Shown piece by piece: positions 1 to 64,000 of a stretch of 64,000 nt of DNA. Source of the stretch: Ignavibacteriota bacterium. Its GTDB lineage: Bacteria > Bacteroidota > Ignavibacteria > Tepidaquicellales > Tepidaquicellaceae. The notes under the pieces were generated by a model that was given only the letters and a program-made list of their open reading frames with translations, was not told the DNA's origin and did no database searches. How positions within the stretch are numbered: position 1 is the first letter of the stretch; each line of letters opens with the position of its first letter. The DNA lies in NCBI GenBank assembly GCA_016218085.1, contig JACREY010000020.1:1-64000 (forward strand). The letters run 5' to 3'. The position numbers and the translations under genes are program-made.

Positions 1-1
1 C

Positions 2-1432
2 AGCACAAATTCCTATCATTTATTTGGATATTTTCCGGGTTATTATACTGAAAGCTCGATTGATGAAACCTCAAATTGCTTTAAACTGGATAACACTCCG
101 ATAGTAGAATCAAATCTTCCAATCGAAGATGTAAAATGGATTGGAGACGAAACAGATATTGCATTTAATTTCTTCTCTTATGATTGCGGTCAAAATGGTT
201 CGGGTGATAATTTAATAGTTGATTACGGTAACGGCGTTTCAGATACAATATCAAGTTCTCCATACGGCTCAAGCGGCGGAGTACCGAACATTCAGACAGT
301 AACACCGAAAAAAATGTATGATTCGCTTTGCATTGCTATAAGGTTAAAGAATTACGCTCAGGCAAAATCGAAATGCTATAACTTATTAAACTCTTATGCA
401 GACAGCGTGCAGGGATTAAATGCAATATCTAAGCTTTATCTGCTTGCAGTCTCATTTGATACTTCTGCCGTTAGTGCGAATGAATGCAAAACGTTTTTAA
501 ATACACTAATTCTTAATCATCCGAATAACCTGCCTCTTGTGAGGAAATGCAACTACTACATTCAGAAATGTAAGGTGAGATTAAAAGAATATCAATCTGC
601 ATTAACAGGATTCCAGCAAATCATTCAGCAGAATCCATATACATACGAAGCATTGCTTGCAAGCTGGGATTATGCGGCAACACACCTGCTCGACAGTCTG
701 AACGGACATAGCGGCGGATTACCCAATGTTCAATTTTCAATGGACAATGTACAATTAGAAGAGCAAACACTTAACGAGCTAATTATTCCGGAGGGCTCGG
801 AAGGAGATGCATTTATTAATGACTATATTGAAAAACTTGATAAGATACTGTTCAATGATGATGATAAGGATAAGTTCACAAAGGAAGAAAGAAAAACGAT
901 TTCTTCTTCGATTGTAACTGCACTGGATGATTCAAAGAAAAAAGCAAAAAACCATATTGAAACTTTGAAATCAAAAAGCGAAAAAGGAGATAGTTATGCA
1001 AAGGTTGAGTTGAAAGTAATGAAAACAATTAATGAAGTTGTGAGAATCAAAAAACCAAAAACAATATTCGAGCACATTAACTCTGTTAATAAAGATATAC
1101 AAAAACTAAATACGGTTAAAAACGAAGCTGTAAAAAAAGTAACAAATATTATTCCAACAACTTATTCGCTTTCTCAAAACTATCCTAATCCGTTTAATCC
1201 GGTTACAAAGATAAATTATGAACTGCCAAAAGATGGAAAAGTAAAAATCGTGATTTACGATATTCTTGGCAGGCAAATCAAAACCCTTGTGAATAACGAA
1301 ATAAAACAGGCAGGCAGATATACGGTTGAGTTTAACGGAACTCAATATGCCAGCGGAGTTTATTTTTACAGAATACAAGTTGAGGATGGTAAAGGATTTA
1401 CGGCGGTGAAGAAGATGGTTTTAATCAAATAA
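2..1432 (+). CDS. T9SS-sorted secreted protein, 5' end outside window
   Basis: The reading frame is open from the second base of the window to the TAA stop, so the first ATG inside the window (base 314) is probably internal and the gene starts upstream. The visible N-terminal part is rich in Ser, Asn and Gly, as in a beta-rich secreted domain. A helical middle section looks TPR-like (a stretch with KEYQSALTGFQQIIQQNP), followed by a Lys-rich segment. The last ~85 residues are a type A T9SS sorting domain with SQNYPNPFNP, YDILGRQIKTL and SGVYFYRI. The sorting domain says the protein is exported and anchored or released at the cell surface. Its activity is not recognisable from the part seen here. 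Confidence 0.85.
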   Translation, partial: STNSYHLFGYFPGYYTESSIDETSNCFKLDNTPIVESNLPIEDVKWIGDETDIAFNFFSYDCGQNGSGDNLIVDYGNGVSDTISSSPYGSSGGVPNIQTVTPKKMYDSLCIAIRLKNYAQAKSKCYNLLNSYADSVQGLNAISKLYLLAVSFDTSAVSANECKTFLNTLILNHPNNLPLVRKCNYYIQKCKVRLKEYQSALTGFQQIIQQNPYTYEALLASWDYAATHLLDSLNGHSGGLPNVQFSMDNVQLEEQTLNELIIPEGSEGDAFINDYIEKLDKILFNDDDKDKFTKEERKTISSSIVTALDDSKKKAKNHIETLKSKSEKGDSYAKVELKVMKTINEVVRIKKPKTIFEHINSVNKDIQKLNTVKNEAVKKVTNIIPTTYSLSQNYPNPFNPVTKINYELPKDGKVKIVIYDILGRQIKTLVNNEIKQAGRYTVEFNGTQYASGVYFYRIQVEDGKGFTAVKKMVLIK

Positions 1433-1552
1433 CAAATTGCAAATAACAAATAGTAAATAGTCCGTTGCGTGGTGTACACCCGGGCGGATCTTCGAGATGC
1501 AAAGAGCCCTAAAGAGTTATAAAGATCAAGAGCAAATTCAATGGCAATAAAA

Positions 1553-1580
1553 AAAGCCGTCCGCGTAAACGGACGGCTTT
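1553..1580. terminator. Bidirectional Rho-independent terminator
   Basis: A perfect 11-bp stem AAAGCCGTCCG/CGGACGGCTTT has a 6-nt loop and sits between convergent genes. On the minus strand it is followed by an uninterrupted T run, so it best serves the minus-strand Omp28-like gene to its right. The plus-strand side has a weaker AT tract. Confidence 0.85.
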
Positions 1581-1619
1581 ATATTATATTTATGACTTTT
1601 ATCTTTCTTTAATCATCTA

Positions 1620-1670
1620 TCCCGGTACGCTTCGTTATCGGGATTGCCGATAAAATAGCTGTCGCTATTT
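1620..1670. repeat. Double palindrome overlapping a stop codon
   Basis: Two adjacent inverted repeats are visible: TCCCG...CGGGA (1620-1643) and AAATAGC-TGTC-GCTATTT (1653-1670). The second contains the TAG stop of the minus-strand gene at 1665. The arrangement resembles short REP-type intergenic palindromes. Copy number in the genome is unknown. Confidence 0.5.
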
Positions 1671-3530
1671 AATCATTAGCATTTTCATAACTTGCGAGAA
1701 GGAGCCGGTTTCGAGCTTGTAGAAATAAATTCCCGAAGCTAGGTCCGCGCCGTTGAATTTGAATTCATATTTGCCTGCGTTCAGGTTTCCTGAATAAAGC
1801 TGTTTTACTTCTTTTCCGAGTACGTTATACACTTTCAGTGTTACAAATCCGGATTTTGCAATATCAAATTTTATATCGGTCTGCGGGTTAAACGGATTGG
1901 GAAAGTTCTGATAGAGCATATACTTTTCCGGGATTCCCGTGCTGATAACAGCGATGCCTGTATTGATGGTATCGTAAATGACTCTCTGCACGATAGGCGC
2001 TTTTACGGTGAGCGGGCAAATAAAGCTTGTTCCCGTATAGGAGCCCTCGCCCTGTCCAATCCACTGGTTGAAGTAATAGGTTAATCCCGTGTACTGGAGG
2101 GAAAAAGGTGATACTGTCAGGTTTGTGACGTAGCCGGAATCGTAATAGATATTATTGAAATTAAAAGTAACGGGAATGCCAGTCGGGTTTGCATAAGCGA
2201 ATACCCTGAACTGAGTTTTAAAGTTTGCAGTATACATTCCGATATTTGAATTCACTGAGATATTCTGAACGGCATTTGTATCTCCGTTGCTCCAGTTCAG
2301 GAATATATATCTAGTGCTGCCGGAAGTTTGCGGTGTAACGGCTTCGATGGTCTGGGTTGAGCCGATATCCCAGGAGAATAATTTTGGGGCGGTATAAGTA
2401 GTTCCGTTTACTTTGAATTGCAGTGATGTTTTGTTTGTTTTAACGGTTACATAATTTTTACCCACGAGGTAGTCGAGCGCAATCTTATGAACTTTCCCCG
2501 TGCCGCTGGTACCGGTAACAATAATTTTATATGTACCTGTCGGAACTGCGGCAGTATTCGAAACCTGCACCGTGACAGAATCAGGGAATGAGCTAAGAAC
2601 ATTTCCCGACGGGAACGAAGCAGAGACACCTGAGGTAACAGGGCTTACTTCGACTGAGAAAGTAACCGGTGAATTATATCCGCTTGCAACCAGGGGTACA
2701 GAAACTTTGAATGTTTTTGTCGATGCCTGTCCCTGAGGTACAGAAATAAAGCCGGGATTTGTAAGCAGTGTAAAGTTTGAAGTTTTCTTTGCTGCCTGCA
2801 GGATTTCCTTTGTTGCAGGGTCCTGAACGTAAGCAATCGGGAACATCTGATTCCACTGCCATATTGGGTCTTTTCTGTATTTGTATTCGAGAGTTACGGT
2901 CTGACCCGGGAGCAGTGTGATAGGAGTTCCTGTGCCTGAAGGAAGAATTTTCCTCATTACATAATGGAAATCTGTTTCACCGTTTGTGCCGGGAGGGCTA
3001 GAGTAATGAATCAATCCTTCGCAGAGCGCAATGTATGCTGTTACAGAAGGATTAGTCAAATATGATTCGCAATAGATTTTTGCCCTGACTTTTATTGAGT
3101 CTGAAGTAATAGCAGTGTCGGTTAAGATTATGGTTATCGGGCTTAAAACATCTTTTCTTGAGTTGAATGCCGAAGTAAGATATGAATTTGAGTAAGGCAG
3201 AGGAATACTCGTAAATCCATCTATTTGTCCGGCGGGAATTGAATTGATTCCATAGTATTGTCTTCTTGCATCGTTATCGGTCGGATTATATAGATACATC
3301 GGGTCATTTCCCGGAGAAGGCCAGCTCATATGGTGTCCGAGGGCAGTGATTCTATCCGGGTCCTGAGCAAGCAGGAAAGCAGTCATTGTCGGATTATTTG
3401 AGGCGCAGGGTCCGCAGGTGGAGCTCGTAAAGAATTCTATGAAGACCATTCTGTCGCCTGCACTGGTTATATTTACCAGAGAGATTACAATAACAATTAA
3501 CAGTAAGATTTTAGGAAGTAATTTTTTCAT
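1665..3530 (-). CDS. Omp28-like thioredoxin-fold protein with T9SS sorting domain
   Basis: 621 residues. A signal peptide (MKKLLPKILLLIVIVISLVN) leads into a thioredoxin-like region with EFFTSSTCGPCASNNP, so a CGPC redox-type motif lies near residue 40. This pattern is typical of Omp28-related outer-membrane proteins of Bacteroidota. The middle is made of Ser/Thr-rich beta-sandwich-like repeats. The C-terminus is a type A sorting domain (YQNFPNPFNPQTDIKFD, SGIYFYKLE). The protein is predicted to be exported by T9SS and displayed at the surface. A second Omp28-like protein with the same plan lies at 41.5-42.6 kb. The redox substrate is unknown, and the CGPC motif is inferred, not shown, to be active. 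Confidence 0.85.
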   Translation of the reverse strand: MKKLLPKILLLIVIVISLVNITSAGDRMVFIEFFTSSTCGPCASNNPTMTAFLLAQDPDRITALGHHMSWPSPGNDPMYLYNPTDNDARRQYYGINSIPAGQIDGFTSIPLPYSNSYLTSAFNSRKDVLSPITIILTDTAITSDSIKVRAKIYCESYLTNPSVTAYIALCEGLIHYSSPPGTNGETDFHYVMRKILPSGTGTPITLLPGQTVTLEYKYRKDPIWQWNQMFPIAYVQDPATKEILQAAKKTSNFTLLTNPGFISVPQGQASTKTFKVSVPLVASGYNSPVTFSVEVSPVTSGVSASFPSGNVLSSFPDSVTVQVSNTAAVPTGTYKIIVTGTSGTGKVHKIALDYLVGKNYVTVKTNKTSLQFKVNGTTYTAPKLFSWDIGSTQTIEAVTPQTSGSTRYIFLNWSNGDTNAVQNISVNSNIGMYTANFKTQFRVFAYANPTGIPVTFNFNNIYYDSGYVTNLTVSPFSLQYTGLTYYFNQWIGQGEGSYTGTSFICPLTVKAPIVQRVIYDTINTGIAVISTGIPEKYMLYQNFPNPFNPQTDIKFDIAKSGFVTLKVYNVLGKEVKQLYSGNLNAGKYEFKFNGADLASGIYFYKLETGSFSQVMKMLMIK

Positions 3531-3624
3531 AATATTAAAAAATTAAATTTGTTAAATATCCGTTTTTTTGTATTAAAAAGAAATTCATTTTAATGTATTT
3601 TAAATTACGGAAGGGAAAAATAAT

Positions 3625-4935
3625 TTGACAAAACAAAAAATCAGATTTTCGAAGATATACTGGACGGCAAATACGGTAGAGCTTTTTGAAAGGGCGGCGT
3701 ATTATGCTGTATTTATTGCAATTACGCTTTACCTGACAAATATAGTGGGATTTAATGATGTTTGGGCGGCGTGGATTAGCGGGGTTTTTTCGGCGGGACT
3801 TTATTTATTACCTCCCTTTACCGGAGCGCTTGCGGACAGGATTGGATTCAGGAAGGCGATAATACTTGCATTCGGACTGCTGACGATAGGATATTTTTCG
3901 CTTGGGGCATTTCCTTATAAGGCAATTGTTTTGCCTTCGCTATTAATAGTGATGATAGGCGGCTCGCTGATCAAACCTGTGATAACGGGAACAATAGCCA
4001 AGACAACGAGTGAGGAAACCAGGGCAAAGGGATATTCAATATTTTACAGCATAGTGAATGTCGGAGCATTTCTCGGAAAGACATTTGCATTTCCTCTGAG
4101 GATTAATCTCGGTCTGCAGTCAATAAATTATTATTCCGCGCTGATGACATTCATTGCTTTAATAGTGGTTTTCATAATTTACAAAAATCAGGATGCGGCG
4201 CAGGCAAAGAAGACATTCAGGGAAGTGCTGAACGGTTTTATCAGGGTATTTACGAATGTAAAGCTGATTACATTAATATTAATAGTAAGCGGGTTCTGGA
4301 TAATACAGAGCCAGCTGTATGCAACGATGCCCAAATACGTGACAAGAACTATAGGTGAGACTGCTTCGCCTGAGTGGATTGCAAACGTGAATCCGTTTGT
4401 GGTGATGATTTGCGTGGTATGGATTACGAATATCACCAGGAAGATAAAAGCTGTGACTTCGATGAATATAGGGATGTTCATTATGCCGCTTTCAGCTCTG
4501 CTGATGGCATCGAGTTACATACTTCAGGAAATTACAGGACAGTCTGTGAATTTCTTCGGACTTTTTTCAGCGCATCCTATAACGGTGATGATGATAATTG
4601 GTATTGTTTTTCAGGGACTGGCAGAATGTTTTATTTCGCCGAGATACCTGGAGTATTTTTCGCTTCAGGCACCGAGAGGGCAGGAGGGACTTTATATAGG
4701 ATTCGGTTATCTTTATTCTTTCTTTGCAAATATTCTGGGATTCGGGATTTCGGGATATTTGCTGACTGCATACTGTCCCGATCCGAAGACGCTTTCACCT
4801 GAAATGCTTGTACACGCATACGACAAGGCGTATTACATCTGGTTTTACTTTGCGGGAATTGCACTGACGGCGGGGATTGCGCTGATGATATACAGGTATT
4901 TTACGAGAAGTTCGCCTGACGTGAACAGTCAATAG
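3625..4935 (+). CDS. MFS transporter, POT-like
   Basis: 436 residues with about 12 hydrophobic helices. The N-terminus ELFERAAYYAVFIAITLYL resembles the first helix of proton-dependent oligopeptide (POT/PTR2) carriers (E-x-x-ER-x-x-YY). GALADRIGFRKA is the usual MFS loop 2-3 motif. The match to the full PTR2 signature is imperfect, so peptides are only a likely substrate. Translation starts at TTG, preceded by GGAAGGG at a suitable distance. The gene is single, between a minus-strand gene on each side. A closer POT member lies at 16.5-18.2 kb. Confidence 0.8.
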   Translation: MTKQKIRFSKIYWTANTVELFERAAYYAVFIAITLYLTNIVGFNDVWAAWISGVFSAGLYLLPPFTGALADRIGFRKAIILAFGLLTIGYFSLGAFPYKAIVLPSLLIVMIGGSLIKPVITGTIAKTTSEETRAKGYSIFYSIVNVGAFLGKTFAFPLRINLGLQSINYYSALMTFIALIVVFIIYKNQDAAQAKKTFREVLNGFIRVFTNVKLITLILIVSGFWIIQSQLYATMPKYVTRTIGETASPEWIANVNPFVVMICVVWITNITRKIKAVTSMNIGMFIMPLSALLMASSYILQEITGQSVNFFGLFSAHPITVMMIIGIVFQGLAECFISPRYLEYFSLQAPRGQEGLYIGFGYLYSFFANILGFGISGYLLTAYCPDPKTLSPEMLVHAYDKAYYIWFYFAGIALTAGIALMIYRYFTRSSPDVNSQ

Positions 4936-4938
4936 TTT

Positions 4939-4987
4939 TCGTTCCCAACGGGCCCGCCACGGCGGATTTTCAAGACGTTGGGAACGA
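4939..4987. terminator. Nested inverted repeat between convergent genes
   Basis: A perfect 12-bp outer repeat TCGTTCCCAACG/CGTTGGGAACGA encloses a shorter GC-rich palindrome CCGCC-AC-GGCGG (4954-4965). It lies directly after the MFS stop and before the convergent subtilase stop. There is no T tract, so it may be a dispersed palindromic repeat that also stops transcription. Confidence 0.5.
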
Positions 4988-5032
4988 GTATTGTGAAATC
5001 AAATCTGAATCCGGGTACAGGTTTTGAAAAAA

Positions 5033-6820
5033 TTAAAAATTATAAGATAAACACTTGATTTTGTTCCTGTGAGCATTTGGAGGATAGACCGATTCCTCGT
5101 TGTTTGAATTTCTTGCGGTAAAGTAATATAACAATTTTGTATTTACAGGATATTGTTTTAAAGCAGCTGTATACAATCCCGATTTATTTCCGTCATCATT
5201 TCCCTGTATATAAATAAGATTCATTTCTTCAAAGGTAATGCCCTCATCTGCGGAATAAAATATTTTTACGCTGTTGCCGTCTATCAGGTATTGAGATGCA
5301 AGTGATACAGAGACTTTTATTCCATATTCATCTCTGGTAAATGCTGCTTCGTTGCTCCAAGCCATTCCGTAGTAGAGCAGCGCATTATAAGCGTTTATAA
5401 TTCCCCAGCCGTAAATGTTATTCGGGTTCGCGAAGTTATTTGCCGTCATTCTGAGTGCTTCGCGCACCTGAAGTGGAGTAAGTTCGGGATGGGCTGAAAG
5501 AATCAGTGCGCAGACTCCGGCTGTTATGGGAGTAGAAAAAGAAGTCCCGCCAACTAAATCATATTTATCAGTGCCTTCTTTTTGAGCCGCAAAAACATTA
5601 AAGCCCATTGCACAAACATCGGGTTTGGTTCTGCCGTCTGATGTCGGACCGTTTGAACTGAAGTAAGCTATATTGCCTTTGCTATCAACTGCTCCGACAG
5701 AAATAATAGTATCACCGTCTGCGGCTGAGCCGAGAGAAGGGATTTCAGTCTGGTAATAATTTCCCATTGCGTTTAAAACGACTATGCCAAGATATGCGCA
5801 TCTCGATGCGGCTATGGTAGTTATGCAGGTTTTGCCGTCATAGTTTTCGTATTTGTAAGAGTTTTCGGAATAAGGTTTATCGAATTCTTTATATATAAGT
5901 GAGCTGGTAATAATATCCGCGCCTTTTGATTCCACCCATTCGGCGGCTTCGAGCCAGAAGTCTTCTTCCATAGGTGTTTCCGATGCCACGTACTCGGTTT
6001 TTGCGAGCAGAAATTCGGAATTAAAAGCAGGACCGATGAGTTTGCCTTCCTTAAAGCCTGCCATAGTGGAGAAAGTTGCAGTGCCGTGTCCGCCCTGTTC
6101 CCGTGTATCGGTATATTTCTGGTTTACCTCTATAGCGGTATTTTCATCTTTGTTTATAAAGTCAAATTCCTCGATTACTTTTAATTCTTTTAATGCTTCG
6201 TGGTTTTTCCAGAAAAATCCGTCGTCGAAACTTGCCACCAGCACACCTTTTCCGTTGATGCCGAGATTGTGGACTTTCGGCACGTCAATCTGATTCATCT
6301 GGTCGAAAGATTTTCCGTAGTTCAGAATATTTTTAATATCTTTTGAAATGAAGAAATTATTGTTGTAATGTTCGCCGCATTCGACGGGAGCGAGACTGAC
6401 AATATTTTGCTTGTAAAGCTTTTTCACGGTTTTGATTTGGAAAACAAAATCCAGTTTCTTAACTTTTTCAAGCTGGCTTTTTGTAAGATATGCGCTGATT
6501 CCGTTTAACCATTTTGATTTTGCGATTAAGTCTATTCCGAGTTTCTCGATTTCGGAAACGTAAGACAGTTCGAGGGGAAGGTCTCCGAAGTCAATCAGGT
6601 TTTCTTCGGGGATAACTTTTAGTCTTCTTTGAATTGCCCTGTCCGAAAGCAAAGCAATGGCTTCATTATAGGCATCGGTGCCGGGGAATATTTTTCCTTC
6701 GTTTTTAAAGAGACCTTTATCCTTGAATATAATCCAGTATTTTGTGTCCGGCTTTTCCTGAGCAAAGAGTGAAGCGGAAATTAATAATATAAAAGCGAAC
6801 GTGAATATTTTTTTAATCAT
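5033..6820 (-). CDS. Secreted S8 family serine peptidase (subtilase)
   Basis: 595 residues with a signal peptide (IFTFAFILLISASLFAQE). A propeptide-like stretch reaches about residue 180. The catalytic triad of family S8 is visible: Asp199 in VASFDDGF, His245 in GGHGTATF and Ser427 in GGTSFSTP, with the oxyanion-hole Asn354 in NAMGN. After the protease domain (to ~475) come ~120 residues that look like a beta domain. There is no T9SS sorting box, unlike many secreted subtilases of this lineage, so it may be periplasmic or released another way. It degrades proteins, in keeping with the many peptidases in this window. No operon partner. Confidence 0.92.
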   Translation of the reverse strand: MIKKIFTFAFILLISASLFAQEKPDTKYWIIFKDKGLFKNEGKIFPGTDAYNEAIALLSDRAIQRRLKVIPEENLIDFGDLPLELSYVSEIEKLGIDLIAKSKWLNGISAYLTKSQLEKVKKLDFVFQIKTVKKLYKQNIVSLAPVECGEHYNNNFFISKDIKNILNYGKSFDQMNQIDVPKVHNLGINGKGVLVASFDDGFFWKNHEALKELKVIEEFDFINKDENTAIEVNQKYTDTREQGGHGTATFSTMAGFKEGKLIGPAFNSEFLLAKTEYVASETPMEEDFWLEAAEWVESKGADIITSSLIYKEFDKPYSENSYKYENYDGKTCITTIAASRCAYLGIVVLNAMGNYYQTEIPSLGSAADGDTIISVGAVDSKGNIAYFSSNGPTSDGRTKPDVCAMGFNVFAAQKEGTDKYDLVGGTSFSTPITAGVCALILSAHPELTPLQVREALRMTANNFANPNNIYGWGIINAYNALLYYGMAWSNEAAFTRDEYGIKVSVSLASQYLIDGNSVKIFYSADEGITFEEMNLIYIQGNDDGNKSGLYTAALKQYPVNTKLLYYFTARNSNNEESVYPPNAHRNKIKCLSYNF

Positions 6821-6957
6821 AAAATAATTTATTTAATCCAACAAGATATTTGTAAGGGATAAAACAATCAAGGAAGAGAAAATTCTGAATTATGAATGCT
6901 GAATTATGAATGAAATCCTAAATGCAAAAAAGAAAATAGTGTATTGAGCTAAATCCG

Positions 6958-7145
6958 AAATCCGAAAAACTAAATTCTAAACAAATTCGAAATACGAAAT
7001 TCTAAAGTATAGAATCTGTGATTTAAATATTAGTATTTGCAAAGTGTTTAGAGTGGAAATTCTAAATCCGAAAAACTAAATTCTAAACAAATTCGAAATA
7101 CGAAATTCTAAAGTATAGAATCTGTGATTTAAATATTAGTATTTG
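6958..7145. repeat. 82-bp perfect direct repeat in an otherwise gene-free gap
   Basis: Two identical 82-bp copies (6958-7039 and 7064-7145) are separated by 24 bp. Each begins AAATCCGAAAAACTAAATTC and ends TTAGTATTTG. Inside, short GAAATNCGAAA-type units recur. The whole gap 6821-7174 is AT-rich, has no credible ORF, and also holds a short tandem of TGAATTATGAATG (near 6886-6912). Fragments such as TTTAGAGTTTAGAA recur in the gap near 18.37 kb. Confidence 0.9.
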
Positions 7146-7174
7146 TTTAGAGTTTAGAAATTAGGATTTCGAAT

Positions 7175-8596
7175 TTATTTAAGGAATATCATTTTCTTTG
7201 TTTCTGAGTAATCTCCTGAAATAATTTTATAAAAATATATACCTGATGGAAAAGAGGAGGCGTCCCAGTTTACTTCATACGTGCCGGGAGATTGCTTTTC
7301 GTTCACGAGGGTTGCGATTTCCTTTCCGAGGATGTCGTATACAGCTAACTTAATATGTTTTATACTTGCTACTTGATACTTTATACTTGTACTTGGATTA
7401 AACGGGTTCGGGTAATTCTGGAAGAGTTCGTATTTATCCGGTACGGGCAGTTGACTGAATTCTGAATTAACCAGGAACGAAGCCCAGACTTTATAAACTT
7501 TCTTTGTAGTAGCAACATAGAATGTATCTCCACTTCCTGCATCTTTGGAAATCCCGATAATAATTTTTGACGGGGTAAAAGTATTATTGTACAATGCCCA
7601 GTTTAGTCCGTAATTGGTTGACCTATAGATTCCGAGTGAATCACCCCCATACAGAATATTAGGAATATCAGGATTGATTTCCAAAGAAGAAAATTTAACA
7701 GTTGTAATAACCGAGTCCCAGGATATACCTTTGTTTAATGATTTGTAAAGCTTATAGCCGTTATAACCATACATTGCGGAGTCTTTATAACTGAAGACAA
7801 GATTTTTCAGCCATTTAATTCCTGAGGGTGAAAAACCGACTCCACCGTTTGTGGATATCAGCATTCGATACTGTCCGTTTGCATATACAAATGCTGTATC
7901 AAACGGATTATATTTTACAAAGCCATATCCGCTATATTCAGGGCTGTAACTTTCCACCTCTCTCATATTACCGGGTTGGCTGAATATCTGCCAGTTTGAC
8001 CCGGCATTAAATGATGAATAAATTCCCCACGGAGAAAGATTGCTATATCCGAATAAAATTAAAGAATCTTTTTTAGGATTATAATCGGAACCATTCGGAT
8101 ATATAATTGCTCCGCCGCAACTGAAAGGAGCATCAAACCAGTTCAGGCCTCCGTTTTTTGTATATAATGTATGAGCATCGGGGCAGGTTGCTCCAGGGGT
8201 TATCTGGAATTTTATTATTAAATTAGTATCGCGAGAAGAAATTGCAAAAAAGGATACCGGACAACATTGCAATGAACCGTAAGGAAATTCCATACCCCAT
8301 CCTGCATTTAAAAATCCATTTATTGGAATATACCAGGTTGAATTAGCTTTATTCAGTTTCAGATATCTTCCGCTTTCATTTATAGTAGTCGAAAAATTAA
8401 CTCCATATTGCACATAAATATCTTTAATTGAACTGTTAATTTTTTTAAGAGAATAAAATTTCGCTAATCCGAAAGTTCCGGGGTCAAGAATAACAGTAGC
8501 ACCGTTTAGTTCGGTAAAATTATTATTTGTATTACTGCTAATTAATAATGCAAAAAATATTATTGTGACAGGAAAAACTACTAATATCTTTTTCAT
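7175..8596 (-). CDS. T9SS-sorted protein with BNR/YCF48-like repeats
   Basis: 473 residues with an N-terminal signal peptide. The middle has repeated short beta motifs of the sialidase/photosystem-stability type: LYTKNGGLNWFD, IYSSFNAGSNWQIF, MLISTNGGVGFS, LYKSLNKGISWDS and IYRSTNYGLNWALY. These suggest a beta-propeller. The end is a type A sorting domain (FQNYPNPFNPSTSIKYQV, SGIYFYKII). It is predicted to be a surface or secreted propeller protein. Such repeats do not prove sialidase activity, and no catalytic residues could be assigned. The gene stands alone. Confidence 0.85.
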   Translation of the reverse strand: MKKILVVFPVTIIFFALLISSNTNNNFTELNGATVILDPGTFGLAKFYSLKKINSSIKDIYVQYGVNFSTTINESGRYLKLNKANSTWYIPINGFLNAGWGMEFPYGSLQCCPVSFFAISSRDTNLIIKFQITPGATCPDAHTLYTKNGGLNWFDAPFSCGGAIIYPNGSDYNPKKDSLILFGYSNLSPWGIYSSFNAGSNWQIFSQPGNMREVESYSPEYSGYGFVKYNPFDTAFVYANGQYRMLISTNGGVGFSPSGIKWLKNLVFSYKDSAMYGYNGYKLYKSLNKGISWDSVITTVKFSSLEINPDIPNILYGGDSLGIYRSTNYGLNWALYNNTFTPSKIIIGISKDAGSGDTFYVATTKKVYKVWASFLVNSEFSQLPVPDKYELFQNYPNPFNPSTSIKYQVASIKHIKLAVYDILGKEIATLVNEKQSPGTYEVNWDASSFPSGIYFYKIISGDYSETKKMIFLK

Positions 8597-8728
8597 ATTA
8601 ATAATTTTTAATTGATAAAATAGTTATTTTTTTTCTCTATAAATTAATCTGTATTTCTACTATTGTCAAGTCTGAATTGAGTTATTGGTTTATTGAGTTA
8701 TTGGGAAAATCAGTTTGAAAATAAAAAA

Positions 8729-8758
8729 AAGCCGCTCAAATTTTGGTTTGAGCGGCTT
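8729..8758 (-). terminator. Rho-independent terminator of the E2 gene
   Basis: A perfect 12-bp stem AAGCCGCTCAAA/TTTGAGCGGCTT with a 6-nt loop lies 24 bp beyond the stop of the acyltransferase gene. On the minus strand it is followed by a run of eight T. Confidence 0.9.
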
Positions 8759-8782
8759 AGATATTATATATACAAATCTTTT

Positions 8783-10105
8783 TTATAAGCTGTAGTTTTC
8801 GAGGTAGTGGGCGACTCTCATTGTGAATCTTCCGCCGAGAGCACCGTCTATGAGCCTGTGGTCAAATGAAAGTGTAAGGTACATCATTGGTCTGATGCCG
8901 ATGAAATCTCCTTCGGGCGTTTCTATTACCTTCGGGCGTTTTTTCACTGCGCCGACTCCGAGTATTGCTACTTGCGGCTGGTTGATTATCATTGTGCCCA
9001 TTATGTTTCCGAATACTCCGTAGTTTGAAATCGTGAAAGTGCCGCCTGTAATTTCATCGAGCGTGAGTTTCTTGATTCTCGCGCGTTTGCCAAGGTCGTT
9101 GATGGAGCGTGCAAGTCCGACGAGGTTTTTTCCGTCAGCTTCTTTAATAACCGGAACGATAAGCCCGCCGTTATCCATAGCAACTGCCATACCGAGGTTG
9201 ATTTTGCTTCTGGAAATGGCTTTGAACGGAACGGATGAATCGTCTATCACTGAATTTACAAGCGGGAAGTCTTTTAATGCTTTGATAACAGCATCGCAAA
9301 TGAACGGCATATAAGTAAGTTTGATGCCTTCTTTTTCCTCGAAGTCTGTCATCATTTCCTGCCTGACTTTTTCAACTGAGCTCATATCAACTTCTGCTAT
9401 CGAGTTCACGTGCGGTGAAATTCCGACTGATGCAGTCATATGTTCCGCCATTTTCTGCCTGACGTTATCGAATTCCAGAATAGAGAGTCCTTCTTCATCG
9501 AAGTTGAATTCCTGTTTCGGAAGTTCGACGGGTTTTTTCACTGCAGGAGCGGGAGCCGATGCCTTTGCGGGTTGCGAAGTTTGTTTCGGCTGTGATGTTC
9601 TGTTTTTTACGTAGTCTAGAATATCTTTTTTAGTGACTCTGCCGTTTGCGCCTGTACCGTTTATGCTTTCGAGTTCGCTAAAAGAAATCCCTTCTTTTTT
9701 CGCGATATTCAGTACGAGCGGTGAATAGAATCCTCCGCCATCAGTTTTTTCTTCTTCGGTTGCTTTTAGCGCAGGAGCTGCAGCGGGTTTTTCTTCTTTT
9801 GCATCGGGAGCAGGTTCAGATTTAGGTACTTCTGCTGCGGGCGCAGGAGCGGAAACTTCTGCATTTGCATCCGTATTCATTCTTGCAATCACTTTACCAA
9901 CTTCAATTGTATCGCCTTCTTTGAAAAGTAATTCGGCGAGGACTCCGCTTTCGGGGGCGGGGACTTCCGTATCCACTTTATCGGTAGAAATTTCGAGTAT
10001 TGGTTCATCTCTCTCTATTTTATCTCCGGCTTTTTTGAGCCATTTTAAAATAGTACCTTCCATAATAGATTCGCCCATCTTAGGCATTATTATATCGACT
10101 AACAT
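8783..10105 (-). CDS. 2-oxoacid dehydrogenase E2 (dihydrolipoamide acyltransferase)
   Basis: 440 residues in the classic E2 order. The lipoyl domain (1-75) carries the lipoylated Lys43 in EISTDKVDTEVPAP. An Ala/Pro/Glu-rich linker follows. Then come the peripheral-subunit-binding domain (about 128-165, SPLVLNIAKKEGIS...GANGRVTKKDIL), a second flexible linker, and the catalytic domain ending in DHRLIDG with His416 and Asp420. It transfers an acyl group from E1-bound thiamine to CoA in a cytoplasmic 2-oxoacid dehydrogenase complex. Substrate (pyruvate, branched-chain or 2-oxoglutarate) cannot be decided, and no E1 or E3 gene is next to it. A strong AGGAG site precedes the ATG. Confidence 0.95.
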   Translation of the reverse strand: MLVDIIMPKMGESIMEGTILKWLKKAGDKIERDEPILEISTDKVDTEVPAPESGVLAELLFKEGDTIEVGKVIARMNTDANAEVSAPAPAAEVPKSEPAPDAKEEKPAAAPALKATEEEKTDGGGFYSPLVLNIAKKEGISFSELESINGTGANGRVTKKDILDYVKNRTSQPKQTSQPAKASAPAPAVKKPVELPKQEFNFDEEGLSILEFDNVRQKMAEHMTASVGISPHVNSIAEVDMSSVEKVRQEMMTDFEEKEGIKLTYMPFICDAVIKALKDFPLVNSVIDDSSVPFKAISRSKINLGMAVAMDNGGLIVPVIKEADGKNLVGLARSINDLGKRARIKKLTLDEITGGTFTISNYGVFGNIMGTMIINQPQVAILGVGAVKKRPKVIETPEGDFIGIRPMMYLTLSFDHRLIDGALGGRFTMRVAHYLENYSL

Positions 10106-10204
10106 AAATTACTCCTGTAATTGTTTAAATGGTGTAAAAATAAGTATAAAATAACATTATGTTATTTAATTACTAATAACAGAAAAGAAACTAAAAAAAT
10201 TCAT

Positions 10205-11137
10205 TTAAACCACTTCAAAGAGTGAACTTATAGATTCGTTCAGGTTTGTGCGTTTAATTGCTTCGGCAAAGAGCGATGCTACTGACTTCACCTCAATTTT
10301 ATCCGATTTATGGTTTAGTGGAATTGTATCCGACACAAAAAGCTTTTTAAGAGGCAGTTTATTTATTCTTTCTATAGCTTCTCCTGATAAAATCGGGTGA
10401 GTGCAAGCACCGTATACATCGAGTGCGCCTTTTTCTTTCAGAGCGTTAACAGCATTAACGAATGTACCTGCAGTATCGATAAGGTCATCTATGATAATCA
10501 CGTTTTTGCCCTTTACTTCTCCTATGATGTTCATCACTTCGGCTACGTTTGGTTTTGGGCGTCGCTTATCAATTACAATAAGGTCGGCGTGCAGGCGTTT
10601 AGCATATGCTCTTGCCATTTTGATTCCGCCAACATCGGGTGATGCTACTGCGAGATTTTCAATCCCCTGTTCGAAGAAATACTTCAGAAATACTGCGGAG
10701 CCGTAAAGGTGGTCAACGGGAATATCAAAAAAACCCTGAATCTGCGCAGCGTGAAGGTCCATAGTGATGACCCTGTCTGCTCCGGCTTTTTCCAGAAGGT
10801 TTGCAACGAGCTTGGCTGAGATGGAAACTCTCGGCTGGTCTTTTCTGTCCTGCCTGGCATATCCGAAGTAAGGGATTACTGCATTCACTCTGGATGCCGA
10901 AGAGCGTTTTGCGGCATCGAGCATAATGAGCATTTCCATCAGATTATCGGCAGGGGAATTTGTTGACTGCACGATAAACACGTCGCATCCTCTGATGTTT
11001 TCGTTATATCTCATCCAGATTTCACCGTCGGAAAATGTTTTTATGTCGCAATCTCCTAATCCGAGATTTAGTTTTTTCGTGATGTCTTTTGCTAAATCGA
11101 TGGAGTTTCTTCCTGCGAAAATCTTTAGGTTTGGCAT
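10205..11137 (-). CDS. prs: Ribose-phosphate pyrophosphokinase
   Basis: 310 residues, the normal length. It makes PRPP from ribose 5-phosphate and ATP for nucleotide, His and Trp synthesis. Visible signatures are the ATP-binding stretch YFGYARQDRKDQPR, the divalent-metal/PRPP motif VITMDLHAAQIQGFF, the flexible loop region KRRPKPN, and the PRPP loop VIIIDDLIDTAGTFVNA. It stands between the E2 gene and the sugar aminotransferase, with ~100-150 bp gaps on each side, so it is probably transcribed alone or only loosely linked. Confidence 0.97.
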   Translation of the reverse strand: MPNLKIFAGRNSIDLAKDITKKLNLGLGDCDIKTFSDGEIWMRYNENIRGCDVFIVQSTNSPADNLMEMLIMLDAAKRSSASRVNAVIPYFGYARQDRKDQPRVSISAKLVANLLEKAGADRVITMDLHAAQIQGFFDIPVDHLYGSAVFLKYFFEQGIENLAVASPDVGGIKMARAYAKRLHADLIVIDKRRPKPNVAEVMNIIGEVKGKNVIIIDDLIDTAGTFVNAVNALKEKGALDVYGACTHPILSGEAIERINKLPLKKLFVSDTIPLNHKSDKIEVKSVASLFAEAIKRTNLNESISSLFEVV

Positions 11138-11292
11138 TTTTGTTTTTGTAGATTTTGTTTGTTCAAAATTATATAATCGAAAGGATTATTTCAATTGTAA
11201 ATTAAGAGCAGAAAAAAGTAAAATGTAAAAAGTAAAAGGAAAAAACTAAATAGCGATTTTTATTTTCAACGAAATAAGTGAAATCAGATTAA

Positions 11293-12384
11293 TCAGTAAT
11301 TATAAAACTCTTTAATTTTATTGCACACATATTCGAGTGATTCATAAGGCATATTTGGCCAGCTCGGAAGATTGATTCCGCGTATAGCTATATCCTCGGC
11401 AACGGGGAATTTATGATACTGCTGTGAGAACATAGGCATTGTATGTACGGGATAGAATGTAGGCCGGGTTTCTATTCCCTCTTTTTTTAGAAAATCCCTT
11501 AGTGCATTCCTGGTTTTCACATTATCGGTCAGGATTGAATACATCCAGAAGGTATGGAAGACATTTTTTTCTTCATTGTGCGGAGTGACGGGAAGACCTT
11601 CAAGCAATTTATTGTATTTCTCCGCAAGCTGCCTTTTCAGTTTTATGTGTTCATCGGCTTTTTCGAGCTGTGCAAGTCCGATAGCAGCGCAGATATTGGT
11701 CATGCGGTAGTTATACCCGATAACATCGTGCCAGTACTCGCGAACGCTGGACACACCGTGCATTTTAAGGTGATAGGCTTTATCGTAAAGGTAGAAGTCA
11801 TTTGTCACCAGCATACCGCCTTCTCCTGTTGTGATTGTCTTGTTGCCGTAAAAGCTGAACGTTGAAATATTCCCGAATGTTCCGATATATTTTCCTTTAT
11901 ATTTTGAGCCGAAAGCTTCGGCGCAGTCTTCTATGATAAATAATTTATACTCGTCTGCAATTTTACAGATTTCATCCATATCGCAGGGATGTCCATAGAG
12001 ATGGACGGCCATAATAGCTTTTGTTTTGGGAGTGATTTTCCTTTTAACATCTTCCGGATCCATTTGCCAGGTGGATGCGAGCGAATCAACGAAGACAGGA
12101 GTTGCTTTAGTGTATAGAATCGAACTTACTGATGCAATATATGTAAAAGTGGGTACGATAACTTCGTCTCCTTCCGATATTCCGAGCGTTTCCAGAGCAA
12201 GGTGCAGTGCAGTTGTACCGTTTGAGATACCTGTTGCATATTTAATGCCAAGATACTCTGCAAATTTTTCCTCAAATTGCTGGATGTATTTTCCTTTTGA
12301 AGAAATCCAGTTAGTATCTATGCAGTCGCTTACATATTTTTTTTCATTGCCGCCGAGCCACGGCTCGTATATCGGAATTTTCAT
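11293..12384 (-). CDS. DegT/DnrJ/EryC1 sugar aminotransferase
   Basis: 363 residues, a full-length PLP-dependent aminotransferase of the DegT/DnrJ/EryC1/StrS family. Seen: GISNGTTALHLAL (PLP phosphate site), EDCAEAFGS (Asp contacting the pyridine N) and the Schiff-base Lys182 in FSFYGNKTITTGEGGM. The family aminates 3- or 4-keto nucleotide sugars for O-antigen, capsule or glycan synthesis. The gene follows a GT9 gene by 3 bp, so it is co-transcribed with the glycosyltransferases and probably makes an amino sugar for the same surface glycan. The exact sugar is unknown. A second DegT homologue is at the right end of the window. Confidence 0.92.
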   Translation of the reverse strand: MKIPIYEPWLGGNEKKYVSDCIDTNWISSKGKYIQQFEEKFAEYLGIKYATGISNGTTALHLALETLGISEGDEVIVPTFTYIASVSSILYTKATPVFVDSLASTWQMDPEDVKRKITPKTKAIMAVHLYGHPCDMDEICKIADEYKLFIIEDCAEAFGSKYKGKYIGTFGNISTFSFYGNKTITTGEGGMLVTNDFYLYDKAYHLKMHGVSSVREYWHDVIGYNYRMTNICAAIGLAQLEKADEHIKLKRQLAEKYNKLLEGLPVTPHNEEKNVFHTFWMYSILTDNVKTRNALRDFLKKEGIETRPTFYPVHTMPMFSQQYHKFPVAEDIAIRGINLPSWPNMPYESLEYVCNKIKEFYNY

Positions 12385-12387
12385 AAT

Positions 12388-13527
12388 TTATTTTTTATAA
12401 TTGTTTACAAGTTCAACAATTTTTTTAAGGTCAATCATAGTAATGCATTCAAGATTTTTCGGACAGACTCTCTTCCAGCAGGGAGAGCATTCAAGGTCTT
12501 TCTGAAAAAGCTTTTCGCCCTTGCCGTAGAGTTCAATTTCAGACCAGCAGGAAAGTCCAAACCAGGCAATGATATATTTCTGCAGTGCAATTGCGAGGTG
12601 CATACCGAAGCTGTCGCCTGAAATCACAATATCCGGAATGCTCATAAAGCAGGCACCGCGCCGCAGTCCGTGAGTTGAAGGAGTATTGATTATATTTTTT
12701 TGCTCTTCTTTCGAAAAAGAATTTAAAATCCGGTCGTTTCTTTCGGTATCTTCGCGTCCGCCGAGCAATACAATTTTCAGGTTTTTATTCTTTAGTAAAT
12801 CGGTTATGATTTTAACGTGCTGTTCTATTGTCATTTTCTTATTAGGGAAAAGTTCCGAACAGCCTGTATTAAAACCGACATAAATATATTTATTGTCGAA
12901 TGAAATTTCTTTTTTATAATTTGCAATGAACTCTTTTTCTTCTTCGGAGAAGTTGAAGACATAGGGGTCGTATTTATATTCGAGACCGAATACTTCGTGA
13001 ATAATATCCACTCCGCTTCGTTCGTTTTCTCTGAATTTCTTTTGGTCATCGATGCCAAGAATATAGCTGTACATTGCGCCTTCATTGGCAGGGATAATCT
13101 TTCCGTCTTTATTAAGAATAAATCCGAGTTTTGTTTTCGCATTAACTTCATTAGTAAATGCGCAGGCGTAGAGTGATTTATCAGCATTCATCACATAGTC
13201 GAATTCTATGTTTTTCAGAATCATTCTGTTTTCATCCGTCCAGGTAAAGACCTTATCGATTAAATGGTTGTACCATAATATTTTCTCTGCATTGGGCAGT
13301 GTAATCCAGTAAACAGTGCAGACGGGAAATTTTCTTTTTATAGCGTGCAGGACGGGAGTATTATCGAGCACATTCCCGAGTGCGTCGAGCGATATAATCA
13401 GGATTTTTGTTCCCATTTTTGCATTTTCGTCTGCGCATCCGTTTTCGAGGCAGTTATAATACGGCTTGCAGGGCTTGTAGCCCGAGTAATTCTTGCATTG
13501 CGGAATCTTTAAGTCTTCTAATTTCAT
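12388..13527 (-). CDS. GT9 glycosyltransferase with N-terminal Cys cluster
   Basis: 379 residues. The GT9 (ADP-heptose:LPS heptosyltransferase) fold starts near residue 40 (KILIISLDALGNVLDNTPVL). The acceptor/donor region includes VGFNTGCSELFPNKK and SGDSFGMHLAIAL. Before it is an extension with four cysteines (Cys11, 20, 26, 31), and the C-terminus has a second cluster (CSPCWKRVCPKNLEC). Both look metal-binding or disulfide-forming. It transfers a heptose-like sugar during lipopolysaccharide or glycan assembly on the cytoplasmic side. It is packed 2-3 bp from the GT9 gene upstream and the aminotransferase downstream. Confidence 0.88.
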   Translation of the reverse strand: MKLEDLKIPQCKNYSGYKPCKPYYNCLENGCADENAKMGTKILIISLDALGNVLDNTPVLHAIKRKFPVCTVYWITLPNAEKILWYNHLIDKVFTWTDENRMILKNIEFDYVMNADKSLYACAFTNEVNAKTKLGFILNKDGKIIPANEGAMYSYILGIDDQKKFRENERSGVDIIHEVFGLEYKYDPYVFNFSEEEKEFIANYKKEISFDNKYIYVGFNTGCSELFPNKKMTIEQHVKIITDLLKNKNLKIVLLGGREDTERNDRILNSFSKEEQKNIINTPSTHGLRRGACFMSIPDIVISGDSFGMHLAIALQKYIIAWFGLSCWSEIELYGKGEKLFQKDLECSPCWKRVCPKNLECITMIDLKKIVELVNNYKK

Positions 13528-13529
13528 CT

Positions 13530-14552
13530 TTATTTATTAATTTCTATAAATTTTAAAACTTCTTCGGTTGAGATACCGTCTTCAAAATTACAAATACTTT
13601 TGTCATTACTGCAATGAGAATCGCAGTATTCTTTTTTAACATCGAGATTTATTGATTTTTTATTGATTACTCCCCAGTGTTTTGAGCAACTTACATTCCT
13701 GTGGCAGTGAATTCCGATGCATTTAATATCCAGCGCATCAGCGAGGTGGATTGGACCTGTTGAAGAGCATAGCATCAAGTCGATTCCAGATATTACTTTA
13801 ATAAAATCGCGCAGGTTTGTAATTTTATCTGCAACATCAATAATTCTTTTATCATTTAATTCCGACACTTTCTTTTTGAAATCATCTGTCATTTCGAAAG
13901 CAGTAAGCAAAATTGCATAATCTTCCGACGGGAATTTTTTTACAATACCTTTAAGGAGTTCGAGATATTTGTCTTCGCTCCAGTTGGGTGCGGAATTACG
14001 CGAGCCTGTATGCAGGATGATTCTGAATGTTTCTTCTTTTATACCTATACTTTTATAAAATTCTCCGGCTTTTTTTCTTTCTTCATCGGTTACAAAAATT
14101 TCAGGCTGAATATTGTCAGTAGTCACTCCGATTTTTCTCGCTAGGTCCATGCAGTAATCCGCTTCGTGTCTGAGCGGGATATAGTTATTGCGTGAGACAC
14201 TTTTCATAAAGGTAATAATCTCATACAGTTTTTTCCCGACACCAATTCTGTTTTTTATTCGCGCAGAAAACATCTGGTATGCAGCCCTGTCGGTAGGGAG
14301 GACGAGAAGTCCGTCCGTGAATTTGTATTTTTTTATCTCTGAAATTACTTTTTTATAGGATTCTTTTTTCAGGTCATCTGTAATCATAACATCTATGTGA
14401 GGGTTATTCTGCAATATGGCAGTAGTGTTAGGCTGGGTTAGCGTTCCGATGAATGAATCGGGGAATGCTTTTTTTATTTCCCTTATCATCGGAGTAATCA
14501 TTACCACATCTCCAACTCTATCCGTACGCACTATTAATATTCTTTTCTGCAA
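13530..14552 (-). CDS. GT9 glycosyltransferase (heptosyltransferase family)
   Basis: 340 residues, normal for GT9. Seen: RILIVRTDRVGDVVMITPMI at the N-terminus (the GD-x-V loop of the family), LHTGSRNSAPNWS for the second Rossmann domain, and LCSSTGPIHLADAL, the family's S-T-G-P-x-H-L-A donor motif. The C-terminus has a Cys group (EYCDSHCSNDKSIC). The start is TTG with an AGGA-like site just upstream. It is first of the packed trio GT9-GT9-DegT, 101 bp after the third GT9 gene and separated from it by a REP-like palindrome. Confidence 0.92.
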   Translation of the reverse strand: MQKRILIVRTDRVGDVVMITPMIREIKKAFPDSFIGTLTQPNTTAILQNNPHIDVMITDDLKKESYKKVISEIKKYKFTDGLLVLPTDRAAYQMFSARIKNRIGVGKKLYEIITFMKSVSRNNYIPLRHEADYCMDLARKIGVTTDNIQPEIFVTDEERKKAGEFYKSIGIKEETFRIILHTGSRNSAPNWSEDKYLELLKGIVKKFPSEDYAILLTAFEMTDDFKKKVSELNDKRIIDVADKITNLRDFIKVISGIDLMLCSSTGPIHLADALDIKCIGIHCHRNVSCSKHWGVINKKSINLDVKKEYCDSHCSNDKSICNFEDGISTEEVLKFIEINK

Positions 14553-14601
14553 TCCTGTTATTTGTTATTGAGTTATTATGTTATAAAGTTATTGTGCTAT
14601 T

Positions 14602-14661
14602 CAATAGCCACGACTTTTAAGTCGTGGGATTAATTCTTAACTATTGTTGGGCTTTAGCCCA
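14602..14661. repeat. REP-like double palindrome, copy 1
   Basis: Two hairpins lie in tandem: CCACGACTT-TT-AAGTCGTGG (14608-14627) and TGGGCT-TT-AGCCCA (14648-14661). The second contains the TAA stop of the minus-strand GT9 gene. A related element occurs in inverted orientation at 16.48-16.53 kb. Stem content of this kind is typical of REP elements mobilised by RAYT/TnpA-REP transposases, but no such transposase is in the window. Confidence 0.7.
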
Positions 14662-15685
14662 TAATCTTTTCACGATTATTTAAAATCTCAATCTTTTTCA
14701 CAATTAATTCTTTGGGCAATTCGGTCATACATATATTCCCGATTTTGCATTCCAGCAGGTTGCAGTTCAGGCAGTCGAGTTTTTCATGCCTGACGTAAAG
14801 GTTCTTTTCACCGAAAGGTCCCTGTGATACAGGATTAGTCGGACCGTAAATTCCGAGCACCGGAACACCTGATGCAACCGAGAGATGCAGTAGTCCGGAA
14901 TCATTTCCGATTAACAGTTTGCATTTTTCCATCAGTGCGTATGAATATTTAAGTGCAGTCTGAGGGGAAATGAATACATAATCTCCCGTCCCGTTTTTAA
15001 TTTCCTCACATTCTTTTCTTTCTTTTTCAACACCCCAAATCAAAAGGAAATTAACATCGAATTTTTCTTTTATCTTTTTAATAAGTTCCGTGTAATCTTT
15101 TGCTTTGTATTTCTTAGTTTCCCATCCGCCAGAAATGACTATGCCGAATATATCTTTTTTCCCGATATTATTTGAGTTTATAAAATCATCGGCAAAATGT
15201 TTATGCGAATCGTTTATATAAAATGAAAGCTCTTTTGATTCAATCGGAATTTCCATTTCTCTTAATGAGTCGAGATTAAATTCCACATTATGCTCATTGT
15301 TGTTCTTAGCTTCGACTATTATATTATAAGCATATTTTCTGTTTCTGAAATTATAACCTACCCTGTACTTAGCTTTGCTGAAAAACGTGATTGAAGCGGA
15401 GCGGGGATTGCCGTACAAATCAATGATAAGGTCGAATTCCTTTTCCCGCATACTTTTTAGTAGCCGTTTAGAATCCGGTTCACCGAAATTGTAAGTGTAG
15501 TATCTTGTTATATAAGGATTGTCAATGAAAATCTCTCTGCAGCTTGAGTGGGTGAGGAAATGGATTTCAGCATCAGGAAAATATTTCTTCAAATTAGGAA
15601 GAACAGGGGTGGAGAGGAGCACATCACCAATTCCGCCGAATTTTATTACAAGTACCTTTTTTATATTTTCTTTTTCAATCTTCAA
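14654..15685 (-). CDS. GT9 glycosyltransferase (heptosyltransferase family)
   Basis: 343 residues. The N-terminus KVLVIKFGGIGDVLLSTPVL has the family GD-x-(L/V) loop, GNDSGLLHLSVASGVPVLG is the donor-site motif, and the C-terminal Cys group (CLNCNLLECKIGNIC) parallels that of the two GT9 genes downstream. The start is TTG and overlaps the TGA stop of nth by 4 bp, so the two are translationally coupled. The last residues (Met-Gly) and the stop lie inside the REP-like palindrome, so the element has fixed where this protein ends. Role: a sugar transfer in LPS or surface-glycan assembly. Acceptor unknown. Confidence 0.92.
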   Translation of the reverse strand: MKIEKENIKKVLVIKFGGIGDVLLSTPVLPNLKKYFPDAEIHFLTHSSCREIFIDNPYITRYYTYNFGEPDSKRLLKSMREKEFDLIIDLYGNPRSASITFFSKAKYRVGYNFRNRKYAYNIIVEAKNNNEHNVEFNLDSLREMEIPIESKELSFYINDSHKHFADDFINSNNIGKKDIFGIVISGGWETKKYKAKDYTELIKKIKEKFDVNFLLIWGVEKERKECEEIKNGTGDYVFISPQTALKYSYALMEKCKLLIGNDSGLLHLSVASGVPVLGIYGPTNPVSQGPFGEKNLYVRHEKLDCLNCNLLECKIGNICMTELPKELIVKKIEILNNREKIMG

Positions 15686-16395
15686 ATTCCGTCGAGTATA
15701 AGGAAATTATTTTCCTGATTATTTCTTTTTATATTAGTTTTGTTTTTTTCTTTAAATTTACATTGACTGTATAAAAAACACGAACCGCAGTAGGGATTAT
15801 TTGAACGGCAGATATTCCTGCCGAACATAATAATTGCCCTGTGGAGAAAATATTTTTTCTTTCCCGGGATAATATCTTTTGCTTTTTCAAAAGTTTCCTC
15901 TGCGGATTTTGTATTAACGATTCCGAGTCTGTTCAAAACCCTGTGTATATGTGTATCAACAGGGAATACATCTCGTCCGAGAGAAAACACAAGAACGCAA
16001 GATGCAGTCTTTACTCCGATTCCTTTATACTTACAGAGTTCGGAATATACTTCTTCATCGCTGAGTTTTTTCAGGTAATCGAGATTTACTTTTCCGCGCT
16101 CTTTTTTGATTTGCAATATCATATCCTTTATATCCTTGCTTTTGGTTTCCGCAAGCCCGCAAATCTTAATAAGGTTTTTTATTTTGCTAACGGGTGCATT
16201 TGATAAATCATCCCAGATTTTGAATTCACGTTTCAGGTTTCCGAATGCAACGCTCGAAGTTTTATCGGTAGTATTCTGAGAAAGCTTGGTTGCAATCAGC
16301 GTATCGAGAATTCCCGAAGATTTTTTCTTCTTTGTTTCATCGTGATAATGCTTTTCGAAAGCAGAGACAATATTATTTAATTTTTTTGAATCCAA
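15682..16395 (-). CDS. nth: Endonuclease III family DNA glycosylase/AP lyase
   Basis: 237 residues, close to the family length. It removes oxidised pyrimidines and nicks abasic sites in base-excision repair. Seen: the helix-hairpin-helix GIGVKTASCVL with catalytic Lys129, catalytic Asp147 in FPVDTHIHRV, and the 4Fe-4S ligands Cys196, 203, 206 and 212 in the canonical C-x6-C-x2-C-x5-C spacing. A Lys/Asn-rich tail follows the cluster. The stop overlaps the start of a glycosyltransferase gene, an odd partner. REP-like elements lie on both sides of this two-gene block. Confidence 0.93.
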   Translation of the reverse strand: MDSKKLNNIVSAFEKHYHDETKKKKSSGILDTLIATKLSQNTTDKTSSVAFGNLKREFKIWDDLSNAPVSKIKNLIKICGLAETKSKDIKDMILQIKKERGKVNLDYLKKLSDEEVYSELCKYKGIGVKTASCVLVFSLGRDVFPVDTHIHRVLNRLGIVNTKSAEETFEKAKDIIPGKKKYFLHRAIIMFGRNICRSNNPYCGSCFLYSQCKFKEKNKTNIKRNNQENNFLILDGI

Positions 16396-16476
16396 ATAAT
16401 TCTTAGCAGTTACGAGCTTTAACTCTTGGAAAATAAATTATATATTTTAGCTTTAGCCGCTAATTTATCAAGTTAA

Positions 16477-16532
16477 TGGCTAAAGCCCATTTTGTATAGT
16501 CTTTTTCCCACGACTTAAAAATCGTGGCTATT
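16477..16532. repeat. REP-like double palindrome, copy 2 (inverted)
   Basis: Read on the minus strand this carries the same order as copy 1: CAATAGCCACGA...TCGTGGG, then TGGGCTTTAGCCA. The first hairpin is CCACGA/TCGTGG (16508-16527) and the second GGCTAAAGCC (16478-16487). A further related fragment with AGCTTTAGCCGCTAA lies just left (about 16449-16463). It fills much of the 158-bp gap between the POT transporter and nth. Confidence 0.65.
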
Positions 16533-16553
16533 GAGTAATGCTATTTTCTTTTG

Positions 16554-18242
16554 TTACGATGTTGTAGCTGCTTCAAGTCGTTTTAGCACAGAGAAAATAA
16601 ATATACCCGAAAGTATCGAAGTAACAACAAGCAGAGTAAATGTCTGCCAGAGCTCAAGGCTTGCATATGGCATTGCAATAACGCCTGAAAGATAATTTCC
16701 GAGTGCGGTAGCAAAGAGCCAGCCGCCCTGCATTAATCCTTTTAGTTTAGGTGGCGCTACTTTAGCCACGAAAGAAAGACCCATCGGGCTTAAGAAAAGC
16801 TCTGCTATTGTTAAAGAAAAATATGTTGTAATCAGCCAGTAAGGTGAAACAAGCATGCTCGAAACTGAGCCGCCTGTAGTACTTTTAATCAGATTCGGGC
16901 TGTCCAGCATTCCCCCGTCTTTACCTATAAAAGCAACTATTACCATCAGAACATAAGCTCCTGCGGCTATGAACATACCATAACCAATTTTTCTCGGAGA
17001 TGATATTTCTTTTCCTTTATTTATAAAGGAAGTAAAAAATGCGATAACAACAGGAGTAAGAAAGACTACGAAAATCGGATTGAATGCCTGGAATGTTTCG
17101 GGGTCAATCCTGTTAGTATCAGAGAATCCTGTGAATCTGGTATATAAAACAACAGCACCGACTATCATCAGAACAAAGCCGACGATTTTTCTCATCGAAG
17201 TGCCTTTTAGAATGATGAATATTGCACCCATTATAACGGCAATCAGAGACAGCAATGCGGGTAGGTCAAATAATATGTAAGTAAGTTTTGATACGGAGCC
17301 TACAGTATAATTTTTTGCAAAAAGCGTGAGCACGAGTCCATTCTGGTGGAAAGCCATCCAGAAAAATATTACAGTAATGAAAACCAAAACCAGTGCAACT
17401 ATTCTGTCTTTGGTCTGCTTTGGTGTAAGTTCCGCAACTGCGCCGGGCTGGTTTGATTTTTTATGTATATAATCAGCATGTGCATAAAACTTTTTGAATA
17501 CCATGAAAATAATAAATGAAATCACAATTGCCACTGCGGCAACTGCAAATCCCATATTATATGCTGAACTTAAAGACGCAAGATAATCTTTTGAAAAAGC
17601 GACTAAATCAATGTTCGCATTTCCTGTCATAGTAACGGCAATCTGTTTGAATTTAGTAAGGGCTTCAGCACTGAGACTATGTTGGTCCTTTATAAAATTA
17701 TGGGCAAATCTCGGAATGTTCGCATCGTAATAATATTTATCGAACGATAAGAATAAATTTCTCATACCTGTTGCGGCAAAGGGTGCAAAGAATGCTCCCA
17801 CATTGATACCCATATAATAGATATTAAATGCCGTATCCTGCTGTTTTTTATATTGCGGGTCTTCGTAGAGATTTCCAAGAAGCACAACCATATTGCCTTT
17901 GAAGAATCCTGTACCGAGAGCAATAATGAAAAGAGAAGAAAAAAGCAGTGGAGTACCAGCAGGAGGATATGAAAGCATAACATATCCGAGGAACATAACA
18001 ATCATTCCCGTTACAACTACTTTTCCATAGCCGAGCCTGTCGGCAAGAAGTCCGCCGATAATAGGAAGACCATAAACTGCTGCTAAAAATATTCCCCACA
18101 CCTGACCGATTTCCGATTCTGCTATACCGAGTTTTGCCTCTATGAATAGAGTAAAAATAGCAAGCATAGTGTAATATCCGAATCGCTCACCCATATTGGA
18201 AAGCGCTAGAACGTACAAACCTTTTGGATGCCCTTTAAACAT
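16554..18242 (-). CDS. POT (PTR2) family proton-coupled peptide transporter
   Basis: 562 residues, about 14 hydrophobic segments. The POT helix-1 signature is clear (SNMGERFGYYTMLAIFTLF, the E-R-x-x-Y motif) and GGLLADRLGYGKVVV fits the PTR2 signature. It imports di- and tripeptides with protons across the inner membrane. The large central loop is Lys-rich and ends near PKQTKDRIVALVLVF, as in bacterial POTs with two extra helices. It is transcribed alone. The upstream 412-bp gap must hold its promoter. It complements two OPT carriers and the PepD and PepT dipeptidases in the window. Confidence 0.93.
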   Translation of the reverse strand: MFKGHPKGLYVLALSNMGERFGYYTMLAIFTLFIEAKLGIAESEIGQVWGIFLAAVYGLPIIGGLLADRLGYGKVVVTGMIVMFLGYVMLSYPPAGTPLLFSSLFIIALGTGFFKGNMVVLLGNLYEDPQYKKQQDTAFNIYYMGINVGAFFAPFAATGMRNLFLSFDKYYYDANIPRFAHNFIKDQHSLSAEALTKFKQIAVTMTGNANIDLVAFSKDYLASLSSAYNMGFAVAAVAIVISFIIFMVFKKFYAHADYIHKKSNQPGAVAELTPKQTKDRIVALVLVFITVIFFWMAFHQNGLVLTLFAKNYTVGSVSKLTYILFDLPALLSLIAVIMGAIFIILKGTSMRKIVGFVLMIVGAVVLYTRFTGFSDTNRIDPETFQAFNPIFVVFLTPVVIAFFTSFINKGKEISSPRKIGYGMFIAAGAYVLMVIVAFIGKDGGMLDSPNLIKSTTGGSVSSMLVSPYWLITTYFSLTIAELFLSPMGLSFVAKVAPPKLKGLMQGGWLFATALGNYLSGVIAMPYASLELWQTFTLLVVTSILSGIFIFSVLKRLEAATTS

Positions 18243-18654
18243 ATAATTTATTTAAAATTTATAAAAATATTTATAATAAAACTAAAAATTTAAAAATATC
18301 AGTAAACTTAACGTTTTTAATGCAAAATTAATATGGGAAAAGAGCGTATTGAGTGTGTAGAGTTTTTAGAGTTTAGAAAAATAGTGTGCAGAGAAAAGTT
18401 CAAAAATTCACACATTTTTGGAGTAAAATTTAGCGATAACTTTTTACACTTATATATGTTGTAAATAGAAGCTATATTACTATAGAATTTTTAATATAAT
18501 TCCGGATATTACATATCCCGTTTGCTACGAAACAGATTCACTTCGTTTAAACTCCATTAGACGAGATAAATTCACTCGTATATATTAAAATCCTAAATTT
18601 TTCGAGCCATTAATGCATATATTATGCATTATGAAATAAACGATTGAATTTACT
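18243..18654. other. Gene-free AT-rich divergent intergenic region
   Basis: No credible ORF or RNA is seen. The region separates two divergent genes and should carry both promoters, but no convincing box could be assigned. It contains the repeat-like fragments TTTAGAGTTTAGAAAA (18365-18380) and GAAAAATAGTGTG, which resemble pieces of the 6.9-7.15 kb repeat region. It also has the small palindrome ATGCATATATTATGCAT just before the nitronate monooxygenase gene. Confidence 0.5.
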
Positions 18655-19755
18655 ATGAAACTCAAAGAATTAAAAATAGGCGATTTACTTGCAAAAATTC
18701 CGATAATTCAGGGCGGTATGGGTGTCCGCATTTCCCTTTCTAATTTAGCGGCATCGGTTGCAAATGAAGGCGGTATCGGAGTAATAGCCACGGCGGGAAT
18801 CGGATTTCAGGAACCCGATAACGGCACAAATTTCCTTGGGGCAAGCATCAGGGTACTGAAAAGGGAAATCACAAAGGCGCGCGAAATGACAAAGGGCATA
18901 ATCGGGGTGAATATAATGGGTGCACTTACCAATTATGCAGATATGATTAACACATGCATCGAAGAAAAAATTGACATTATTTTTTCGGGTGCAGGGTTAC
19001 CGCTTCATCTTCCGCAATTTCTGAAAAAGGATTCGGTAACCAAGCTTGTTCCGATAGTATCCTCTGCAAGGGCTATAAGTATAATTGCTAAAACCTGGAT
19101 AGAGAAATACAATTATCCTCCAGATGCAGTAGTGGTAGAGGGACCAAAGGCGGGGGGGCATTTAGGATTTAAAGAAGACCAGATATACGATATTGATTTT
19201 GCTTTGGAAAAAATTATTCCTGAAGTAATAGAAGCATTAAAGCCTTTCGAGAAAAAATACAATAAGCTGATACCCGTAATAGCAGCGGGAGGAATTTATT
19301 CAGGCGAAGATATTCACAAGTTTATTCAGCTTGGTGCGGCAGGAGTTCAGATGGGAACTAGGTTTGTCTCTACTCACGAGTGCGATGCATCGGCTGAATT
19401 CAAGCAAAGCTATATAGATTCAAAAGAATCAGATGTAGTTATCATAAAAAGTCCTGTCGGAATGCCCGGAAGAGCGATAAAGAATAAATTTATAGAAGCG
19501 GTTGAAGAAGGTAAAAAACAGCCGTTTAAATGCCCATATCATTGTATAAAAACCTGTGATTATAAAACCACACCCTACTGCATAGCATTTGCGCTGACTA
19601 ATGCATACAAGGGAAATCTGGAGCACGGATTTGCATTTGCGGGAGAGAATGTATACAAGGTAAAGGAGATTGTTTCTGTAAAAGAACTTATGGACACGCT
19701 TGTAAAAGAATACTTCGAAGCAGTTAAAATTTCGGACGGAAAAGACCGAAATTAA
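18655..19755 (+). CDS. Nitronate monooxygenase family FMN enzyme with C-terminal Cys cluster
   Basis: 366 residues in a TIM-barrel fold of the nitronate monooxygenase/2-nitropropane dioxygenase family. The start IIQGGMGVRISLSNLAASVA, the VEGPKAGGHLG loop with the family His169, and the FMN-phosphate part AAGGIYSGEDI...GAAGVQMGTRF are all visible. Beyond the barrel, Cys293, 297, 301 and 309 (C-x3-C-x3-C-x7-C) form a cluster known in a subgroup of anaerobe enzymes, perhaps for metal. It may oxidise nitronates or act as a FabK-like reductase, and sequence alone does not decide. A weak AT hairpin (19761-19785) follows the stop. Confidence 0.88.
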   Translation: MKLKELKIGDLLAKIPIIQGGMGVRISLSNLAASVANEGGIGVIATAGIGFQEPDNGTNFLGASIRVLKREITKAREMTKGIIGVNIMGALTNYADMINTCIEEKIDIIFSGAGLPLHLPQFLKKDSVTKLVPIVSSARAISIIAKTWIEKYNYPPDAVVVEGPKAGGHLGFKEDQIYDIDFALEKIIPEVIEALKPFEKKYNKLIPVIAAGGIYSGEDIHKFIQLGAAGVQMGTRFVSTHECDASAEFKQSYIDSKESDVVIIKSPVGMPGRAIKNKFIEAVEEGKKQPFKCPYHCIKTCDYKTTPYCIAFALTNAYKGNLEHGFAFAGENVYKVKEIVSVKELMDTLVKEYFEAVKISDGKDRN

Positions 19756-19962
19756 TTTAAAACATATAAGAAATTTTTATATGTTGATTTTAAAAGACTT
19801 TTCAATCGGAAAATCCGTTAATTTTATTCCATTCTATACACTAATTTATCTTGAAATCCTCTGTTTTTTTGGATAATTTAAAAAATTGTAAAAGTTTATT
19901 TTAGTAAAAATATAAATGATATTTTATAAAAATTCCTACCAAATTAATTAAATTAATTCATT

Positions 19963-22017
19963 ATGAGTGAACAAAAAAAATTTGTGCCATTTGTTTCAGC
20001 CGGGTCTAATATGGCGGAATTTACAATCAAGGCGCTGATTATTGGTCTGGTGCTTTCGGTTGTACTTGGAGCGGCAAATGCTTACCTGGGTTTAAAGGCA
20101 GGTATGACAATTGCGGCTACATATCCTGCTGCCGTACTCGGTATGGCTTTATTGAAAATTCTGAAAGGTTCCATACTCGAAGAGAACTTTACAAGAACGG
20201 TAGGCTCTATCGGTGAATCAGTTGCCGCGGGAGCAATTTTCACTTTACCTGCATTTTTCATAGCAGGAATCTGGAATCCTTTCTTTACCCCGAAACATTA
20301 TATTACAGCTTCGATTATTCTGGTTGCCGGCGGTATTCTTGGTATTATGTTTGTTGCATTACTCAGAAGAGTGATGGTAGAAGATGTTGATTTACTTTTC
20401 CCTGAATCCACGGCAGCAGCGGAAATTCACAAATCAGGACAGGCTGGCGGCGGAGGCTCGAAGTTTTTATTCGGAGCAATGGGTCTTGGAGCAATAATCC
20501 AATTTTTAGGACAGATTAATTTCTTTGCGTTAAGCTGGGAAAAATTCTATAATTTCTTCAGTGAAGTAAAAATTCCGGGAACCACTCTGAAAGCAAAGGG
20601 CGGTATGCTCATAAGTTCGCCGGGAATCAGTCCCGCATACATCGGTGTAGGATACATTATCGGACCGAAATATGCATCACTGAACTTCAGCGGCGGAATT
20701 CTTGCGTGGGGTTTGCTTGCACCGATAATTTATTATTTTGTATCTCCTTATTTAACACCCGAACTTTTGCAGTCATGGGCAACATTAAAGGGTATAACGA
20801 TTGAAAAAGCAAGCGATGCAGGCTGGCAGATAAATCAGGTTTGGAGATTTATCGTACGTCCGATTGCTATCGGAGGAATGTTAATGGGTGCCGGATATAC
20901 TCTTTTCAAAATGCGTACAAGTTTAATTACCGGTTTGAAACGTTCTCTCGGAGATGTAAAAAAAGCAGCAACCGAAGGCGGACACACAGTAGAAAGAACG
21001 GAAAAAGATTTACCGTTTATGTGGATTATGGTTGGTATAGGGCTTGTAGCAGTAGCTACGTTTGTAGTGACAAAGTTTGCATTCCATACAGGTTATCTAC
21101 CTGCATTTGTTGCAGCAACGGTAATGATAATTCTGGCATTTTTCTTTGCAGCTATTTCAGGTTATTTAGTGGGTATAATCGGTTCAAGTAACAATCCAAT
21201 CAGCGGTCTTACATTAACGGCGCTTGTTGTAACCGCATTGATTCTTGTATTAATAGGAGTCGATGCAAATTCAGGCGGTGTTGCGGCTGTATTAGGAGTT
21301 GCGGCAATCGTTTGCGTTTCAGCAGCGGTAGCGGGTGAAATGCTTCAGGATTTAAAAGCAGGACACATACTCGGCGGTACACCCTGGAAGATGCAGGTTG
21401 GCGATATAATCGGAGTAGTAATTGCTGGTCTGGTAATGTTCTTTGTACTTAACCTTCTTAATCAGGCGGATATTGCCCAGGGTGTTCAGCAGAATTACAC
21501 CGGCGGTTTTGGCAGCAAAAATCTTTCGGCGCCACAGGCAGGTTTGATGGCAATGCTTTCAAACGGAATTGTCGGCGGTGAAATGGCCTGGCCGCTTATC
21601 ATAGTCGGTATGCTTATGGGTCTTGCATTTATTCTTATGCAGGTAAAAAGCCCGATGCTTGTAAGCGTTGGTATGTACCTTCCGCTTGAAACCACATTTG
21701 CCATTTTCATCGGCGGATTAATAAAGGGAATATTAGATTTAGTAACTAAGAAAAAAGGATTCAACGAAGCACAGAAAGTCAGAATCGAAAACACGGGAAT
21801 ACTTCTCGCGTCAGGTTTTATTGCAGGTGAGGCTTTGACAGGACTTGGATTTGCTCCGTTCAGAATTGCTGAATTCAACATTCCTTCGATATTCTCCGAG
21901 CCGCCTCTATTAATCGGCTTCTCGGTGCTCTTACTTATTGCATTAATTTTAATATTTGTTCCAATGAAGAATGCAGGCGCGGCAGATGAACCGGCTCCTC
22001 CTTCAGCAGGGATGTAA
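19963..22017 (+). CDS. OPT family oligopeptide transporter
   Basis: 684 residues with about 14-16 membrane segments. The family opening ALIIGLVLSVVLGAANAYLG is followed by KAGMTIAATYPAAVLGMAL. Further OPT features are the conserved ESTAAAEIHKSGQ loop, GVGYIIGPKYASLNFSGG and the late GIVGGEMAWPLI region. Bacterial OPTs take up oligopeptides or metal chelates. The exact substrate is not visible. It precedes a PqqD-like gene and PepD, with a perfect hairpin between. A paralogue on the other strand lies at 59-61 kb. Confidence 0.93.
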   Translation: MSEQKKFVPFVSAGSNMAEFTIKALIIGLVLSVVLGAANAYLGLKAGMTIAATYPAAVLGMALLKILKGSILEENFTRTVGSIGESVAAGAIFTLPAFFIAGIWNPFFTPKHYITASIILVAGGILGIMFVALLRRVMVEDVDLLFPESTAAAEIHKSGQAGGGGSKFLFGAMGLGAIIQFLGQINFFALSWEKFYNFFSEVKIPGTTLKAKGGMLISSPGISPAYIGVGYIIGPKYASLNFSGGILAWGLLAPIIYYFVSPYLTPELLQSWATLKGITIEKASDAGWQINQVWRFIVRPIAIGGMLMGAGYTLFKMRTSLITGLKRSLGDVKKAATEGGHTVERTEKDLPFMWIMVGIGLVAVATFVVTKFAFHTGYLPAFVAATVMIILAFFFAAISGYLVGIIGSSNNPISGLTLTALVVTALILVLIGVDANSGGVAAVLGVAAIVCVSAAVAGEMLQDLKAGHILGGTPWKMQVGDIIGVVIAGLVMFFVLNLLNQADIAQGVQQNYTGGFGSKNLSAPQAGLMAMLSNGIVGGEMAWPLIIVGMLMGLAFILMQVKSPMLVSVGMYLPLETTFAIFIGGLIKGILDLVTKKKGFNEAQKVRIENTGILLASGFIAGEALTGLGFAPFRIAEFNIPSIFSEPPLLIGFSVLLLIALILIFVPMKNAGAADEPAPPSAGM

Positions 22018-22027
22018 TCAAATTTCA

Positions 22028-22052
22028 CAGGTCAGGGACAATCCCTGACCTG
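22028..22052 (+). terminator. Terminator-like hairpin after the OPT gene
   Basis: A perfect 11-bp stem CAGGTCAGGGA/TCCCTGACCTG with a 3-nt loop is followed by TATTTTTA. It lies within the 59-bp gap to the PqqD-like gene, so it may terminate or attenuate transcription into the downstream genes. Confidence 0.75.
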
Positions 22053-22076
22053 TATTTTTATAATAAAGGATATAAT

Positions 22077-22439
22077 TTGTTTAATAAAAAGAAAGAAGAA
22101 ATAAACCTGCTCGAGCTTACACCTGTAAGGGAGAAGCGGTTTGAAACGGGTGAAGACGGTCTTGTTACAATCTTAATCCCGAAATTCAAAAGGGAGTTTT
22201 TTCAAAACCTGATTCCAAAAAACAAGTCAAAGGATTTCAAAATAAATTTTGATGAGCTTGGCACGGCCGTGTGGAATGAGATAGACGGCAACAAAAAGGT
22301 AGAAGACATCGTAAAAGAATTAGGAGTAAGACTGGGGGAAAAAATCATGCCTGCCGAGGAGCGAATTACAAAGTTCCTGACACAGCTGAATTCCCATAAG
22401 TTTATAAGTTTCAAGGAATTACACAAGAGCAAAAACTAA
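22077..22439 (+). CDS. PqqD-like protein, orphan
   Basis: 120 residues. The region from about residue 48 onwards (FDELGTAVWNEIDGNKKVEDIVKELG) matches the PqqD/RRE-type peptide-binding winged-helix family, where this helix pair follows three beta-strands. It has ~25 extra N-terminal residues and starts with TTG. PqqD-type proteins usually hold a precursor peptide for a radical SAM or other RiPP enzyme. None is encoded nearby: the neighbours are an OPT transporter and PepD. It may act on a distant RiPP system or have another role. Function inferred from fold only. Confidence 0.75.
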   Translation: MFNKKKEEINLLELTPVREKRFETGEDGLVTILIPKFKREFFQNLIPKNKSKDFKINFDELGTAVWNEIDGNKKVEDIVKELGVRLGEKIMPAEERITKFLTQLNSHKFISFKELHKSKN

Positions 22440-22514
22440 AATGTTTTTTTTGTGTTTTAATATAAAAAGCAAATAACAATACAAGTTTCAGAAAAACAAA
22501 AAAAGGAAAATATT

Positions 22515-23981
22515 ATGGGAAATATACTTAGCGGTTTAAAACCCGAAGCTATATGGAAACACTTCGAAGAAATATGCGAAATTCCGCATCCCTCGAAGCA
22601 CGAGCAAAAAATGATTGAATACGTTGTGAACTTTGCAAAAGCAAATAATCTTGAATATGAAGTTGATGAAGTTGGCAACGTGGTAATAAGAAAGCCCGCA
22701 ACACCCGGTATGGAAAACAGGCAGGGAGTGATATTGCAGGGGCATCTTGATATGGTTCCGCAGGCGAACAGCGATGCAAACCACAATTTCGAAAAAGACC
22801 CGATAAAACCGAGAATTGACGGTGAATGGGTAAAAGCAACAGGAACAACACTCGGAGCCGATAACGGAATAGGCGTTGCTACAGCAATGGCAATTTTAGA
22901 GGCAACCGATTTAGTTCACGGACCGGTCGAAGCAATTTTTACAATAGATGAAGAGACGGGGATGACCGGAGCATTCGGACTAAAACCCGGATTACTTAAA
23001 GGCGATATTTTGATGAACCTGGATTCTGAGGATGAAGGAGAACTCTTTATCGGATGTGCAGGCGGTACAAATGCAAACATTACTTTCAAATATAACAAGA
23101 AACCCGCTCCGAAAAAGCATAATGCCTATAAAATTGTAGTAAAAGGATTAAAGGGCGGACACTCGGGATGTGATATTCATCTCGGCAGGGGAAACTCGAA
23201 CAAGTTACTTTTCAGATTCTTAAGACAGGCGGAAAGGGAATTCGGTTTAAGGCTGGCATCAGTGGAAGGCGGAAACCTCAGGAATGCAATACCGAGAGAA
23301 GCTTTTGCAGTGGTAATGGTTCCGAAAGATAGTGCAAAGGATTTTGAAGCAGGTTTGAAAAATTATGAAACAATAGTAAAGAAAGAATTTGCTACTGTTG
23401 AGCCGGATTTGACAGTTACTCTTGAAAAAGCAAAAGCGCCCAAGAATGTATTTGATAAAACAACTCAGAAAAATCTTATAAACGCAATTTTTGTATGTCC
23501 GAATAACGTTGTCCGAATGAGCAACGACATGCCCGGACTTGTGGAAACATCGACAAACCTTGCAATTGTAAAATCAAATGATAAGACAAAGACTGTAGAA
23601 GTAAAATGTCTGCTTAGAAGTTCTGTTGACTCTGCAAAGGAAGCCCTCGAAAACAAGATGGCGGCTTTATTCGAAATGGCAGGTGCAGACTGTTACTTCG
23701 ACGGACAGTATCCGGGATGGAAGCCAAATCCGAATTCACCGATACTCACGACGATGCTGGGTGTTTATGAAAAATTATTCGGCAAGAAGCCCGAAATCAA
23801 AGCAATACACGCAGGGCTCGAATGCGGATTAATCGGCGGAGTATTTCCGAATCTGGATATGATTTCCTTCGGACCTACAATCAGATTCCCGCACTCTCCC
23901 GATGAACAGTGCAATATAGCGACAGTGCAGAAATTCTGGGACTATTTGGTAGAAACTTTAAAAAATGTTCCCACGAAATAA
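22515..23981 (+). CDS. pepD: Aminoacyl-histidine dipeptidase (PepD, family M20C)
   Basis: 488 residues, the usual PepD length. This cytosolic di-zinc enzyme hydrolyses dipeptides of the Xaa-His and similar type. Metal ligands and catalytic residues are visible: His77 and Asp79 in LQGHLDMVPQ, Asp116 in GADNGIG, and the Glu146-Glu147 pair in IDEETGM. GGHSGCDIHLGRGN is the usual lid-domain motif, and HAGLECGLI...FGPTIRFPHSPDE the C-terminal site. It follows the PqqD-like gene by 75 bp and ends in its own terminator. It likely finishes breakdown of peptides brought in by OPT and POT carriers. Confidence 0.95.
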   Translation: MGNILSGLKPEAIWKHFEEICEIPHPSKHEQKMIEYVVNFAKANNLEYEVDEVGNVVIRKPATPGMENRQGVILQGHLDMVPQANSDANHNFEKDPIKPRIDGEWVKATGTTLGADNGIGVATAMAILEATDLVHGPVEAIFTIDEETGMTGAFGLKPGLLKGDILMNLDSEDEGELFIGCAGGTNANITFKYNKKPAPKKHNAYKIVVKGLKGGHSGCDIHLGRGNSNKLLFRFLRQAEREFGLRLASVEGGNLRNAIPREAFAVVMVPKDSAKDFEAGLKNYETIVKKEFATVEPDLTVTLEKAKAPKNVFDKTTQKNLINAIFVCPNNVVRMSNDMPGLVETSTNLAIVKSNDKTKTVEVKCLLRSSVDSAKEALENKMAALFEMAGADCYFDGQYPGWKPNPNSPILTTMLGVYEKLFGKKPEIKAIHAGLECGLIGGVFPNLDMISFGPTIRFPHSPDEQCNIATVQKFWDYLVETLKNVPTK

Positions 23982-23997
23982 ATATATAATTTAAATT

Positions 23998-24029
23998 ACA
24001 GGTCGAAGAAAAATGTTTCTTTGGCCTGT
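23998..24029 (+). terminator. Rho-independent terminator of pepD
   Basis: A 14-bp stem ACAGGTCGAAGAAA/TTTCTTTGGCCTGT with two G-U pairs and a 4-nt loop is followed by TTTT. It lies 16 bp after the stop codon. Confidence 0.8.
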
Positions 24030-24056
24030 TTTTATTTAATAACTTAAATTCACAAT

Positions 24057-25754
24057 ATGAGATACTTAATCATTATCTTAATGACAACAATTCTTCTCTC
24101 CTCTTGCGGTAAAAAAGAGCAAACGCACTCAGGAAATTATTCCAAAGCAGAAAACGAATTCGTAGAATTCGTGAAAGCTCTGGAAACAAAGGCCATTCCA
24201 ATTTACAAGGAATCGAATCTTGCATACTGGAATGCCTCGCTCACAGGAAAAAAAGAAGATTTCGAAAAGAATGCGGAACTTATGAACAAGTATGATGCAA
24301 TATTTGCTGATAAGGCTTCGTTCGAGAAAATCAAAAAGTTTAAAGAATCCGGTGAGATAAAAGACGAGATTCTGAAAAGGGAAGTAGTTGTACTGTACAA
24401 TTTGTTCCAGCAAAAGCAGGCAGACACATCGAAACTGAATGCAATAAACGGAATGCAGAACATGATAGAGCAGAAGTACGGCAACTTCAGGACTGAAGTC
24501 GGCGGGCAGAAACTAACCGATAATCAGGTAGAGGAAAAGCTGACCAAATCAACCGATTCCAAAGAGCTGAAAGAAGTATGGCTTTCGCAGAAAAAAATCG
24601 GAAATGTAGTGGCAGATGACGTTAAGAAGATTGTAAAGATGAGAAACGACTTGGCAAAATCGATGGGATTTAATAATTTCCACGAAATGATGCTTAAAGT
24701 AAATGAAGAGGACCCCGAAGAAATTTCAAAACTCTTCGATGAACTGGATGCATTAACCAAGGATGCATTTGCAAAAGAAAAAGAAAATATCGATAATTAC
24801 TTTGCAGAAAGATATAAAATAAAAAAAGAAGAACTGATGCCCTGGCACTACCAGAACAGATTCTTTCAGGAAGCACCTAAGATATATAAAGTTGACTTCG
24901 ACAAATTCTATGAAGGAAAAAAACTTGAAGATATAACAACAAAGTTTTATAAGAGCATAGGTCTGCCGATTGAAGACATGGTAAAAAACAGTGACCTATA
25001 TGAAAAGCCGGGTAAGAACCAGCACGCTTACTGCACCGATATTGACAGGAGCGGTGATGTGCGTGTTCTCTGCAATATAGTGCCGAATGAAAAATGGATG
25101 AATACAATGCTTCACGAGTACGGTCACGCCGTATATTCGAAGAACATTGACAAAACACTGCCTTTCTATTTAAGGAGCGAAGCCCAGACATTCTGCACGG
25201 AAGCGATTGCAATGATTATGGGAAGATTTTCAACAAGCGGACCCTGGCTTAAAGACAATCTCGGGATTTCTGACGAGGAATCAAAGAAAGTTGCCGAAGA
25301 CGGGTTTAAATCTCTAAGGCTTCAGCAGCTTGTTTTCAGCCGCTGGTCACAGGTAATGTACCGTTTTGAGAAATCGATGTATGCTAATCCCGACCAGGAT
25401 TTGAATAAATTATGGTGGGACCTTGTGGAGAAGTACCAGCTTCTTAAAAAGCCTGAAGGCAGAAACGAGCCGGATTGGGCAACGAAAATTCACATTGCAT
25501 CCTTCCCGTGTTATTATCACAATTACCTGATGGGTGAACTGCTTGCATCACAGTTATATTTTTACATTACCAAAAATGTGATGAAATCGGAAGATTACAA
25601 GAACTTCAATTTCACGGGCAAGCCTGAAGTCGGAAAATATTTTACCGAAAAAGTATTCAATCCCGGATTAAAATATTTCTGGAATGATATGATAGAAAAA
25701 GCAACGGGTGAAAAGCTAACGGCAAAATACTATGCCCAGCAGTTTGTGAAGTAG
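24057..25754 (+). CDS. M2-like (ACE-type) zinc metallopeptidase lipoprotein
   Basis: 565 residues. The N-terminus is a lipoprotein signal (LIIILMTTILLSSCGKK), so Cys17 is probably lipidated. The gluzincin zinc site is His353-Glu354-x-x-His357 in MLHEYGHAVY, with Glu382 25 residues on in FCTEAIAMIMG. This spacing and the surrounding KTLPF...EA pattern resemble angiotensin-converting enzyme (family M2) more than oligopeptidase F (M3), but the two are related. It should trim peptides, releasing dipeptides, on the periplasmic or outer-membrane face. Transcribed alone, with a strong terminator. Confidence 0.85.
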   Translation: MRYLIIILMTTILLSSCGKKEQTHSGNYSKAENEFVEFVKALETKAIPIYKESNLAYWNASLTGKKEDFEKNAELMNKYDAIFADKASFEKIKKFKESGEIKDEILKREVVVLYNLFQQKQADTSKLNAINGMQNMIEQKYGNFRTEVGGQKLTDNQVEEKLTKSTDSKELKEVWLSQKKIGNVVADDVKKIVKMRNDLAKSMGFNNFHEMMLKVNEEDPEEISKLFDELDALTKDAFAKEKENIDNYFAERYKIKKEELMPWHYQNRFFQEAPKIYKVDFDKFYEGKKLEDITTKFYKSIGLPIEDMVKNSDLYEKPGKNQHAYCTDIDRSGDVRVLCNIVPNEKWMNTMLHEYGHAVYSKNIDKTLPFYLRSEAQTFCTEAIAMIMGRFSTSGPWLKDNLGISDEESKKVAEDGFKSLRLQQLVFSRWSQVMYRFEKSMYANPDQDLNKLWWDLVEKYQLLKKPEGRNEPDWATKIHIASFPCYYHNYLMGELLASQLYFYITKNVMKSEDYKNFNFTGKPEVGKYFTEKVFNPGLKYFWNDMIEKATGEKLTAKYYAQQFVK

Positions 25755-25775
25755 AATTAAATTTTCATTAAAAAG

Positions 25776-25804
25776 AAGTGCCGCAATTAAATATTGCGGC
25801 ACTT
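25776..25804 (+). terminator. Rho-independent terminator of the M2-like peptidase gene
   Basis: A perfect 12-bp stem AAGTGCCGCAAT/ATTGCGGCACTT with a 5-nt loop is followed by a run of T. It lies 21 bp after the stop. Confidence 0.93.
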
Positions 25805-26014
25805 TTTTTATTTGTGCATTGGTTTAATTTGGATTATTTAAGTAATTACAATTTTTTTTTTACAAAATATGATTGATACCTGAACGAAATTAAAAAACTG
25901 ATTTTTATAAGTTTGGAAGAGAAATGTTTAATAATTACTTTTTTCGTATAATATTATCATAAAAATTTACAGTGCGTGAATAAAAAAAATAATATATTTT
26001 AAAAATATAATATT

Positions 26015-26218
26015 ATGGCAAGAATAAAACTTGAAGATATAATCAATCATCTGGGGTACGAGGTAAAAAGGTCTCTCTCCAATACCATAAAAAAGGAATT
26101 TCCCGAACTTGAATTTGATCAGAACAAGCTGTTCAAGGTGTTTTTAGACAACATCGGAAAAGAAGCAAAAAAATGGGAGCAGGTTCCTGATGATTCGGTT
26201 GAAAAAGGTGATTACTGA
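26015..26218 (+). CDS. Small hypothetical acidic/basic protein, 67 aa
   Basis: 67 residues, not recognised. It is highly charged and predicted mostly helical (KLEDIINHLGYEVKRSLSN...FLDNIGKEAKKWEQV), with no signal peptide or Cys. It has an ATG start and normal codon use, and stands alone between a terminator and the zinc-ribbon gene. It may be a small soluble regulator, but nothing seen proves a function. Confidence 0.6.
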   Translation: MARIKLEDIINHLGYEVKRSLSNTIKKEFPELEFDQNKLFKVFLDNIGKEAKKWEQVPDDSVEKGDY

Positions 26219-26403
26219 TAATTTATAAGATTGTTAGCAATTAAAAAATAGATTTAATTTTTCTGTAAATTTTCAGCATTAAAATTATCGGTTTACATTT
26301 AACCGAATATTCTAATGTTAACAAATATAGGTCTTAATTAACAGTTTTTCGGGGGTGTTAAATATTTTTACATATTTAACAAAAAATTTTAGCTATTATA
26401 AAT

Positions 26404-27453
26404 ATGAAGTTATGCCCCTATTGCGGCAAATCAATTGTCCGGCACGCGCTTGTCTGTAAGCATTGCGGAGAATGGCTCGAAGACATCAGCGACTACCTGG
26501 TGAAGAGAGGCAGTATTTACGCTCATACAGACAGCATGGTAATTAATAATTCCTCAAAAGCGAATCAGCCTGCAGAAAAGAAATCAAACTGCGTATTCTG
26601 CGAATCCGAAAAAGTATTAAGTCAAAAGGAAATACTGGAAAAAAGATATATTTGCTCATCTTGCGGGAAAAAGAATCTGATTACAGGTAAATATGTCGAA
26701 GACATATTAAGAAATATACCAATAGGCTGGGGATGGCTAATATTGACTGCTTATTTTATTTTTTCGATACAGAGATATATTGGTACACTTGATGATGAAG
26801 TTCAGATGGGAATAACATTCGGTTTATCGCTATCTGTACTTCTTGCATTATATTTTTCTACCAGGTGGTATTTGCTAAAAATCAGGTTTGTAAAAAAGAG
26901 AAATCTGCAAAAAATATACAACGCTTCAATTGCTTCCGGTTTTTTAAGTATAATAGGTTCAGCATTTTTTATTTTCGCATTTCACTTTGCATATCCCCTG
27001 ACCGGTTTGCAGACAGACAAGAAGTTTTCGGATGAGAAAATATTTTATTTCAAAGCAAAAATATCAGAGCTTGCGGAAAAGCAGAAAGGTCTGAATGAAA
27101 TTATTTCAAAGCCGCATTTCAATAAAAAAGAGTCCGTTAAGAATTCGGGACTTCTGGATGAATACATAACACTGAACAACGACGAGAAAAAATACACGGA
27201 CAGTATTTTCAGGACGTTAGAGGAAAGCGAGTATTATTCCGAAAAAATATCCGACAAGAAAAAAATCAAGGATGCAAATCTCGTAGGGAATAAAATAATT
27301 GTTTACAGGATAATGTCTGCAAGAAACCTGAAACATTATTATCTGACGGGAGATAACAATGCACTGAAAGCGGTTGAAGAATTGAATTCCGAAATATATA
27401 AATTAACCAGGGATTATTCTGTAAAATTTGAGGACTTATTTAATACCGATTAA
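26404..27453 (+). CDS. Double zinc-ribbon membrane protein of unknown function
   Basis: 349 residues. Two zinc ribbons open the protein: Cys4, 7, 18, 21 (CPYCGKS...CKHCGEW) and Cys63, 66, 84, 87 (CVFCESE...CSSCGKK). Three to four membrane helices follow (about 106-122, 134-152 and 178-200). A charged, helical C-terminal part of ~140 residues (Lys/Glu-rich, coiled-coil-like) ends the chain. It resembles zinc-ribbon membrane proteins in general but no named family was recognised. The ribbons would be cytoplasmic if the N-terminus is inside. Isolated gene. Confidence 0.75.
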   Translation: MKLCPYCGKSIVRHALVCKHCGEWLEDISDYLVKRGSIYAHTDSMVINNSSKANQPAEKKSNCVFCESEKVLSQKEILEKRYICSSCGKKNLITGKYVEDILRNIPIGWGWLILTAYFIFSIQRYIGTLDDEVQMGITFGLSLSVLLALYFSTRWYLLKIRFVKKRNLQKIYNASIASGFLSIIGSAFFIFAFHFAYPLTGLQTDKKFSDEKIFYFKAKISELAEKQKGLNEIISKPHFNKKESVKNSGLLDEYITLNNDEKKYTDSIFRTLEESEYYSEKISDKKKIKDANLVGNKIIVYRIMSARNLKHYYLTGDNNALKAVEELNSEIYKLTRDYSVKFEDLFNTD

Positions 27454-27675
27454 ACATAATTTTTGATTAGGAATTCAACTGTCAATTAATACCTAATTAA
27501 GAAAAAAACTTTTCTGATTACAGAAAAAAATCGTGCTGCCAATCGTTCGGCATTATCTCATATTTAAACCTTTAACATCAAGCTAAAATTACATACATTT
27601 GCATTAAAATCCATTTTTTTTACTCAAAAAATGGTTGTACGGAAGATAATATTATAAAATATAATACAATAAAAA

Positions 27676-29073
27676 ATGACCGAACAAATTAAAAGAGCAT
27701 TAAATGATTCAAAGGCAGCCCGCTGGACAGCACTGCTTATTGTAGCCTTCACAATGTTTGCTGGTTATTATCTTGCAGACGTCATGTCACCCCTTCAGCA
27801 AATGCTCGAAGAGCAGCTTCAATGGAGTGCATCAGATTACGGCTGGTACACAGGCGCATACGGCTGGTTCAACGTATTTCTTTTCTTTCTGATATTCGGA
27901 GGAATTATACTTGATAAGATGGGAGTAAGGTTTACAGGTCTTATGTCGGCAGCAGTAATGGTAATTGGTGCAGGGATAAAATACTGGGCAATTTCCACAA
28001 ATACTTTTACGGGTGAATGGACGATAATCTGGACATTTCCTGCGCAGGTATGGATGGCGGCATTGGGCTATGCAATATTCGGTGTAGGGGTTGAAGTTGC
28101 AGGAATTACTGTTTCAAAGGTTATTGTAAAATGGTTTACCGGGCACGAACTTGCACTGGCTATGGGTCTTCAGCTTGCAATTGCAAGGCTCGGAACAGCG
28201 CTTGCACTTTCAACATCCGTTCCGATTGCAAGGGCTTTCGGGCATGTATCATCACCTGTTCTAATTTGTCTTCTGATGCTCTGCATCGGTTTTCTTGCAT
28301 TTTTTGTGTATACGTTTAATGACAAGCGTCTTGAAAAATCAATTGCTGATTTAAAAGTTAATAATAAGCAGGAGGATGAATCAGATGAAGAGTTCAAGAT
28401 AAAAGATATTGGTTTTATAATAAAAAATAAGGGCTGGTGGTATATTTCAATTTTATGCGCATTATTCTATTCTGCGGTTTTTCCGTTCCTTAAATATGCA
28501 ACAGCTCTGATGATTAACAAATTCGGTGTAAATGAAAATCTGGCTGGAATAATTCCCGGTCTTTTACCCTTCGGAACAATTCTACTCACACCGGTATTCG
28601 GAAGCATGTATGATAAAAAGGGAAAAGGCGCATCGATTATGATTTTTGGCTCAATATTAATCATCATAGTACATTTGCTTTTTGCAGTTCCGCTGCTTAA
28701 TAATTACATAGTTGCGATAGTTCTTATGATGGTACTCGGAATCGGCTTCTCGCTTGTCCCGTCAGCTATGTGGCCTTCGGTACCGAAGATTATTCCTGCA
28801 AAGCAGCTCGGCTCTGCATATGCGCTTATATTCTACGTGCAGAATATAGTTGCCTTGATGTCAGTGCCTGCATTAATCGGATGGGTTCTGGATAAATATT
28901 GTGTTGTAGGTACAACATTAGTTGAAGGAAAGGAAGTAGCAAATTACAATTATACTGTTCCGATGCTAATGTTCACTGCATTCGGAGTACTCGGTTTGGT
29001 TTTTGCTTTCCTGCTTAAAATAGAGGACAAGAAAAAAGGTTACGGTCTTGAACTTCCAAATATAAAAAGTTAA
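27676..29073 (+). CDS. MFS transporter of unknown substrate
   Basis: 465 residues with 12 predicted helices. Seen are the MFS loop GGIILDKMGVRFTG and the mid-protein counterpart GSMYDKKGKGASIM, and a charged central cytoplasmic loop (KVNNKQEDESDEEFKIKD). Helix 5 carries ALAMGLQLAIARLGTALALS. It resembles organic-anion/sugar-phosphate-like MFS carriers but cannot be assigned further. It ends before a 14-bp hairpin, so it is probably not co-transcribed with the sugar importer that follows. Confidence 0.85.
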   Translation: MTEQIKRALNDSKAARWTALLIVAFTMFAGYYLADVMSPLQQMLEEQLQWSASDYGWYTGAYGWFNVFLFFLIFGGIILDKMGVRFTGLMSAAVMVIGAGIKYWAISTNTFTGEWTIIWTFPAQVWMAALGYAIFGVGVEVAGITVSKVIVKWFTGHELALAMGLQLAIARLGTALALSTSVPIARAFGHVSSPVLICLLMLCIGFLAFFVYTFNDKRLEKSIADLKVNNKQEDESDEEFKIKDIGFIIKNKGWWYISILCALFYSAVFPFLKYATALMINKFGVNENLAGIIPGLLPFGTILLTPVFGSMYDKKGKGASIMIFGSILIIIVHLLFAVPLLNNYIVAIVLMMVLGIGFSLVPSAMWPSVPKIIPAKQLGSAYALIFYVQNIVALMSVPALIGWVLDKYCVVGTTLVEGKEVANYNYTVPMLMFTAFGVLGLVFAFLLKIEDKKKGYGLELPNIKS

Positions 29074-29096
29074 TTAGTTATTGATTGTAAAATTAA

Positions 29097-29130
29097 ATTC
29101 AGGCGGATTAAGGTTATAATCCGCCTGAAT
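29097..29130 (+). terminator. Strong hairpin separating MFS gene from the glycan operon
   Basis: A perfect 14-bp stem ATTCAGGCGGATTA/TAATCCGCCTGAAT with a 6-nt loop is followed by ATTAAAATATTTTT. It lies 23 bp after the MFS stop and 14 bp before the sugar importer ATG. It could terminate the upstream unit or control entry into the N-glycan operon. Confidence 0.75.
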
Positions 29131-29144
29131 ATTAAAATATTTTT

Positions 29145-30524
29145 ATGGAAAATAATTCTACTGCCTCTCGATACACATCCTCGCTAGCGGTAATGATTTC
29201 ACTCTTCTTCATGTGGGGATTTATAACAAGTTTAAATGATGTTCTTACTCCGTTTTTAAAGGGGGTTTTCGAGCTTTCTCATTTCGAAGCGAACCTTGTG
29301 CAGTTTGCATTTTTCGGGGCTTATTTTATCGGTTCGATGATTTATTTTATATCATCTGTAACGATAGGTGACCCGATTGCGAGGATGGGATATAAAAACG
29401 GAATAGTATTAGGACTGATATTATCAGCAACCGGTTGTTTCCTCTTTTATCCTTCGGCTCATTACCAGTCATTCGGTTTTTTTCTTGGCGCGCTGTCTTG
29501 TATAAGCTTCGGACTTACCATTCTGCAGATTGCCGCGAATCCATATGTGGCGCTGCTTGGCAAGCCCGAAACAGCATCCAGCAGGCTTAACCTGGCGCAG
29601 GGATTCAATTCATTCGGACATACGATTGCGCCTGTGATAGGGGGCTTTCTGATTTTTAAATTTTTCCTGACTTCGGATAATCCCGGTGCGAATTCTGTCA
29701 AAGTACCTTACCTTATTTTCGGGGGAGCATTTTTACTGCTGGCGCTTTTCATTGCATTTGTTCATCTGCCGGCATTCACAGGACACGAAAAAATAGAAAA
29801 AAAACCTGAGGCTCTGAAGCATAGAAATCTTTTCTGGGGGATTTTTGCAATTTTCTTTTATGTTGGTGCTGAGGTTTCGATAGGAAGCAATCTTGTTGCT
29901 TACCTCAAGCTTCCCGATATTGCGGGACTTGCAGAAGCTGATGCGAGCAGGTATCTGGCATTTTACTGGGGCGGTGCAATGATAGGCAGGTTTATGGGTT
30001 CGATTTCATTGAGCGAGACAAAGGGAGTAAAAAAATATCTTTCCATGATGGCAGTAGCGATAGTTTTATTTGCGATAATTTTTCTCATAACAAAAATAGA
30101 GTTAGGGCTTGTTTGGTATTTCCTGATTTTTCTTGTAGTGAATTATTTTGCATTCATTCTGGGTAAATCTCTTCCTGCAAGAACACTAACGATTTTTTCT
30201 GTGTTTGTGATGGCATTGCTTCTGGTCGGGATTTTCGGAAGCGGAAAGCTTGCAATGTGGTCGATGCTCGGAATAGGAATGTTTAACTCGATTATGTGGT
30301 CGAATATTTTCACGCTTGCAATCGATAAGCTGGGGAAATACACTTCGCAAGGTTCATCTCTGCTGGTTATGATGATAGTAGGCGGGGCAATACTTCCGCT
30401 TCTGCAGGGAGCACTGGCAGATGCAACAAACGTGCATTATTCGCTCTTCGTGCCTTTGCTCGCTTACCTGTACCTGATATTTTACGGTGTTAAAGGATAT
30501 AAAATAAATTCTGCTGAAAATTAA
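29145..30524 (+). CDS. FucP/NagP-type sugar:H+ symporter (FHS family MFS)
   Basis: 459 residues with 12 helices. The start MISLFFMWGFITSLNDVLTP is the hallmark of the fucose/glucose/galactose:H+ symporter family, which includes the GlcNAc carrier NagP. ILQIAANPYVALLG and SRLNLAQGFNSFGHTIAP are further family motifs. It imports a monosaccharide across the inner membrane. As the first gene of a unit with a ROK kinase, a hexosaminidase, glycosylasparaginase and PNGase F homologue, GlcNAc or mannose is the likely cargo (inference). 13 bp to the next gene. Confidence 0.9.
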   Translation: MENNSTASRYTSSLAVMISLFFMWGFITSLNDVLTPFLKGVFELSHFEANLVQFAFFGAYFIGSMIYFISSVTIGDPIARMGYKNGIVLGLILSATGCFLFYPSAHYQSFGFFLGALSCISFGLTILQIAANPYVALLGKPETASSRLNLAQGFNSFGHTIAPVIGGFLIFKFFLTSDNPGANSVKVPYLIFGGAFLLLALFIAFVHLPAFTGHEKIEKKPEALKHRNLFWGIFAIFFYVGAEVSIGSNLVAYLKLPDIAGLAEADASRYLAFYWGGAMIGRFMGSISLSETKGVKKYLSMMAVAIVLFAIIFLITKIELGLVWYFLIFLVVNYFAFILGKSLPARTLTIFSVFVMALLLVGIFGSGKLAMWSMLGIGMFNSIMWSNIFTLAIDKLGKYTSQGSSLLVMMIVGGAILPLLQGALADATNVHYSLFVPLLAYLYLIFYGVKGYKINSAEN

Positions 30525-30537
30525 AATTATACAATAA

Positions 30538-31488
30538 ATGGATTTAGCAATCGGAATAGATATCGGAGGAACAAACACTGTTTTCGGACTTGTTGACAGG
30601 GAAGGCAACTGCATTGCAGAGGGTTCGATTAAAACCGACAGGCACGAAGACGTAAAAGAATTTGTGAAAGAGCTGTCCGATGAACTGAATAAAATAATTG
30701 CAGGGCTTGATAATGAATTTGATATTAAAGGAATCGGAATAGGGGCACCGAACGGAAATTACTTTAAAGGGACAGTGGAGTTTGCTCCGAATTTAAGATG
30801 GAAAGGTGTAATAAATTTTGCTGAATTATTTAAAGAACATTTCAGCTTTCCCGTGATACTAACCAACGATGCCAATGCTGCTGCAATCGGCGAAATGATT
30901 TACGGAGCTGCAAAGGGAATGAAGGATTTTGTTATCGTAACTCTGGGCACGGGACTTGGAAGCGGATTTGTTGCAAACGGCGAGATGATTTACGGGCACG
31001 ACGGGTTTGCAGGAGAGCTCGGGCACACGATAGTTTTTCACGACGGCAGGCAGTGCGGATGCGGCAGGAAAGGATGCCTGGAACAGTATGCATCGGCAAC
31101 GGGGATAGTAAAGACGGTGCTGGAGATGCTGGAGTCTACTGAAGAAGACAGCATTTTGAAAAACTACAAGCCCGAAGAAATAACATCAAAGCTGATTTAC
31201 GAAGCCGTTCAGCAGGGTGATATCGTGGCAATGGAAGCATTTGATTTTACAGGGAGAGTACTTGGGTTTGCACTGGCAAACACGGTTGCTCTTACGAGTC
31301 CTGAAGCAATAATCCTTTTCGGTGGACTTGCGCTCGCGGGAGAATATATTTTTAAGCCGACCAAGATGTACATGGAATATTACATGCTTAATATTTTCAA
31401 AAATAAAGTCAAACTGCTACCGTCCAAAATAGTCGGTAAGAATGCAGCTGTGCTTGGAGCCAGTGCTCTTGTCTGGAAAAATTCTTAA
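30538..31488 (+). CDS. ROK family sugar kinase (glucokinase/GlcNAc kinase type)
   Basis: 316 residues. The ATP-binding motif IGIDIGGTNT with Asp8, catalytic Asp111 in LTNDANAAAIGE, the sugar-contacting GELGH (Glu160, His163), and the zinc cluster CGCGRKGCLE (His163 with Cys173, 175, 180) are all present. It phosphorylates a hexose at O6 in the cytosol. ROK kinases use glucose, GlcNAc, ManNAc or mannose. The position 13 bp after a FucP/NagP-type importer and 14 bp before a GH20 gene favours GlcNAc or mannose released from N-glycans. Confidence 0.92.
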   Translation: MDLAIGIDIGGTNTVFGLVDREGNCIAEGSIKTDRHEDVKEFVKELSDELNKIIAGLDNEFDIKGIGIGAPNGNYFKGTVEFAPNLRWKGVINFAELFKEHFSFPVILTNDANAAAIGEMIYGAAKGMKDFVIVTLGTGLGSGFVANGEMIYGHDGFAGELGHTIVFHDGRQCGCGRKGCLEQYASATGIVKTVLEMLESTEEDSILKNYKPEEITSKLIYEAVQQGDIVAMEAFDFTGRVLGFALANTVALTSPEAIILFGGLALAGEYIFKPTKMYMEYYMLNIFKNKVKLLPSKIVGKNAAVLGASALVWKNS

Positions 31489-31502
31489 TAAAATAAATAA
31501 CA

Positions 31503-33776
31503 ATGAATAGTTTTAAGAAATTTTTTTTTGTTTTACTTTTAGTTGTTTTACCATCCTTCGTATATCCGCAAAATCCATGCATTATACCAGATCCGGTTAA
31601 ATTCGAATTAAAGGCGGGCAGTTTTGAGATAAATGAAAATACAGTGATTTCGGCAAACTGCGAAGAAGCATTTAATGATGCGGTAATTTTCAAGAAATAT
31701 ATAAAAGATTTATATGGATTGAATCTCAGGCTGGAAAATTCCAGAAGGAGAAGCAACTGCATATACATCGAATATGTTGTCCGTGCTGACATTCCCGAGG
31801 GTAGTTATGAATTGAATGTAAACCAGTTCGGTGTTGAAATTTCGGGAATGACTTATTATCACGGGTTACAGTCGCTCAAGCAGATGATTTTGAAAGCAAA
31901 AGGAACATTGATTGTTCCTAATCTTTATATCCTCGATTATCCGCGTTACAGTTACAGGGGAATGCATCTTGATGTATGCAGGCATTTTTTCCCGAAGGAT
32001 TTTGTGAAGAGGTACATTGATTTTCTAGCGATGTACAAAATGAATTATTTTCACTGGCACCTGACAGATGACCAGGCCTGGAGAATAGAAATTAAAAAAT
32101 ATCCGAAACTGACTGAAATCGGTGCGTGGAGAAAGGGAGTATTGACCGGCAGGTATAAAGATGTGTCAAGAGCAACCGATACCGTGAATTACGGAGGATA
32201 TTTCACGCAGGATGATGTCAGGGAAATTGTGAAGTATGCAGAGGAAAGGCATATCACCGTCATTCCCGAAATTGAGATGCCCGGACATTCGCTTGCGGCG
32301 CTAACAGGCTATCCCGAATATTCCTGCACAGGCGGGCCATTCGAGGTTGCCAGGGAGTGGGGAGTATTCGATGATATCTTCTGTCCGAAGGAAGAAACAT
32401 TTAAATTTCTGGAAGATGTCTTATCTGAGGTGGCAGAACTATTTCCGGGGAGATACATTCATATAGGCGGTGATGAAGCGCCGAAGGACAGATGGAAGAA
32501 TTGCAAGCATTGTCAGGAATTAATTAAGAAGGAAGGATTGAAGGATGAACACGAATTGCAAAGCTATTTTATTAAAAGAATAGAAAAATTTTTAAATTCA
32601 AAAGGCAAGGCGATAATAGGCTGGGATGAAATACTGGATGGCGGTCTTGCGCCAAATGCTACAGTAATGTCCTGGCGGGGAACGGAAGGCGGGATAGAGG
32701 CGGCGAAACAGAATCATAATGTAATTATGACTCCCGGCGAGTACTGTTACTTTGACCATTACCAGTCGGATCCAAGGAATGAACCGATTGCTATAGGCGG
32801 ATACACAACTTTAGAAAAAGTTTATTCATTCGAGCCGACACCTAAGGAACTGACTGAAGAACAACAGAAATATATTCTCGGGGCGCAGGCAAATGTCTGG
32901 ACGGAATATATAATTGAGCCCATGAATGTCGAGTACATGGTGTTTCCAAGGATTTGCGCCTTGTCAGAAGTGCTGTGGACACCGGCCGGTAAAAAGAACA
33001 ACACAGATTTCAAGGACAGGCTAAAAAGCCATTTCAAACTGCTTGATTTGCTCAAGATAAATTATTCTAAAGCCGTATATGATTTATCAGTAAAGTATTC
33101 ACAGCCGATAGATAAAAAAGGAATTGGAATAGAAGTCAATGCACCGTTTTCAAATTCGGAAATCTATTATACAACTGACGGAAGCGAGCCGGATTTAAAA
33201 TCAATTAAATATTCAGGGATATTTTCTGTGCTGAATTCGTGCACGATTAAAACTGCATATTTTGAAAATGGTAATAAGCAGGGGAATACATTTGTGCAGG
33301 AATTTAATATTAATTTGGCAACCGGCCAGAATATAACTCTGGTGACGCAACCGAGAAAAAGATACAGCGTAGGAGGGGCATTTTCTCTTGTGGACGGAAT
33401 AACCGGCAGGTTACCGTGGAGCGGAAGGGACTGGCTGGGATTTCTCGGAGATGATTTAAATGCAACAATAGAACTGAAGCAGGCAGAAGAAATATCGAAA
33501 GTAGTTGTCGATGTTTTGAATTCAGAGCAGAACTGGATATATCTGCCGAAAGAAATTGAAGTTTTTGTATCTACTGACGGAATAAAATTCGAATCAGTTA
33601 AGAAAGTTGAATGGAATTATATAAATAAATATGAAAGAAGCGTAGAGCTTACTTTTGATAAAGTGAAAACGAAATATGTAAAAGTTATTGCAAGAAATTT
33701 CGGAAAGATTCCTGCAGGCAATCCCGGTGAGGGAACCGATGCCTGGCTGTTTGTGGATGAAATATCAATTGAATAA
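31503..33776 (+). CDS. GH20 beta-N-acetylhexosaminidase with CHB and discoidin-like C-terminal modules
   Basis: 757 residues. A signal peptide precedes the GH20b domain (~30-140) and the GH20 barrel (~145-490) with SYRGMHLDVCRHFF, HWHLTDDQAWRIEIK and the catalytic Asp324-Glu325 pair in HIGGDEAPKDRW. These serve substrate-assisted removal of terminal beta-GlcNAc/GalNAc. After the barrel comes a chitobiase C-terminal-type segment (IYYTTDGSEPDLKS, ~550-600) and an F5/8-type discoidin-like module (~620-757, ending FVDEISIE). The GH92 enzyme further right has the same pair. The enzyme is predicted to act in the periplasm or at the surface on N-glycan GlcNAc. Confidence 0.95.
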   Translation: MNSFKKFFFVLLLVVLPSFVYPQNPCIIPDPVKFELKAGSFEINENTVISANCEEAFNDAVIFKKYIKDLYGLNLRLENSRRRSNCIYIEYVVRADIPEGSYELNVNQFGVEISGMTYYHGLQSLKQMILKAKGTLIVPNLYILDYPRYSYRGMHLDVCRHFFPKDFVKRYIDFLAMYKMNYFHWHLTDDQAWRIEIKKYPKLTEIGAWRKGVLTGRYKDVSRATDTVNYGGYFTQDDVREIVKYAEERHITVIPEIEMPGHSLAALTGYPEYSCTGGPFEVAREWGVFDDIFCPKEETFKFLEDVLSEVAELFPGRYIHIGGDEAPKDRWKNCKHCQELIKKEGLKDEHELQSYFIKRIEKFLNSKGKAIIGWDEILDGGLAPNATVMSWRGTEGGIEAAKQNHNVIMTPGEYCYFDHYQSDPRNEPIAIGGYTTLEKVYSFEPTPKELTEEQQKYILGAQANVWTEYIIEPMNVEYMVFPRICALSEVLWTPAGKKNNTDFKDRLKSHFKLLDLLKINYSKAVYDLSVKYSQPIDKKGIGIEVNAPFSNSEIYYTTDGSEPDLKSIKYSGIFSVLNSCTIKTAYFENGNKQGNTFVQEFNINLATGQNITLVTQPRKRYSVGGAFSLVDGITGRLPWSGRDWLGFLGDDLNATIELKQAEEISKVVVDVLNSEQNWIYLPKEIEVFVSTDGIKFESVKKVEWNYINKYERSVELTFDKVKTKYVKVIARNFGKIPAGNPGEGTDAWLFVDEISIE

Positions 33777-33792
33777 TTAAATATAAATAATT

Positions 33793-34773
33793 ATGCAAAG
33801 TAGAAGACAATTCATCAAAATTTCCGCTTTGACGGGGGCATTGCTTCCTTTCTTAAAAGTTAAGGGATTCGGTAAGTCAGTTTCAGGCAGAAAAGGAGCT
33901 AAGCCGATTGTGCTTTCGACGTGGCATTTCGGAGTGCCTGCTAACGAAGAAGCATGGAAGGTACTGAACAGCGGTGGATGGGCTCTGGACGCAGTGGAAG
34001 CGGGCGTTAGGATTCCGGAAGGGGATCCGAAAGTAATGTCAGTAGGATATGGCGGACTTCCCGACAGGGACGGACACGTGACGCTCGATGCCTGTATTAT
34101 GGATGAAAACCTGAATTGCGGCTCTGTGGCATTTCTCGAAAATATAATGCATCCAATTTCAGTGGCAAGGCTCGTGATGGAAAAGACTCCTCATATAATG
34201 ATAGTGGGTGAAGGCGCATATCAATTTGCAATTCAACAGGGTTTTAAGAAAGAAAATCTTCTAACACCTGAGGCAGAAAAAGTTTGGAAAGAGTGGATGA
34301 AAAATTCGGGATATAAGCCGAAAATTGATGATGCAAATCACGATACAATCGGTATGATTGCACTTGATTCTGGCGGAAGACTTTGCGGAGCCTGCACTAC
34401 AAGCGGTTTAAGCTGGAAGATTCACGGAAGGGTTGGTGATTCCCCGATAATCGGTGCAGGTCTTTATGTCGACGGAGAAGTCGGTGCGGCTACATCTACA
34501 GGAATCGGCGAAGAAGTTATTCGAATTTCCGGTACACATCTCGTAGTGGAATTGATGAGGCAGGGAAGGACTCCTCAGGAAGCCTGCGAGGAAGCTGTAA
34601 ATCGAGTTGTTAAAAATAAAAGGAATAAAATTGATTCTGATTTTCAGGTCGGATTTCTTGCATTAAATAAAGACGGAGAATACGGTGCTTATGCAGTTAA
34701 CAAGGGTTTTCAGTATGCCGTCTATTCAAAAGAGGAAAATAATATTTTAAAGGATTCGAAAAGCCACATTTAA
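33793..34773 (+). CDS. Glycosylasparaginase (N4-(beta-GlcNAc)-asparaginase), Tat-exported
   Basis: 326 residues. The enzyme splits the GlcNAc-Asn bond left after glycoprotein digestion, giving Asp and GlcNAc-amine. It is an Ntn hydrolase. Self-cleavage is expected between Asp184 and Thr185 in ANHDTIGMIA, freeing Thr185 as nucleophile. HGRVGDSPIIGAGLY and the GAATSTGIGEE stretch line the site, and SVGYGGLPDRDG is the family motif of the alpha chain. The N-terminus SRRQFIKISALTGALLPF is a twin-arginine (Tat) signal, so the folded precursor is exported. It lies 16 bp after the GH20 gene and 4 bp before cutC. Confidence 0.93.
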   Translation: MQSRRQFIKISALTGALLPFLKVKGFGKSVSGRKGAKPIVLSTWHFGVPANEEAWKVLNSGGWALDAVEAGVRIPEGDPKVMSVGYGGLPDRDGHVTLDACIMDENLNCGSVAFLENIMHPISVARLVMEKTPHIMIVGEGAYQFAIQQGFKKENLLTPEAEKVWKEWMKNSGYKPKIDDANHDTIGMIALDSGGRLCGACTTSGLSWKIHGRVGDSPIIGAGLYVDGEVGAATSTGIGEEVIRISGTHLVVELMRQGRTPQEACEEAVNRVVKNKRNKIDSDFQVGFLALNKDGEYGAYAVNKGFQYAVYSKEENNILKDSKSHI

Positions 34774-34777
34774 TACA

Positions 34778-35401
34778 ATGATTGTTAAATATGAAATTGC
34801 TTGTTTCGATTTTGAGTCGGCAATGCTTGCCCAGAAAGCAGGTGCAGACAGGGTAGAGCTTTGTTCCAATCAGCCTGAAGGCGGAGTTACTCCATCTTAC
34901 GGATTAATTGACCTTGCAAGAAAAAATCTTCATATTGATTTAAATGTTATAATTCGTCCGCGCGGAGGGAATTTCGTTTATACTGATTCTGAACTGAACA
35001 TTATGGAAAACGATATTCTGGTTTGCAAGGAGCTTGGAATAAACGGAGTTGTATTCGGAGTATTGAATGAAGATAAGACGATTGATAAAACTGTAAACTC
35101 TGAATTAGTACAGATTGCATCTCCGTTGGCAACAACATTTCACCGCGCATTTGACGAAACTCCCGATGCAATGAAAGCACTGGAAGATGTGATTGACTGC
35201 GGGTTTACAAGGATTCTTACCTCCGGGCAAAAAATATCGGCAATAGAGGGAACAAAACTTATTTCCGGACTAATTGAAGCCGCCGGACAAAAAATAATCA
35301 TAATGCCGGGCGGAGGCATAAGGAAAGAAAATATAAAAGAATTAATACAAATTACAAAAGCCAAAGAATACCATTCATCATCGACGGGGATAATAAAATG
35401 A
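34778..35401 (+). CDS. cutC: CutC family TIM-barrel protein
   Basis: 207 residues, a little shorter than E. coli CutC (about 250). Family motifs are clear: EIACFDFESAMLAQKAGADRVELC at the start, NVIIRPRGGNFVYTDSE, FHRAFDETPD, RILTSGQ, and GGGIRKENI. CutC was named for copper homeostasis, but its biochemical role is uncertain. Here it sits 4 bp after glycosylasparaginase and overlaps the PNGase F-like start by 4 bp (ATGA), and no copper gene is in view. This context suggests a role in the sugar or amino-sugar chemistry of the locus (inference). Confidence 0.9.
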   Translation: MIVKYEIACFDFESAMLAQKAGADRVELCSNQPEGGVTPSYGLIDLARKNLHIDLNVIIRPRGGNFVYTDSELNIMENDILVCKELGINGVVFGVLNEDKTIDKTVNSELVQIASPLATTFHRAFDETPDAMKALEDVIDCGFTRILTSGQKISAIEGTKLISGLIEAAGQKIIIMPGGGIRKENIKELIQITKAKEYHSSSTGIIK

Positions 35402-37053
35402 AAAAAATATTTTTACTGGTATTATTTTTACTGCCGCAGGTAATTTATTCTGCCTCAGGCGATACGGTTATTGTTCAGACATTTACCTTCAAAGACTTAT
35501 TCAAGAGGAGAGGTATTTTCCAGTTTCCAAATCAGAATGAGCGCTGGTCAAAAATAATTATGGTAAGAACTCTTAAATGCGACTGGGACACAAAGCACGA
35601 TAAATATCCCTGCGGAGAGTGGGATTACACAACCAATACGCTTGTGTATGTACCCCGCTTTGCAGGGGACACAGTTAAGGAAATATTTGAACTTGAAAAT
35701 TTTGTAACGCCGTACGGCAAGAGGCTTGACCTTAACGGAGAAAAAGGCTGGTCGTATTTTTACGATGTAACAGATTATGCCCCGCTGCTGAAAGGTGATG
35801 TTGATTTATCTTCGGGCAATCTGCAGGAGCTGCTCGATATGAAGTTTATTTTTATTAAGGGTGTGCCTGCTCGAGATGTGATTGCAATTGAAAATATTTA
35901 TCCGTGGGGGATGTATAAATATTACGATCTGGCAGATAATAAAAAACTACCTGATAAGAATTTGGTTCTAAGAAAAGATGCCAAAGGATACAAGCTGAAA
36001 GCAAGAATCACGGGGCACAGGGAAGTAGGGCCATATGCCTGCTGTGAATGGGACAGCAAGCAGATGAAATACACATACGGGAATTCAGAAGGCAGAATGA
36101 CAATTGCGTACTGGACGGTATGGAAAGACTGCAGCCGCAATCCGGTTTATCCTCAGGGAGGAACCTGGCCTTTTGACAGAGCGGGGTGGTGTCCCGGTTC
36201 TCCTGCACAGACATTTGAATTCGATATTTCTAATTTATTCAATCCCGGCGATACGATTCAGAATTTCGATTACGAAATCCAGCCTTATTCAGGCAACGGT
36301 GAGAAAGACGGGGAGTTTGTGGAATCGCACCAGATTGTTTATTACGGTCCGCCGAATTTCAGCAACGATGCATCTGTTGATGATATAATTGCTCCGAATA
36401 ATTACGAAGGTTACAGAAGGGATAATCCGGTTTGCGGAAGCCCGATAATTATTATTAAAAATAACGGTTCGAATATTCTTCAGACTGCTATTATAATTTA
36501 CGGGCTTTCAGACAGAAAGAAATCGGAATATAAGTGGAGCGGGTATCTGAAGTTTCTTGAAACTCAGGAAGTGTACCTCCCGATGCCTGACTGGGGCGGG
36601 ATTTCGGAAGGCAGTACATTTACGGCGGAGATATTAAGCCCGAATAATATGAATGATGAAAACGCTTCAAATAATCTTTTCACATCTGAAGTATCGGTTC
36701 CGGCGGAATTGCCGAATAAATTTATTTTACATATAGAAGCCAATGATCTTGGCAGGGCAAAGGAGAATGCTTATTTTATATTCGACGGACAGGGGAAAAT
36801 ATTTTTTGAAAGAAAGGAATTCGAGGATAATGCAATATACTCTGATGAAATCAACCTTACGGGCGGATGTTACTTATTGCTGATAACAGACAAGCAGCGG
36901 GACGGAATGATGAAGCACTGGTGGGAGCGGGCGCATCCCGAGAGAATAGGAAAAAACGGCAGAATATTTTTAACAAATACATCAGGTGACACACTGCGGA
37001 AATTCCCTTATGATTTCGGTGCAGAGTTAAGATTTTGTTTCAGCGTAAGATAA
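35398..37053 (+). CDS. PNGase F-like peptide-N-glycanase, secreted
   Basis: 551 residues with a signal peptide (IFLLVLFLLPQVIYSAS). PNGase F releases intact N-glycans by hydrolysing the GlcNAc-Asn amide on peptides. Residues matching the Elizabethkingia enzyme are visible: Asp76 in CGEWDYTTN (its Asp60), Glu217-Trp218 in CCEWDSKQ (its Glu206-Trp207), and RAGWCPGSP with Trp264 (its RAGWCPGM). A counterpart of its Glu118 is not clear by eye. Beyond ~residue 330 there are ~220 extra residues of unrecognised beta-rich sequence. Translation is coupled to cutC. The convergent lipoprotein gene begins 3 bp after the stop. Confidence 0.85.
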   Translation: MKKIFLLVLFLLPQVIYSASGDTVIVQTFTFKDLFKRRGIFQFPNQNERWSKIIMVRTLKCDWDTKHDKYPCGEWDYTTNTLVYVPRFAGDTVKEIFELENFVTPYGKRLDLNGEKGWSYFYDVTDYAPLLKGDVDLSSGNLQELLDMKFIFIKGVPARDVIAIENIYPWGMYKYYDLADNKKLPDKNLVLRKDAKGYKLKARITGHREVGPYACCEWDSKQMKYTYGNSEGRMTIAYWTVWKDCSRNPVYPQGGTWPFDRAGWCPGSPAQTFEFDISNLFNPGDTIQNFDYEIQPYSGNGEKDGEFVESHQIVYYGPPNFSNDASVDDIIAPNNYEGYRRDNPVCGSPIIIIKNNGSNILQTAIIIYGLSDRKKSEYKWSGYLKFLETQEVYLPMPDWGGISEGSTFTAEILSPNNMNDENASNNLFTSEVSVPAELPNKFILHIEANDLGRAKENAYFIFDGQGKIFFERKEFEDNAIYSDEINLTGGCYLLLITDKQRDGMMKHWWERAHPERIGKNGRIFLTNTSGDTLRKFPYDFGAELRFCFSVR

Positions 37054-37056
37054 AAT

Positions 37057-37731
37057 TTACCTTGTAGGATTTGTATTGAAAAATCTGTTGATTATCTGAG
37101 CATCTCCGTGTCGTTCTGTACTAGTGAACATAATCGAGCCGTCAAGAGATTTATCCTCTCCCAATAATGTTGTATTCACGCTTATTGTACCTTCTATTGT
37201 TTCTGCATTTGCCAGATAAACAAATGCTTTGTAATCAATTGGGCACATTACGTCGCAGTAATAGTATCCGTTTTTATAACCGTATTCAGCGCTGTAAAGT
37301 CTCGGTATGTATCGGACTTCCGCCTTGTCAATATTAAGTTCGATAACATGTTTTCCGTTTACAAGTAAATCGAGCTGTTCTTTTAGAGGTTTTGTAATTC
37401 TTTCCAGTCCCTTTTTCTTTTGAGTTATTCTAACGGTATAGAAATATGATGTATCCGCAGATGCATCGTCGTTTATCTTAAGAATTTTAGTGAAGTTACT
37501 TGTGATGACAGGCTCATCGAGTATGTTAATTCCGGCATAATCTGCCTTTGTCTCGTACATTTCGACCTGGTAATAATAAGTGGAATCTGTCTTGCCTTTA
37601 AATCTTCCGTGGCTTTCATTCCAGAATTCATCATCACTCATATCCCTGTAGTTAGCAGAGCATCCGTTTAAAAGAATTACGGTAAAGGCAGAAATCGCTA
37701 ATAAAAAGCATAAAGAAATGTTCTTTTTCAT
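37057..37731 (-). CDS. Hypothetical lipoprotein
   Basis: 224 residues. A lipoprotein signal ends in LLNGCSAN (Cys24), followed by an Asp/Glu-rich stretch. The rest is predicted mostly beta, without known motifs. It lies on the opposite strand between the two halves of the N-glycan locus, with only 3 bp between its stop and that of the PNGase F-like gene. No terminator is seen in that gap, so transcripts may overlap. Not recognised. Confidence 0.7.
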   Translation of the reverse strand: MKKNISLCFLLAISAFTVILLNGCSANYRDMSDDEFWNESHGRFKGKTDSTYYYQVEMYETKADYAGINILDEPVITSNFTKILKINDDASADTSYFYTVRITQKKKGLERITKPLKEQLDLLVNGKHVIELNIDKAEVRYIPRLYSAEYGYKNGYYYCDVMCPIDYKAFVYLANAETIEGTISVNTTLLGEDKSLDGSIMFTSTERHGDAQIINRFFNTNPTR

Positions 37732-37918
37732 TTTACCCCCAAAGCATTATAAATTGTTATGCAAATCTAACAATAGAAATCAAATTAAAAAAGAGAAAAT
37801 GAATATTATTATACGGGAACAATTGAGGATTTTATTTGTTTAAAATATTAATAAGAAATAATTTATATTTTTTATTGTTTTCGAAATAAATATTTTGTTA
37901 AAAATATTAATATTTTTT

Positions 37919-38386
37919 ATGAAAAAACTACTTTTATCCTTAATAATTTTGTTGAGTTTGCAGGTAAAATCATATTCACAGGAAAGCGGTCTTGGCGTAG
38001 GAATAATGATAGGGGAACCCTCCGGGCTTTCATTTAAAAAATGGATTAACAGTTCGAATGCGATAGACGCAGGACTCGGCTGGTCTTTCTCCGAAGACGG
38101 TTCAATACATTTTCATGCGGATTATCTTTATCATAATTTTGATTTAATAAAAATATCCGATGCGAAGGTTCCATTTTATTTCGGAGTCGGCGGCAGGTTT
38201 AAATTTAAGAACGAGAAAAAATCGGTTGGCAACAGCATAGGAGTGAGGATTCCTGTGGGAGTTTCCTATCAGTTTGCAACTGCACCATTCGATGTTTTTC
38301 TGGAAGTCGTGCCGATTCTGGATTTGAGCCCTGATACAAGGGTCTCATTTAACAGCGCTCTGGGAGTCAGGTATTATTTCAAATAA
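37919..38386 (+). CDS. Small outer-membrane beta-barrel-like protein
   Basis: 155 residues if started at this ATG; an upstream TTG would add 8, but the signal peptide (MKKLLLSLIILLSLQVKSYS) fits the ATG best. The mature part alternates polar and hydrophobic residues with GLGVGIMIGEPSGLSFK, VPFYFGVGGRFKF and a terminal VRYYFK ending in aromatic-Lys, typical of small eight-strand barrels. No enzyme motif. Its place between the PNGase F-like gene and the beta-mannosidase hints at a role in the glycan locus, but this is weak. Confidence 0.7.
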   Translation: MKKLLLSLIILLSLQVKSYSQESGLGVGIMIGEPSGLSFKKWINSSNAIDAGLGWSFSEDGSIHFHADYLYHNFDLIKISDAKVPFYFGVGGRFKFKNEKKSVGNSIGVRIPVGVSYQFATAPFDVFLEVVPILDLSPDTRVSFNSALGVRYYFK

Positions 38387-38464
38387 GCAATATACTTTTG
38401 CTTCTGCATGGAAATCTTGATTTCTAATATCTAAATTCGGATAAATAAATTTATCCCGAATCCT

Positions 38465-40996
38465 TTGCATCATTATAAAAGCCTCATAATCAAGCTTTTC
38501 ATATTTGTTTTTCTTCTTAATGTAAATTCATATTCCCAGACAGTTACAAAGCTGAATTTAAGCTCGGGCTGGCAGTTCAGGGAAAGCGGAAAAAGCGAGT
38601 GGCTGACTGCAAATGTCCCCGGTACCGTTCACACCGACCTGCTTCAGAATAGAATTATCGGCGACCCGTTTTTCGGAAGTTATGAAACTTCACTTCAGTG
38701 GATTGAACAATCCGACTGGGAATACCAGATGGTTTTTAATCTCAGCGAAGAGATATTTTCTCAGCAAAACATAGAACTGAATTTTGAAGGGCTGGATACA
38801 TATGCCAGGGTATATCTGAATGATTCGCTGATAATCGATGCGAATAACATGTTCAGGATATGGTCAGCTGAATGTAAATCAAAACTGAAAAAGGAAAATA
38901 ATAAATTATTTATAATTTTCAGCTCTGCTGTAAAGATAACAGACAGTATTGCATCAGTTTCGCCTTTGAGTTTACCCGGCGGAAACAGTGTTTACGCAAG
39001 AAAAGCCCCGTATCATTTCGGATGGGACTGGGGTCCGAGGTTTGTAACCTGCGGAATATGGCGACCTGTCTATATTTCGGCGTGGAGCGACCTGAGGATT
39101 GAAGATGTTGCTTTCAGGCAGACAAGCATTTCACCGGAAAAGGCCGAAGTTAATGTATATTATTTCTTGAATTGCTATAAGAGGGATTTATATACCATAT
39201 CCGTAAGAGATATTTCCAATACAATTACATACGGTGAAAAGACTGACTCGATGTTCGAGGGATATAACCTGGATGCATTCGATATTAACCTGTACAATCC
39301 GCGCCTGTGGTGGACTAAAGAGCTGGGCTCACCCGAACTGTACTCTTTCCGTTTCGAGGTTAAAAAAGGAAAAAATGTAATCGATGAAAAAATATTTAAT
39401 ATCGGAATCAGGAAAATTGAACTAATCCGCGAGAAAGATTCCATTGGGGAAAGTTTTTATTTTAAGCTGAACGGTATTCCGCTTTTTATAAAAGGAGCTA
39501 ATTACATTCCACAGGATAATTTCCTTTCCCGTGTCACAAAAGAAAAATATAAATCCTTGATAGAAAATTGCAACAGGTCTAATATCAATATGTTAAGAGT
39601 ATGGGGAGGAGGAGTTTATGAGGATGATGAATTTTACAGTCAGTGCGATGTTAACGGAATTCTTGTATGGCAGGATTTTATGTTTGCGTGTGCGATGTAT
39701 CCGGGCGACGGGAAATTTCTTGAAAACGTAAGGAAGGAAGCTTTTCAAAATGTTTCGCGACTTAAAAACCATCCATGCATAGCTTTGTGGTGCGGGAATA
39801 ATGAAATCGAAGAAGGATGGAATAACTGGGGCTGGCAGAAACAGTTCGGGTATTCGAAAAAAGATTCTTCAAAGATTTGGAATGATTATGAGATGATTTT
39901 TAAAAAGATTTTGCCGGAGGTTGTAGGTTCAGTATCGCAGCATCAGAATTATATTTCCACGTCACCCAAAATCGGCTGGGGGCATCCGGAAAGTCTCAGG
40001 GAAGGCGATTCGCATTACTGGGGAGTCTGGTGGGGGAATGAGCCTTTTGACACTTATAAAAAGAAAGTTCCGAGATTTATGAGCGAGTACGGATTCCAGG
40101 GATTTCCAGATTTCAAAACAATAGAATCTTTTACGTTACCCGAAGACCGTTCTTTATATTCAGATGCATTGAAAACTCATCAGAAGCATCCTGCCGGCTA
40201 CGAGACAATCCGGAAATATATGGAAAGAGAGTACACAGTTCCGGATAATGCGGAGGAATATGTATACATATCACAGCTTTTGCAGGCGTATGGAATTCAG
40301 ACTGCAATTGAATCTCACAGACGCTCAAAACCGTACTGCATGGGAACTCTGTACTGGCAACTGAATGACTGCTGGCCGGTTGTATCCTGGTCGGGGATTG
40401 ATTACTACGGAAGATGGAAGGCGATGCAGTATTTTGTAAAAGATGCTTATAAAGATATTCTGGTCTCTCCCATAACAGAAAATGATTCGGTAAAAATATT
40501 TATCGTATCTGACAGGAGGTATCCCGCATCGGGGAATCTGAAAGTCAGTTTGAAGAATTTTTACGGGAAAGTAATTTCAGAAAATAATATTAATATTACA
40601 TTCAAAGAATTCAGCAGCGGAATTTATTTCAGCGATGCAAAAGCAAACTTGTTAAACGGATTAAATGCAAATGAAGTCGTATTGACTGCTAAATTAGAAT
40701 TGCCTGAAGGCGTGGAATACATTAATAACTTATATTTTTCATTACCGAAAGAATTAAAATTACCCGAATCCCCCGAAGTAATATTTGACTTAAAGAAAGA
40801 AGGAAATTATATTAAAGCAATTATAAGTTCTGATAAACTGGTAAAAAACTTATTCATTTATTCAGATGAAGACCTGGAATTAAGCAATAATTATTTTGAC
40901 TTAATTCCCGGTGAAGGAGAGTATATTTATATAAAAACAGATCTTGAAACCGGAGAGCTAATGAAAAAAATTAAATACAAATATTTAAACAAGTAG
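38465..40996 (+). CDS. GH2 beta-mannosidase, secreted
   Basis: 843 residues. A signal peptide (LIIKLFIFVFLLNVNSYSQ) precedes the jelly-roll domain (LSSGWQFRESG...VPGTVHTDLL), the Ig-like domain and the TIM barrel. The acid/base is Glu447 in LWCGNNEIEEGW and the nucleophile Glu541 in PRFMSEYGFQG. KAPYHFGWDWGPRF and the NNEIEEGW form are characteristic of GH2 beta-mannosidases (MANBA type). It would remove the beta-1,4-mannose of the N-glycan core. The start is TTG, without a clear Shine-Dalgarno site; an in-frame ATG further up runs into a stop. Confidence 0.93.
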   Translation: MHHYKSLIIKLFIFVFLLNVNSYSQTVTKLNLSSGWQFRESGKSEWLTANVPGTVHTDLLQNRIIGDPFFGSYETSLQWIEQSDWEYQMVFNLSEEIFSQQNIELNFEGLDTYARVYLNDSLIIDANNMFRIWSAECKSKLKKENNKLFIIFSSAVKITDSIASVSPLSLPGGNSVYARKAPYHFGWDWGPRFVTCGIWRPVYISAWSDLRIEDVAFRQTSISPEKAEVNVYYFLNCYKRDLYTISVRDISNTITYGEKTDSMFEGYNLDAFDINLYNPRLWWTKELGSPELYSFRFEVKKGKNVIDEKIFNIGIRKIELIREKDSIGESFYFKLNGIPLFIKGANYIPQDNFLSRVTKEKYKSLIENCNRSNINMLRVWGGGVYEDDEFYSQCDVNGILVWQDFMFACAMYPGDGKFLENVRKEAFQNVSRLKNHPCIALWCGNNEIEEGWNNWGWQKQFGYSKKDSSKIWNDYEMIFKKILPEVVGSVSQHQNYISTSPKIGWGHPESLREGDSHYWGVWWGNEPFDTYKKKVPRFMSEYGFQGFPDFKTIESFTLPEDRSLYSDALKTHQKHPAGYETIRKYMEREYTVPDNAEEYVYISQLLQAYGIQTAIESHRRSKPYCMGTLYWQLNDCWPVVSWSGIDYYGRWKAMQYFVKDAYKDILVSPITENDSVKIFIVSDRRYPASGNLKVSLKNFYGKVISENNINITFKEFSSGIYFSDAKANLLNGLNANEVVLTAKLELPEGVEYINNLYFSLPKELKLPESPEVIFDLKKEGNYIKAIISSDKLVKNLFIYSDEDLELSNNYFDLIPGEGEYIYIKTDLETGELMKKIKYKYLNK

Positions 40997-40999
40997 AAT

Positions 41000-41431
41000 A
41001 TGGAAAAAGAAAATAAAGCGCTTGAATCATTCGAAGGAATTTTCAACTGTTCGCAATCTGTAGTCGGCGCATATTCTGAAAAGTTCGGAATTAGCAAGGG
41101 CGACGCAGTTAGAATAGCGGCAGGATTCGGAGGAGGAATTGGAAGAACACAGGGAATTTGCGGTGCAATAACGGGGGGAGTAATGGTAATAGGATTAAGG
41201 TTTTTCGATGAAACGGATTCTGTAAAATCCAAGGAAACTGTATATAATAAAACTAAGGAACTGGTTGAAAAATTTGAGAAAAGGAACGAATATTCGGATT
41301 GCTATAAGCTAACCGGGGTTGATTTCAGTAAAGAAGGCTGGACTGATGAATTCAAAGAACAGAAAACAAAAGAAAATAAATGCAACGGATATATAAAAGA
41401 TGTTTGTAAGATACTCGATGAGATGATATAA
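41000..41431 (+). CDS. C_GCAxxG_C_C family redox protein
   Basis: 143 residues with no signal peptide. The family pattern is visible: Cys17 in NCSQSVV, Cys54 in GICGAITGG, then Cys101, Cys128 and Cys136. AGFGGGIGRTQGICGAI is the conserved core. Such proteins are thought to be redox or metal-linked, but no reaction is established. The ATG follows the beta-mannosidase stop by 3 bp, so the two are co-translated. The gene ends at a strong bidirectional terminator. Confidence 0.85.
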   Translation: MEKENKALESFEGIFNCSQSVVGAYSEKFGISKGDAVRIAAGFGGGIGRTQGICGAITGGVMVIGLRFFDETDSVKSKETVYNKTKELVEKFEKRNEYSDCYKLTGVDFSKEGWTDEFKEQKTKENKCNGYIKDVCKILDEMI

Positions 41432-41450
41432 CTTGGGTTTTGTGCAAAAA

Positions 41451-41480
41451 AAAGCCCTCCGACGTACATCGGAGGGCTTT
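41451..41480. terminator. Bidirectional Rho-independent terminator
   Basis: A perfect 12-bp stem AAAGCCCTCCGA/TCGGAGGGCTTT with a 6-nt loop is flanked by A on the left and T on the right, so it ends transcription from both convergent genes. Confidence 0.95.
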
Positions 41481-41500
41481 TTTATTATTGCAAATTGTAA

Positions 41501-42583
41501 TTATTTTACAAGAATCATTTTCTTTGTATCTGTAAAGTTTCCGGATGTCAGCTTGTAGTAATAGACACCACTGGATAAATTCGAGCCGTTAAAGTCAACA
41601 TTGTAATATCCTGCCGTTACAAACTGGTTCAGATATGTAGATACGAGTTTTCCTCTGATATCATATACTTTAAGGGTTGTGAAGTTATCTTTCGGAATGT
41701 AGAATCTGATATTTGTCATCGGGTTGAACGGGTTTGGATAATTCTGTCCAAGATAGAAATCCTTTACTGTCTGGTTCGGATTTTCGATGCCGGTGATTGT
41801 GAAATCACTCATTGTTGCTTCAATGGAATTCTGTACTGCAGAAGCCGTTGAAATAGGCGCACTGTTTTTATATACAAAAACAACCAGGTTAAGGTTTGTA
41901 TATTGTATATGAGTCGGGACGGTTACAGAAATCTGCTTTGAAATTACCGTTCCGTTGTTCCATGCCTGAGATGTTACTGAATCTCCGTACGGCGGATTCA
42001 CTACATGCTTTACTACGTGTTTGTGAACGTAATCATTTATGTAGCCGCTGTAACCGCAGGATGAGTAGTGATTCTGCGGATATACAAGGTTATCTTCGGT
42101 TAGTATTACCATAATTCTGTAATCACCTGCCGGAAGATTCTGCCTTGCCGTGAAATTTGCAGTTGCAGTAAGAAGCCTTGTGCCGCCGTTGTAAATTTTG
42201 TTAGTTAATGTGGAAATAATTCCGGGCTGCTGCAATGCCTGGGCTGAAACAGCTGAATACCAGGAGCTTCTGCTGATGATGCCTGTAGTTCTGCCAACAA
42301 CGCCTGTCGGATAACCTGAAAAGCCGAATGTTGAAATCATAGTCTGGCTATACGGATACCAGGGGTCTGAACTCGTGCCGTGATAACCGACAACAACTGT
42401 TTTCGGGTAAGTTGGCATTATGTTATCCCTTAAAATCTGATGGGCACAAGGACAATATCCGCACCATGTGCCGGTGCAGTATTCAAGAAGTACATTATTT
42501 GTGTCCAGAGACATTGCATTCTTTGTGAGGATACCTCCGAACATAAAAGCTAATACCAAAACGGTAAAAAGGACTTTTTTCAT
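41501..42583 (-). CDS. Omp28-like thioredoxin-fold protein with T9SS sorting domain (second)
   Basis: 360 residues. A signal peptide precedes LLEYCTGTWCGYCPCAHQIL, a CGYCPC redox-type motif near residue 40, and a beta-domain. The end is a type A sorting domain (LGQNYPNPFNPMTNIRFY, SGVYYYKLT). It is shorter than the homologue at 1.7-3.5 kb but has the same order of parts. It is exported by T9SS. It lies antisense inside the N-glycan region, between the GH2/redox pair and the GH92 gene. Confidence 0.87.
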   Translation of the reverse strand: MKKVLFTVLVLAFMFGGILTKNAMSLDTNNVLLEYCTGTWCGYCPCAHQILRDNIMPTYPKTVVVGYHGTSSDPWYPYSQTMISTFGFSGYPTGVVGRTTGIISRSSWYSAVSAQALQQPGIISTLTNKIYNGGTRLLTATANFTARQNLPAGDYRIMVILTEDNLVYPQNHYSSCGYSGYINDYVHKHVVKHVVNPPYGDSVTSQAWNNGTVISKQISVTVPTHIQYTNLNLVVFVYKNSAPISTASAVQNSIEATMSDFTITGIENPNQTVKDFYLGQNYPNPFNPMTNIRFYIPKDNFTTLKVYDIRGKLVSTYLNQFVTAGYYNVDFNGSNLSSGVYYYKLTSGNFTDTKKMILVK

Positions 42584-42881
42584 AACGTTAAATTTTATTT
42601 TATAAAAAGATATTTAATTTATAATTAGCACTTTCAAAATAACCATATCTTTACCCCCTTATAGGGGATACATAAATTTTGCATATTCTTTTTAAAATGT
42701 CAAGTCATAATAGGGGTGGAATCGGCAGATTATGCCTAATATTCGGATTTATTAAGATTTTATGTAATGTCTGAAAAATGGTTTTTTTTGAAAAAAAGTA
42801 GCAAAACTTTTATGTTTTAATTAAAATTACTTAGTTTTATTTTATGGGAAACTAATCTCTTGCAATTCAAATTTTATTGCT

Positions 42882-45797
42882 ATGAAAAAAATATTATTCT
42901 TCATTCTGATATTTGCTTATACTGCCTGTGCGCAGGATTTGACAAAGTATGTTAATCCGTTTATCGGCACGGGAGGACACGGTCACACATATCCCGGAGC
43001 TGTTATGCCGTTCGGAATGGTTCAACTTAGTCCCGATACAAGACTCGAAGGCTGGGACGGCTGCTCGGGCTATCATTATTCCGATAATGTGGTTTACGGT
43101 TTTTCCCATACGCATTTGAGCGGAACCGGGTGCTCGGATTACGGAGATATTTTACTGATGCCTACAATCGGAGATGTGAAATTCAAAAACAAAGAATATT
43201 CATCCGAATTTAGTCATTCAAATGAATCGGCAGCACCTGGTTTTTATTCCGTGTTTTTATCGAAATATAATATATCAGTTGAGTTGACCGCAACGAACCG
43301 TGTTGGATTTCATAGATATAAGTTTCCCGAATCGAATTCAGCTAATGTAATTCTTGATTTGGTTCACAGGGATGAAGTTTTGGAATCATCTATTCAGATT
43401 ATCGGCAATGATGAAATCTGCGGACTAAGACGCTCGAAAAACTGGGCGAAAGACCAGTTTGTATATTTCTGCATAAAATTCTCGAAGCCCTTTAAAAGAT
43501 GCGGAATTGAAGATAACGGTAAGTTGCTATCAGAGGTACTCGAAGCAAATAGCAAATCACTTAAAGCATTTGTTACATTCGATACAAAAAAAGATGAGGA
43601 AATCCTTGTGAAAGTCGGGATATCGGCAGTGAGCGTGGATGGTGCACGTTCTAGTATGATAACGGAAATTCCTGACTGGAATTTCGAAAAAGTAAAGAGC
43701 AATGCAAATTCAGTTTGGAATAAAGAACTCGGAAAAATTCTTGTCGAAGGCAGTAATGAAGACACGAAAACGATTTTCTATACAGCATTATATCACTGCA
43801 TGGTTGCCCCGAATCTGTATGCCGATGTTGACGGGAGTTACAGGGGAAGGGATTTGAAGGTGCATAAAGCGGAAGGATTCGATAATTATACTGTATTTTC
43901 ATTATGGGATACATACAGGGCAGAGCATCCTTTGCTTACAATCATTGACCAAAAGCGGACGAATGATTTTGTAAATACATTCATAGCTCAATATGAGCAG
44001 GGTGGGCTTCTTCCGGTATGGGAGCTTTCCGCAAACGAAACTTTCTGTATGATTGGTTATCACGCAGTTCCCGTGATTACGGATGCTTATGTTAAAGGCA
44101 TAAGGGGTTTTGATGAAAGGAAGGCATTCGACGCAATGAAACACAGCAGTGAAACAAACCTTTTCGGGCTTGAAAGTTACAGGAATCTCGGATATGTATC
44201 GCAGGATAAAGACCACGAATCGGTTTCAAAAACTCTTGAATACGGATATGATGACTGGTGCATAGCGCAGTATGCAAAGGAATACGGAGCCAAGGAAGAT
44301 TATAAAACGTATATCCGCAGGGCGCAGAGCTATAAAAATCTTTTTGACCCTTCGACAGGATTTATGCGCGCAAAGATAAACGGAGAGTGGTGGTTTCCGT
44401 TTGACCCAGCGGAAGTAAATAATAATTATACTGAAGCAAATGCCTGGCAGTACAGTTTTTACGTTCCTCAGGATATAAGGGGGCTTGCAAACTATTACGG
44501 AGGAAAGAAATACTTTGAACAGAAACTCGACGAGCTATTTACAACTGATTCAAAAATGTCAGGAAAGGATTTATCCGATATCACCGGTATGATAGGGCAA
44601 TATGCCCATGGAAACGAGCCTTCGCATCATATGGCATATCTTTACAATTATGTAAACGCACCCTGGAAGTCACAGAAGCTGGTGCACAAAATCCAATCAG
44701 AGTTTCACAAAAACGACCCGGACGGATTAATAGGAAATGAGGATTGCGGTCAGATGTCTGCCTGGTATGTGATGAGCGCAATGGGATTCTATCCTGTATG
44801 TCCGGGACAGTTGCAATATGCTATCGGGACACCGGTTTTCGATAAAGTGACAATTAACCTTGAAAACGGAAAACAGTTTGTGATTAAATCAGAAAATGTA
44901 GCAGAAAAAAATTATTATATACAATCCGCAAAATTAAATGACAAGGCATACAGCAAATGCTATATAAATCATTCTGACATTATGAACGGCGGTGAATTAA
45001 ATTTTATGATGGGCGAAAGAGCAAATGAAAAATGGGGAAGCGGCGACCTCGATGTTCCTCTTTCGACTATAAATGATGAGCAGATTAATCCCGTACCATT
45101 TATTGTTTCGGACAGCAGGAATTTCAAAAAGTATATGTTCATAATACTGAAGTCTATCGATGAAGATTCAAAAGTTTATTATACGCTCGACGGCTCGGAG
45201 CCGACTTTAAATTCGGATATATATACAAAACCGGTAAGACTTGACAATACCACAACAGTAAAAGCATTTGCATATAATAATGTACTCGGAAAGAGCAGGA
45301 CAATAGAAGGGAAATTCACGAAGATTCCCGAAGGAAGAAGCATAAAGTTGATTTCAGCATATAATCCCCAGTATCCCGCAAGCGGTAATGAAGCCCTGAT
45401 TGATTTTGAAAAAGGCGGAAAGAACTGGCGGCTTGGCGGCTGGCAGGGATTCCTCGGAGTGGATTTCGAGGCAATAATAGATTTGGGCAAGGTACAATAT
45501 GTTAAAAAGGTTTCACCCGAATTTCTGAGTGATGTCGGTTCCTGGATTTGTTTTCCGACGCTTATAGAGGTCGAGATTTCTGAAAACGGAAAAGATTTTG
45601 TTAAAGCAGGATTTATTCTATCCGAAGTTGATTTAAAACTAAAATCAAGAGTTGAAATCAGCAGTTACGATGTTATGATTAATAAAGACGCCAGATATTT
45701 AAAAATCAGGGCAAAGAACTACGGAAAAATGCCTGCCTGGCATCCCGGAGCAGGTGACCCGGCGTGGATATTTATTGATGAAATAGTAATTGAATGA
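42882..45797 (+). CDS. GH92 alpha-mannosidase with CHB and discoidin-like C-terminal modules
   Basis: 971 residues with a signal peptide. The GH92 N-domain opens with YVNPFIGTGGHGHTYPGAVM and GYHYSDNVVYGFSHTHLSG. The catalytic domain shows NYTEANAWQYSF (Glu518, a likely acid), YAHGNEPSHHMAYLY and GLIGNEDCGQMSAWYVMSAM. These are Ca-dependent exo-alpha-mannosidases acting on high-mannose N-glycans; alpha-1,2 is the commonest linkage, but specificity is not proved here. The C-terminus has VYYTLDGSEPTLNS (CHB-like) and a discoidin-like module ending FIDEIVIE, the same pair as the GH20 enzyme. It follows a 298-bp divergent gap with no ORF (small palindrome CCCC-TTATA-GGGG at 42655-42667). Confidence 0.95.
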   Translation: MKKILFFILIFAYTACAQDLTKYVNPFIGTGGHGHTYPGAVMPFGMVQLSPDTRLEGWDGCSGYHYSDNVVYGFSHTHLSGTGCSDYGDILLMPTIGDVKFKNKEYSSEFSHSNESAAPGFYSVFLSKYNISVELTATNRVGFHRYKFPESNSANVILDLVHRDEVLESSIQIIGNDEICGLRRSKNWAKDQFVYFCIKFSKPFKRCGIEDNGKLLSEVLEANSKSLKAFVTFDTKKDEEILVKVGISAVSVDGARSSMITEIPDWNFEKVKSNANSVWNKELGKILVEGSNEDTKTIFYTALYHCMVAPNLYADVDGSYRGRDLKVHKAEGFDNYTVFSLWDTYRAEHPLLTIIDQKRTNDFVNTFIAQYEQGGLLPVWELSANETFCMIGYHAVPVITDAYVKGIRGFDERKAFDAMKHSSETNLFGLESYRNLGYVSQDKDHESVSKTLEYGYDDWCIAQYAKEYGAKEDYKTYIRRAQSYKNLFDPSTGFMRAKINGEWWFPFDPAEVNNNYTEANAWQYSFYVPQDIRGLANYYGGKKYFEQKLDELFTTDSKMSGKDLSDITGMIGQYAHGNEPSHHMAYLYNYVNAPWKSQKLVHKIQSEFHKNDPDGLIGNEDCGQMSAWYVMSAMGFYPVCPGQLQYAIGTPVFDKVTINLENGKQFVIKSENVAEKNYYIQSAKLNDKAYSKCYINHSDIMNGGELNFMMGERANEKWGSGDLDVPLSTINDEQINPVPFIVSDSRNFKKYMFIILKSIDEDSKVYYTLDGSEPTLNSDIYTKPVRLDNTTTVKAFAYNNVLGKSRTIEGKFTKIPEGRSIKLISAYNPQYPASGNEALIDFEKGGKNWRLGGWQGFLGVDFEAIIDLGKVQYVKKVSPEFLSDVGSWICFPTLIEVEISENGKDFVKAGFILSEVDLKLKSRVEISSYDVMINKDARYLKIRAKNYGKMPAWHPGAGDPAWIFIDEIVIE

Positions 45798-45828
45798 TTT
45801 TTTATAAATTAATTTTTACAAGATTAAC

Positions 45829-45859
45829 AAAACCCGTCTGAAAAAATCAGACGGGTTTT
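45829..45859. terminator. Bidirectional Rho-independent terminator
   Basis: A 13-bp stem AAAACCCGTCTGA/TCAGACGGGTTTT with a 5-nt A loop sits between the convergent GH92 and FadL-like genes, with a T run on the plus strand. Confidence 0.93.
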
Positions 45860-45869
45860 TTATAAAAAA

Positions 45870-47423
45870 TCAGAACATATAAGTAAGAGAAATATGTCCG
45901 AGCAGGTTCTGCAGTGATGATTCACTGTTATTATACTCTGTTGCGACCTGATGCGGATTTGTACCAGTAACAGTATTCTTTAATCCGTATTCAAGAGTCA
46001 TATCGAGTGTCAACTGCTTGATAAGGTCATAACTGCAACCGGTCATAATGTGATGCTCGAGAATAGCAGGCATAATCGGAATAATTGTTTCTTCGGGTAT
46101 CGGGTTCTGGCTGTATGAATATCCTGCTCTTAATGTAAGCACTTTGCTTATATCATATTCACCGCCGAATTTCAGGATAATTGCATCTTTCCATTTCATC
46201 GGGAATTCCACGATAAGAGCGTCACTGCCCGGAGTTCCGTTTACAAGCATTTTATTAATATTTGAGTTCGTGCCGTTTGTAAGTGTAAGAGTCATTTTTT
46301 CAAATGCCTTTGACCAGTTAAGCCATTCGAAATCGAACCCCAGTCTGAGTTTCGGCATAGGTGAATACATAAAACCCAATCCTGCTGACTGAGGAGTCTT
46401 GAATTCATTATTAACGTCATAGTTAGCAACGAATCCTGCGTAAGGATTTATTCCGTTTGCGGCAAAAAGAGCGGCTACTAATTTCGCTGCTGAATCGAGA
46501 GAAATGTGATACACGTTCACGAGGTTTTGAGCAGCAACGCCTGATGCTTCGCTAAACTGTGAAGACATATCCATAGTAGCGCTGCCGTTTTTGTAATTAA
46601 GCGGTACGGACAAGGTGTAGCTTGCACCGACAGAAAATTTATCACTGCATTTATAAGCAAAACCGATTTTTCCTCCGAATGTATAGGATTTAAGGTTTGT
46701 CATTTCCGCAAATGCGGTTAATTCCTTATATCCCAAGCCAACCGGCTTTGGGTCAGAAAAATACTTTGCATAAGTGGTCATTCCCATCGATGTCATTAAA
46801 TTACCTTTTAAAAACGACGGAGGAAGGCTGAACGGCTGGGAGAGTTCGAGTGTCGAATAAACGAATTCACCTGTAACACCTACTGAAAACTGTGGTGTAA
46901 TCAAAAATGAACCTGAAATTACGCTTTCTATGATGGCAAAGCGTGAGCGGTAAACCTGCTCCTGATAATTAGTACTGAAAGAGGGATTTGCAAAGAGCTG
47001 ATGCTTGAATTTACCTTCTGTTCCCATACCGCCGGTAGTGAACACTCCTGCGCCGAGAGTAAACTTACTGTCCTTAAAATTATGTACGTATGACAGACTC
47101 GGCATTACATAAAGCATTTTGTCGCCGTCAGCATCGTTTAAAACTGTTGCGGTAGTATTTCCGTTTGCATCCTTCACATAATTTTTGAAGTGTGTAATCG
47201 GCACCATGAAAATTGCATTTGCATTTAAAACGGGTTTTCTGATGAAAGACATTCCTGCGGGATTGGTAAGCATTGTCGAAGGATTATCGAAAAATCCGAT
47301 TGAAACTCCTCCGCGTCCCGTCGAGCGTGTGTTGTAATCTATCGCCCTTGTTCCATCCTGCGGAAAAGCTGCAGTATAGAAAACGATGAAAAACGAAAAA
47401 AGCAGTAAAGATTTTTTAATCAT
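45870..47423 (-). CDS. OmpP1/FadL/TodX family outer-membrane transporter
   Basis: 517 residues. A signal peptide (LLLFSFFIVFYTAAFPQ) is followed by the family opening TRSTGRGGVSIGFFDNPSTM with NPAGMSF, the FadL N-terminal hatch region. The rest is a long beta-barrel with VRAGYSYSQNPIPE-type strands (LTLRAGYSYSQNPIPEETI) and ends in SLTYMF with C-terminal Phe. Members carry fatty acids or other hydrophobic molecules through the outer membrane. Substrate here is unknown. Single gene. Confidence 0.9.
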   Translation of the reverse strand: MIKKSLLLFSFFIVFYTAAFPQDGTRAIDYNTRSTGRGGVSIGFFDNPSTMLTNPAGMSFIRKPVLNANAIFMVPITHFKNYVKDANGNTTATVLNDADGDKMLYVMPSLSYVHNFKDSKFTLGAGVFTTGGMGTEGKFKHQLFANPSFSTNYQEQVYRSRFAIIESVISGSFLITPQFSVGVTGEFVYSTLELSQPFSLPPSFLKGNLMTSMGMTTYAKYFSDPKPVGLGYKELTAFAEMTNLKSYTFGGKIGFAYKCSDKFSVGASYTLSVPLNYKNGSATMDMSSQFSEASGVAAQNLVNVYHISLDSAAKLVAALFAANGINPYAGFVANYDVNNEFKTPQSAGLGFMYSPMPKLRLGFDFEWLNWSKAFEKMTLTLTNGTNSNINKMLVNGTPGSDALIVEFPMKWKDAIILKFGGEYDISKVLTLRAGYSYSQNPIPEETIIPIMPAILEHHIMTGCSYDLIKQLTLDMTLEYGLKNTVTGTNPHQVATEYNNSESSLQNLLGHISLTYMF

Positions 47424-47541
47424 ACCTGTTCTTTGGTTAATTAATAAAAAATATGAATTAGTATTACTGTATTTACTAAATTGAAAAACCGAATTAAAAA
47501 AATTACAGAATCGTTTTTTTCCTCCGAAAGAAAAGATTTTG

Positions 47542-47922
47542 TTATTTGTTCATTCCAAGGTACATACCGCCGAAATAAGGCACCAGCCAGACAATCCAGA
47601 CAAAGATACTGTATTTGTGAAATTCCTTTTTGGATTTCTCACTGCCTTTTTTGATAACCAGTGTAGCCCAGACTGCGTGAATCAGCATAAGCCACAGGGC
47701 AATCTGCCCGGTGAATGTATGCGGTTCAAGAATATTAAACGGACCTGTCGCGAGCTGGTGCATAAACCAGGTACCATGAATGTCAAAAAAAAAGCCAATC
47801 CAGAAACAGACAACGTGCCATTTTTTAAGGTAATGTGAATATCTTTCAGACCAGATGCCAAGGGAATAAAAGACAAGCGCCAGAGTAATTAAAATGATTG
47901 AAAAAATAACTTTTACGGGCAA
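47542..47922 (-). CDS. TIGR03987/HsmA-like small membrane protein
   Basis: 126 residues with four predicted membrane helices. The conserved-looking part is WHVVCFWIGFFFDIHGTWFM, followed by FTGQIALWLMLIHAVWATLV and HKYSIFVWIVWLVPYFGGM. The several His and Trp residues in the helices suggest possible metal or heme contact, not shown. It resembles the TIGR03987/HsmA group, whose role is not well known. The start is TTG. It is divergent from the M49 peptidase gene. Confidence 0.7.
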   Translation of the reverse strand: MPVKVIFSIILITLALVFYSLGIWSERYSHYLKKWHVVCFWIGFFFDIHGTWFMHQLATGPFNILEPHTFTGQIALWLMLIHAVWATLVIKKGSEKSKKEFHKYSIFVWIVWLVPYFGGMYLGMNK

Positions 47923-48080
47923 ATTGTTTATTTTTGAATTTTAAAGGCAAATTATTCAATAATTTCATAATTTTATGCGACTTATTCAACTTAATTTTTT
48001 TACTCTCAATATACAGTCATATTGCAATTTAATAATTCAAAATAATAAATTATTTTGTTTTAAATTAATTTTCAAATAAT

Positions 48081-49694
48081 ATGATTAAAAAATTTGTTCT
48101 GATAATAATTTTACTAACAATTATGTTTAGCAGTTCATCAAACTCACAGGTAAGTGTTTCCGATAAACTTAAAATGTACAAGGAGGTAACACTAACTGCA
48201 GACCTGTCTTTTCTTTCTGAAAAAGAAAAGCAGATTATTCCCAAGCTGTATGAAGTAGCTATTATTATGGATGAAATATACTGGATACAGGCATACGGGG
48301 ACAGGGAACAGCTTATGAAAATGAATTTTACAGAAGATGAAAAGAAATTCCTCGAAATAAATTACGGTCCGTGGGAAAGACTGAATAACGACATTTCGTT
48401 TTTAAAGGAGTTTGGACCGAAACCCGACGGTGCAAACTTCTATCCAACCGATATGACCAAGGAAGAATTTGAAAAACTGAACCACAAAGATAAAAAAAGC
48501 CAGTACACTATTCTTGTAAGGGAAAAAGACGGAAGTATGAAAGTAGTTCCGTATTCAATCGCTTATAAAGAAAAGCTGTCGAAAGCAGTAAAGATTCTTA
48601 AAGAAGTTGCCGAACTCTCCGAAGACAAAGATTTTAAAAAGTACATTACTCTCAGGGCGGAAGCTTTTATGACTGATAACTATCAGCCGAGTGATTTTGC
48701 CTGGATGGATATGAAAAGTTCAAATATAGATTTTGTGGCAGGACCGATAGAAAACTACGAAGACAAGCTTTTCGGATATAAAACAGCATTCGAATCTTTT
48801 ATACTCGTAAAAGACCCCGAATGGAGCAAGAAGCTTGCCAAGTTCACCGCTATGCTGCCCGTACTGCAGGGAGGGCTTCCCGTGGAAGATGCTTACAAAA
48901 AGGAAGTTCCGAGCACGGAATCCGATATGAATGTGTATTACGCACTGTATTATGCGGGTGACTGCAATTCGGGAAGCAAAACCATTGCTATAAACCTGCC
49001 GAATGATGAAGAAGTACAGCTTAAAAAGGGCTCGCGCAGACTTCAGCTTAAAAATTCTATGCAGGCAAAATTCGAAAATATAATGCTTCCTATTTCAAAC
49101 CTGCTGATTTCTCCTGAACAGAGGAAATACGTTAAGTTTGAGCCGTTCTTCGAAAACGTAACCTTTCACGAAGTTGCTCACGGGCTGGGGATAAAAAATA
49201 CTCTGGACGGGAAGGGAACTGTAAGGGATGCTCTTAAAGAAGTTTACGGAGCGCTGGAAGAACGAAAAGCCGATATTCTCGGGCTTTACCTGGTGACTAA
49301 ACTTTATGAAATGGGCGAACTGAGCACAGGCGAAGTTATGGATAATTATGTAACATTTCTTGCGGGAATATTCCGCTCGTGCAGGTTTGGCGCGGCATCT
49401 GCGCACGGCAAGGCAAATATGATGCAGTTTGAATATTTCAAAAAAGCAGGCGCATTCAACAGGAGCGATGACGGATTATACAGTGTAAATTTCGATAAGA
49501 TGAAAGACGCCGTGAAAGAATCCGTAAAGCTGATTTTAAAACTTCAGGGAGACGGTGACTATAAAACTTCAAAGGAACTTATCGAAAAAGACGGTATGAT
49601 AAAACCCGAACTTCAGAAAGACCTCGACAGGATAAACTCTGCGGGAATACCCGTTGATATAGTATTTACGGCAGGACTGAATGTGAAATTTTAA
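48081..49694 (+). CDS. M49-like zinc peptidase (DPP III family) with short HEXXH motif
   Basis: 537 residues with a signal peptide (FVLIIILLTIMFSSSSNSQ). The zinc site is His363-Glu364-x-x-His367 in TFHEVAHGLGIKN, and the second motif Glu393-Glu394 is in ALEERKADILGLYL, as in dipeptidyl peptidase III (E-E-x-x-A-D). Most M49 enzymes have a six-residue HEXXGH motif; this has the five-residue HEXXH form reported in a few bacterial DPP III. It likely removes dipeptides from peptide N-termini in the periplasm. Single gene with its own terminator. Confidence 0.87.
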   Translation: MIKKFVLIIILLTIMFSSSSNSQVSVSDKLKMYKEVTLTADLSFLSEKEKQIIPKLYEVAIIMDEIYWIQAYGDREQLMKMNFTEDEKKFLEINYGPWERLNNDISFLKEFGPKPDGANFYPTDMTKEEFEKLNHKDKKSQYTILVREKDGSMKVVPYSIAYKEKLSKAVKILKEVAELSEDKDFKKYITLRAEAFMTDNYQPSDFAWMDMKSSNIDFVAGPIENYEDKLFGYKTAFESFILVKDPEWSKKLAKFTAMLPVLQGGLPVEDAYKKEVPSTESDMNVYYALYYAGDCNSGSKTIAINLPNDEEVQLKKGSRRLQLKNSMQAKFENIMLPISNLLISPEQRKYVKFEPFFENVTFHEVAHGLGIKNTLDGKGTVRDALKEVYGALEERKADILGLYLVTKLYEMGELSTGEVMDNYVTFLAGIFRSCRFGAASAHGKANMMQFEYFKKAGAFNRSDDGLYSVNFDKMKDAVKESVKLILKLQGDGDYKTSKELIEKDGMIKPELQKDLDRINSAGIPVDIVFTAGLNVKF

Positions 49695-49716
49695 ATTTGA
49701 TAATTAATAATAAAAG

Positions 49717-49746
49717 TGCTTCGCTCAATGATTATTGAGCGGAGCA
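49717..49746 (+). terminator. Rho-independent terminator of the M49-like gene
   Basis: A 13-bp stem TGCTTCGCTCAAT/ATTGAGCGGAGCA with one G-U pair and loop GATT is followed by six T. It lies 22 bp after the stop. Confidence 0.9.
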
Positions 49747-49831
49747 TTTTTTGTATATGCTTCATATTAAATATTATATCTTGAATTTCATTCAATAAGA
49801 TTATAAGTTTAAGAAAATATAATTACACCTG

Positions 49832-51388
49832 ATGGCAAAAAGTATATTGTTTTTTCTGTTGTTTCTGATTTTTACATCTGTTTTTATTCCTGATTTATAT
49901 TCACAGAAAGTCGAGAATCTCGGGGAAAACGTGAATACGGATATAGATGAACTTGCTCCTGTAATTTCACAGGACGGAAAGACGCTTTATTTTATCAGGA
50001 GCCGGTTCAAACAGGGAAAAGGGTTTGTACAGGAGTCGTGGTATTCCGATATAGATGCCACCGGATACTGCAATACTGCAAAAAAGCTGAAACTCCCGTT
50101 CAGTAGGCCTGATACAAAATGCCAGGTGGTATCGGTTACGGCAGACGGAAGTGTGGTGCTGGCGGCGTTGAATGAAAAAGACACACTGAATAATATTAAC
50201 GGATTATACCTTTCGCATAAATATTCTGACGGCTGGGATAATCCCGAAAGAATTAATATTCTGAACTTCGGTACTTTTATCGGTGATACAAAAAACTGGG
50301 GAGTTCACCTGGCTGAGAACGGAAAAATTTTATTCATCTATAAAAGCGTTTCAAAAGATAATCCTTTCAACGAGATTTTTGTATCGTTTTTGAAAAATGA
50401 TACACTTTGGTCCGAGCCGGCAAAGCTAAGCGGTAATGTGAATTTAAAAAGCGGAGTTCAGGGGAATTTTGCTCCGTTTCTTGCACCTGATGATGTTACT
50501 TTGTTTTTTGCCAGTGACAGGAAAGGGGGATTCGGTTCATCGGATTTATATATGTGCAAGAGACTGGACAATTCCTGGCTCAGGTGGAGCGACCCTGTAA
50601 ATCTTGGAGAGCTTATAAATTCGGATGAATGGGAAGGGTATTTCTTCATTTCTCCGGATGGCAAGTACGGTTATTTTGTATCGGGTAACAAAACAATCGG
50701 CGATAATGATATTTTCAGGTTTAAATTCGAACCGAGTTTCCTTCCAAAGCCGATTGTAGTTGTAACAGGGAAGATTTCAGATGCAAAGAATTCCGAACTC
50801 ATTCCCGCTGAAATCAGCTTTGAATCCGCAACCGACAGGACGCATAAATATTATGCAAAATTTTATCCTGAAAAAAAGAAGTTCCGGCTCGTAGTCCCGG
50901 GAGGGAAAAAGTACAAGCTTAAAGTAACATCGCCGGGGTACATAAACTATACAGGTACAGTGGACTATTTATCGGTGAATACTTACAAGGAAATAAAATA
51001 CGACATTGCGCTTAAGGAAAAAACGATAGTGGAAGCAGTAGAAGAGCCGGAAGTGATTACGCTCGATAATATTTATTTTGATTTCGGCAAATCGGATATA
51101 AAGAAAGAATCCTATCCGGAGCTTGACAAGATTGTAAGACTGCTTTTTGAAAATTCAGGAATAAGAATAGAAATTTTTGCCCACACGGACAATGTCGGTT
51201 CTGACGATTACAATTTAAAGCTTTCTCAGTCGAGGGCTGAATCCGTTTTAAGTTATCTTGTATCAAACGGGATTCAGGAAAGCAGGCTGACAGCAAAAGG
51301 ATTCGGGAGCTCGAAACCTGTGGCAGACAACAACACCGAACAGGGCAGGCAGAAAAACAGAAGGGTTGAATTTAAAATAATAAAATAA
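49832..51388 (+). CDS. OmpA family protein with PD40-type repeats
   Basis: 518 residues. A signal peptide precedes a region of WD40/PD40-type repeats (ELAPVISQDGKTLYFIRSR, FAPFLAPDDVTLFFASDR, EGYFFISPDGKYGYFVSG). A CarboxypepD_reg-like segment follows (~310-390), and the C-terminal ~110 residues are the OmpA peptidoglycan-binding domain (YFDFGKSDIKKES, EIFAHTDNVGSDDYN, LSQSRAESVLSYL, GRQKNRRVEF). It anchors the outer membrane to the wall. This domain order is common in Bacteroidota. The next gene begins 2 bp after the stop. Confidence 0.9.
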   Translation: MAKSILFFLLFLIFTSVFIPDLYSQKVENLGENVNTDIDELAPVISQDGKTLYFIRSRFKQGKGFVQESWYSDIDATGYCNTAKKLKLPFSRPDTKCQVVSVTADGSVVLAALNEKDTLNNINGLYLSHKYSDGWDNPERINILNFGTFIGDTKNWGVHLAENGKILFIYKSVSKDNPFNEIFVSFLKNDTLWSEPAKLSGNVNLKSGVQGNFAPFLAPDDVTLFFASDRKGGFGSSDLYMCKRLDNSWLRWSDPVNLGELINSDEWEGYFFISPDGKYGYFVSGNKTIGDNDIFRFKFEPSFLPKPIVVVTGKISDAKNSELIPAEISFESATDRTHKYYAKFYPEKKKFRLVVPGGKKYKLKVTSPGYINYTGTVDYLSVNTYKEIKYDIALKEKTIVEAVEEPEVITLDNIYFDFGKSDIKKESYPELDKIVRLLFENSGIRIEIFAHTDNVGSDDYNLKLSQSRAESVLSYLVSNGIQESRLTAKGFGSSKPVADNNTEQGRQKNRRVEFKIIK

Positions 51389-51390
51389 AA

Positions 51391-52812
51391 TTGAAAGAGA
51401 ATTTAGAAGTGTTCAGAAAGAACGCATATGAATTTATTGACTGGATTGTGGAATACCTGCGCGATGTCGAAAAATATCCAGTAAAATCACAGGTAAAGCC
51501 AAAGGAGATATACAATAAGCTCCCTTCCCGCCCGCCTGATACTGGCGAGGCTATAGAAGTAATCTTTGAAGATTTTAAGAAAATAATTCTTCCTGGCATA
51601 ACTCATTGGCAGAATCCGAATTTTCACGCTTACTTTCCCGCCAACTCAAGCAATCCTTCTATGCTTGCCGAAATGCTTATGAGTGCGCTCGGTGTTCAGA
51701 ATATGAAATGGGAAACTTCTCCTGCTGCCACGGAGCTTGAAGAAAGGGTGATGAACTGGCTGAAAGAAATGACGGGATTGCCTGAAAGTTTTTCAGGTGT
51801 AATTCAGGATACCGCTTCTACTTCCACTCTTGCCGCCATCATAACCGCAAGAGAAAAATATTCGGACTTTAAAATAAATTCGGACGGTTTCAAAGATTTT
51901 GAAAACCTGAGAGTTTATTGTTCAACTGAAGCGCATTCCTCGATAGAGAAAGCTGTTAAGATAGCCGGACTTGGAAAAAACAATCTTGTTAAGATTAAGG
52001 TTGATGAAAAATTCGCAATGATTCCATCGGAACTTGAAAATGCGGTAAACCGGGATATTGAAAACGGATTTAAGCCGGTGTGTGTTATAGCAGCGCTGGG
52101 AACTACCGGTTCTACTGCAGTAGATCCGCTCGAAGAAATTACTGCAATTTGCAGTAAATATAAACTCTGGCTTCACGTTGATGCGGCTTATGCAGGCTCA
52201 GCATTGATTCTGCCTGAATACAGGTGGATGATAAAGGGAATAGAGCAGGCAGACTCTTTTGTATTCAATCCGCACAAATGGCTTTTCACAAACTTTGACT
52301 GTTCTGCATATTTTGTGAAAGACAAGGGGAATCTGATACGCACTTTCGAAATTCTTCCTGAATACCTGAAGACATTATCCGATAACAAGGTCAATAACTA
52401 CTGCGACTGGGGGATACCTCTTGGCAGGAGGTTCAGGGCACTTAAGCTATGGTTTGTAATCAGGAATTTCGGAGTGAAAGGGCTTCAGGAAAAGTTAAGA
52501 TGCCACATTTCTATCGCAAATAATATTGCCGATAAAATTAAGTGTGATAAGGAATTTGAAATACTTGCGCCCGTTACTTTTAATGTAATTTGTTTCAGGT
52601 ACAAGCCTGACGGGAAAACAGAAGAAGAATTAAATATGCTGAATGAAAAAATACTACATAGTGTTAACAGCACCGGGAAGATGTATTTTACGCATACAAA
52701 GCTTAACGGGAAATATACGCTCAGGCTGGTAATCGGTCAGACAAATGTAACGCAAAATCATCTGGAAAAATCCTGGAAATTAATCAATGAGACAGCAAAA
52801 TCTTTAAAATAA
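51391..52812 (+). CDS. PLP-dependent group II amino acid decarboxylase (AADC-like)
   Basis: 473 residues, the size of aromatic-L-amino-acid decarboxylases. Seen are His182 (AHSSIEK, stacks on PLP), Asp264 in LHVDAAYAGSALI (contacts pyridine N) and the Schiff-base Lys296 in FNPHKWLFTNFD. The opening HWQNPNFHAYFPANSSNPSM and the KWETSPAATELE stretch are those of the DOPA/tryptophan decarboxylase family. It decarboxylates an aromatic amino acid to an amine (Tyr, Trp or Phe likely). The start is TTG, 2 bp after the OmpA gene, and 11 bp precede the DUF6526 gene, so three genes form one unit. Confidence 0.9.
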   Translation: MKENLEVFRKNAYEFIDWIVEYLRDVEKYPVKSQVKPKEIYNKLPSRPPDTGEAIEVIFEDFKKIILPGITHWQNPNFHAYFPANSSNPSMLAEMLMSALGVQNMKWETSPAATELEERVMNWLKEMTGLPESFSGVIQDTASTSTLAAIITAREKYSDFKINSDGFKDFENLRVYCSTEAHSSIEKAVKIAGLGKNNLVKIKVDEKFAMIPSELENAVNRDIENGFKPVCVIAALGTTGSTAVDPLEEITAICSKYKLWLHVDAAYAGSALILPEYRWMIKGIEQADSFVFNPHKWLFTNFDCSAYFVKDKGNLIRTFEILPEYLKTLSDNKVNNYCDWGIPLGRRFRALKLWFVIRNFGVKGLQEKLRCHISIANNIADKIKCDKEFEILAPVTFNVICFRYKPDGKTEEELNMLNEKILHSVNSTGKMYFTHTKLNGKYTLRLVIGQTNVTQNHLEKSWKLINETAKSLK

Positions 52813-52823
52813 ATAAATAAAAA

Positions 52824-53255
52824 ATGGAACAGAATTATAAAAATCACAGAAGATTCGTTTTGATGTATCACGTGGTAACTTTTTTGATAATAGTACTGCT
52901 GGTAATTTCATCATTGTATTATATAATTGCCGATGCAAGCAAGGGTAATCCGATGAGGCAAGATATGTTTTATTTCCTTATTTCGCTGTCACTGCTTTTC
53001 ATATTTTTCTTTGCAAGGATGTTTGCATTAAAAGCTCAGGACAGGGCAATAAGGGCGGAGGAAAATTTCAGGCATTACCTGCTTACGGGAAAGCCTCTGG
53101 ATTCGAGGTTAACCATAAGGCAGATAATAGGTCTGAGGTTTGCAAAGGATGAAGAGTTCATAGAACTTGCAAATAGGGCTGCGGAATCAGGAATGCCTGA
53201 GGAAGATATTAAAAAAGCCATAAAGAACTGGAAAAGCGATACATACAGGGTGTAA
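52824..53255 (+). CDS. DUF6526-like two-helix membrane protein
   Basis: 143 residues. It opens with EQNYKNHRRFVLMYHVVTFL, then has two membrane helices (about 15-35 and 47-66) and a charged helical tail (RAEENFRHYLLTGKPLD, LTIRQIIGLRFAKDEE). This matches the DUF6526 pattern as remembered. The function is unknown. It is the third gene of the OmpA-decarboxylase unit, 11 bp after the decarboxylase. Confidence 0.75.
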   Translation: MEQNYKNHRRFVLMYHVVTFLIIVLLVISSLYYIIADASKGNPMRQDMFYFLISLSLLFIFFFARMFALKAQDRAIRAEENFRHYLLTGKPLDSRLTIRQIIGLRFAKDEEFIELANRAAESGMPEEDIKKAIKNWKSDTYRV

Positions 53256-53337
53256 ACTATCGGAAAATTTTGCGTTTAATATGCAATTTAAAAAATATAA
53301 ATTGGATTGATTCATTACAATTTATACTTTTTTTATT

Positions 53338-54243
53338 GTGTCTAACATAATATTGCTTCTGATTTGTCTCACCGCAGGAGTGCTTTTCAGGAAATCCAGA
53401 ATTCTTCCTGAAAATTCTCATGTTATTCTCAACAATATTGTAATGTACATTTGCCTGCCTGCACTGGCTTTGCTTTACATACCTGAGCTGAAAGTGAGCA
53501 CCAGTACTATTTTTCCCCTGGCTTCAACATATATTGTTTTTTTTCTGTCAGTAATATTTTTCGTTTTTCTCGGAAAAATATTGAAGCTTGAAGCGCAGAC
53601 GGTTGGGGCGCTTATACTAACGGCGGGTTTATGCAACACGTCTTTTGTGGGATTTCCCGTCCTGATTGCCTTATTCGGCGAGGAAGGCTTGAGGGTAGGC
53701 GTATTAATTGACCAGGCGGGGAGTTTTGTTATTCTTGCAACGGCGGGAACTATAGTTGCGTCTTGTTATTCGCACGGAAAAACTGATTACAAAAATATTT
53801 TAAAGAAAATATCCGTTAATCCATCTTTTATTGCTTTCATCGCGGGGCTGGTTATGAATATAAGCGATATAAAATTTGAAGGTGAGACAAAGCTGTTGCT
53901 AGAGAAAGCCGGCAGCCCGATGGCTTTTCTGGCATTGATTTCGGTTGGATTGCAGTTAAGAATCAGTTTTAAGAATCTTCCTGTAAAAGAACTGGTTTCC
54001 GGTTTATCTTACAAGCTGGTACTTGCGCCACTGGTTGTTTTTGCAATATATTTTTTAATTCTGAAAGGCAAAGGTATTGATGTTCAGGTAAGCCTGATAG
54101 AAACGGCAATGCCGCCGATGGTGATGGGTTCGGTTCTGGCATCGAGTTTTAATCTGAATCCAAGGCTGGCAAATCTGATGGTTGGGATTGGCATACCGTT
54201 GTCTTTTCTGACAATAGCAATATGGTATTTTATTATTAAGTAA
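53338..54243 (+). CDS. AEC (auxin efflux carrier) family transporter
   Basis: 301 residues with 10 predicted helices. Seen are CLTAGVLFRKSRILPENSH at the start (usual AEC first-helix pattern), LILTAGLCNTSFVGFPVLIA and the late MPPMVMGSVLASSFNLN with NLMVGIGIPLSFL. Family members move organic acids or similar anions. The substrate is unknown. The start is GTG. It lies 82 bp after the DUF6526 gene and 36 bp before a VOC-fold gene. Confidence 0.88.
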   Translation: MSNIILLLICLTAGVLFRKSRILPENSHVILNNIVMYICLPALALLYIPELKVSTSTIFPLASTYIVFFLSVIFFVFLGKILKLEAQTVGALILTAGLCNTSFVGFPVLIALFGEEGLRVGVLIDQAGSFVILATAGTIVASCYSHGKTDYKNILKKISVNPSFIAFIAGLVMNISDIKFEGETKLLLEKAGSPMAFLALISVGLQLRISFKNLPVKELVSGLSYKLVLAPLVVFAIYFLILKGKGIDVQVSLIETAMPPMVMGSVLASSFNLNPRLANLMVGIGIPLSFLTIAIWYFIIK

Positions 54244-54279
54244 AAATTGTTTTAATTTAAAATTTAAAATATTAAGAAA

Positions 54280-54684
54280 ATGGAACAAAAAGATTTCGTA
54301 GCACACATTGGGGGAACATTTATATATTCGGTGGACCCGAAGAGCCTTGCAAAGTGGTATAGCAAGCATCTCGGCATTGAATTTGAATCAAACGGCACGG
54401 ACGGAAATATTTTTTACAGAACATATTTCTACAATGACATTTCAACGGGTAAAAAAGCTTATATGGTTTTATCAATTCTGGAAAATAAAAACAGGCCTTT
54501 TCTTTTTGAAAAGGTTTTCTGCGTAAATTATAGAGTGAATAATATAGAATCAGTCGCAAGTTACCTGAAGACACTTAATATCGAAGTGAAGGGAATTGAA
54601 GTTTATCCCGAAGGAAAATTTGCCTGGATAACTGATCCTGAGGGGAATTATATTGAATTGTGGGAAGACACTACGCTCAATTAG
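54280..54684 (+). CDS. VOC (glyoxalase/bleomycin-resistance) superfamily protein
   Basis: 134 residues with the two-module VOC fold: HIGGTFIYSVDPKSLAKWYS in the first half and VYPEGKFAWITDPEGNYIEL in the second, including the usual DPEGNxIEL(W) end. His8, Glu-type metal ligands at the C-terminus (Glu127 region) would bind a divalent metal. Many VOC proteins isomerise or detoxify aldehydes; the substrate here is not visible. 36 bp after the AEC carrier, 95 bp before the OCD gene. Confidence 0.85.
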   Translation: MEQKDFVAHIGGTFIYSVDPKSLAKWYSKHLGIEFESNGTDGNIFYRTYFYNDISTGKKAYMVLSILENKNRPFLFEKVFCVNYRVNNIESVASYLKTLNIEVKGIEVYPEGKFAWITDPEGNYIELWEDTTLN

Positions 54685-54779
54685 TAAATGTACAATGTTA
54701 AATGTTCAATTGAGAGCATTATATTGTAATTTTCATTTTAATATTTATTTTTTAATATTTTAAAATAGGAGATTTAATA

Positions 54780-55757
54780 ATGACATTAATTTTAAATCGC
54801 AATGATGTAATATCGGTTTTGCAGATGCAGGATTGCATGGATGTAGTAGAGAAAGCTTTTGCAGAGCTTGCGAACGGCACTGCAGTGTTGCCATTAAGGA
54901 CGGGGATAAAGCCTCCTGACGGCGTATCGCTTTATATGCCAGCATACTTAAAGGAAATGGGAGCGCTGGCGTGCAAGGTAGTAACTGTTTATAAAGATAA
55001 TCCCGTAAAGCATAATATGCCTACAACAATCGGAAAAGTTCTGCTTCAGGATATTAACACAGGGGACGTTATCTGCATAATGGATGGCGGATACCTGACT
55101 GCAGTCAGGACGGGAGCCGCTAGCGGTGTAGCAACAAAATATCTTGCACGGGAGGATAAAAACCAGGTTGCGGGAATATTCGGTGCAGGGGTACAGGCTA
55201 AAATGCAATTGTGGGCAGTTGCTACGGCACGGGACATAGGAAAGGCAATAGTTTACGATATTTCTGCGGATGCAATGGAAAAATTTGTTTCCGAAATGAG
55301 CGCGAAGCTTAATATCGGAATTATAAAGGCAAAATCACCCGAAGAAGTTCTGCAGGCTGATATTATCTGCACGGCATCATCCTCTGCGACTCCTCTTTTC
55401 GACGGAAAGCTTGTAAAAGACGGAACTCATATAAACGGTATAGGGAGCCACGCCCCAGCAATGCGTGAGCTTGATACGGAAACCATCAGAAGGTCCCTGT
55501 TTATAGGCGATTCAAGGGAAGCCTGTTTCAGCGAAGCAGGGGATATTATTATACCCGTGAATGAAGGAGCGATAAAGGAATCGCATTTCTATGCAGAGCT
55601 TGGAGAAATAATTACAGGGAAGAAAAAAGGCAGGACAAGCAGTGCAATGATAACACTTTTTAAATCAAACGGACTTGCTATTCAGGATGCTGCAACGGCA
55701 AAAGTAATTTATGAAAGAGCGGTTGAAAAGGGCATAGGACAGAAGGTTGAGATATAA
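54780..55757 (+). CDS. Ornithine cyclodeaminase/mu-crystallin family NAD(P)-dependent enzyme
   Basis: 325 residues. Seen are the substrate loop LRTGIKPPDGVSLYMPAYL with the KVVTVYKDNP stretch, and the Rossmann motif GIFGAGVQAKMQLWAVA followed by YDISADAMEKF. The VRTGAASGVATKYLAR stretch is typical of the family. Members turn ornithine to proline, reduce ketimines or act as alanine dehydrogenases; these cannot be told apart here. A good AGGAG ribosome-binding site precedes the ATG. It ends at a shared terminator with pepT. Confidence 0.9.
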   Translation: MTLILNRNDVISVLQMQDCMDVVEKAFAELANGTAVLPLRTGIKPPDGVSLYMPAYLKEMGALACKVVTVYKDNPVKHNMPTTIGKVLLQDINTGDVICIMDGGYLTAVRTGAASGVATKYLAREDKNQVAGIFGAGVQAKMQLWAVATARDIGKAIVYDISADAMEKFVSEMSAKLNIGIIKAKSPEEVLQADIICTASSSATPLFDGKLVKDGTHINGIGSHAPAMRELDTETIRRSLFIGDSREACFSEAGDIIIPVNEGAIKESHFYAELGEIITGKKKGRTSSAMITLFKSNGLAIQDAATAKVIYERAVEKGIGQKVEI

Positions 55758-55773
55758 TTACAAATTAAAGTAA

Positions 55774-55811
55774 AAAAAAGGTTATCAGAGTCTTTCCTGA
55801 TAACCTTTTTT
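55774..55811. terminator. Bidirectional Rho-independent terminator
   Basis: A 15-bp stem AAAAAAGGTTATCAG/CTGATAACCTTTTTT with an 8-nt loop lies between convergent OCD and pepT genes, with A and T flanks giving a T run on both strands. Confidence 0.93.
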
Positions 55812-55826
55812 CATTTATGTAATATT

Positions 55827-57053
55827 TTATTTCTTTGTATAAAGTTCAATTATTTTCAGGATTACCATTGTTGCTTTTTCCATAACATCGAGGGAAACAT
55901 ATTCGAATTTCCCGTGGAAGTTCAGCCCGCCGGCAAAAATATTCGGGCAGGGAAGTCCCATATAGGAAAGCCTTGCGCCGTCAGTGCCGCCTCTGATAGG
56001 AACTACAACCGGCTCTATTTCGAGTTCTTCCATTGCTTTCTTGGCGGTTTCGACAATATGAATCTGAGGTTCGACTTTTTCCTTCATATTAAAATACTGG
56101 TCTTTTAATGTCATTTCGATGACGCCTTCGCCGTATCTCTTGTTAAGAAGTTCGACGCAGTCTGCAATTAATTTTTTCTTCTGTTCGAATTTCACTTTGT
56201 CATGGTCGCGGATTATGTATTTAAAATTTGATGTTTCAACTGTTCCCTCGAATTTTATTATATGAAAAAATCCGTCATAGCCCCGAGTGAATTCGGGTCT
56301 CTGGTTAACGGGCAGAAGAGAATTTAATTCCATTCCTATTAGAATGGCATTAAGCATTTTGTCTTTGGCATATCCGGGGTGCACATTCCTGCCGTTAATT
56401 TTTATTTTTGCTTCAGCAGCGTTGAAATTTTCATATTCAAGCTCACCGAGTCTGCTTCCGTCCATAGTGTAAGCAAAATCCGCTTTGAATTTTTCCACAT
56501 CGAATTTATCGACACCTCTTCCGATTTCCTCGTCAGGAGTGAATCCCACTTTAATCGTGCCGTGTTTGATTTCGGGATGGTTAACGAGATATTCAATTGC
56601 AGTAATTATTTCAGTAATACCAGCCTTATCATCTGCTCCCAGCAATGTTGTTCCGTCAGTTGTTATAAGTGTATGGCCAATGTGTTCATCAAGTTCAGGA
56701 AATACGGAAGGGGATAATTTCAGATTATTACCTTTTAATAATATGTCACCGCCTTTGTAATTTTCAATAATTTGCGGTTTAATATCTGCACCAGACATAT
56801 CGGGTGCAGTATCGAAGTGAGCAAGAAATCCTATTGCAGGAATTTTCTTGTCCGTGTTTGCCGGAAGTGTGCCTATAAGGTAACAATTTTCATCGAGTGA
56901 TACATCTTTCAGTCCGAGCTTTATTAATTCGTCTTTCACATAGTTTGCAAGGTCGAACTGCTTTTGAGTGCTGGGACAGGTTTCGGATGCATCATCAGAC
57001 TGGGTGTCATAGCTGATGTACTTTAAAAACCTGTTTAAAATAGTTTTTTTCAT
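55827..57053 (-). CDS. pepT: Tripeptidase T (PepT, family M20B)
   Basis: 408 residues, the usual length. The di-zinc site is visible: His79 and Asp81 in GFLAHFDTAPD, Asp141 in LLGADDKAGI, the Glu175-Glu176 pair in FTPDEEIGRG, and the late PIRGGTDGARLSYMG and FAGGLNFHGKFEYV. It cuts tripeptides in the cytosol. The next gene on the strand is the M1 peptidase (7 bp apart), so both are probably one unit. Confidence 0.95.
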   Translation of the reverse strand: MKKTILNRFLKYISYDTQSDDASETCPSTQKQFDLANYVKDELIKLGLKDVSLDENCYLIGTLPANTDKKIPAIGFLAHFDTAPDMSGADIKPQIIENYKGGDILLKGNNLKLSPSVFPELDEHIGHTLITTDGTTLLGADDKAGITEIITAIEYLVNHPEIKHGTIKVGFTPDEEIGRGVDKFDVEKFKADFAYTMDGSRLGELEYENFNAAEAKIKINGRNVHPGYAKDKMLNAILIGMELNSLLPVNQRPEFTRGYDGFFHIIKFEGTVETSNFKYIIRDHDKVKFEQKKKLIADCVELLNKRYGEGVIEMTLKDQYFNMKEKVEPQIHIVETAKKAMEELEIEPVVVPIRGGTDGARLSYMGLPCPNIFAGGLNFHGKFEYVSLDVMEKATMVILKIIELYTKK

Positions 57054-57060
57054 TGTAAAT

Positions 57061-58917
57061 TTATTTTTTTATGTTAAGAATATTGTCATTTTTGTTTACG
57101 TCAGGAACGTATTTATTCCCGAGTTTTATAGAAACGATATTTTCCTTAATTTCTTTTTTTATCGAGATTACATTTTCTCCACTGCTCCAGATTTTTGCGG
57201 ATTCATTTACCTCAAAATACTTTCCATCTTCAGTTTCAAAGATAAGGCAAACAGGGACAGGATAATTTCCGATTTTTTCGATAACGACTTTCCATTCGCC
57301 GTTGACATTGCTTGCACTTACAATTGATAAATCGGGATATCCAAATTCAAAATACCAGGGTTTGAAGAACCAGTCGAGGTTTTCCTGAGACACATCCTGA
57401 AATGTATTGAAGAAATCAAAAGGTGCAGGATGTTTACCGTTCCATCTTTTAATGTATTCATCCAAGCACTTTTTGAATGTATCTTTTCCCAGAATATCCT
57501 TCAGGATATCATATGTGCAAGCTGATTTCTGGTATGCAGCTATTCGGTATGAAGGGGATTTCAGCTGGTGCGATAACACCATCAGGGGTACATCGTATGA
57601 GGTTCCTGCATATTTCAGGTAAAAATCAATTTTTCTTTCTCTGAAGTCAACACCCTCGGATAAAATCGTTTGGAAATCCTGCGGAATAAACATAGCCCAT
57701 CCTTCATCCATCCATGCATATTTCCTTTCGTTAATTCCCATAAAAAACGGAAAATAAGTATGAGAAATTTCGTGGCTGGTAAGATATACATCAGAAGCAA
57801 AATCGTCATTACTACCGTCGTTCACCATCATCGGGAATTCCATCCCGCCTGAGCCGTTGAAGACAGTCATTGAGGGATAGGGATAAGGCACACCCGGTAA
57901 TTCAGTTGAAAAATATTTGATAGCATCGTAAGCAATTTTGCAGACTTTGTCAAATCCTTGTGAATTGGGATTATATACCGCACTGATTCTGACATTTCTG
58001 TCCAGTTCAGGTTTGTAATTCACAAAATCCCATAAATAGTGGTCACTGAAGCTGAATGCAAAATCAGGAACATTGCTTGCTTTGTAATGCCAGAAATGCT
58101 TGTCCTTTTTCTGAAGAGCACTTTTCCTGTTTTCGTTTGTAATGAATTTAAAAATCTTATTTTCTTCTTTTGTTCGGAATGCAGATACAAACTTTTCGTT
58201 AAAAATATCTTCGGGATTCTGCAGTTCGCCAGTAGCCCAGACAAAGCATTCGGGATTATCAATTGAAATATTTACATCAAAATTGCAGAAGTCATTGTAG
58301 AATTCGACCTGTCCTGAATAATCTACCAAATCAAATCCGTCAATATCATCATACACGGACATCTGCGGGTACCAGTATGCAATCATATATGTGGTAGAAT
58401 CATATCTGCCCATTCTTGGACTTCTGCCTGCGGGAAGCTGAAATGACCACTCAATATATATCTCGTATTTCTGTTTCGGATTTACCGGATATCTGATTTT
58501 CATATTAGTTCCGCCGCGCTGGGTTTCGTTCCGGATATCAATTACTTTCCCGTCAATCGTAATTTTATTTATTTTCACTCCGTCTGAAAAGCTTTCTCTG
58601 TTGTATTCCCAGTCTTTTTCACTTTCGGGTTTGCTTAAATCCTGATAGAGTCTGAGAAGAAAGTATCCAATAAAATCAGGGCTATCGTTATAATAGGTAA
58701 TGGTTTCGCTGCCGGTCAGTGTTCTTGTTACAGTTGAAAACTCTGCATTGATTTTATAGTCGGAATGGTTCTGCCAGTAGTTTTCCCCCGGCTTTCCGTC
58801 GGATGACCGTGTTCCTTTTTTATAAGCTCTTTGAAATTCAATGGGGACGTTTAACGCGTTTTGCGCTATAGCTGAAAAAGAGAAGAGAAATAATGTTAAT
58901 AAAATTAATTGCTTCAA
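57061..58917 (-). CDS. M1 family aminopeptidase-type zinc metallopeptidase, secreted
   Basis: 618 residues with a signal peptide (LILLTLFLFSFSAIAQ). The N-terminal beta saddle (~45-290) is followed by the gluzincin domain: GGMEF (357-361, equivalent of GAMEN), His382-Glu383-x-x-His386 in TSHEISHTYFPF, and the third ligand Glu405 in AWMDEGWA. The spacing of 18 residues after the second His is that of family M1. It removes N-terminal residues from peptides in the periplasm. It lacks the large C-terminal helical domain of full-length PepN, as in short bacterial M1 members. It is just upstream of pepT. Confidence 0.92.
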   Translation of the reverse strand: MKQLILLTLFLFSFSAIAQNALNVPIEFQRAYKKGTRSSDGKPGENYWQNHSDYKINAEFSTVTRTLTGSETITYYNDSPDFIGYFLLRLYQDLSKPESEKDWEYNRESFSDGVKINKITIDGKVIDIRNETQRGGTNMKIRYPVNPKQKYEIYIEWSFQLPAGRSPRMGRYDSTTYMIAYWYPQMSVYDDIDGFDLVDYSGQVEFYNDFCNFDVNISIDNPECFVWATGELQNPEDIFNEKFVSAFRTKEENKIFKFITNENRKSALQKKDKHFWHYKASNVPDFAFSFSDHYLWDFVNYKPELDRNVRISAVYNPNSQGFDKVCKIAYDAIKYFSTELPGVPYPYPSMTVFNGSGGMEFPMMVNDGSNDDFASDVYLTSHEISHTYFPFFMGINERKYAWMDEGWAMFIPQDFQTILSEGVDFRERKIDFYLKYAGTSYDVPLMVLSHQLKSPSYRIAAYQKSACTYDILKDILGKDTFKKCLDEYIKRWNGKHPAPFDFFNTFQDVSQENLDWFFKPWYFEFGYPDLSIVSASNVNGEWKVVIEKIGNYPVPVCLIFETEDGKYFEVNESAKIWSSGENVISIKKEIKENIVSIKLGNKYVPDVNKNDNILNIKK

Positions 58918-58938
58918 GGTTTTATTTTTAAAATTTTA

Positions 58939-58968
58939 AAACCACCGGCATAGCTTACCCGGTGGTTT
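58939..58968 (-). terminator. Terminator-like hairpin of the second OPT gene
   Basis: A 10-bp stem AAACCACCGG/CCGGTGGTTT with a 10-nt loop lies 27 bp beyond the OPT stop, followed on the minus strand by an AT-rich tract with several T. Confidence 0.75.
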
Positions 58969-58995
58969 CATATATAACATTTTTATTAAAGATAA

Positions 58996-60978
58996 TTACT
59001 CATTCACTTTTGCTTTAAGGGAATCCCAAATCATGTAAGCGGCAATCACAAGGAACATAACGAGTGCAATCAATTCTGCCGAATGAGATTCGAACCAGGC
59101 TTCATTAACAAAGTTGATATTGAAGAATCTGAGTACTGCACTGAGAACACCCATAAGTGCGCCACCAGCGATAAAGCCTGATGCAATAAGTGTACCGCGT
59201 TCTCTTCTTGCATTGTTTACTTTTTCATTTTTGCTTCTGGTTGACACAAAGTGGGCAATTATACCGCCTGCTAAAATAGGAGTATTGAGTTCAAGCGGGA
59301 TGAACATACCAAGCGAGAATGCAAGAGCCGGAACACCGATCATCGTAAGTATTAATGAAAGGAATGCGCCGGCAAGATAAAGCATCCACGGAGCGGGCTG
59401 ACCGGACATCATCGGTCCGATGACTGCTGCCATTGCATTTGCCTGTGGAGCTATCATTGCATTAGGGCCTGTGAATCCGTATGTTTTATTAAGAATAATT
59501 ATGACACCGCCTACGGTTGCCGCCGAAACGAGCGTGCCAAGGAATTTCCAGGTTTGCTGTTTGTATGGCGAGGAGCCAAGCCAGTAGCCGATTTTCAAAT
59601 CTGTAATAAAGCCGCCTGCCATCGAGAGTGCAGTACAAACCACACCTCCGATAACAAGAGCGGAGACCATCCCTGCAGTGCCTGATAATCCGACTGATAC
59701 CATTACGACTGATGTAAGTATCAGAGTCATAAGTGTCATTCCAGATACGGGATTTGTACCTACGATTGCTATTGCATTGGCAGCAACGGTTGTGAAAAGG
59801 AATGCTATAACCATCACGATTAAAAGAGCAATGAGTGCAAATCCCAAATCATTAACAACTCCGAATGCGAAGAAAATGAACAATAATACTGCAGTAATTA
59901 AAATTCCTCCTGCAATGATACCCATTGGAAGGTCTCTCTGAGTTCTTGCAACGCCTTCGGTAGATTTATGTTTTCCGAAGATTTCCTTCACGGCAAGGCC
60001 GAATGCACTTTTTATAATCCTGGAAGAGCGGATGATTCCGATTACGCCCGCCATAGCAATTCCACCGATGCCGATAGGACGCACATAGTTTCTGAAAATT
60101 TCTTCGGCAGACATTGCACCGACTAATTTTGTTACGTTCGCACCGACAGGAACAGTTAATGCTCCGGCAAAATGATTTAAAATCGGAATAACAACATACC
60201 ATCCGACGAATGAACCTGCGCAGATGATTGCCGCGTATTTAAGTCCGACAATGTACCCTAGTCCAAGTACAGCAGAGCCTACATTCAGTTTAAAAACAAT
60301 CTTTGCTTTATCCGCAAGCATTTCACCGAGTCCGATTACCCTGGTTGAAAAAACTTCGCTCCACCATCCGAACGTAGCAATGATGAAATCATAAACACCG
60401 CCTATGAGTCCGCTGACGAGAAGGAGTTTCGCCTGATCGCCGCCTTTTTCTCCGGATACCAGAACTTCAGTTGTTGCTGTTGCTTCAGGGAAAGGATATT
60501 TTCCGTGCATTTCGGCGACAAAATATTTTCTGAACGGAATCAGAAAAAGAATTCCGAGAAAGCCGCCGAAAAGCGAGGAAAGAAATACCTGGTAAAACTC
60601 AGCGTTCAGATTCAGGATATAGAGTGCAGGCAGTGTGAATATTGCACCCGCCACAATGACTCCCGAACTCGCACCAATTGACTGGATAATTACGTTTTCA
60701 CCCAGAGCATTTTTTCTTTTTGATACGAATGATAATCCGACTGCAATAATAGCTATCGGTATAGCCGCTTCGAATACCTGTCCGATTTTCAGTCCTAGAT
60801 ATGCCGCTGCTGCTGAAAAGATAATTGCCATAAGCAGGCCCCAGAACACCGAACGGAAATTTACTTCAGGGTAAATCTTCGACGGGTCCATAATAGGTAC
60901 ATATGATTCACCGGGTTTCAGCTCCTTGTAAGCATTTTCCGGCAGGCCTTTTATGGCTTCGTTGTTGTTTTCAGACAT
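58996..60978 (-). CDS. OPT family oligopeptide transporter (second)
   Basis: 660 residues with about 14-16 helices. It opens with VNFRSVFWGLLMAIIFSAAAAYLGL after a soluble N-terminus, then the ENVIIQSIGASSGVIVAGAIF and PFPEATATTEVLVSGEKGG loops typical of the family, and the APWMLYLAGAFLSL region. It is a paralogue of the OPT gene at 20-22 kb, sharing the E-A-T/S-A-x-x-E loop and the FIAGGALMG end. A strong AAGGAG site precedes the ATG. It is next to the M1 peptidase and PepT genes, in keeping with peptide uptake. Confidence 0.93.
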   Translation of the reverse strand: MSENNNEAIKGLPENAYKELKPGESYVPIMDPSKIYPEVNFRSVFWGLLMAIIFSAAAAYLGLKIGQVFEAAIPIAIIAVGLSFVSKRKNALGENVIIQSIGASSGVIVAGAIFTLPALYILNLNAEFYQVFLSSLFGGFLGILFLIPFRKYFVAEMHGKYPFPEATATTEVLVSGEKGGDQAKLLLVSGLIGGVYDFIIATFGWWSEVFSTRVIGLGEMLADKAKIVFKLNVGSAVLGLGYIVGLKYAAIICAGSFVGWYVVIPILNHFAGALTVPVGANVTKLVGAMSAEEIFRNYVRPIGIGGIAMAGVIGIIRSSRIIKSAFGLAVKEIFGKHKSTEGVARTQRDLPMGIIAGGILITAVLLFIFFAFGVVNDLGFALIALLIVMVIAFLFTTVAANAIAIVGTNPVSGMTLMTLILTSVVMVSVGLSGTAGMVSALVIGGVVCTALSMAGGFITDLKIGYWLGSSPYKQQTWKFLGTLVSAATVGGVIIILNKTYGFTGPNAMIAPQANAMAAVIGPMMSGQPAPWMLYLAGAFLSLILTMIGVPALAFSLGMFIPLELNTPILAGGIIAHFVSTRSKNEKVNNARRERGTLIASGFIAGGALMGVLSAVLRFFNINFVNEAWFESHSAELIALVMFLVIAAYMIWDSLKAKVNE

Positions 60979-61017
60979 AAATTTCTCCTTAATAATTTAA
61001 AATACAAAATTGAAATA

Positions 61018-62139
61018 TTAATTATTTAAAAGTACGTGTACAATTCTTTGAGCTGCTTTCCCGTCCCAGAATTTCGGAATGCTGCTTTTTATCTTCTTTC
61101 CGGTTTCAATTTTCTTTATCGAATTATAAATCTTTTCTTCCTTTAGTCCGCATAAAACATTCGTACCCTCTGTAATGGTAATCGGTCTTTCGGTATTTTC
61201 CCTTAGAGTGATGCAGGGAACTTTCAGGTATGTAGTTTCTTCCTGTATCCCGCCGGAATCTGTAAGCACGTATTTTGCATTTTTTATCAGCGCCAGGAAG
61301 TTAATGTAACCGAACGGTTCAGTGATAATAAGGTTTTTCAGTTCCTCGAATTTCCTTTTCAGCCCGAACTTCTCAATCATTTTGACAGTGCGGGGGTGAA
61401 CGGGAAATACGATATCCGTATACTTATTTATTTTATTTATATTCTTTAAAATTCTTAAAATTTTGTTCAGGTTATTTTTATCATCTACATTCGAAGGCCT
61501 GTGCAGAGTAACGAGGGCATAGGATTTCTTTGAGATACAGAGATTCTTCAGAACTCCGGATTTGCCTGCTTTCAGAAGGTAATCGCCGAGTGAGTCAATC
61601 ATAGTATTTCCGACGAAAAAGATTTTTCTCCTGTCGAATCCTCCTGATATTAAATTTTCATACCCGCTTTTTTCCGTGATGAAAAGATATTCGGCAATGT
61701 TATCAGTAAGAATTCTGTTTATTTCCTCCGGCATTTTTCTGTCGCGGCTACGCAATCCCGACTCCACGTGGGCAAGCGGAATCGGACAGCCGTTTTTGCG
61801 GTAAAGCTTTGCGCAAACAAGTCCTGCGGCAATTGTAGAATTTACATCTCCGTAAACAATTACAAGGTCGGGTTTTTCTTTAAACAAAATTTTTTCAAGC
61901 TTAACCATTATAAGTGCGGTTTGTTCGGCGTGTGATTTCGAACCGACTCCAAGGTAAATATGAGGTTTGGGCAATTCCAGTTCTTTAAAAAAAACTGAGG
62001 ACATTTTTCTGTCGTAATGCTGGCCTGTATGTATTATCTTATGAGTTACCTTTTTTTTGTGCTTTAAAAGTTCCTTATGTACTGGAGCCATTTTCATAAA
62101 ATTTGGTCTGGCTCCTACGATCGAGACAAATTTTTTCAA
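61018..62139 (-). CDS. wecB: Non-hydrolysing UDP-N-acetylglucosamine 2-epimerase
   Basis: 373 residues, the family length. It interconverts UDP-GlcNAc and UDP-ManNAc for surface polysaccharide synthesis. Motifs seen are VGARPNFMKMAPVHKEL, HTGQHYDRKMS, VYGDVNSTIAAGLV, AHVESGLRSRDRKMPEEINR and LTDSGGIQEETTYL with the LRENTERPITITEGTN loop. The gene follows the DegT aminotransferase by 141 bp. Together they suggest a ManNAc-type or amino-sugar branch. Confidence 0.95.
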   Translation of the reverse strand: MKKFVSIVGARPNFMKMAPVHKELLKHKKKVTHKIIHTGQHYDRKMSSVFFKELELPKPHIYLGVGSKSHAEQTALIMVKLEKILFKEKPDLVIVYGDVNSTIAAGLVCAKLYRKNGCPIPLAHVESGLRSRDRKMPEEINRILTDNIAEYLFITEKSGYENLISGGFDRRKIFFVGNTMIDSLGDYLLKAGKSGVLKNLCISKKSYALVTLHRPSNVDDKNNLNKILRILKNINKINKYTDIVFPVHPRTVKMIEKFGLKRKFEELKNLIITEPFGYINFLALIKNAKYVLTDSGGIQEETTYLKVPCITLRENTERPITITEGTNVLCGLKEEKIYNSIKKIETGKKIKSSIPKFWDGKAAQRIVHVLLNN

Positions 62140-62280
62140 ATAATAAATTAATTAAATTTCTACAATTTAAGCAAAAAAAGGTTTAGTTTATAGAGAATTA
62201 TATTGATTACAGTAAGGATATATTTTATTTGCTTTTTCGGAAAACGATACATGAAAATTCTAAATACGTTTAAAACATTA

Positions 62281-63420
62281 TTAATATTTTAATATTGTAA
62301 GGATAGTATTGTAAATATATTCAATTTTTTCCTCGCTGAGGTTATTGTAAAAAGGTAATGCTATTGTTCTGTCAGAAATGCTCTCGGTAACAGGAAAGTC
62401 GTTTTTCCTCCATCCGAATTTCTTAAAATGGTTTTGGAGGTGAATAGGCGGGAAATACGCTTTACATTGAATTCCTTTAGCTTTTAATTCTTCAATAATA
62501 TTATTTCTGCAAAAAGAATCAAAGTCTTTTGAGAGTCTTATGACATAAACAAACGGATTAAAAAAAACATTACCCAGAATCTTTTGAGGAAACAATACTT
62601 TTTTTAAGAATAATTGTTCGAAATAATTGTCATAAATTTTTTTAACATTCCTTCTTTTTGAAATTAATTCATTTATTCTGCTCATTTGTGCAATTCCGAG
62701 TGATGCATTAATATCGCTCATTCTGTAATTATATCCCAGCCTTTCAAAAAGAGTCACATCATTTATCTCTATTCGTCCTAGGTTTCTGAAACTTTTTGCA
62801 AATTCCGAAATCCTTTTATCATTACACAATAGAATTCCTCCTTCACCAGTTGTTATCTGCTTATTAGGATAAAAAGCAAAAAGAGCAGCATTTCCAAACG
62901 AACCGCATTTCCTGTTATTAATAGAGGAGCCAAGAGCTTCTGCAGAGTCTTCAATTACAAACAAATTATACTTTTTACCTAGCTCTTCAAATCCTTCTCC
63001 GTCTGCTGGATTTCCAAATGTATCAACATATAAAATACCCTTTGTTTTTTCTTTTATGTTATTCGGTAATGAAATGTATTTCTTTTCAACATTTTCAGGT
63101 GTTAGATTGTAAGTGTCAGGATCAATTTCAACGAAGATTGGTCTAGCATCTTCAAAAAGCAGGCAATTTGAAGAAGATATGAAGGAAAATGAAGTTGTTA
63201 AGATAAAATCTCCTTTTTTTATTCCAAGGCTTCTTATAATCGTATGTAAAACTGCTGTACCGCTGGACATTGAAATTGCGTATTTTACTCCGGTAAATTC
63301 TCTAATTTCTTTTTCAAATTCAGAAATTTTTGGTCCTGAACTCAAATGATTTGTATTTAAAACTTCACATACTGCGCTTTTCTCGGAATCTGTAATATCC
63401 GGATTAGATAAAGGTATCAT
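62281..63420 (-). CDS. DegT/DnrJ/EryC1 sugar aminotransferase (second)
   Basis: 379 residues. Features are SMSSGTAVLHTIIRSLG (PLP phosphate site), EDSAEALGSS, and the Schiff-base Lys187 in FAFYPNKQITTGEGGILL, with the sugar-binding end YNYRMSDINASLGIAQM. It aminates a keto-sugar nucleotide for surface glycan or O-antigen synthesis, as the homologue at 11.3 kb does. It is upstream of wecB on the same strand, and its promoter lies in the 266-bp gap before the tRNA, where no other feature is seen. Confidence 0.9.
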   Translation of the reverse strand: MIPLSNPDITDSEKSAVCEVLNTNHLSSGPKISEFEKEIREFTGVKYAISMSSGTAVLHTIIRSLGIKKGDFILTTSFSFISSSNCLLFEDARPIFVEIDPDTYNLTPENVEKKYISLPNNIKEKTKGILYVDTFGNPADGEGFEELGKKYNLFVIEDSAEALGSSINNRKCGSFGNAALFAFYPNKQITTGEGGILLCNDKRISEFAKSFRNLGRIEINDVTLFERLGYNYRMSDINASLGIAQMSRINELISKRRNVKKIYDNYFEQLFLKKVLFPQKILGNVFFNPFVYVIRLSKDFDSFCRNNIIEELKAKGIQCKAYFPPIHLQNHFKKFGWRKNDFPVTESISDRTIALPFYNNLSEEKIEYIYNTILTILKY

Positions 63421-63686
63421 TATAAAATAAGAGAATTTAAATAAAAGATTTTTACAGTTATTGTATGATAAGATAAAAAACTAATTTCAAACAAACAATT
63501 AACAATGATTATAATATATTATTAATAAAGTAGTTTGTTAATTCTTACTTTGACAATTAAAGCATAAATGAATTTTATGAAATTAAATTTCCCTGATTTG
63601 ATTGATAAATATCATTTGAAATATTAAAAATTGGTATTTTCTATTGAGTTGAAAATAATTAATAAAATTCTTACTTTATATGATAT

Positions 63687-63760
63687 GCGCCCATCGTCTA
63701 ATCGGTTAGGACATCACCCTTTCACGGTGAAGATTACGGGTTCGAGTCCCGTTGGGCGTG
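63687..63760 (+). tRNA. tRNA-Glu (TTC anticodon)
   Basis: A full cloverleaf folds here. The acceptor stem is GCGCCCA with TGGGCGT (the first pair a G-U). The anticodon stem TCACC/GGTGA holds loop CTTTCAC with anticodon TTC, and the T arm is ACGGG-TTCGAGT-CCCGT. The D-arm part GTCTAATCGGTTAGGAC matches tRNA-Glu. CA but no full CCA follows the discriminator G. A terminator follows. Confidence 0.96.
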
Positions 63761-63769
63761 CAAAACTGA

Positions 63770-63798
63770 CCCTGCATTAATAAATGCGGGGTTTTTTT
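63770..63798 (+). terminator. Rho-independent terminator of the tRNA-Glu
   Basis: A 9-bp stem CCCTGCATT/AATGCGGGG with one T-G pair and loop AATA is followed by seven T. It lies 9 bp after the tRNA. Confidence 0.92.
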
Positions 63799-63825
63799 AT
63801 TCTGAAATTATATGTAAAATCAGAA

Positions 63826-63872
63826 AGGACACTTTTCACAGAAAAGTGAGCGGTTCGAGTCCCGTTGGGCGT
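63826..63872 (+). pseudogene. Partial tRNA-Glu 3'-end duplicate
   Basis: The last 21 bases of this stretch (63852-63872) are identical to bases 63739-63759 of the tRNA (T arm and 3' acceptor). The preceding AGGAC and TTTTCAC fragments resemble the D-arm end and anticodon loop, but the distance is 5 nt too short and the 5' acceptor half is missing. A hairpin CACTTTTC/GAAAAGTG occupies the anticodon-arm position. It is a decayed tRNA copy or an integration scar, not a working tRNA. The rest of the region to the window end holds no gene. Confidence 0.75.
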
Positions 63873-64000
63873 ACGAAAAGCTCTGAAACAATAATTTCAG
63901 TTTTTTAAAAAAATTAGTAAAGTCGAGTCAAAACACTTTTTATTATTAATGATTATACGATTTATTTAAAATCTATGTGAATTTATGAGAATCTAAAAAG

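Follow-up and report, generated by a model that had tools for sequence, protein, structure and literature searches.

We propose that the CutC protein encoded in this Ignavibacteriota genome works in the cytoplasm as a TIM-barrel enzyme in the catabolism of N-acetylglucosamine (GlcNAc), here as part of a locus for the utilisation of N-glycans and glycoproteins, and we assign this reading a probability of roughly 0.7. The genes, their spacing, their linkage and the intact residues of the protein are read from the sequence; the cellular location, the enzymatic nature and the pathway step are what we infer from these. That is, the recurrence of a pairing between glycosylasparaginase (GA) and CutC across bacteria suggests that CutC is probably an enzyme of GlcNAc use and not a copper protein. 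An earlier note on this DNA had suspected an unrecognised job in amino-sugar metabolism, such as handling the GlcNAc-amine released by GA, and the suspicion holds in part: cutC is strongly enriched next to GA in Bacteroidota and certain Pseudomonadota, and in Alphaproteobacteria next to genes of GlcNAc catabolism, but GlcNAc operons that carry CutC with no glycosylamine-producing amidase in view also exist. In the open-licence literature we found no paper that assigns CutC to amino-sugar metabolism, and a paper on L. sakei mentions CutC solely as a regulated protein.

The window (i.e., the whole stretch of 64,000 nucleotides that was analysed) carries, all on the + strand, a GluP/NagP-like MFS sugar transporter (29145..30524; TIGR01272 gluP, 275 bits, above cut-off), a ROK-family sugar kinase (30538..31488; PF00480, E 2e-64), a secreted GH20 beta-hexosaminidase with an N-terminal signal peptide (31503..33776; PF00728, E 1e-127), GA with a Tat-like RR signal and the catalytic Thr185 (33793..34773), CutC (34778..35401; PF03932, E 1.8e-70; 207 aa, a short form without the C-terminal extension) and a secreted PNGase F-like amidase extended by ~240 aa at its C-terminus (35398..37053; PF09113, E 6e-8), followed downstream in the same locus by a GH2 beta-mannosidase-type enzyme (38465..40996; PF22666, PF17786, PF17753) and a GH92 alpha-mannosidase (42882..45797; PF07971, E 5.5e-186). 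Amidase, mannosidases, hexosaminidase, transporter and kinase, the genes that together mark an N-glycan utilisation locus, are thus all present, although the best NCBIfam match of the kinase, ROK_glcA_fam, scores below its cut-off and leaves the GlcNAc and glucose types unsplit. The tight spacing described in the earlier note is exact to the base: GA ends at 34773 and CutC begins after 4 nt at 34778, and the stop codon of CutC (TGA, 35399-35401) shares an ATGA (35398..35401) with the start of the PNGase F-like gene. A strong 14-bp inverted repeat (a palindromic hairpin, 29097-29130) lies between the GluP-like gene and a second MFS gene upstream of it and is likely a terminator and unit boundary; hence, the genes from 29145 to 37053 may form one transcription unit. 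CutC is present in a single copy in the source genome, and a second GA with 59% identity to that of the window is found on a contig without CutC (G000:C22:34600-35520).

Judged by its sequence, the gene upstream of CutC is a true glycosylasparaginase, since it scores 443 bits against the Flavobacterium GA structures (1p4k/9gaa) and only 140 against isoaspartyl peptidases, and keeps intact the autocleavage motif HDT185IG(M) of the Ntn-hydrolase glycosylasparaginases. The protein encoded downstream matches solved PNGase F (3pms/1pnf) over residues 51-308 (E 3e-13). CDEWD and CAEW of 3pms, which would carry the catalytic Asp60 and Glu206 of PNGase F, line up with CGEWD and CEW in this protein; the equivalent of Glu118 is not clear, and the ~240 residues C-terminal of the homologous region gave no match in a Pfam scan. 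The coupling of CutC to PNGase F, on which the earlier note leaned, is real in the window but uncommon elsewhere, being direct in only one other locus, that of an Ignavibacteriae metagenome-assembled genome (L198:7986-10442), with one gene between in a third (L083); the recurring partner is GA. In the Ignavibacteriae locus the PNGase F-like gene, 68% identical to that of the window, lies within a few nt of CutC, and no GA adjoins.

How often GA accompanies CutC, the kind of count that the earlier note had proposed as a check, was assessed in the window's phylum, Bacteroidota: CutC scored above cut-off in 124 genomes of a 396-genome sample, and 115 CutC-centred regions were analysed. The check came out positive: GA lies inside 52 of these regions (tblastn) and is by far the commonest neighbour, being within 2 kb of CutC in 51 loci that span 11 of 24 families and 33 of 71 genera. 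When 1,596 predicted proteins were clustered without bias, GA again formed by far the commonest neighbour family (52 loci, with the runner-up at 14). Of the 107 CutC genes that could be placed, 44 have GA as their direct upstream neighbour, and GA shares the strand of CutC in 43 of 51 loci, while chance adjacency, by the argument of ~2 slots among ~3,500 genes, should amount to roughly 0.06% of genomes. At the level of whole genomes, GA (E <= 1e-60) is found in 105/124 CutC-bearing vs. 61/272 CutC-free genomes (Fisher p 1e-32, confounded by shared ancestry), a conservative count because this threshold missed several GA genes that adjoin CutC (e.g., in G218, G222, G236, G262 and G475); a GA protein served as query instead of PF01112 because the latter mixes plant-type asparaginases with GA.

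Consistent with these counts, an independent scan of named genomes recovered GA in 41/80 loci, all but one on the same strand and upstream, and three Chitinophaga loci repeat the set of the window (GluP-ROK-GA-CutC, with GH20 nearby). In 78 same-strand pairs (including a few duplicates) GA and CutC are a median of 26 bp apart, 42 pairs lie within 30 bp or overlap, and an overlap was called in 20, several of them of -4 or -1, although start codons were picked for minimal gap, a choice that biases the distances downwards, and one of the values is artefactual. This spacing, as read from predicted genes, suggests translational coupling. A Hymenobacter plasmid carries GA and CutC with a 4-nt overlap and then GH92. 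A GH20-GA-CutC-GH2 block also appeared in an assembly titled as a Bifidobacterium breve metagenome-assembled genome (L180), with identities typical of Flavobacterium loci, and is probably a mis-binned contig.

Beyond Bacteroidota, CutC occurs in 26/219 genomes of a Pseudomonadota sample, and in three of these GA precedes CutC on the same strand (with a spacing of -4 in L294 and L297, and with one gene between in L309), with GA adjacent but divergent in a fourth (L306); for L294, L297 and L306 the positions were verified from tblastn coordinates since gene calls in these high-GC loci contained shadow ORFs. The order in L309 is F5/8-domain protein-BadF kinase-GA-GH85 endo-hexosaminidase-CutC-GH2 mannosidase-sodium symporter (SSS)-GH92, with gene ends that largely abut or overlap, and its gene content is that of a locus for high-mannose N-glycans that includes CutC. 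Other Pseudomonadota have SIS-ROK-NagA-like-CutC (L308) and ROK-CutC (L293). Among plasmids, that of Sinorhizobium has amidase-ROK-CutC beside nagA, SIS, a GlcNAc kinase and MurQ; that of Qingshengfaniella has MurQ-ROK-CutC-Gfo/Idh-ABC; those of Peteryoungia and Loktanella share SDR-GH20-M81-MFS-CutC, with nagB in Loktanella; two Paracoccus plasmids carry ROK, SIS and CutC-Gfo/Idh-ABC, one of them with both nagA and nagB; and that of Kozakia carries nagA-GluP-ROK together with ROK regulator-CutC-GH20-nagB. In these alphaproteobacterial plasmids CutC thus sits in GlcNAc operons with no GA in view. CutC adjoins a BadF kinase in Asticcacaulis and two Pseudoalteromonas, Alkalihalophilus has aminopeptidase-CutC-fucosidase-ROK, and a ROK gene is nearby in Palleronia.

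These links are not universal. CutC has no GA, nag or kinase link in Cetobacterium, two Enterococcus, a Parabacteroides plasmid and Entomospira, and among 18 plasmid regions with gene tables, hand-picked mostly for their annotation and with Enterobacteriaceae records left out (i.e., not a random sample), eight carry GA, nag, MurQ or GH20 genes, five a sugar kinase only and five neither. In most of the sampled Pseudomonadota, GA and nag neighbours are absent and contexts vary, some being E. coli-like with YecM adjoining, and in most of the GA-free Bacteroidota loci CutC is surrounded by housekeeping genes. Four loci (L286, L287, L290 and L292) are of this enterobacterial type, with CutC near YecM (Pfam-confirmed in L286) and no GlcNAc genes, and three of the four carry a gene of ~577 aa, the size of argS; as far as gene order tells, CutC-YecM is a separate conserved context outside the GlcNAc genes. 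A Chromobacterium class sample and a Chloroflexi sample yielded only 4 and 3 CutC genomes above cut-off, respectively, too few for statistics.

In the protein itself, the PF03932 match (236.9 bits) covers positions 2-201 of 202, while PRK11572, the NCBIfam model of E. coli-type CutC, scores 214.6 bits, below its cut-off of 311, and its match stops at model position 200 of 248; the window's CutC thus differs from the E. coli type in its length (207 aa vs. 248 model positions), in having no C-terminal extension and in its N-glycan locus. It shares 46% identity with CutC of humans and 42% with that of Shigella (TM 0.93-0.95), and its AF2 model (pLDDT 96.8) superposes on known CutC structures (human 3iwp, Shigella 1twd/1x7i, S. 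agalactiae 2bdq and B. anthracis 4r9x, all PF03932) with TM 0.91-0.95. All residues conserved in at least 85% of 111 CutC sequences are kept, including R25, E27, C29, R60, R62, H122, D126, S149 and H199; E27, R60, R62, H122, D126 and H199 are invariant, S149 and Cys29 nearly so, and G150 and G180 also belong to this invariant or nearly invariant set. In the model, E27, R60, R62, H122, D126, S149, G150, G180 and H199 lie at the C-terminal ends of, or just past, strands 2, 3, 5, 6, 7 and 8. Active sites of TIM barrels lie at this end of the barrel strands, and the predicted arrangement is more typical of an enzyme than of a metal carrier. The nearest folds outside the family include DERA, PRPP-bound MJ1099, PriA, tryptophan synthase alpha and Pdx1, more distant barrels many of which handle phosphorylated substrates. 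The loop that follows strand 7, MPGGGI, is similar to loops that bind phosphate, so the substrate of CutC may be phosphorylated. The similarity to DERA raised the possibility of a class I aldolase mechanism, which was rejected because CutC lacks an invariant lysine. By inspection, signal peptides are present in GH20, GA and the PNGase F-like protein and absent from CutC, which should therefore be cytoplasmic and act after import.

Under the model that we favor, the secreted PNGase F-like, GH92, GH2 and GH20 enzymes would trim the glycan, periplasmic GA would cleave GlcNAc-Asn, GluP would import the amino sugar, the ROK kinase would phosphorylate it, and CutC would act in the cytoplasm on an intermediate that derives from GlcNAc. 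What the contexts have in common is GlcNAc that reaches the cytoplasm beside a kinase. Regarding the step itself, it is possible, although at less than even odds, that CutC acts generally on GlcNAc or GlcNAc-6-P (e.g., as an anomerase, an epimerase/isomerase or in the removal of damaged amino-sugar phosphates) and is recruited to loci with a high flux of GlcNAc, with GA being merely the commonest source of GlcNAc in Bacteroidota. The alphaproteobacterial nag operons with ROK, NagA, SIS and NagB, the BadF and ROK kinases that adjoin CutC or lie near it, and the phosphate-binding TIM barrels among its nearest folds are all consistent with such a role; however, this role alone does not explain why the linkage to GA is far tighter than that to GH20 or ROK in Bacteroidota.

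Alternatively, our best guess at a single reaction, and a tentative one, is that CutC hydrolyses the C1 glycosylamine that GA and PNGase F leave behind. CutC would then be the missing glycosylamine hydrolase that converts 1-amino-GlcNAc (or 1-amino-GlcNAc-6-P) to GlcNAc and ammonia, speeding up a reaction that is usually regarded as spontaneous. Both flanking genes, GA and PNGase F, release glycosylamines; three GA-free loci have genes for RidA-type imine/enamine hydrolases in the vicinity of CutC; and a study of L. casei considers 1-amino-GlcNAc not metabolizable and invokes acidic spontaneous decay instead (PMC6960285). That same spontaneous decay means that an enzyme for GlcNAc-1-amine is not strictly needed. 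Further, glycosylamine clearance in the cytoplasm would suit the window and its GA-linked relatives but fits less well with the nag operons that have no glycosylamine-producing amidase in view, which makes the broader role on GlcNAc or GlcNAc-6-P at least as likely; GlcNAc-amine may also not be the sole substrate, since CutC is found in E. coli, Enterococcus and other bacteria with no GA or GlcNAc context. Also counting against this reaction, 61 of the 166 GA-bearing Bacteroidota genomes have no CutC. The widest form of this idea, which we regard as doubtful, holds that from bacteria to humans CutC disposes of the N-acetylglucosaminylamine, or of the phosphate of this amine, that glycosylasparaginase and PNGase set free; if it does, human CUTC would have a role next to AGA and NGLY1 and not in copper handling.

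A role in copper homeostasis, with CutC placed in glycan operons by happenstance, is what the name implies and what the annotation of the family says from bacteria to humans, and we consider it very unlikely. In its favor, knock-down of CUTC in worms and HepG2 cells leads to higher copper sensitivity (PMC11083455), and Cys29 is near-invariant. On the other hand, the copper sensitivity of E. coli cutC mutants was traced in 2019 entirely to loss of the sRNA MicL (PMC6538781), which leaves the CutC protein without a settled function, and in a 2024 review the binding of Cu+ by human CUTC is weak and a function as a chaperone is considered improbable (PMC11083455). The genomic context points the same way, in addition to the recurrent linkage to GA and nag genes. 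A Pfam scan of roughly 30 ORFs of the window returned no copper-related family, in agreement with the earlier note's remark that no copper gene was in view, and the HMA (copper ATPase/chaperone) matches of the source genome lie on contigs C12 and C18, the window being on C15. Among the 25 commonest families of the 111 immediate neighbours of CutC in GA-free loci there is no copper family, while GH20 and GH2-mannosidase genes appear three times each. A MicL-like RNA feature inside the cutC gene was also considered and rejected, with no Rfam family at threshold across 30000-38000.

Finally, that GA and CutC are a neutral, co-inherited neighbourhood without shared function is hardly credible: the GA-adjacent label is indeed clustered on the maximum-likelihood CutC tree (at least 16 changes vs. 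a shuffled mean of 36), but at least 12 of these changes are forced by well-supported branches, meaning that the link was repeatedly lost and/or regained, the pair recurs in Pseudomonadota with spacing suggestive of translational coupling, and nag linkage arises in lineages that have no GA beside CutC. Such turnover extends to the window's own family, where the closest CutC relative (L031, 59% identity) adjoins a MurI-like gene and not GA, so the arrangement of the window was gained or lost within the family.

With respect to known systems, one that is close to the GlcNAc-catabolic locus proposed here is the flavobacterial glycoprotein degradation of Elizabethkingia, which uses the same two amidases, glycosylasparaginase and PNGase F, that flank CutC in the window; it differs in that CutC is not named as a pathway member in the open-licence literature found. 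The alf-2 pathway of L. casei for fucosyl-GlcNAc-Asn shares an MFS transporter, a glycosylasparaginase, a sugar kinase and a 1-amino-GlcNAc product, but its GA is intracellular, CutC is not among the listed cluster genes and the amine decays spontaneously (PMC6960285). The nix/nag clusters of Xanthomonas are likewise N-glycan degradation loci; the paper that describes them keeps CutC as a copper-resistance protein and gives it no pathway function, although its STITCH network lists CutC and the asparaginase XAC3092 as predicted partners of VirK (PMC5700972). The linkage of CutC to GA in Bacteroidota and some Pseudomonadota, and to nag genes in Alphaproteobacteria, offers a specific and testable class of substrates. 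If the GlcNAc reading is true, the annotation of a widespread family would be corrected, a step in bacterial glycoprotein catabolism filled and a function for human and worm CUTC suggested.

Two further kinds of neighbour recur. A Gfo/Idh/MocA oxidoreductase gene often abuts CutC outside Bacteroidota (L250, L252, L314 and L319), several times with 4-nt overlaps, and RidA, a Rid-family hydrolase, lies near CutC in L185, L251 and L317; together, the Gfo/Idh/MocA and Rid-family neighbours provide a second hint to the chemistry of CutC.
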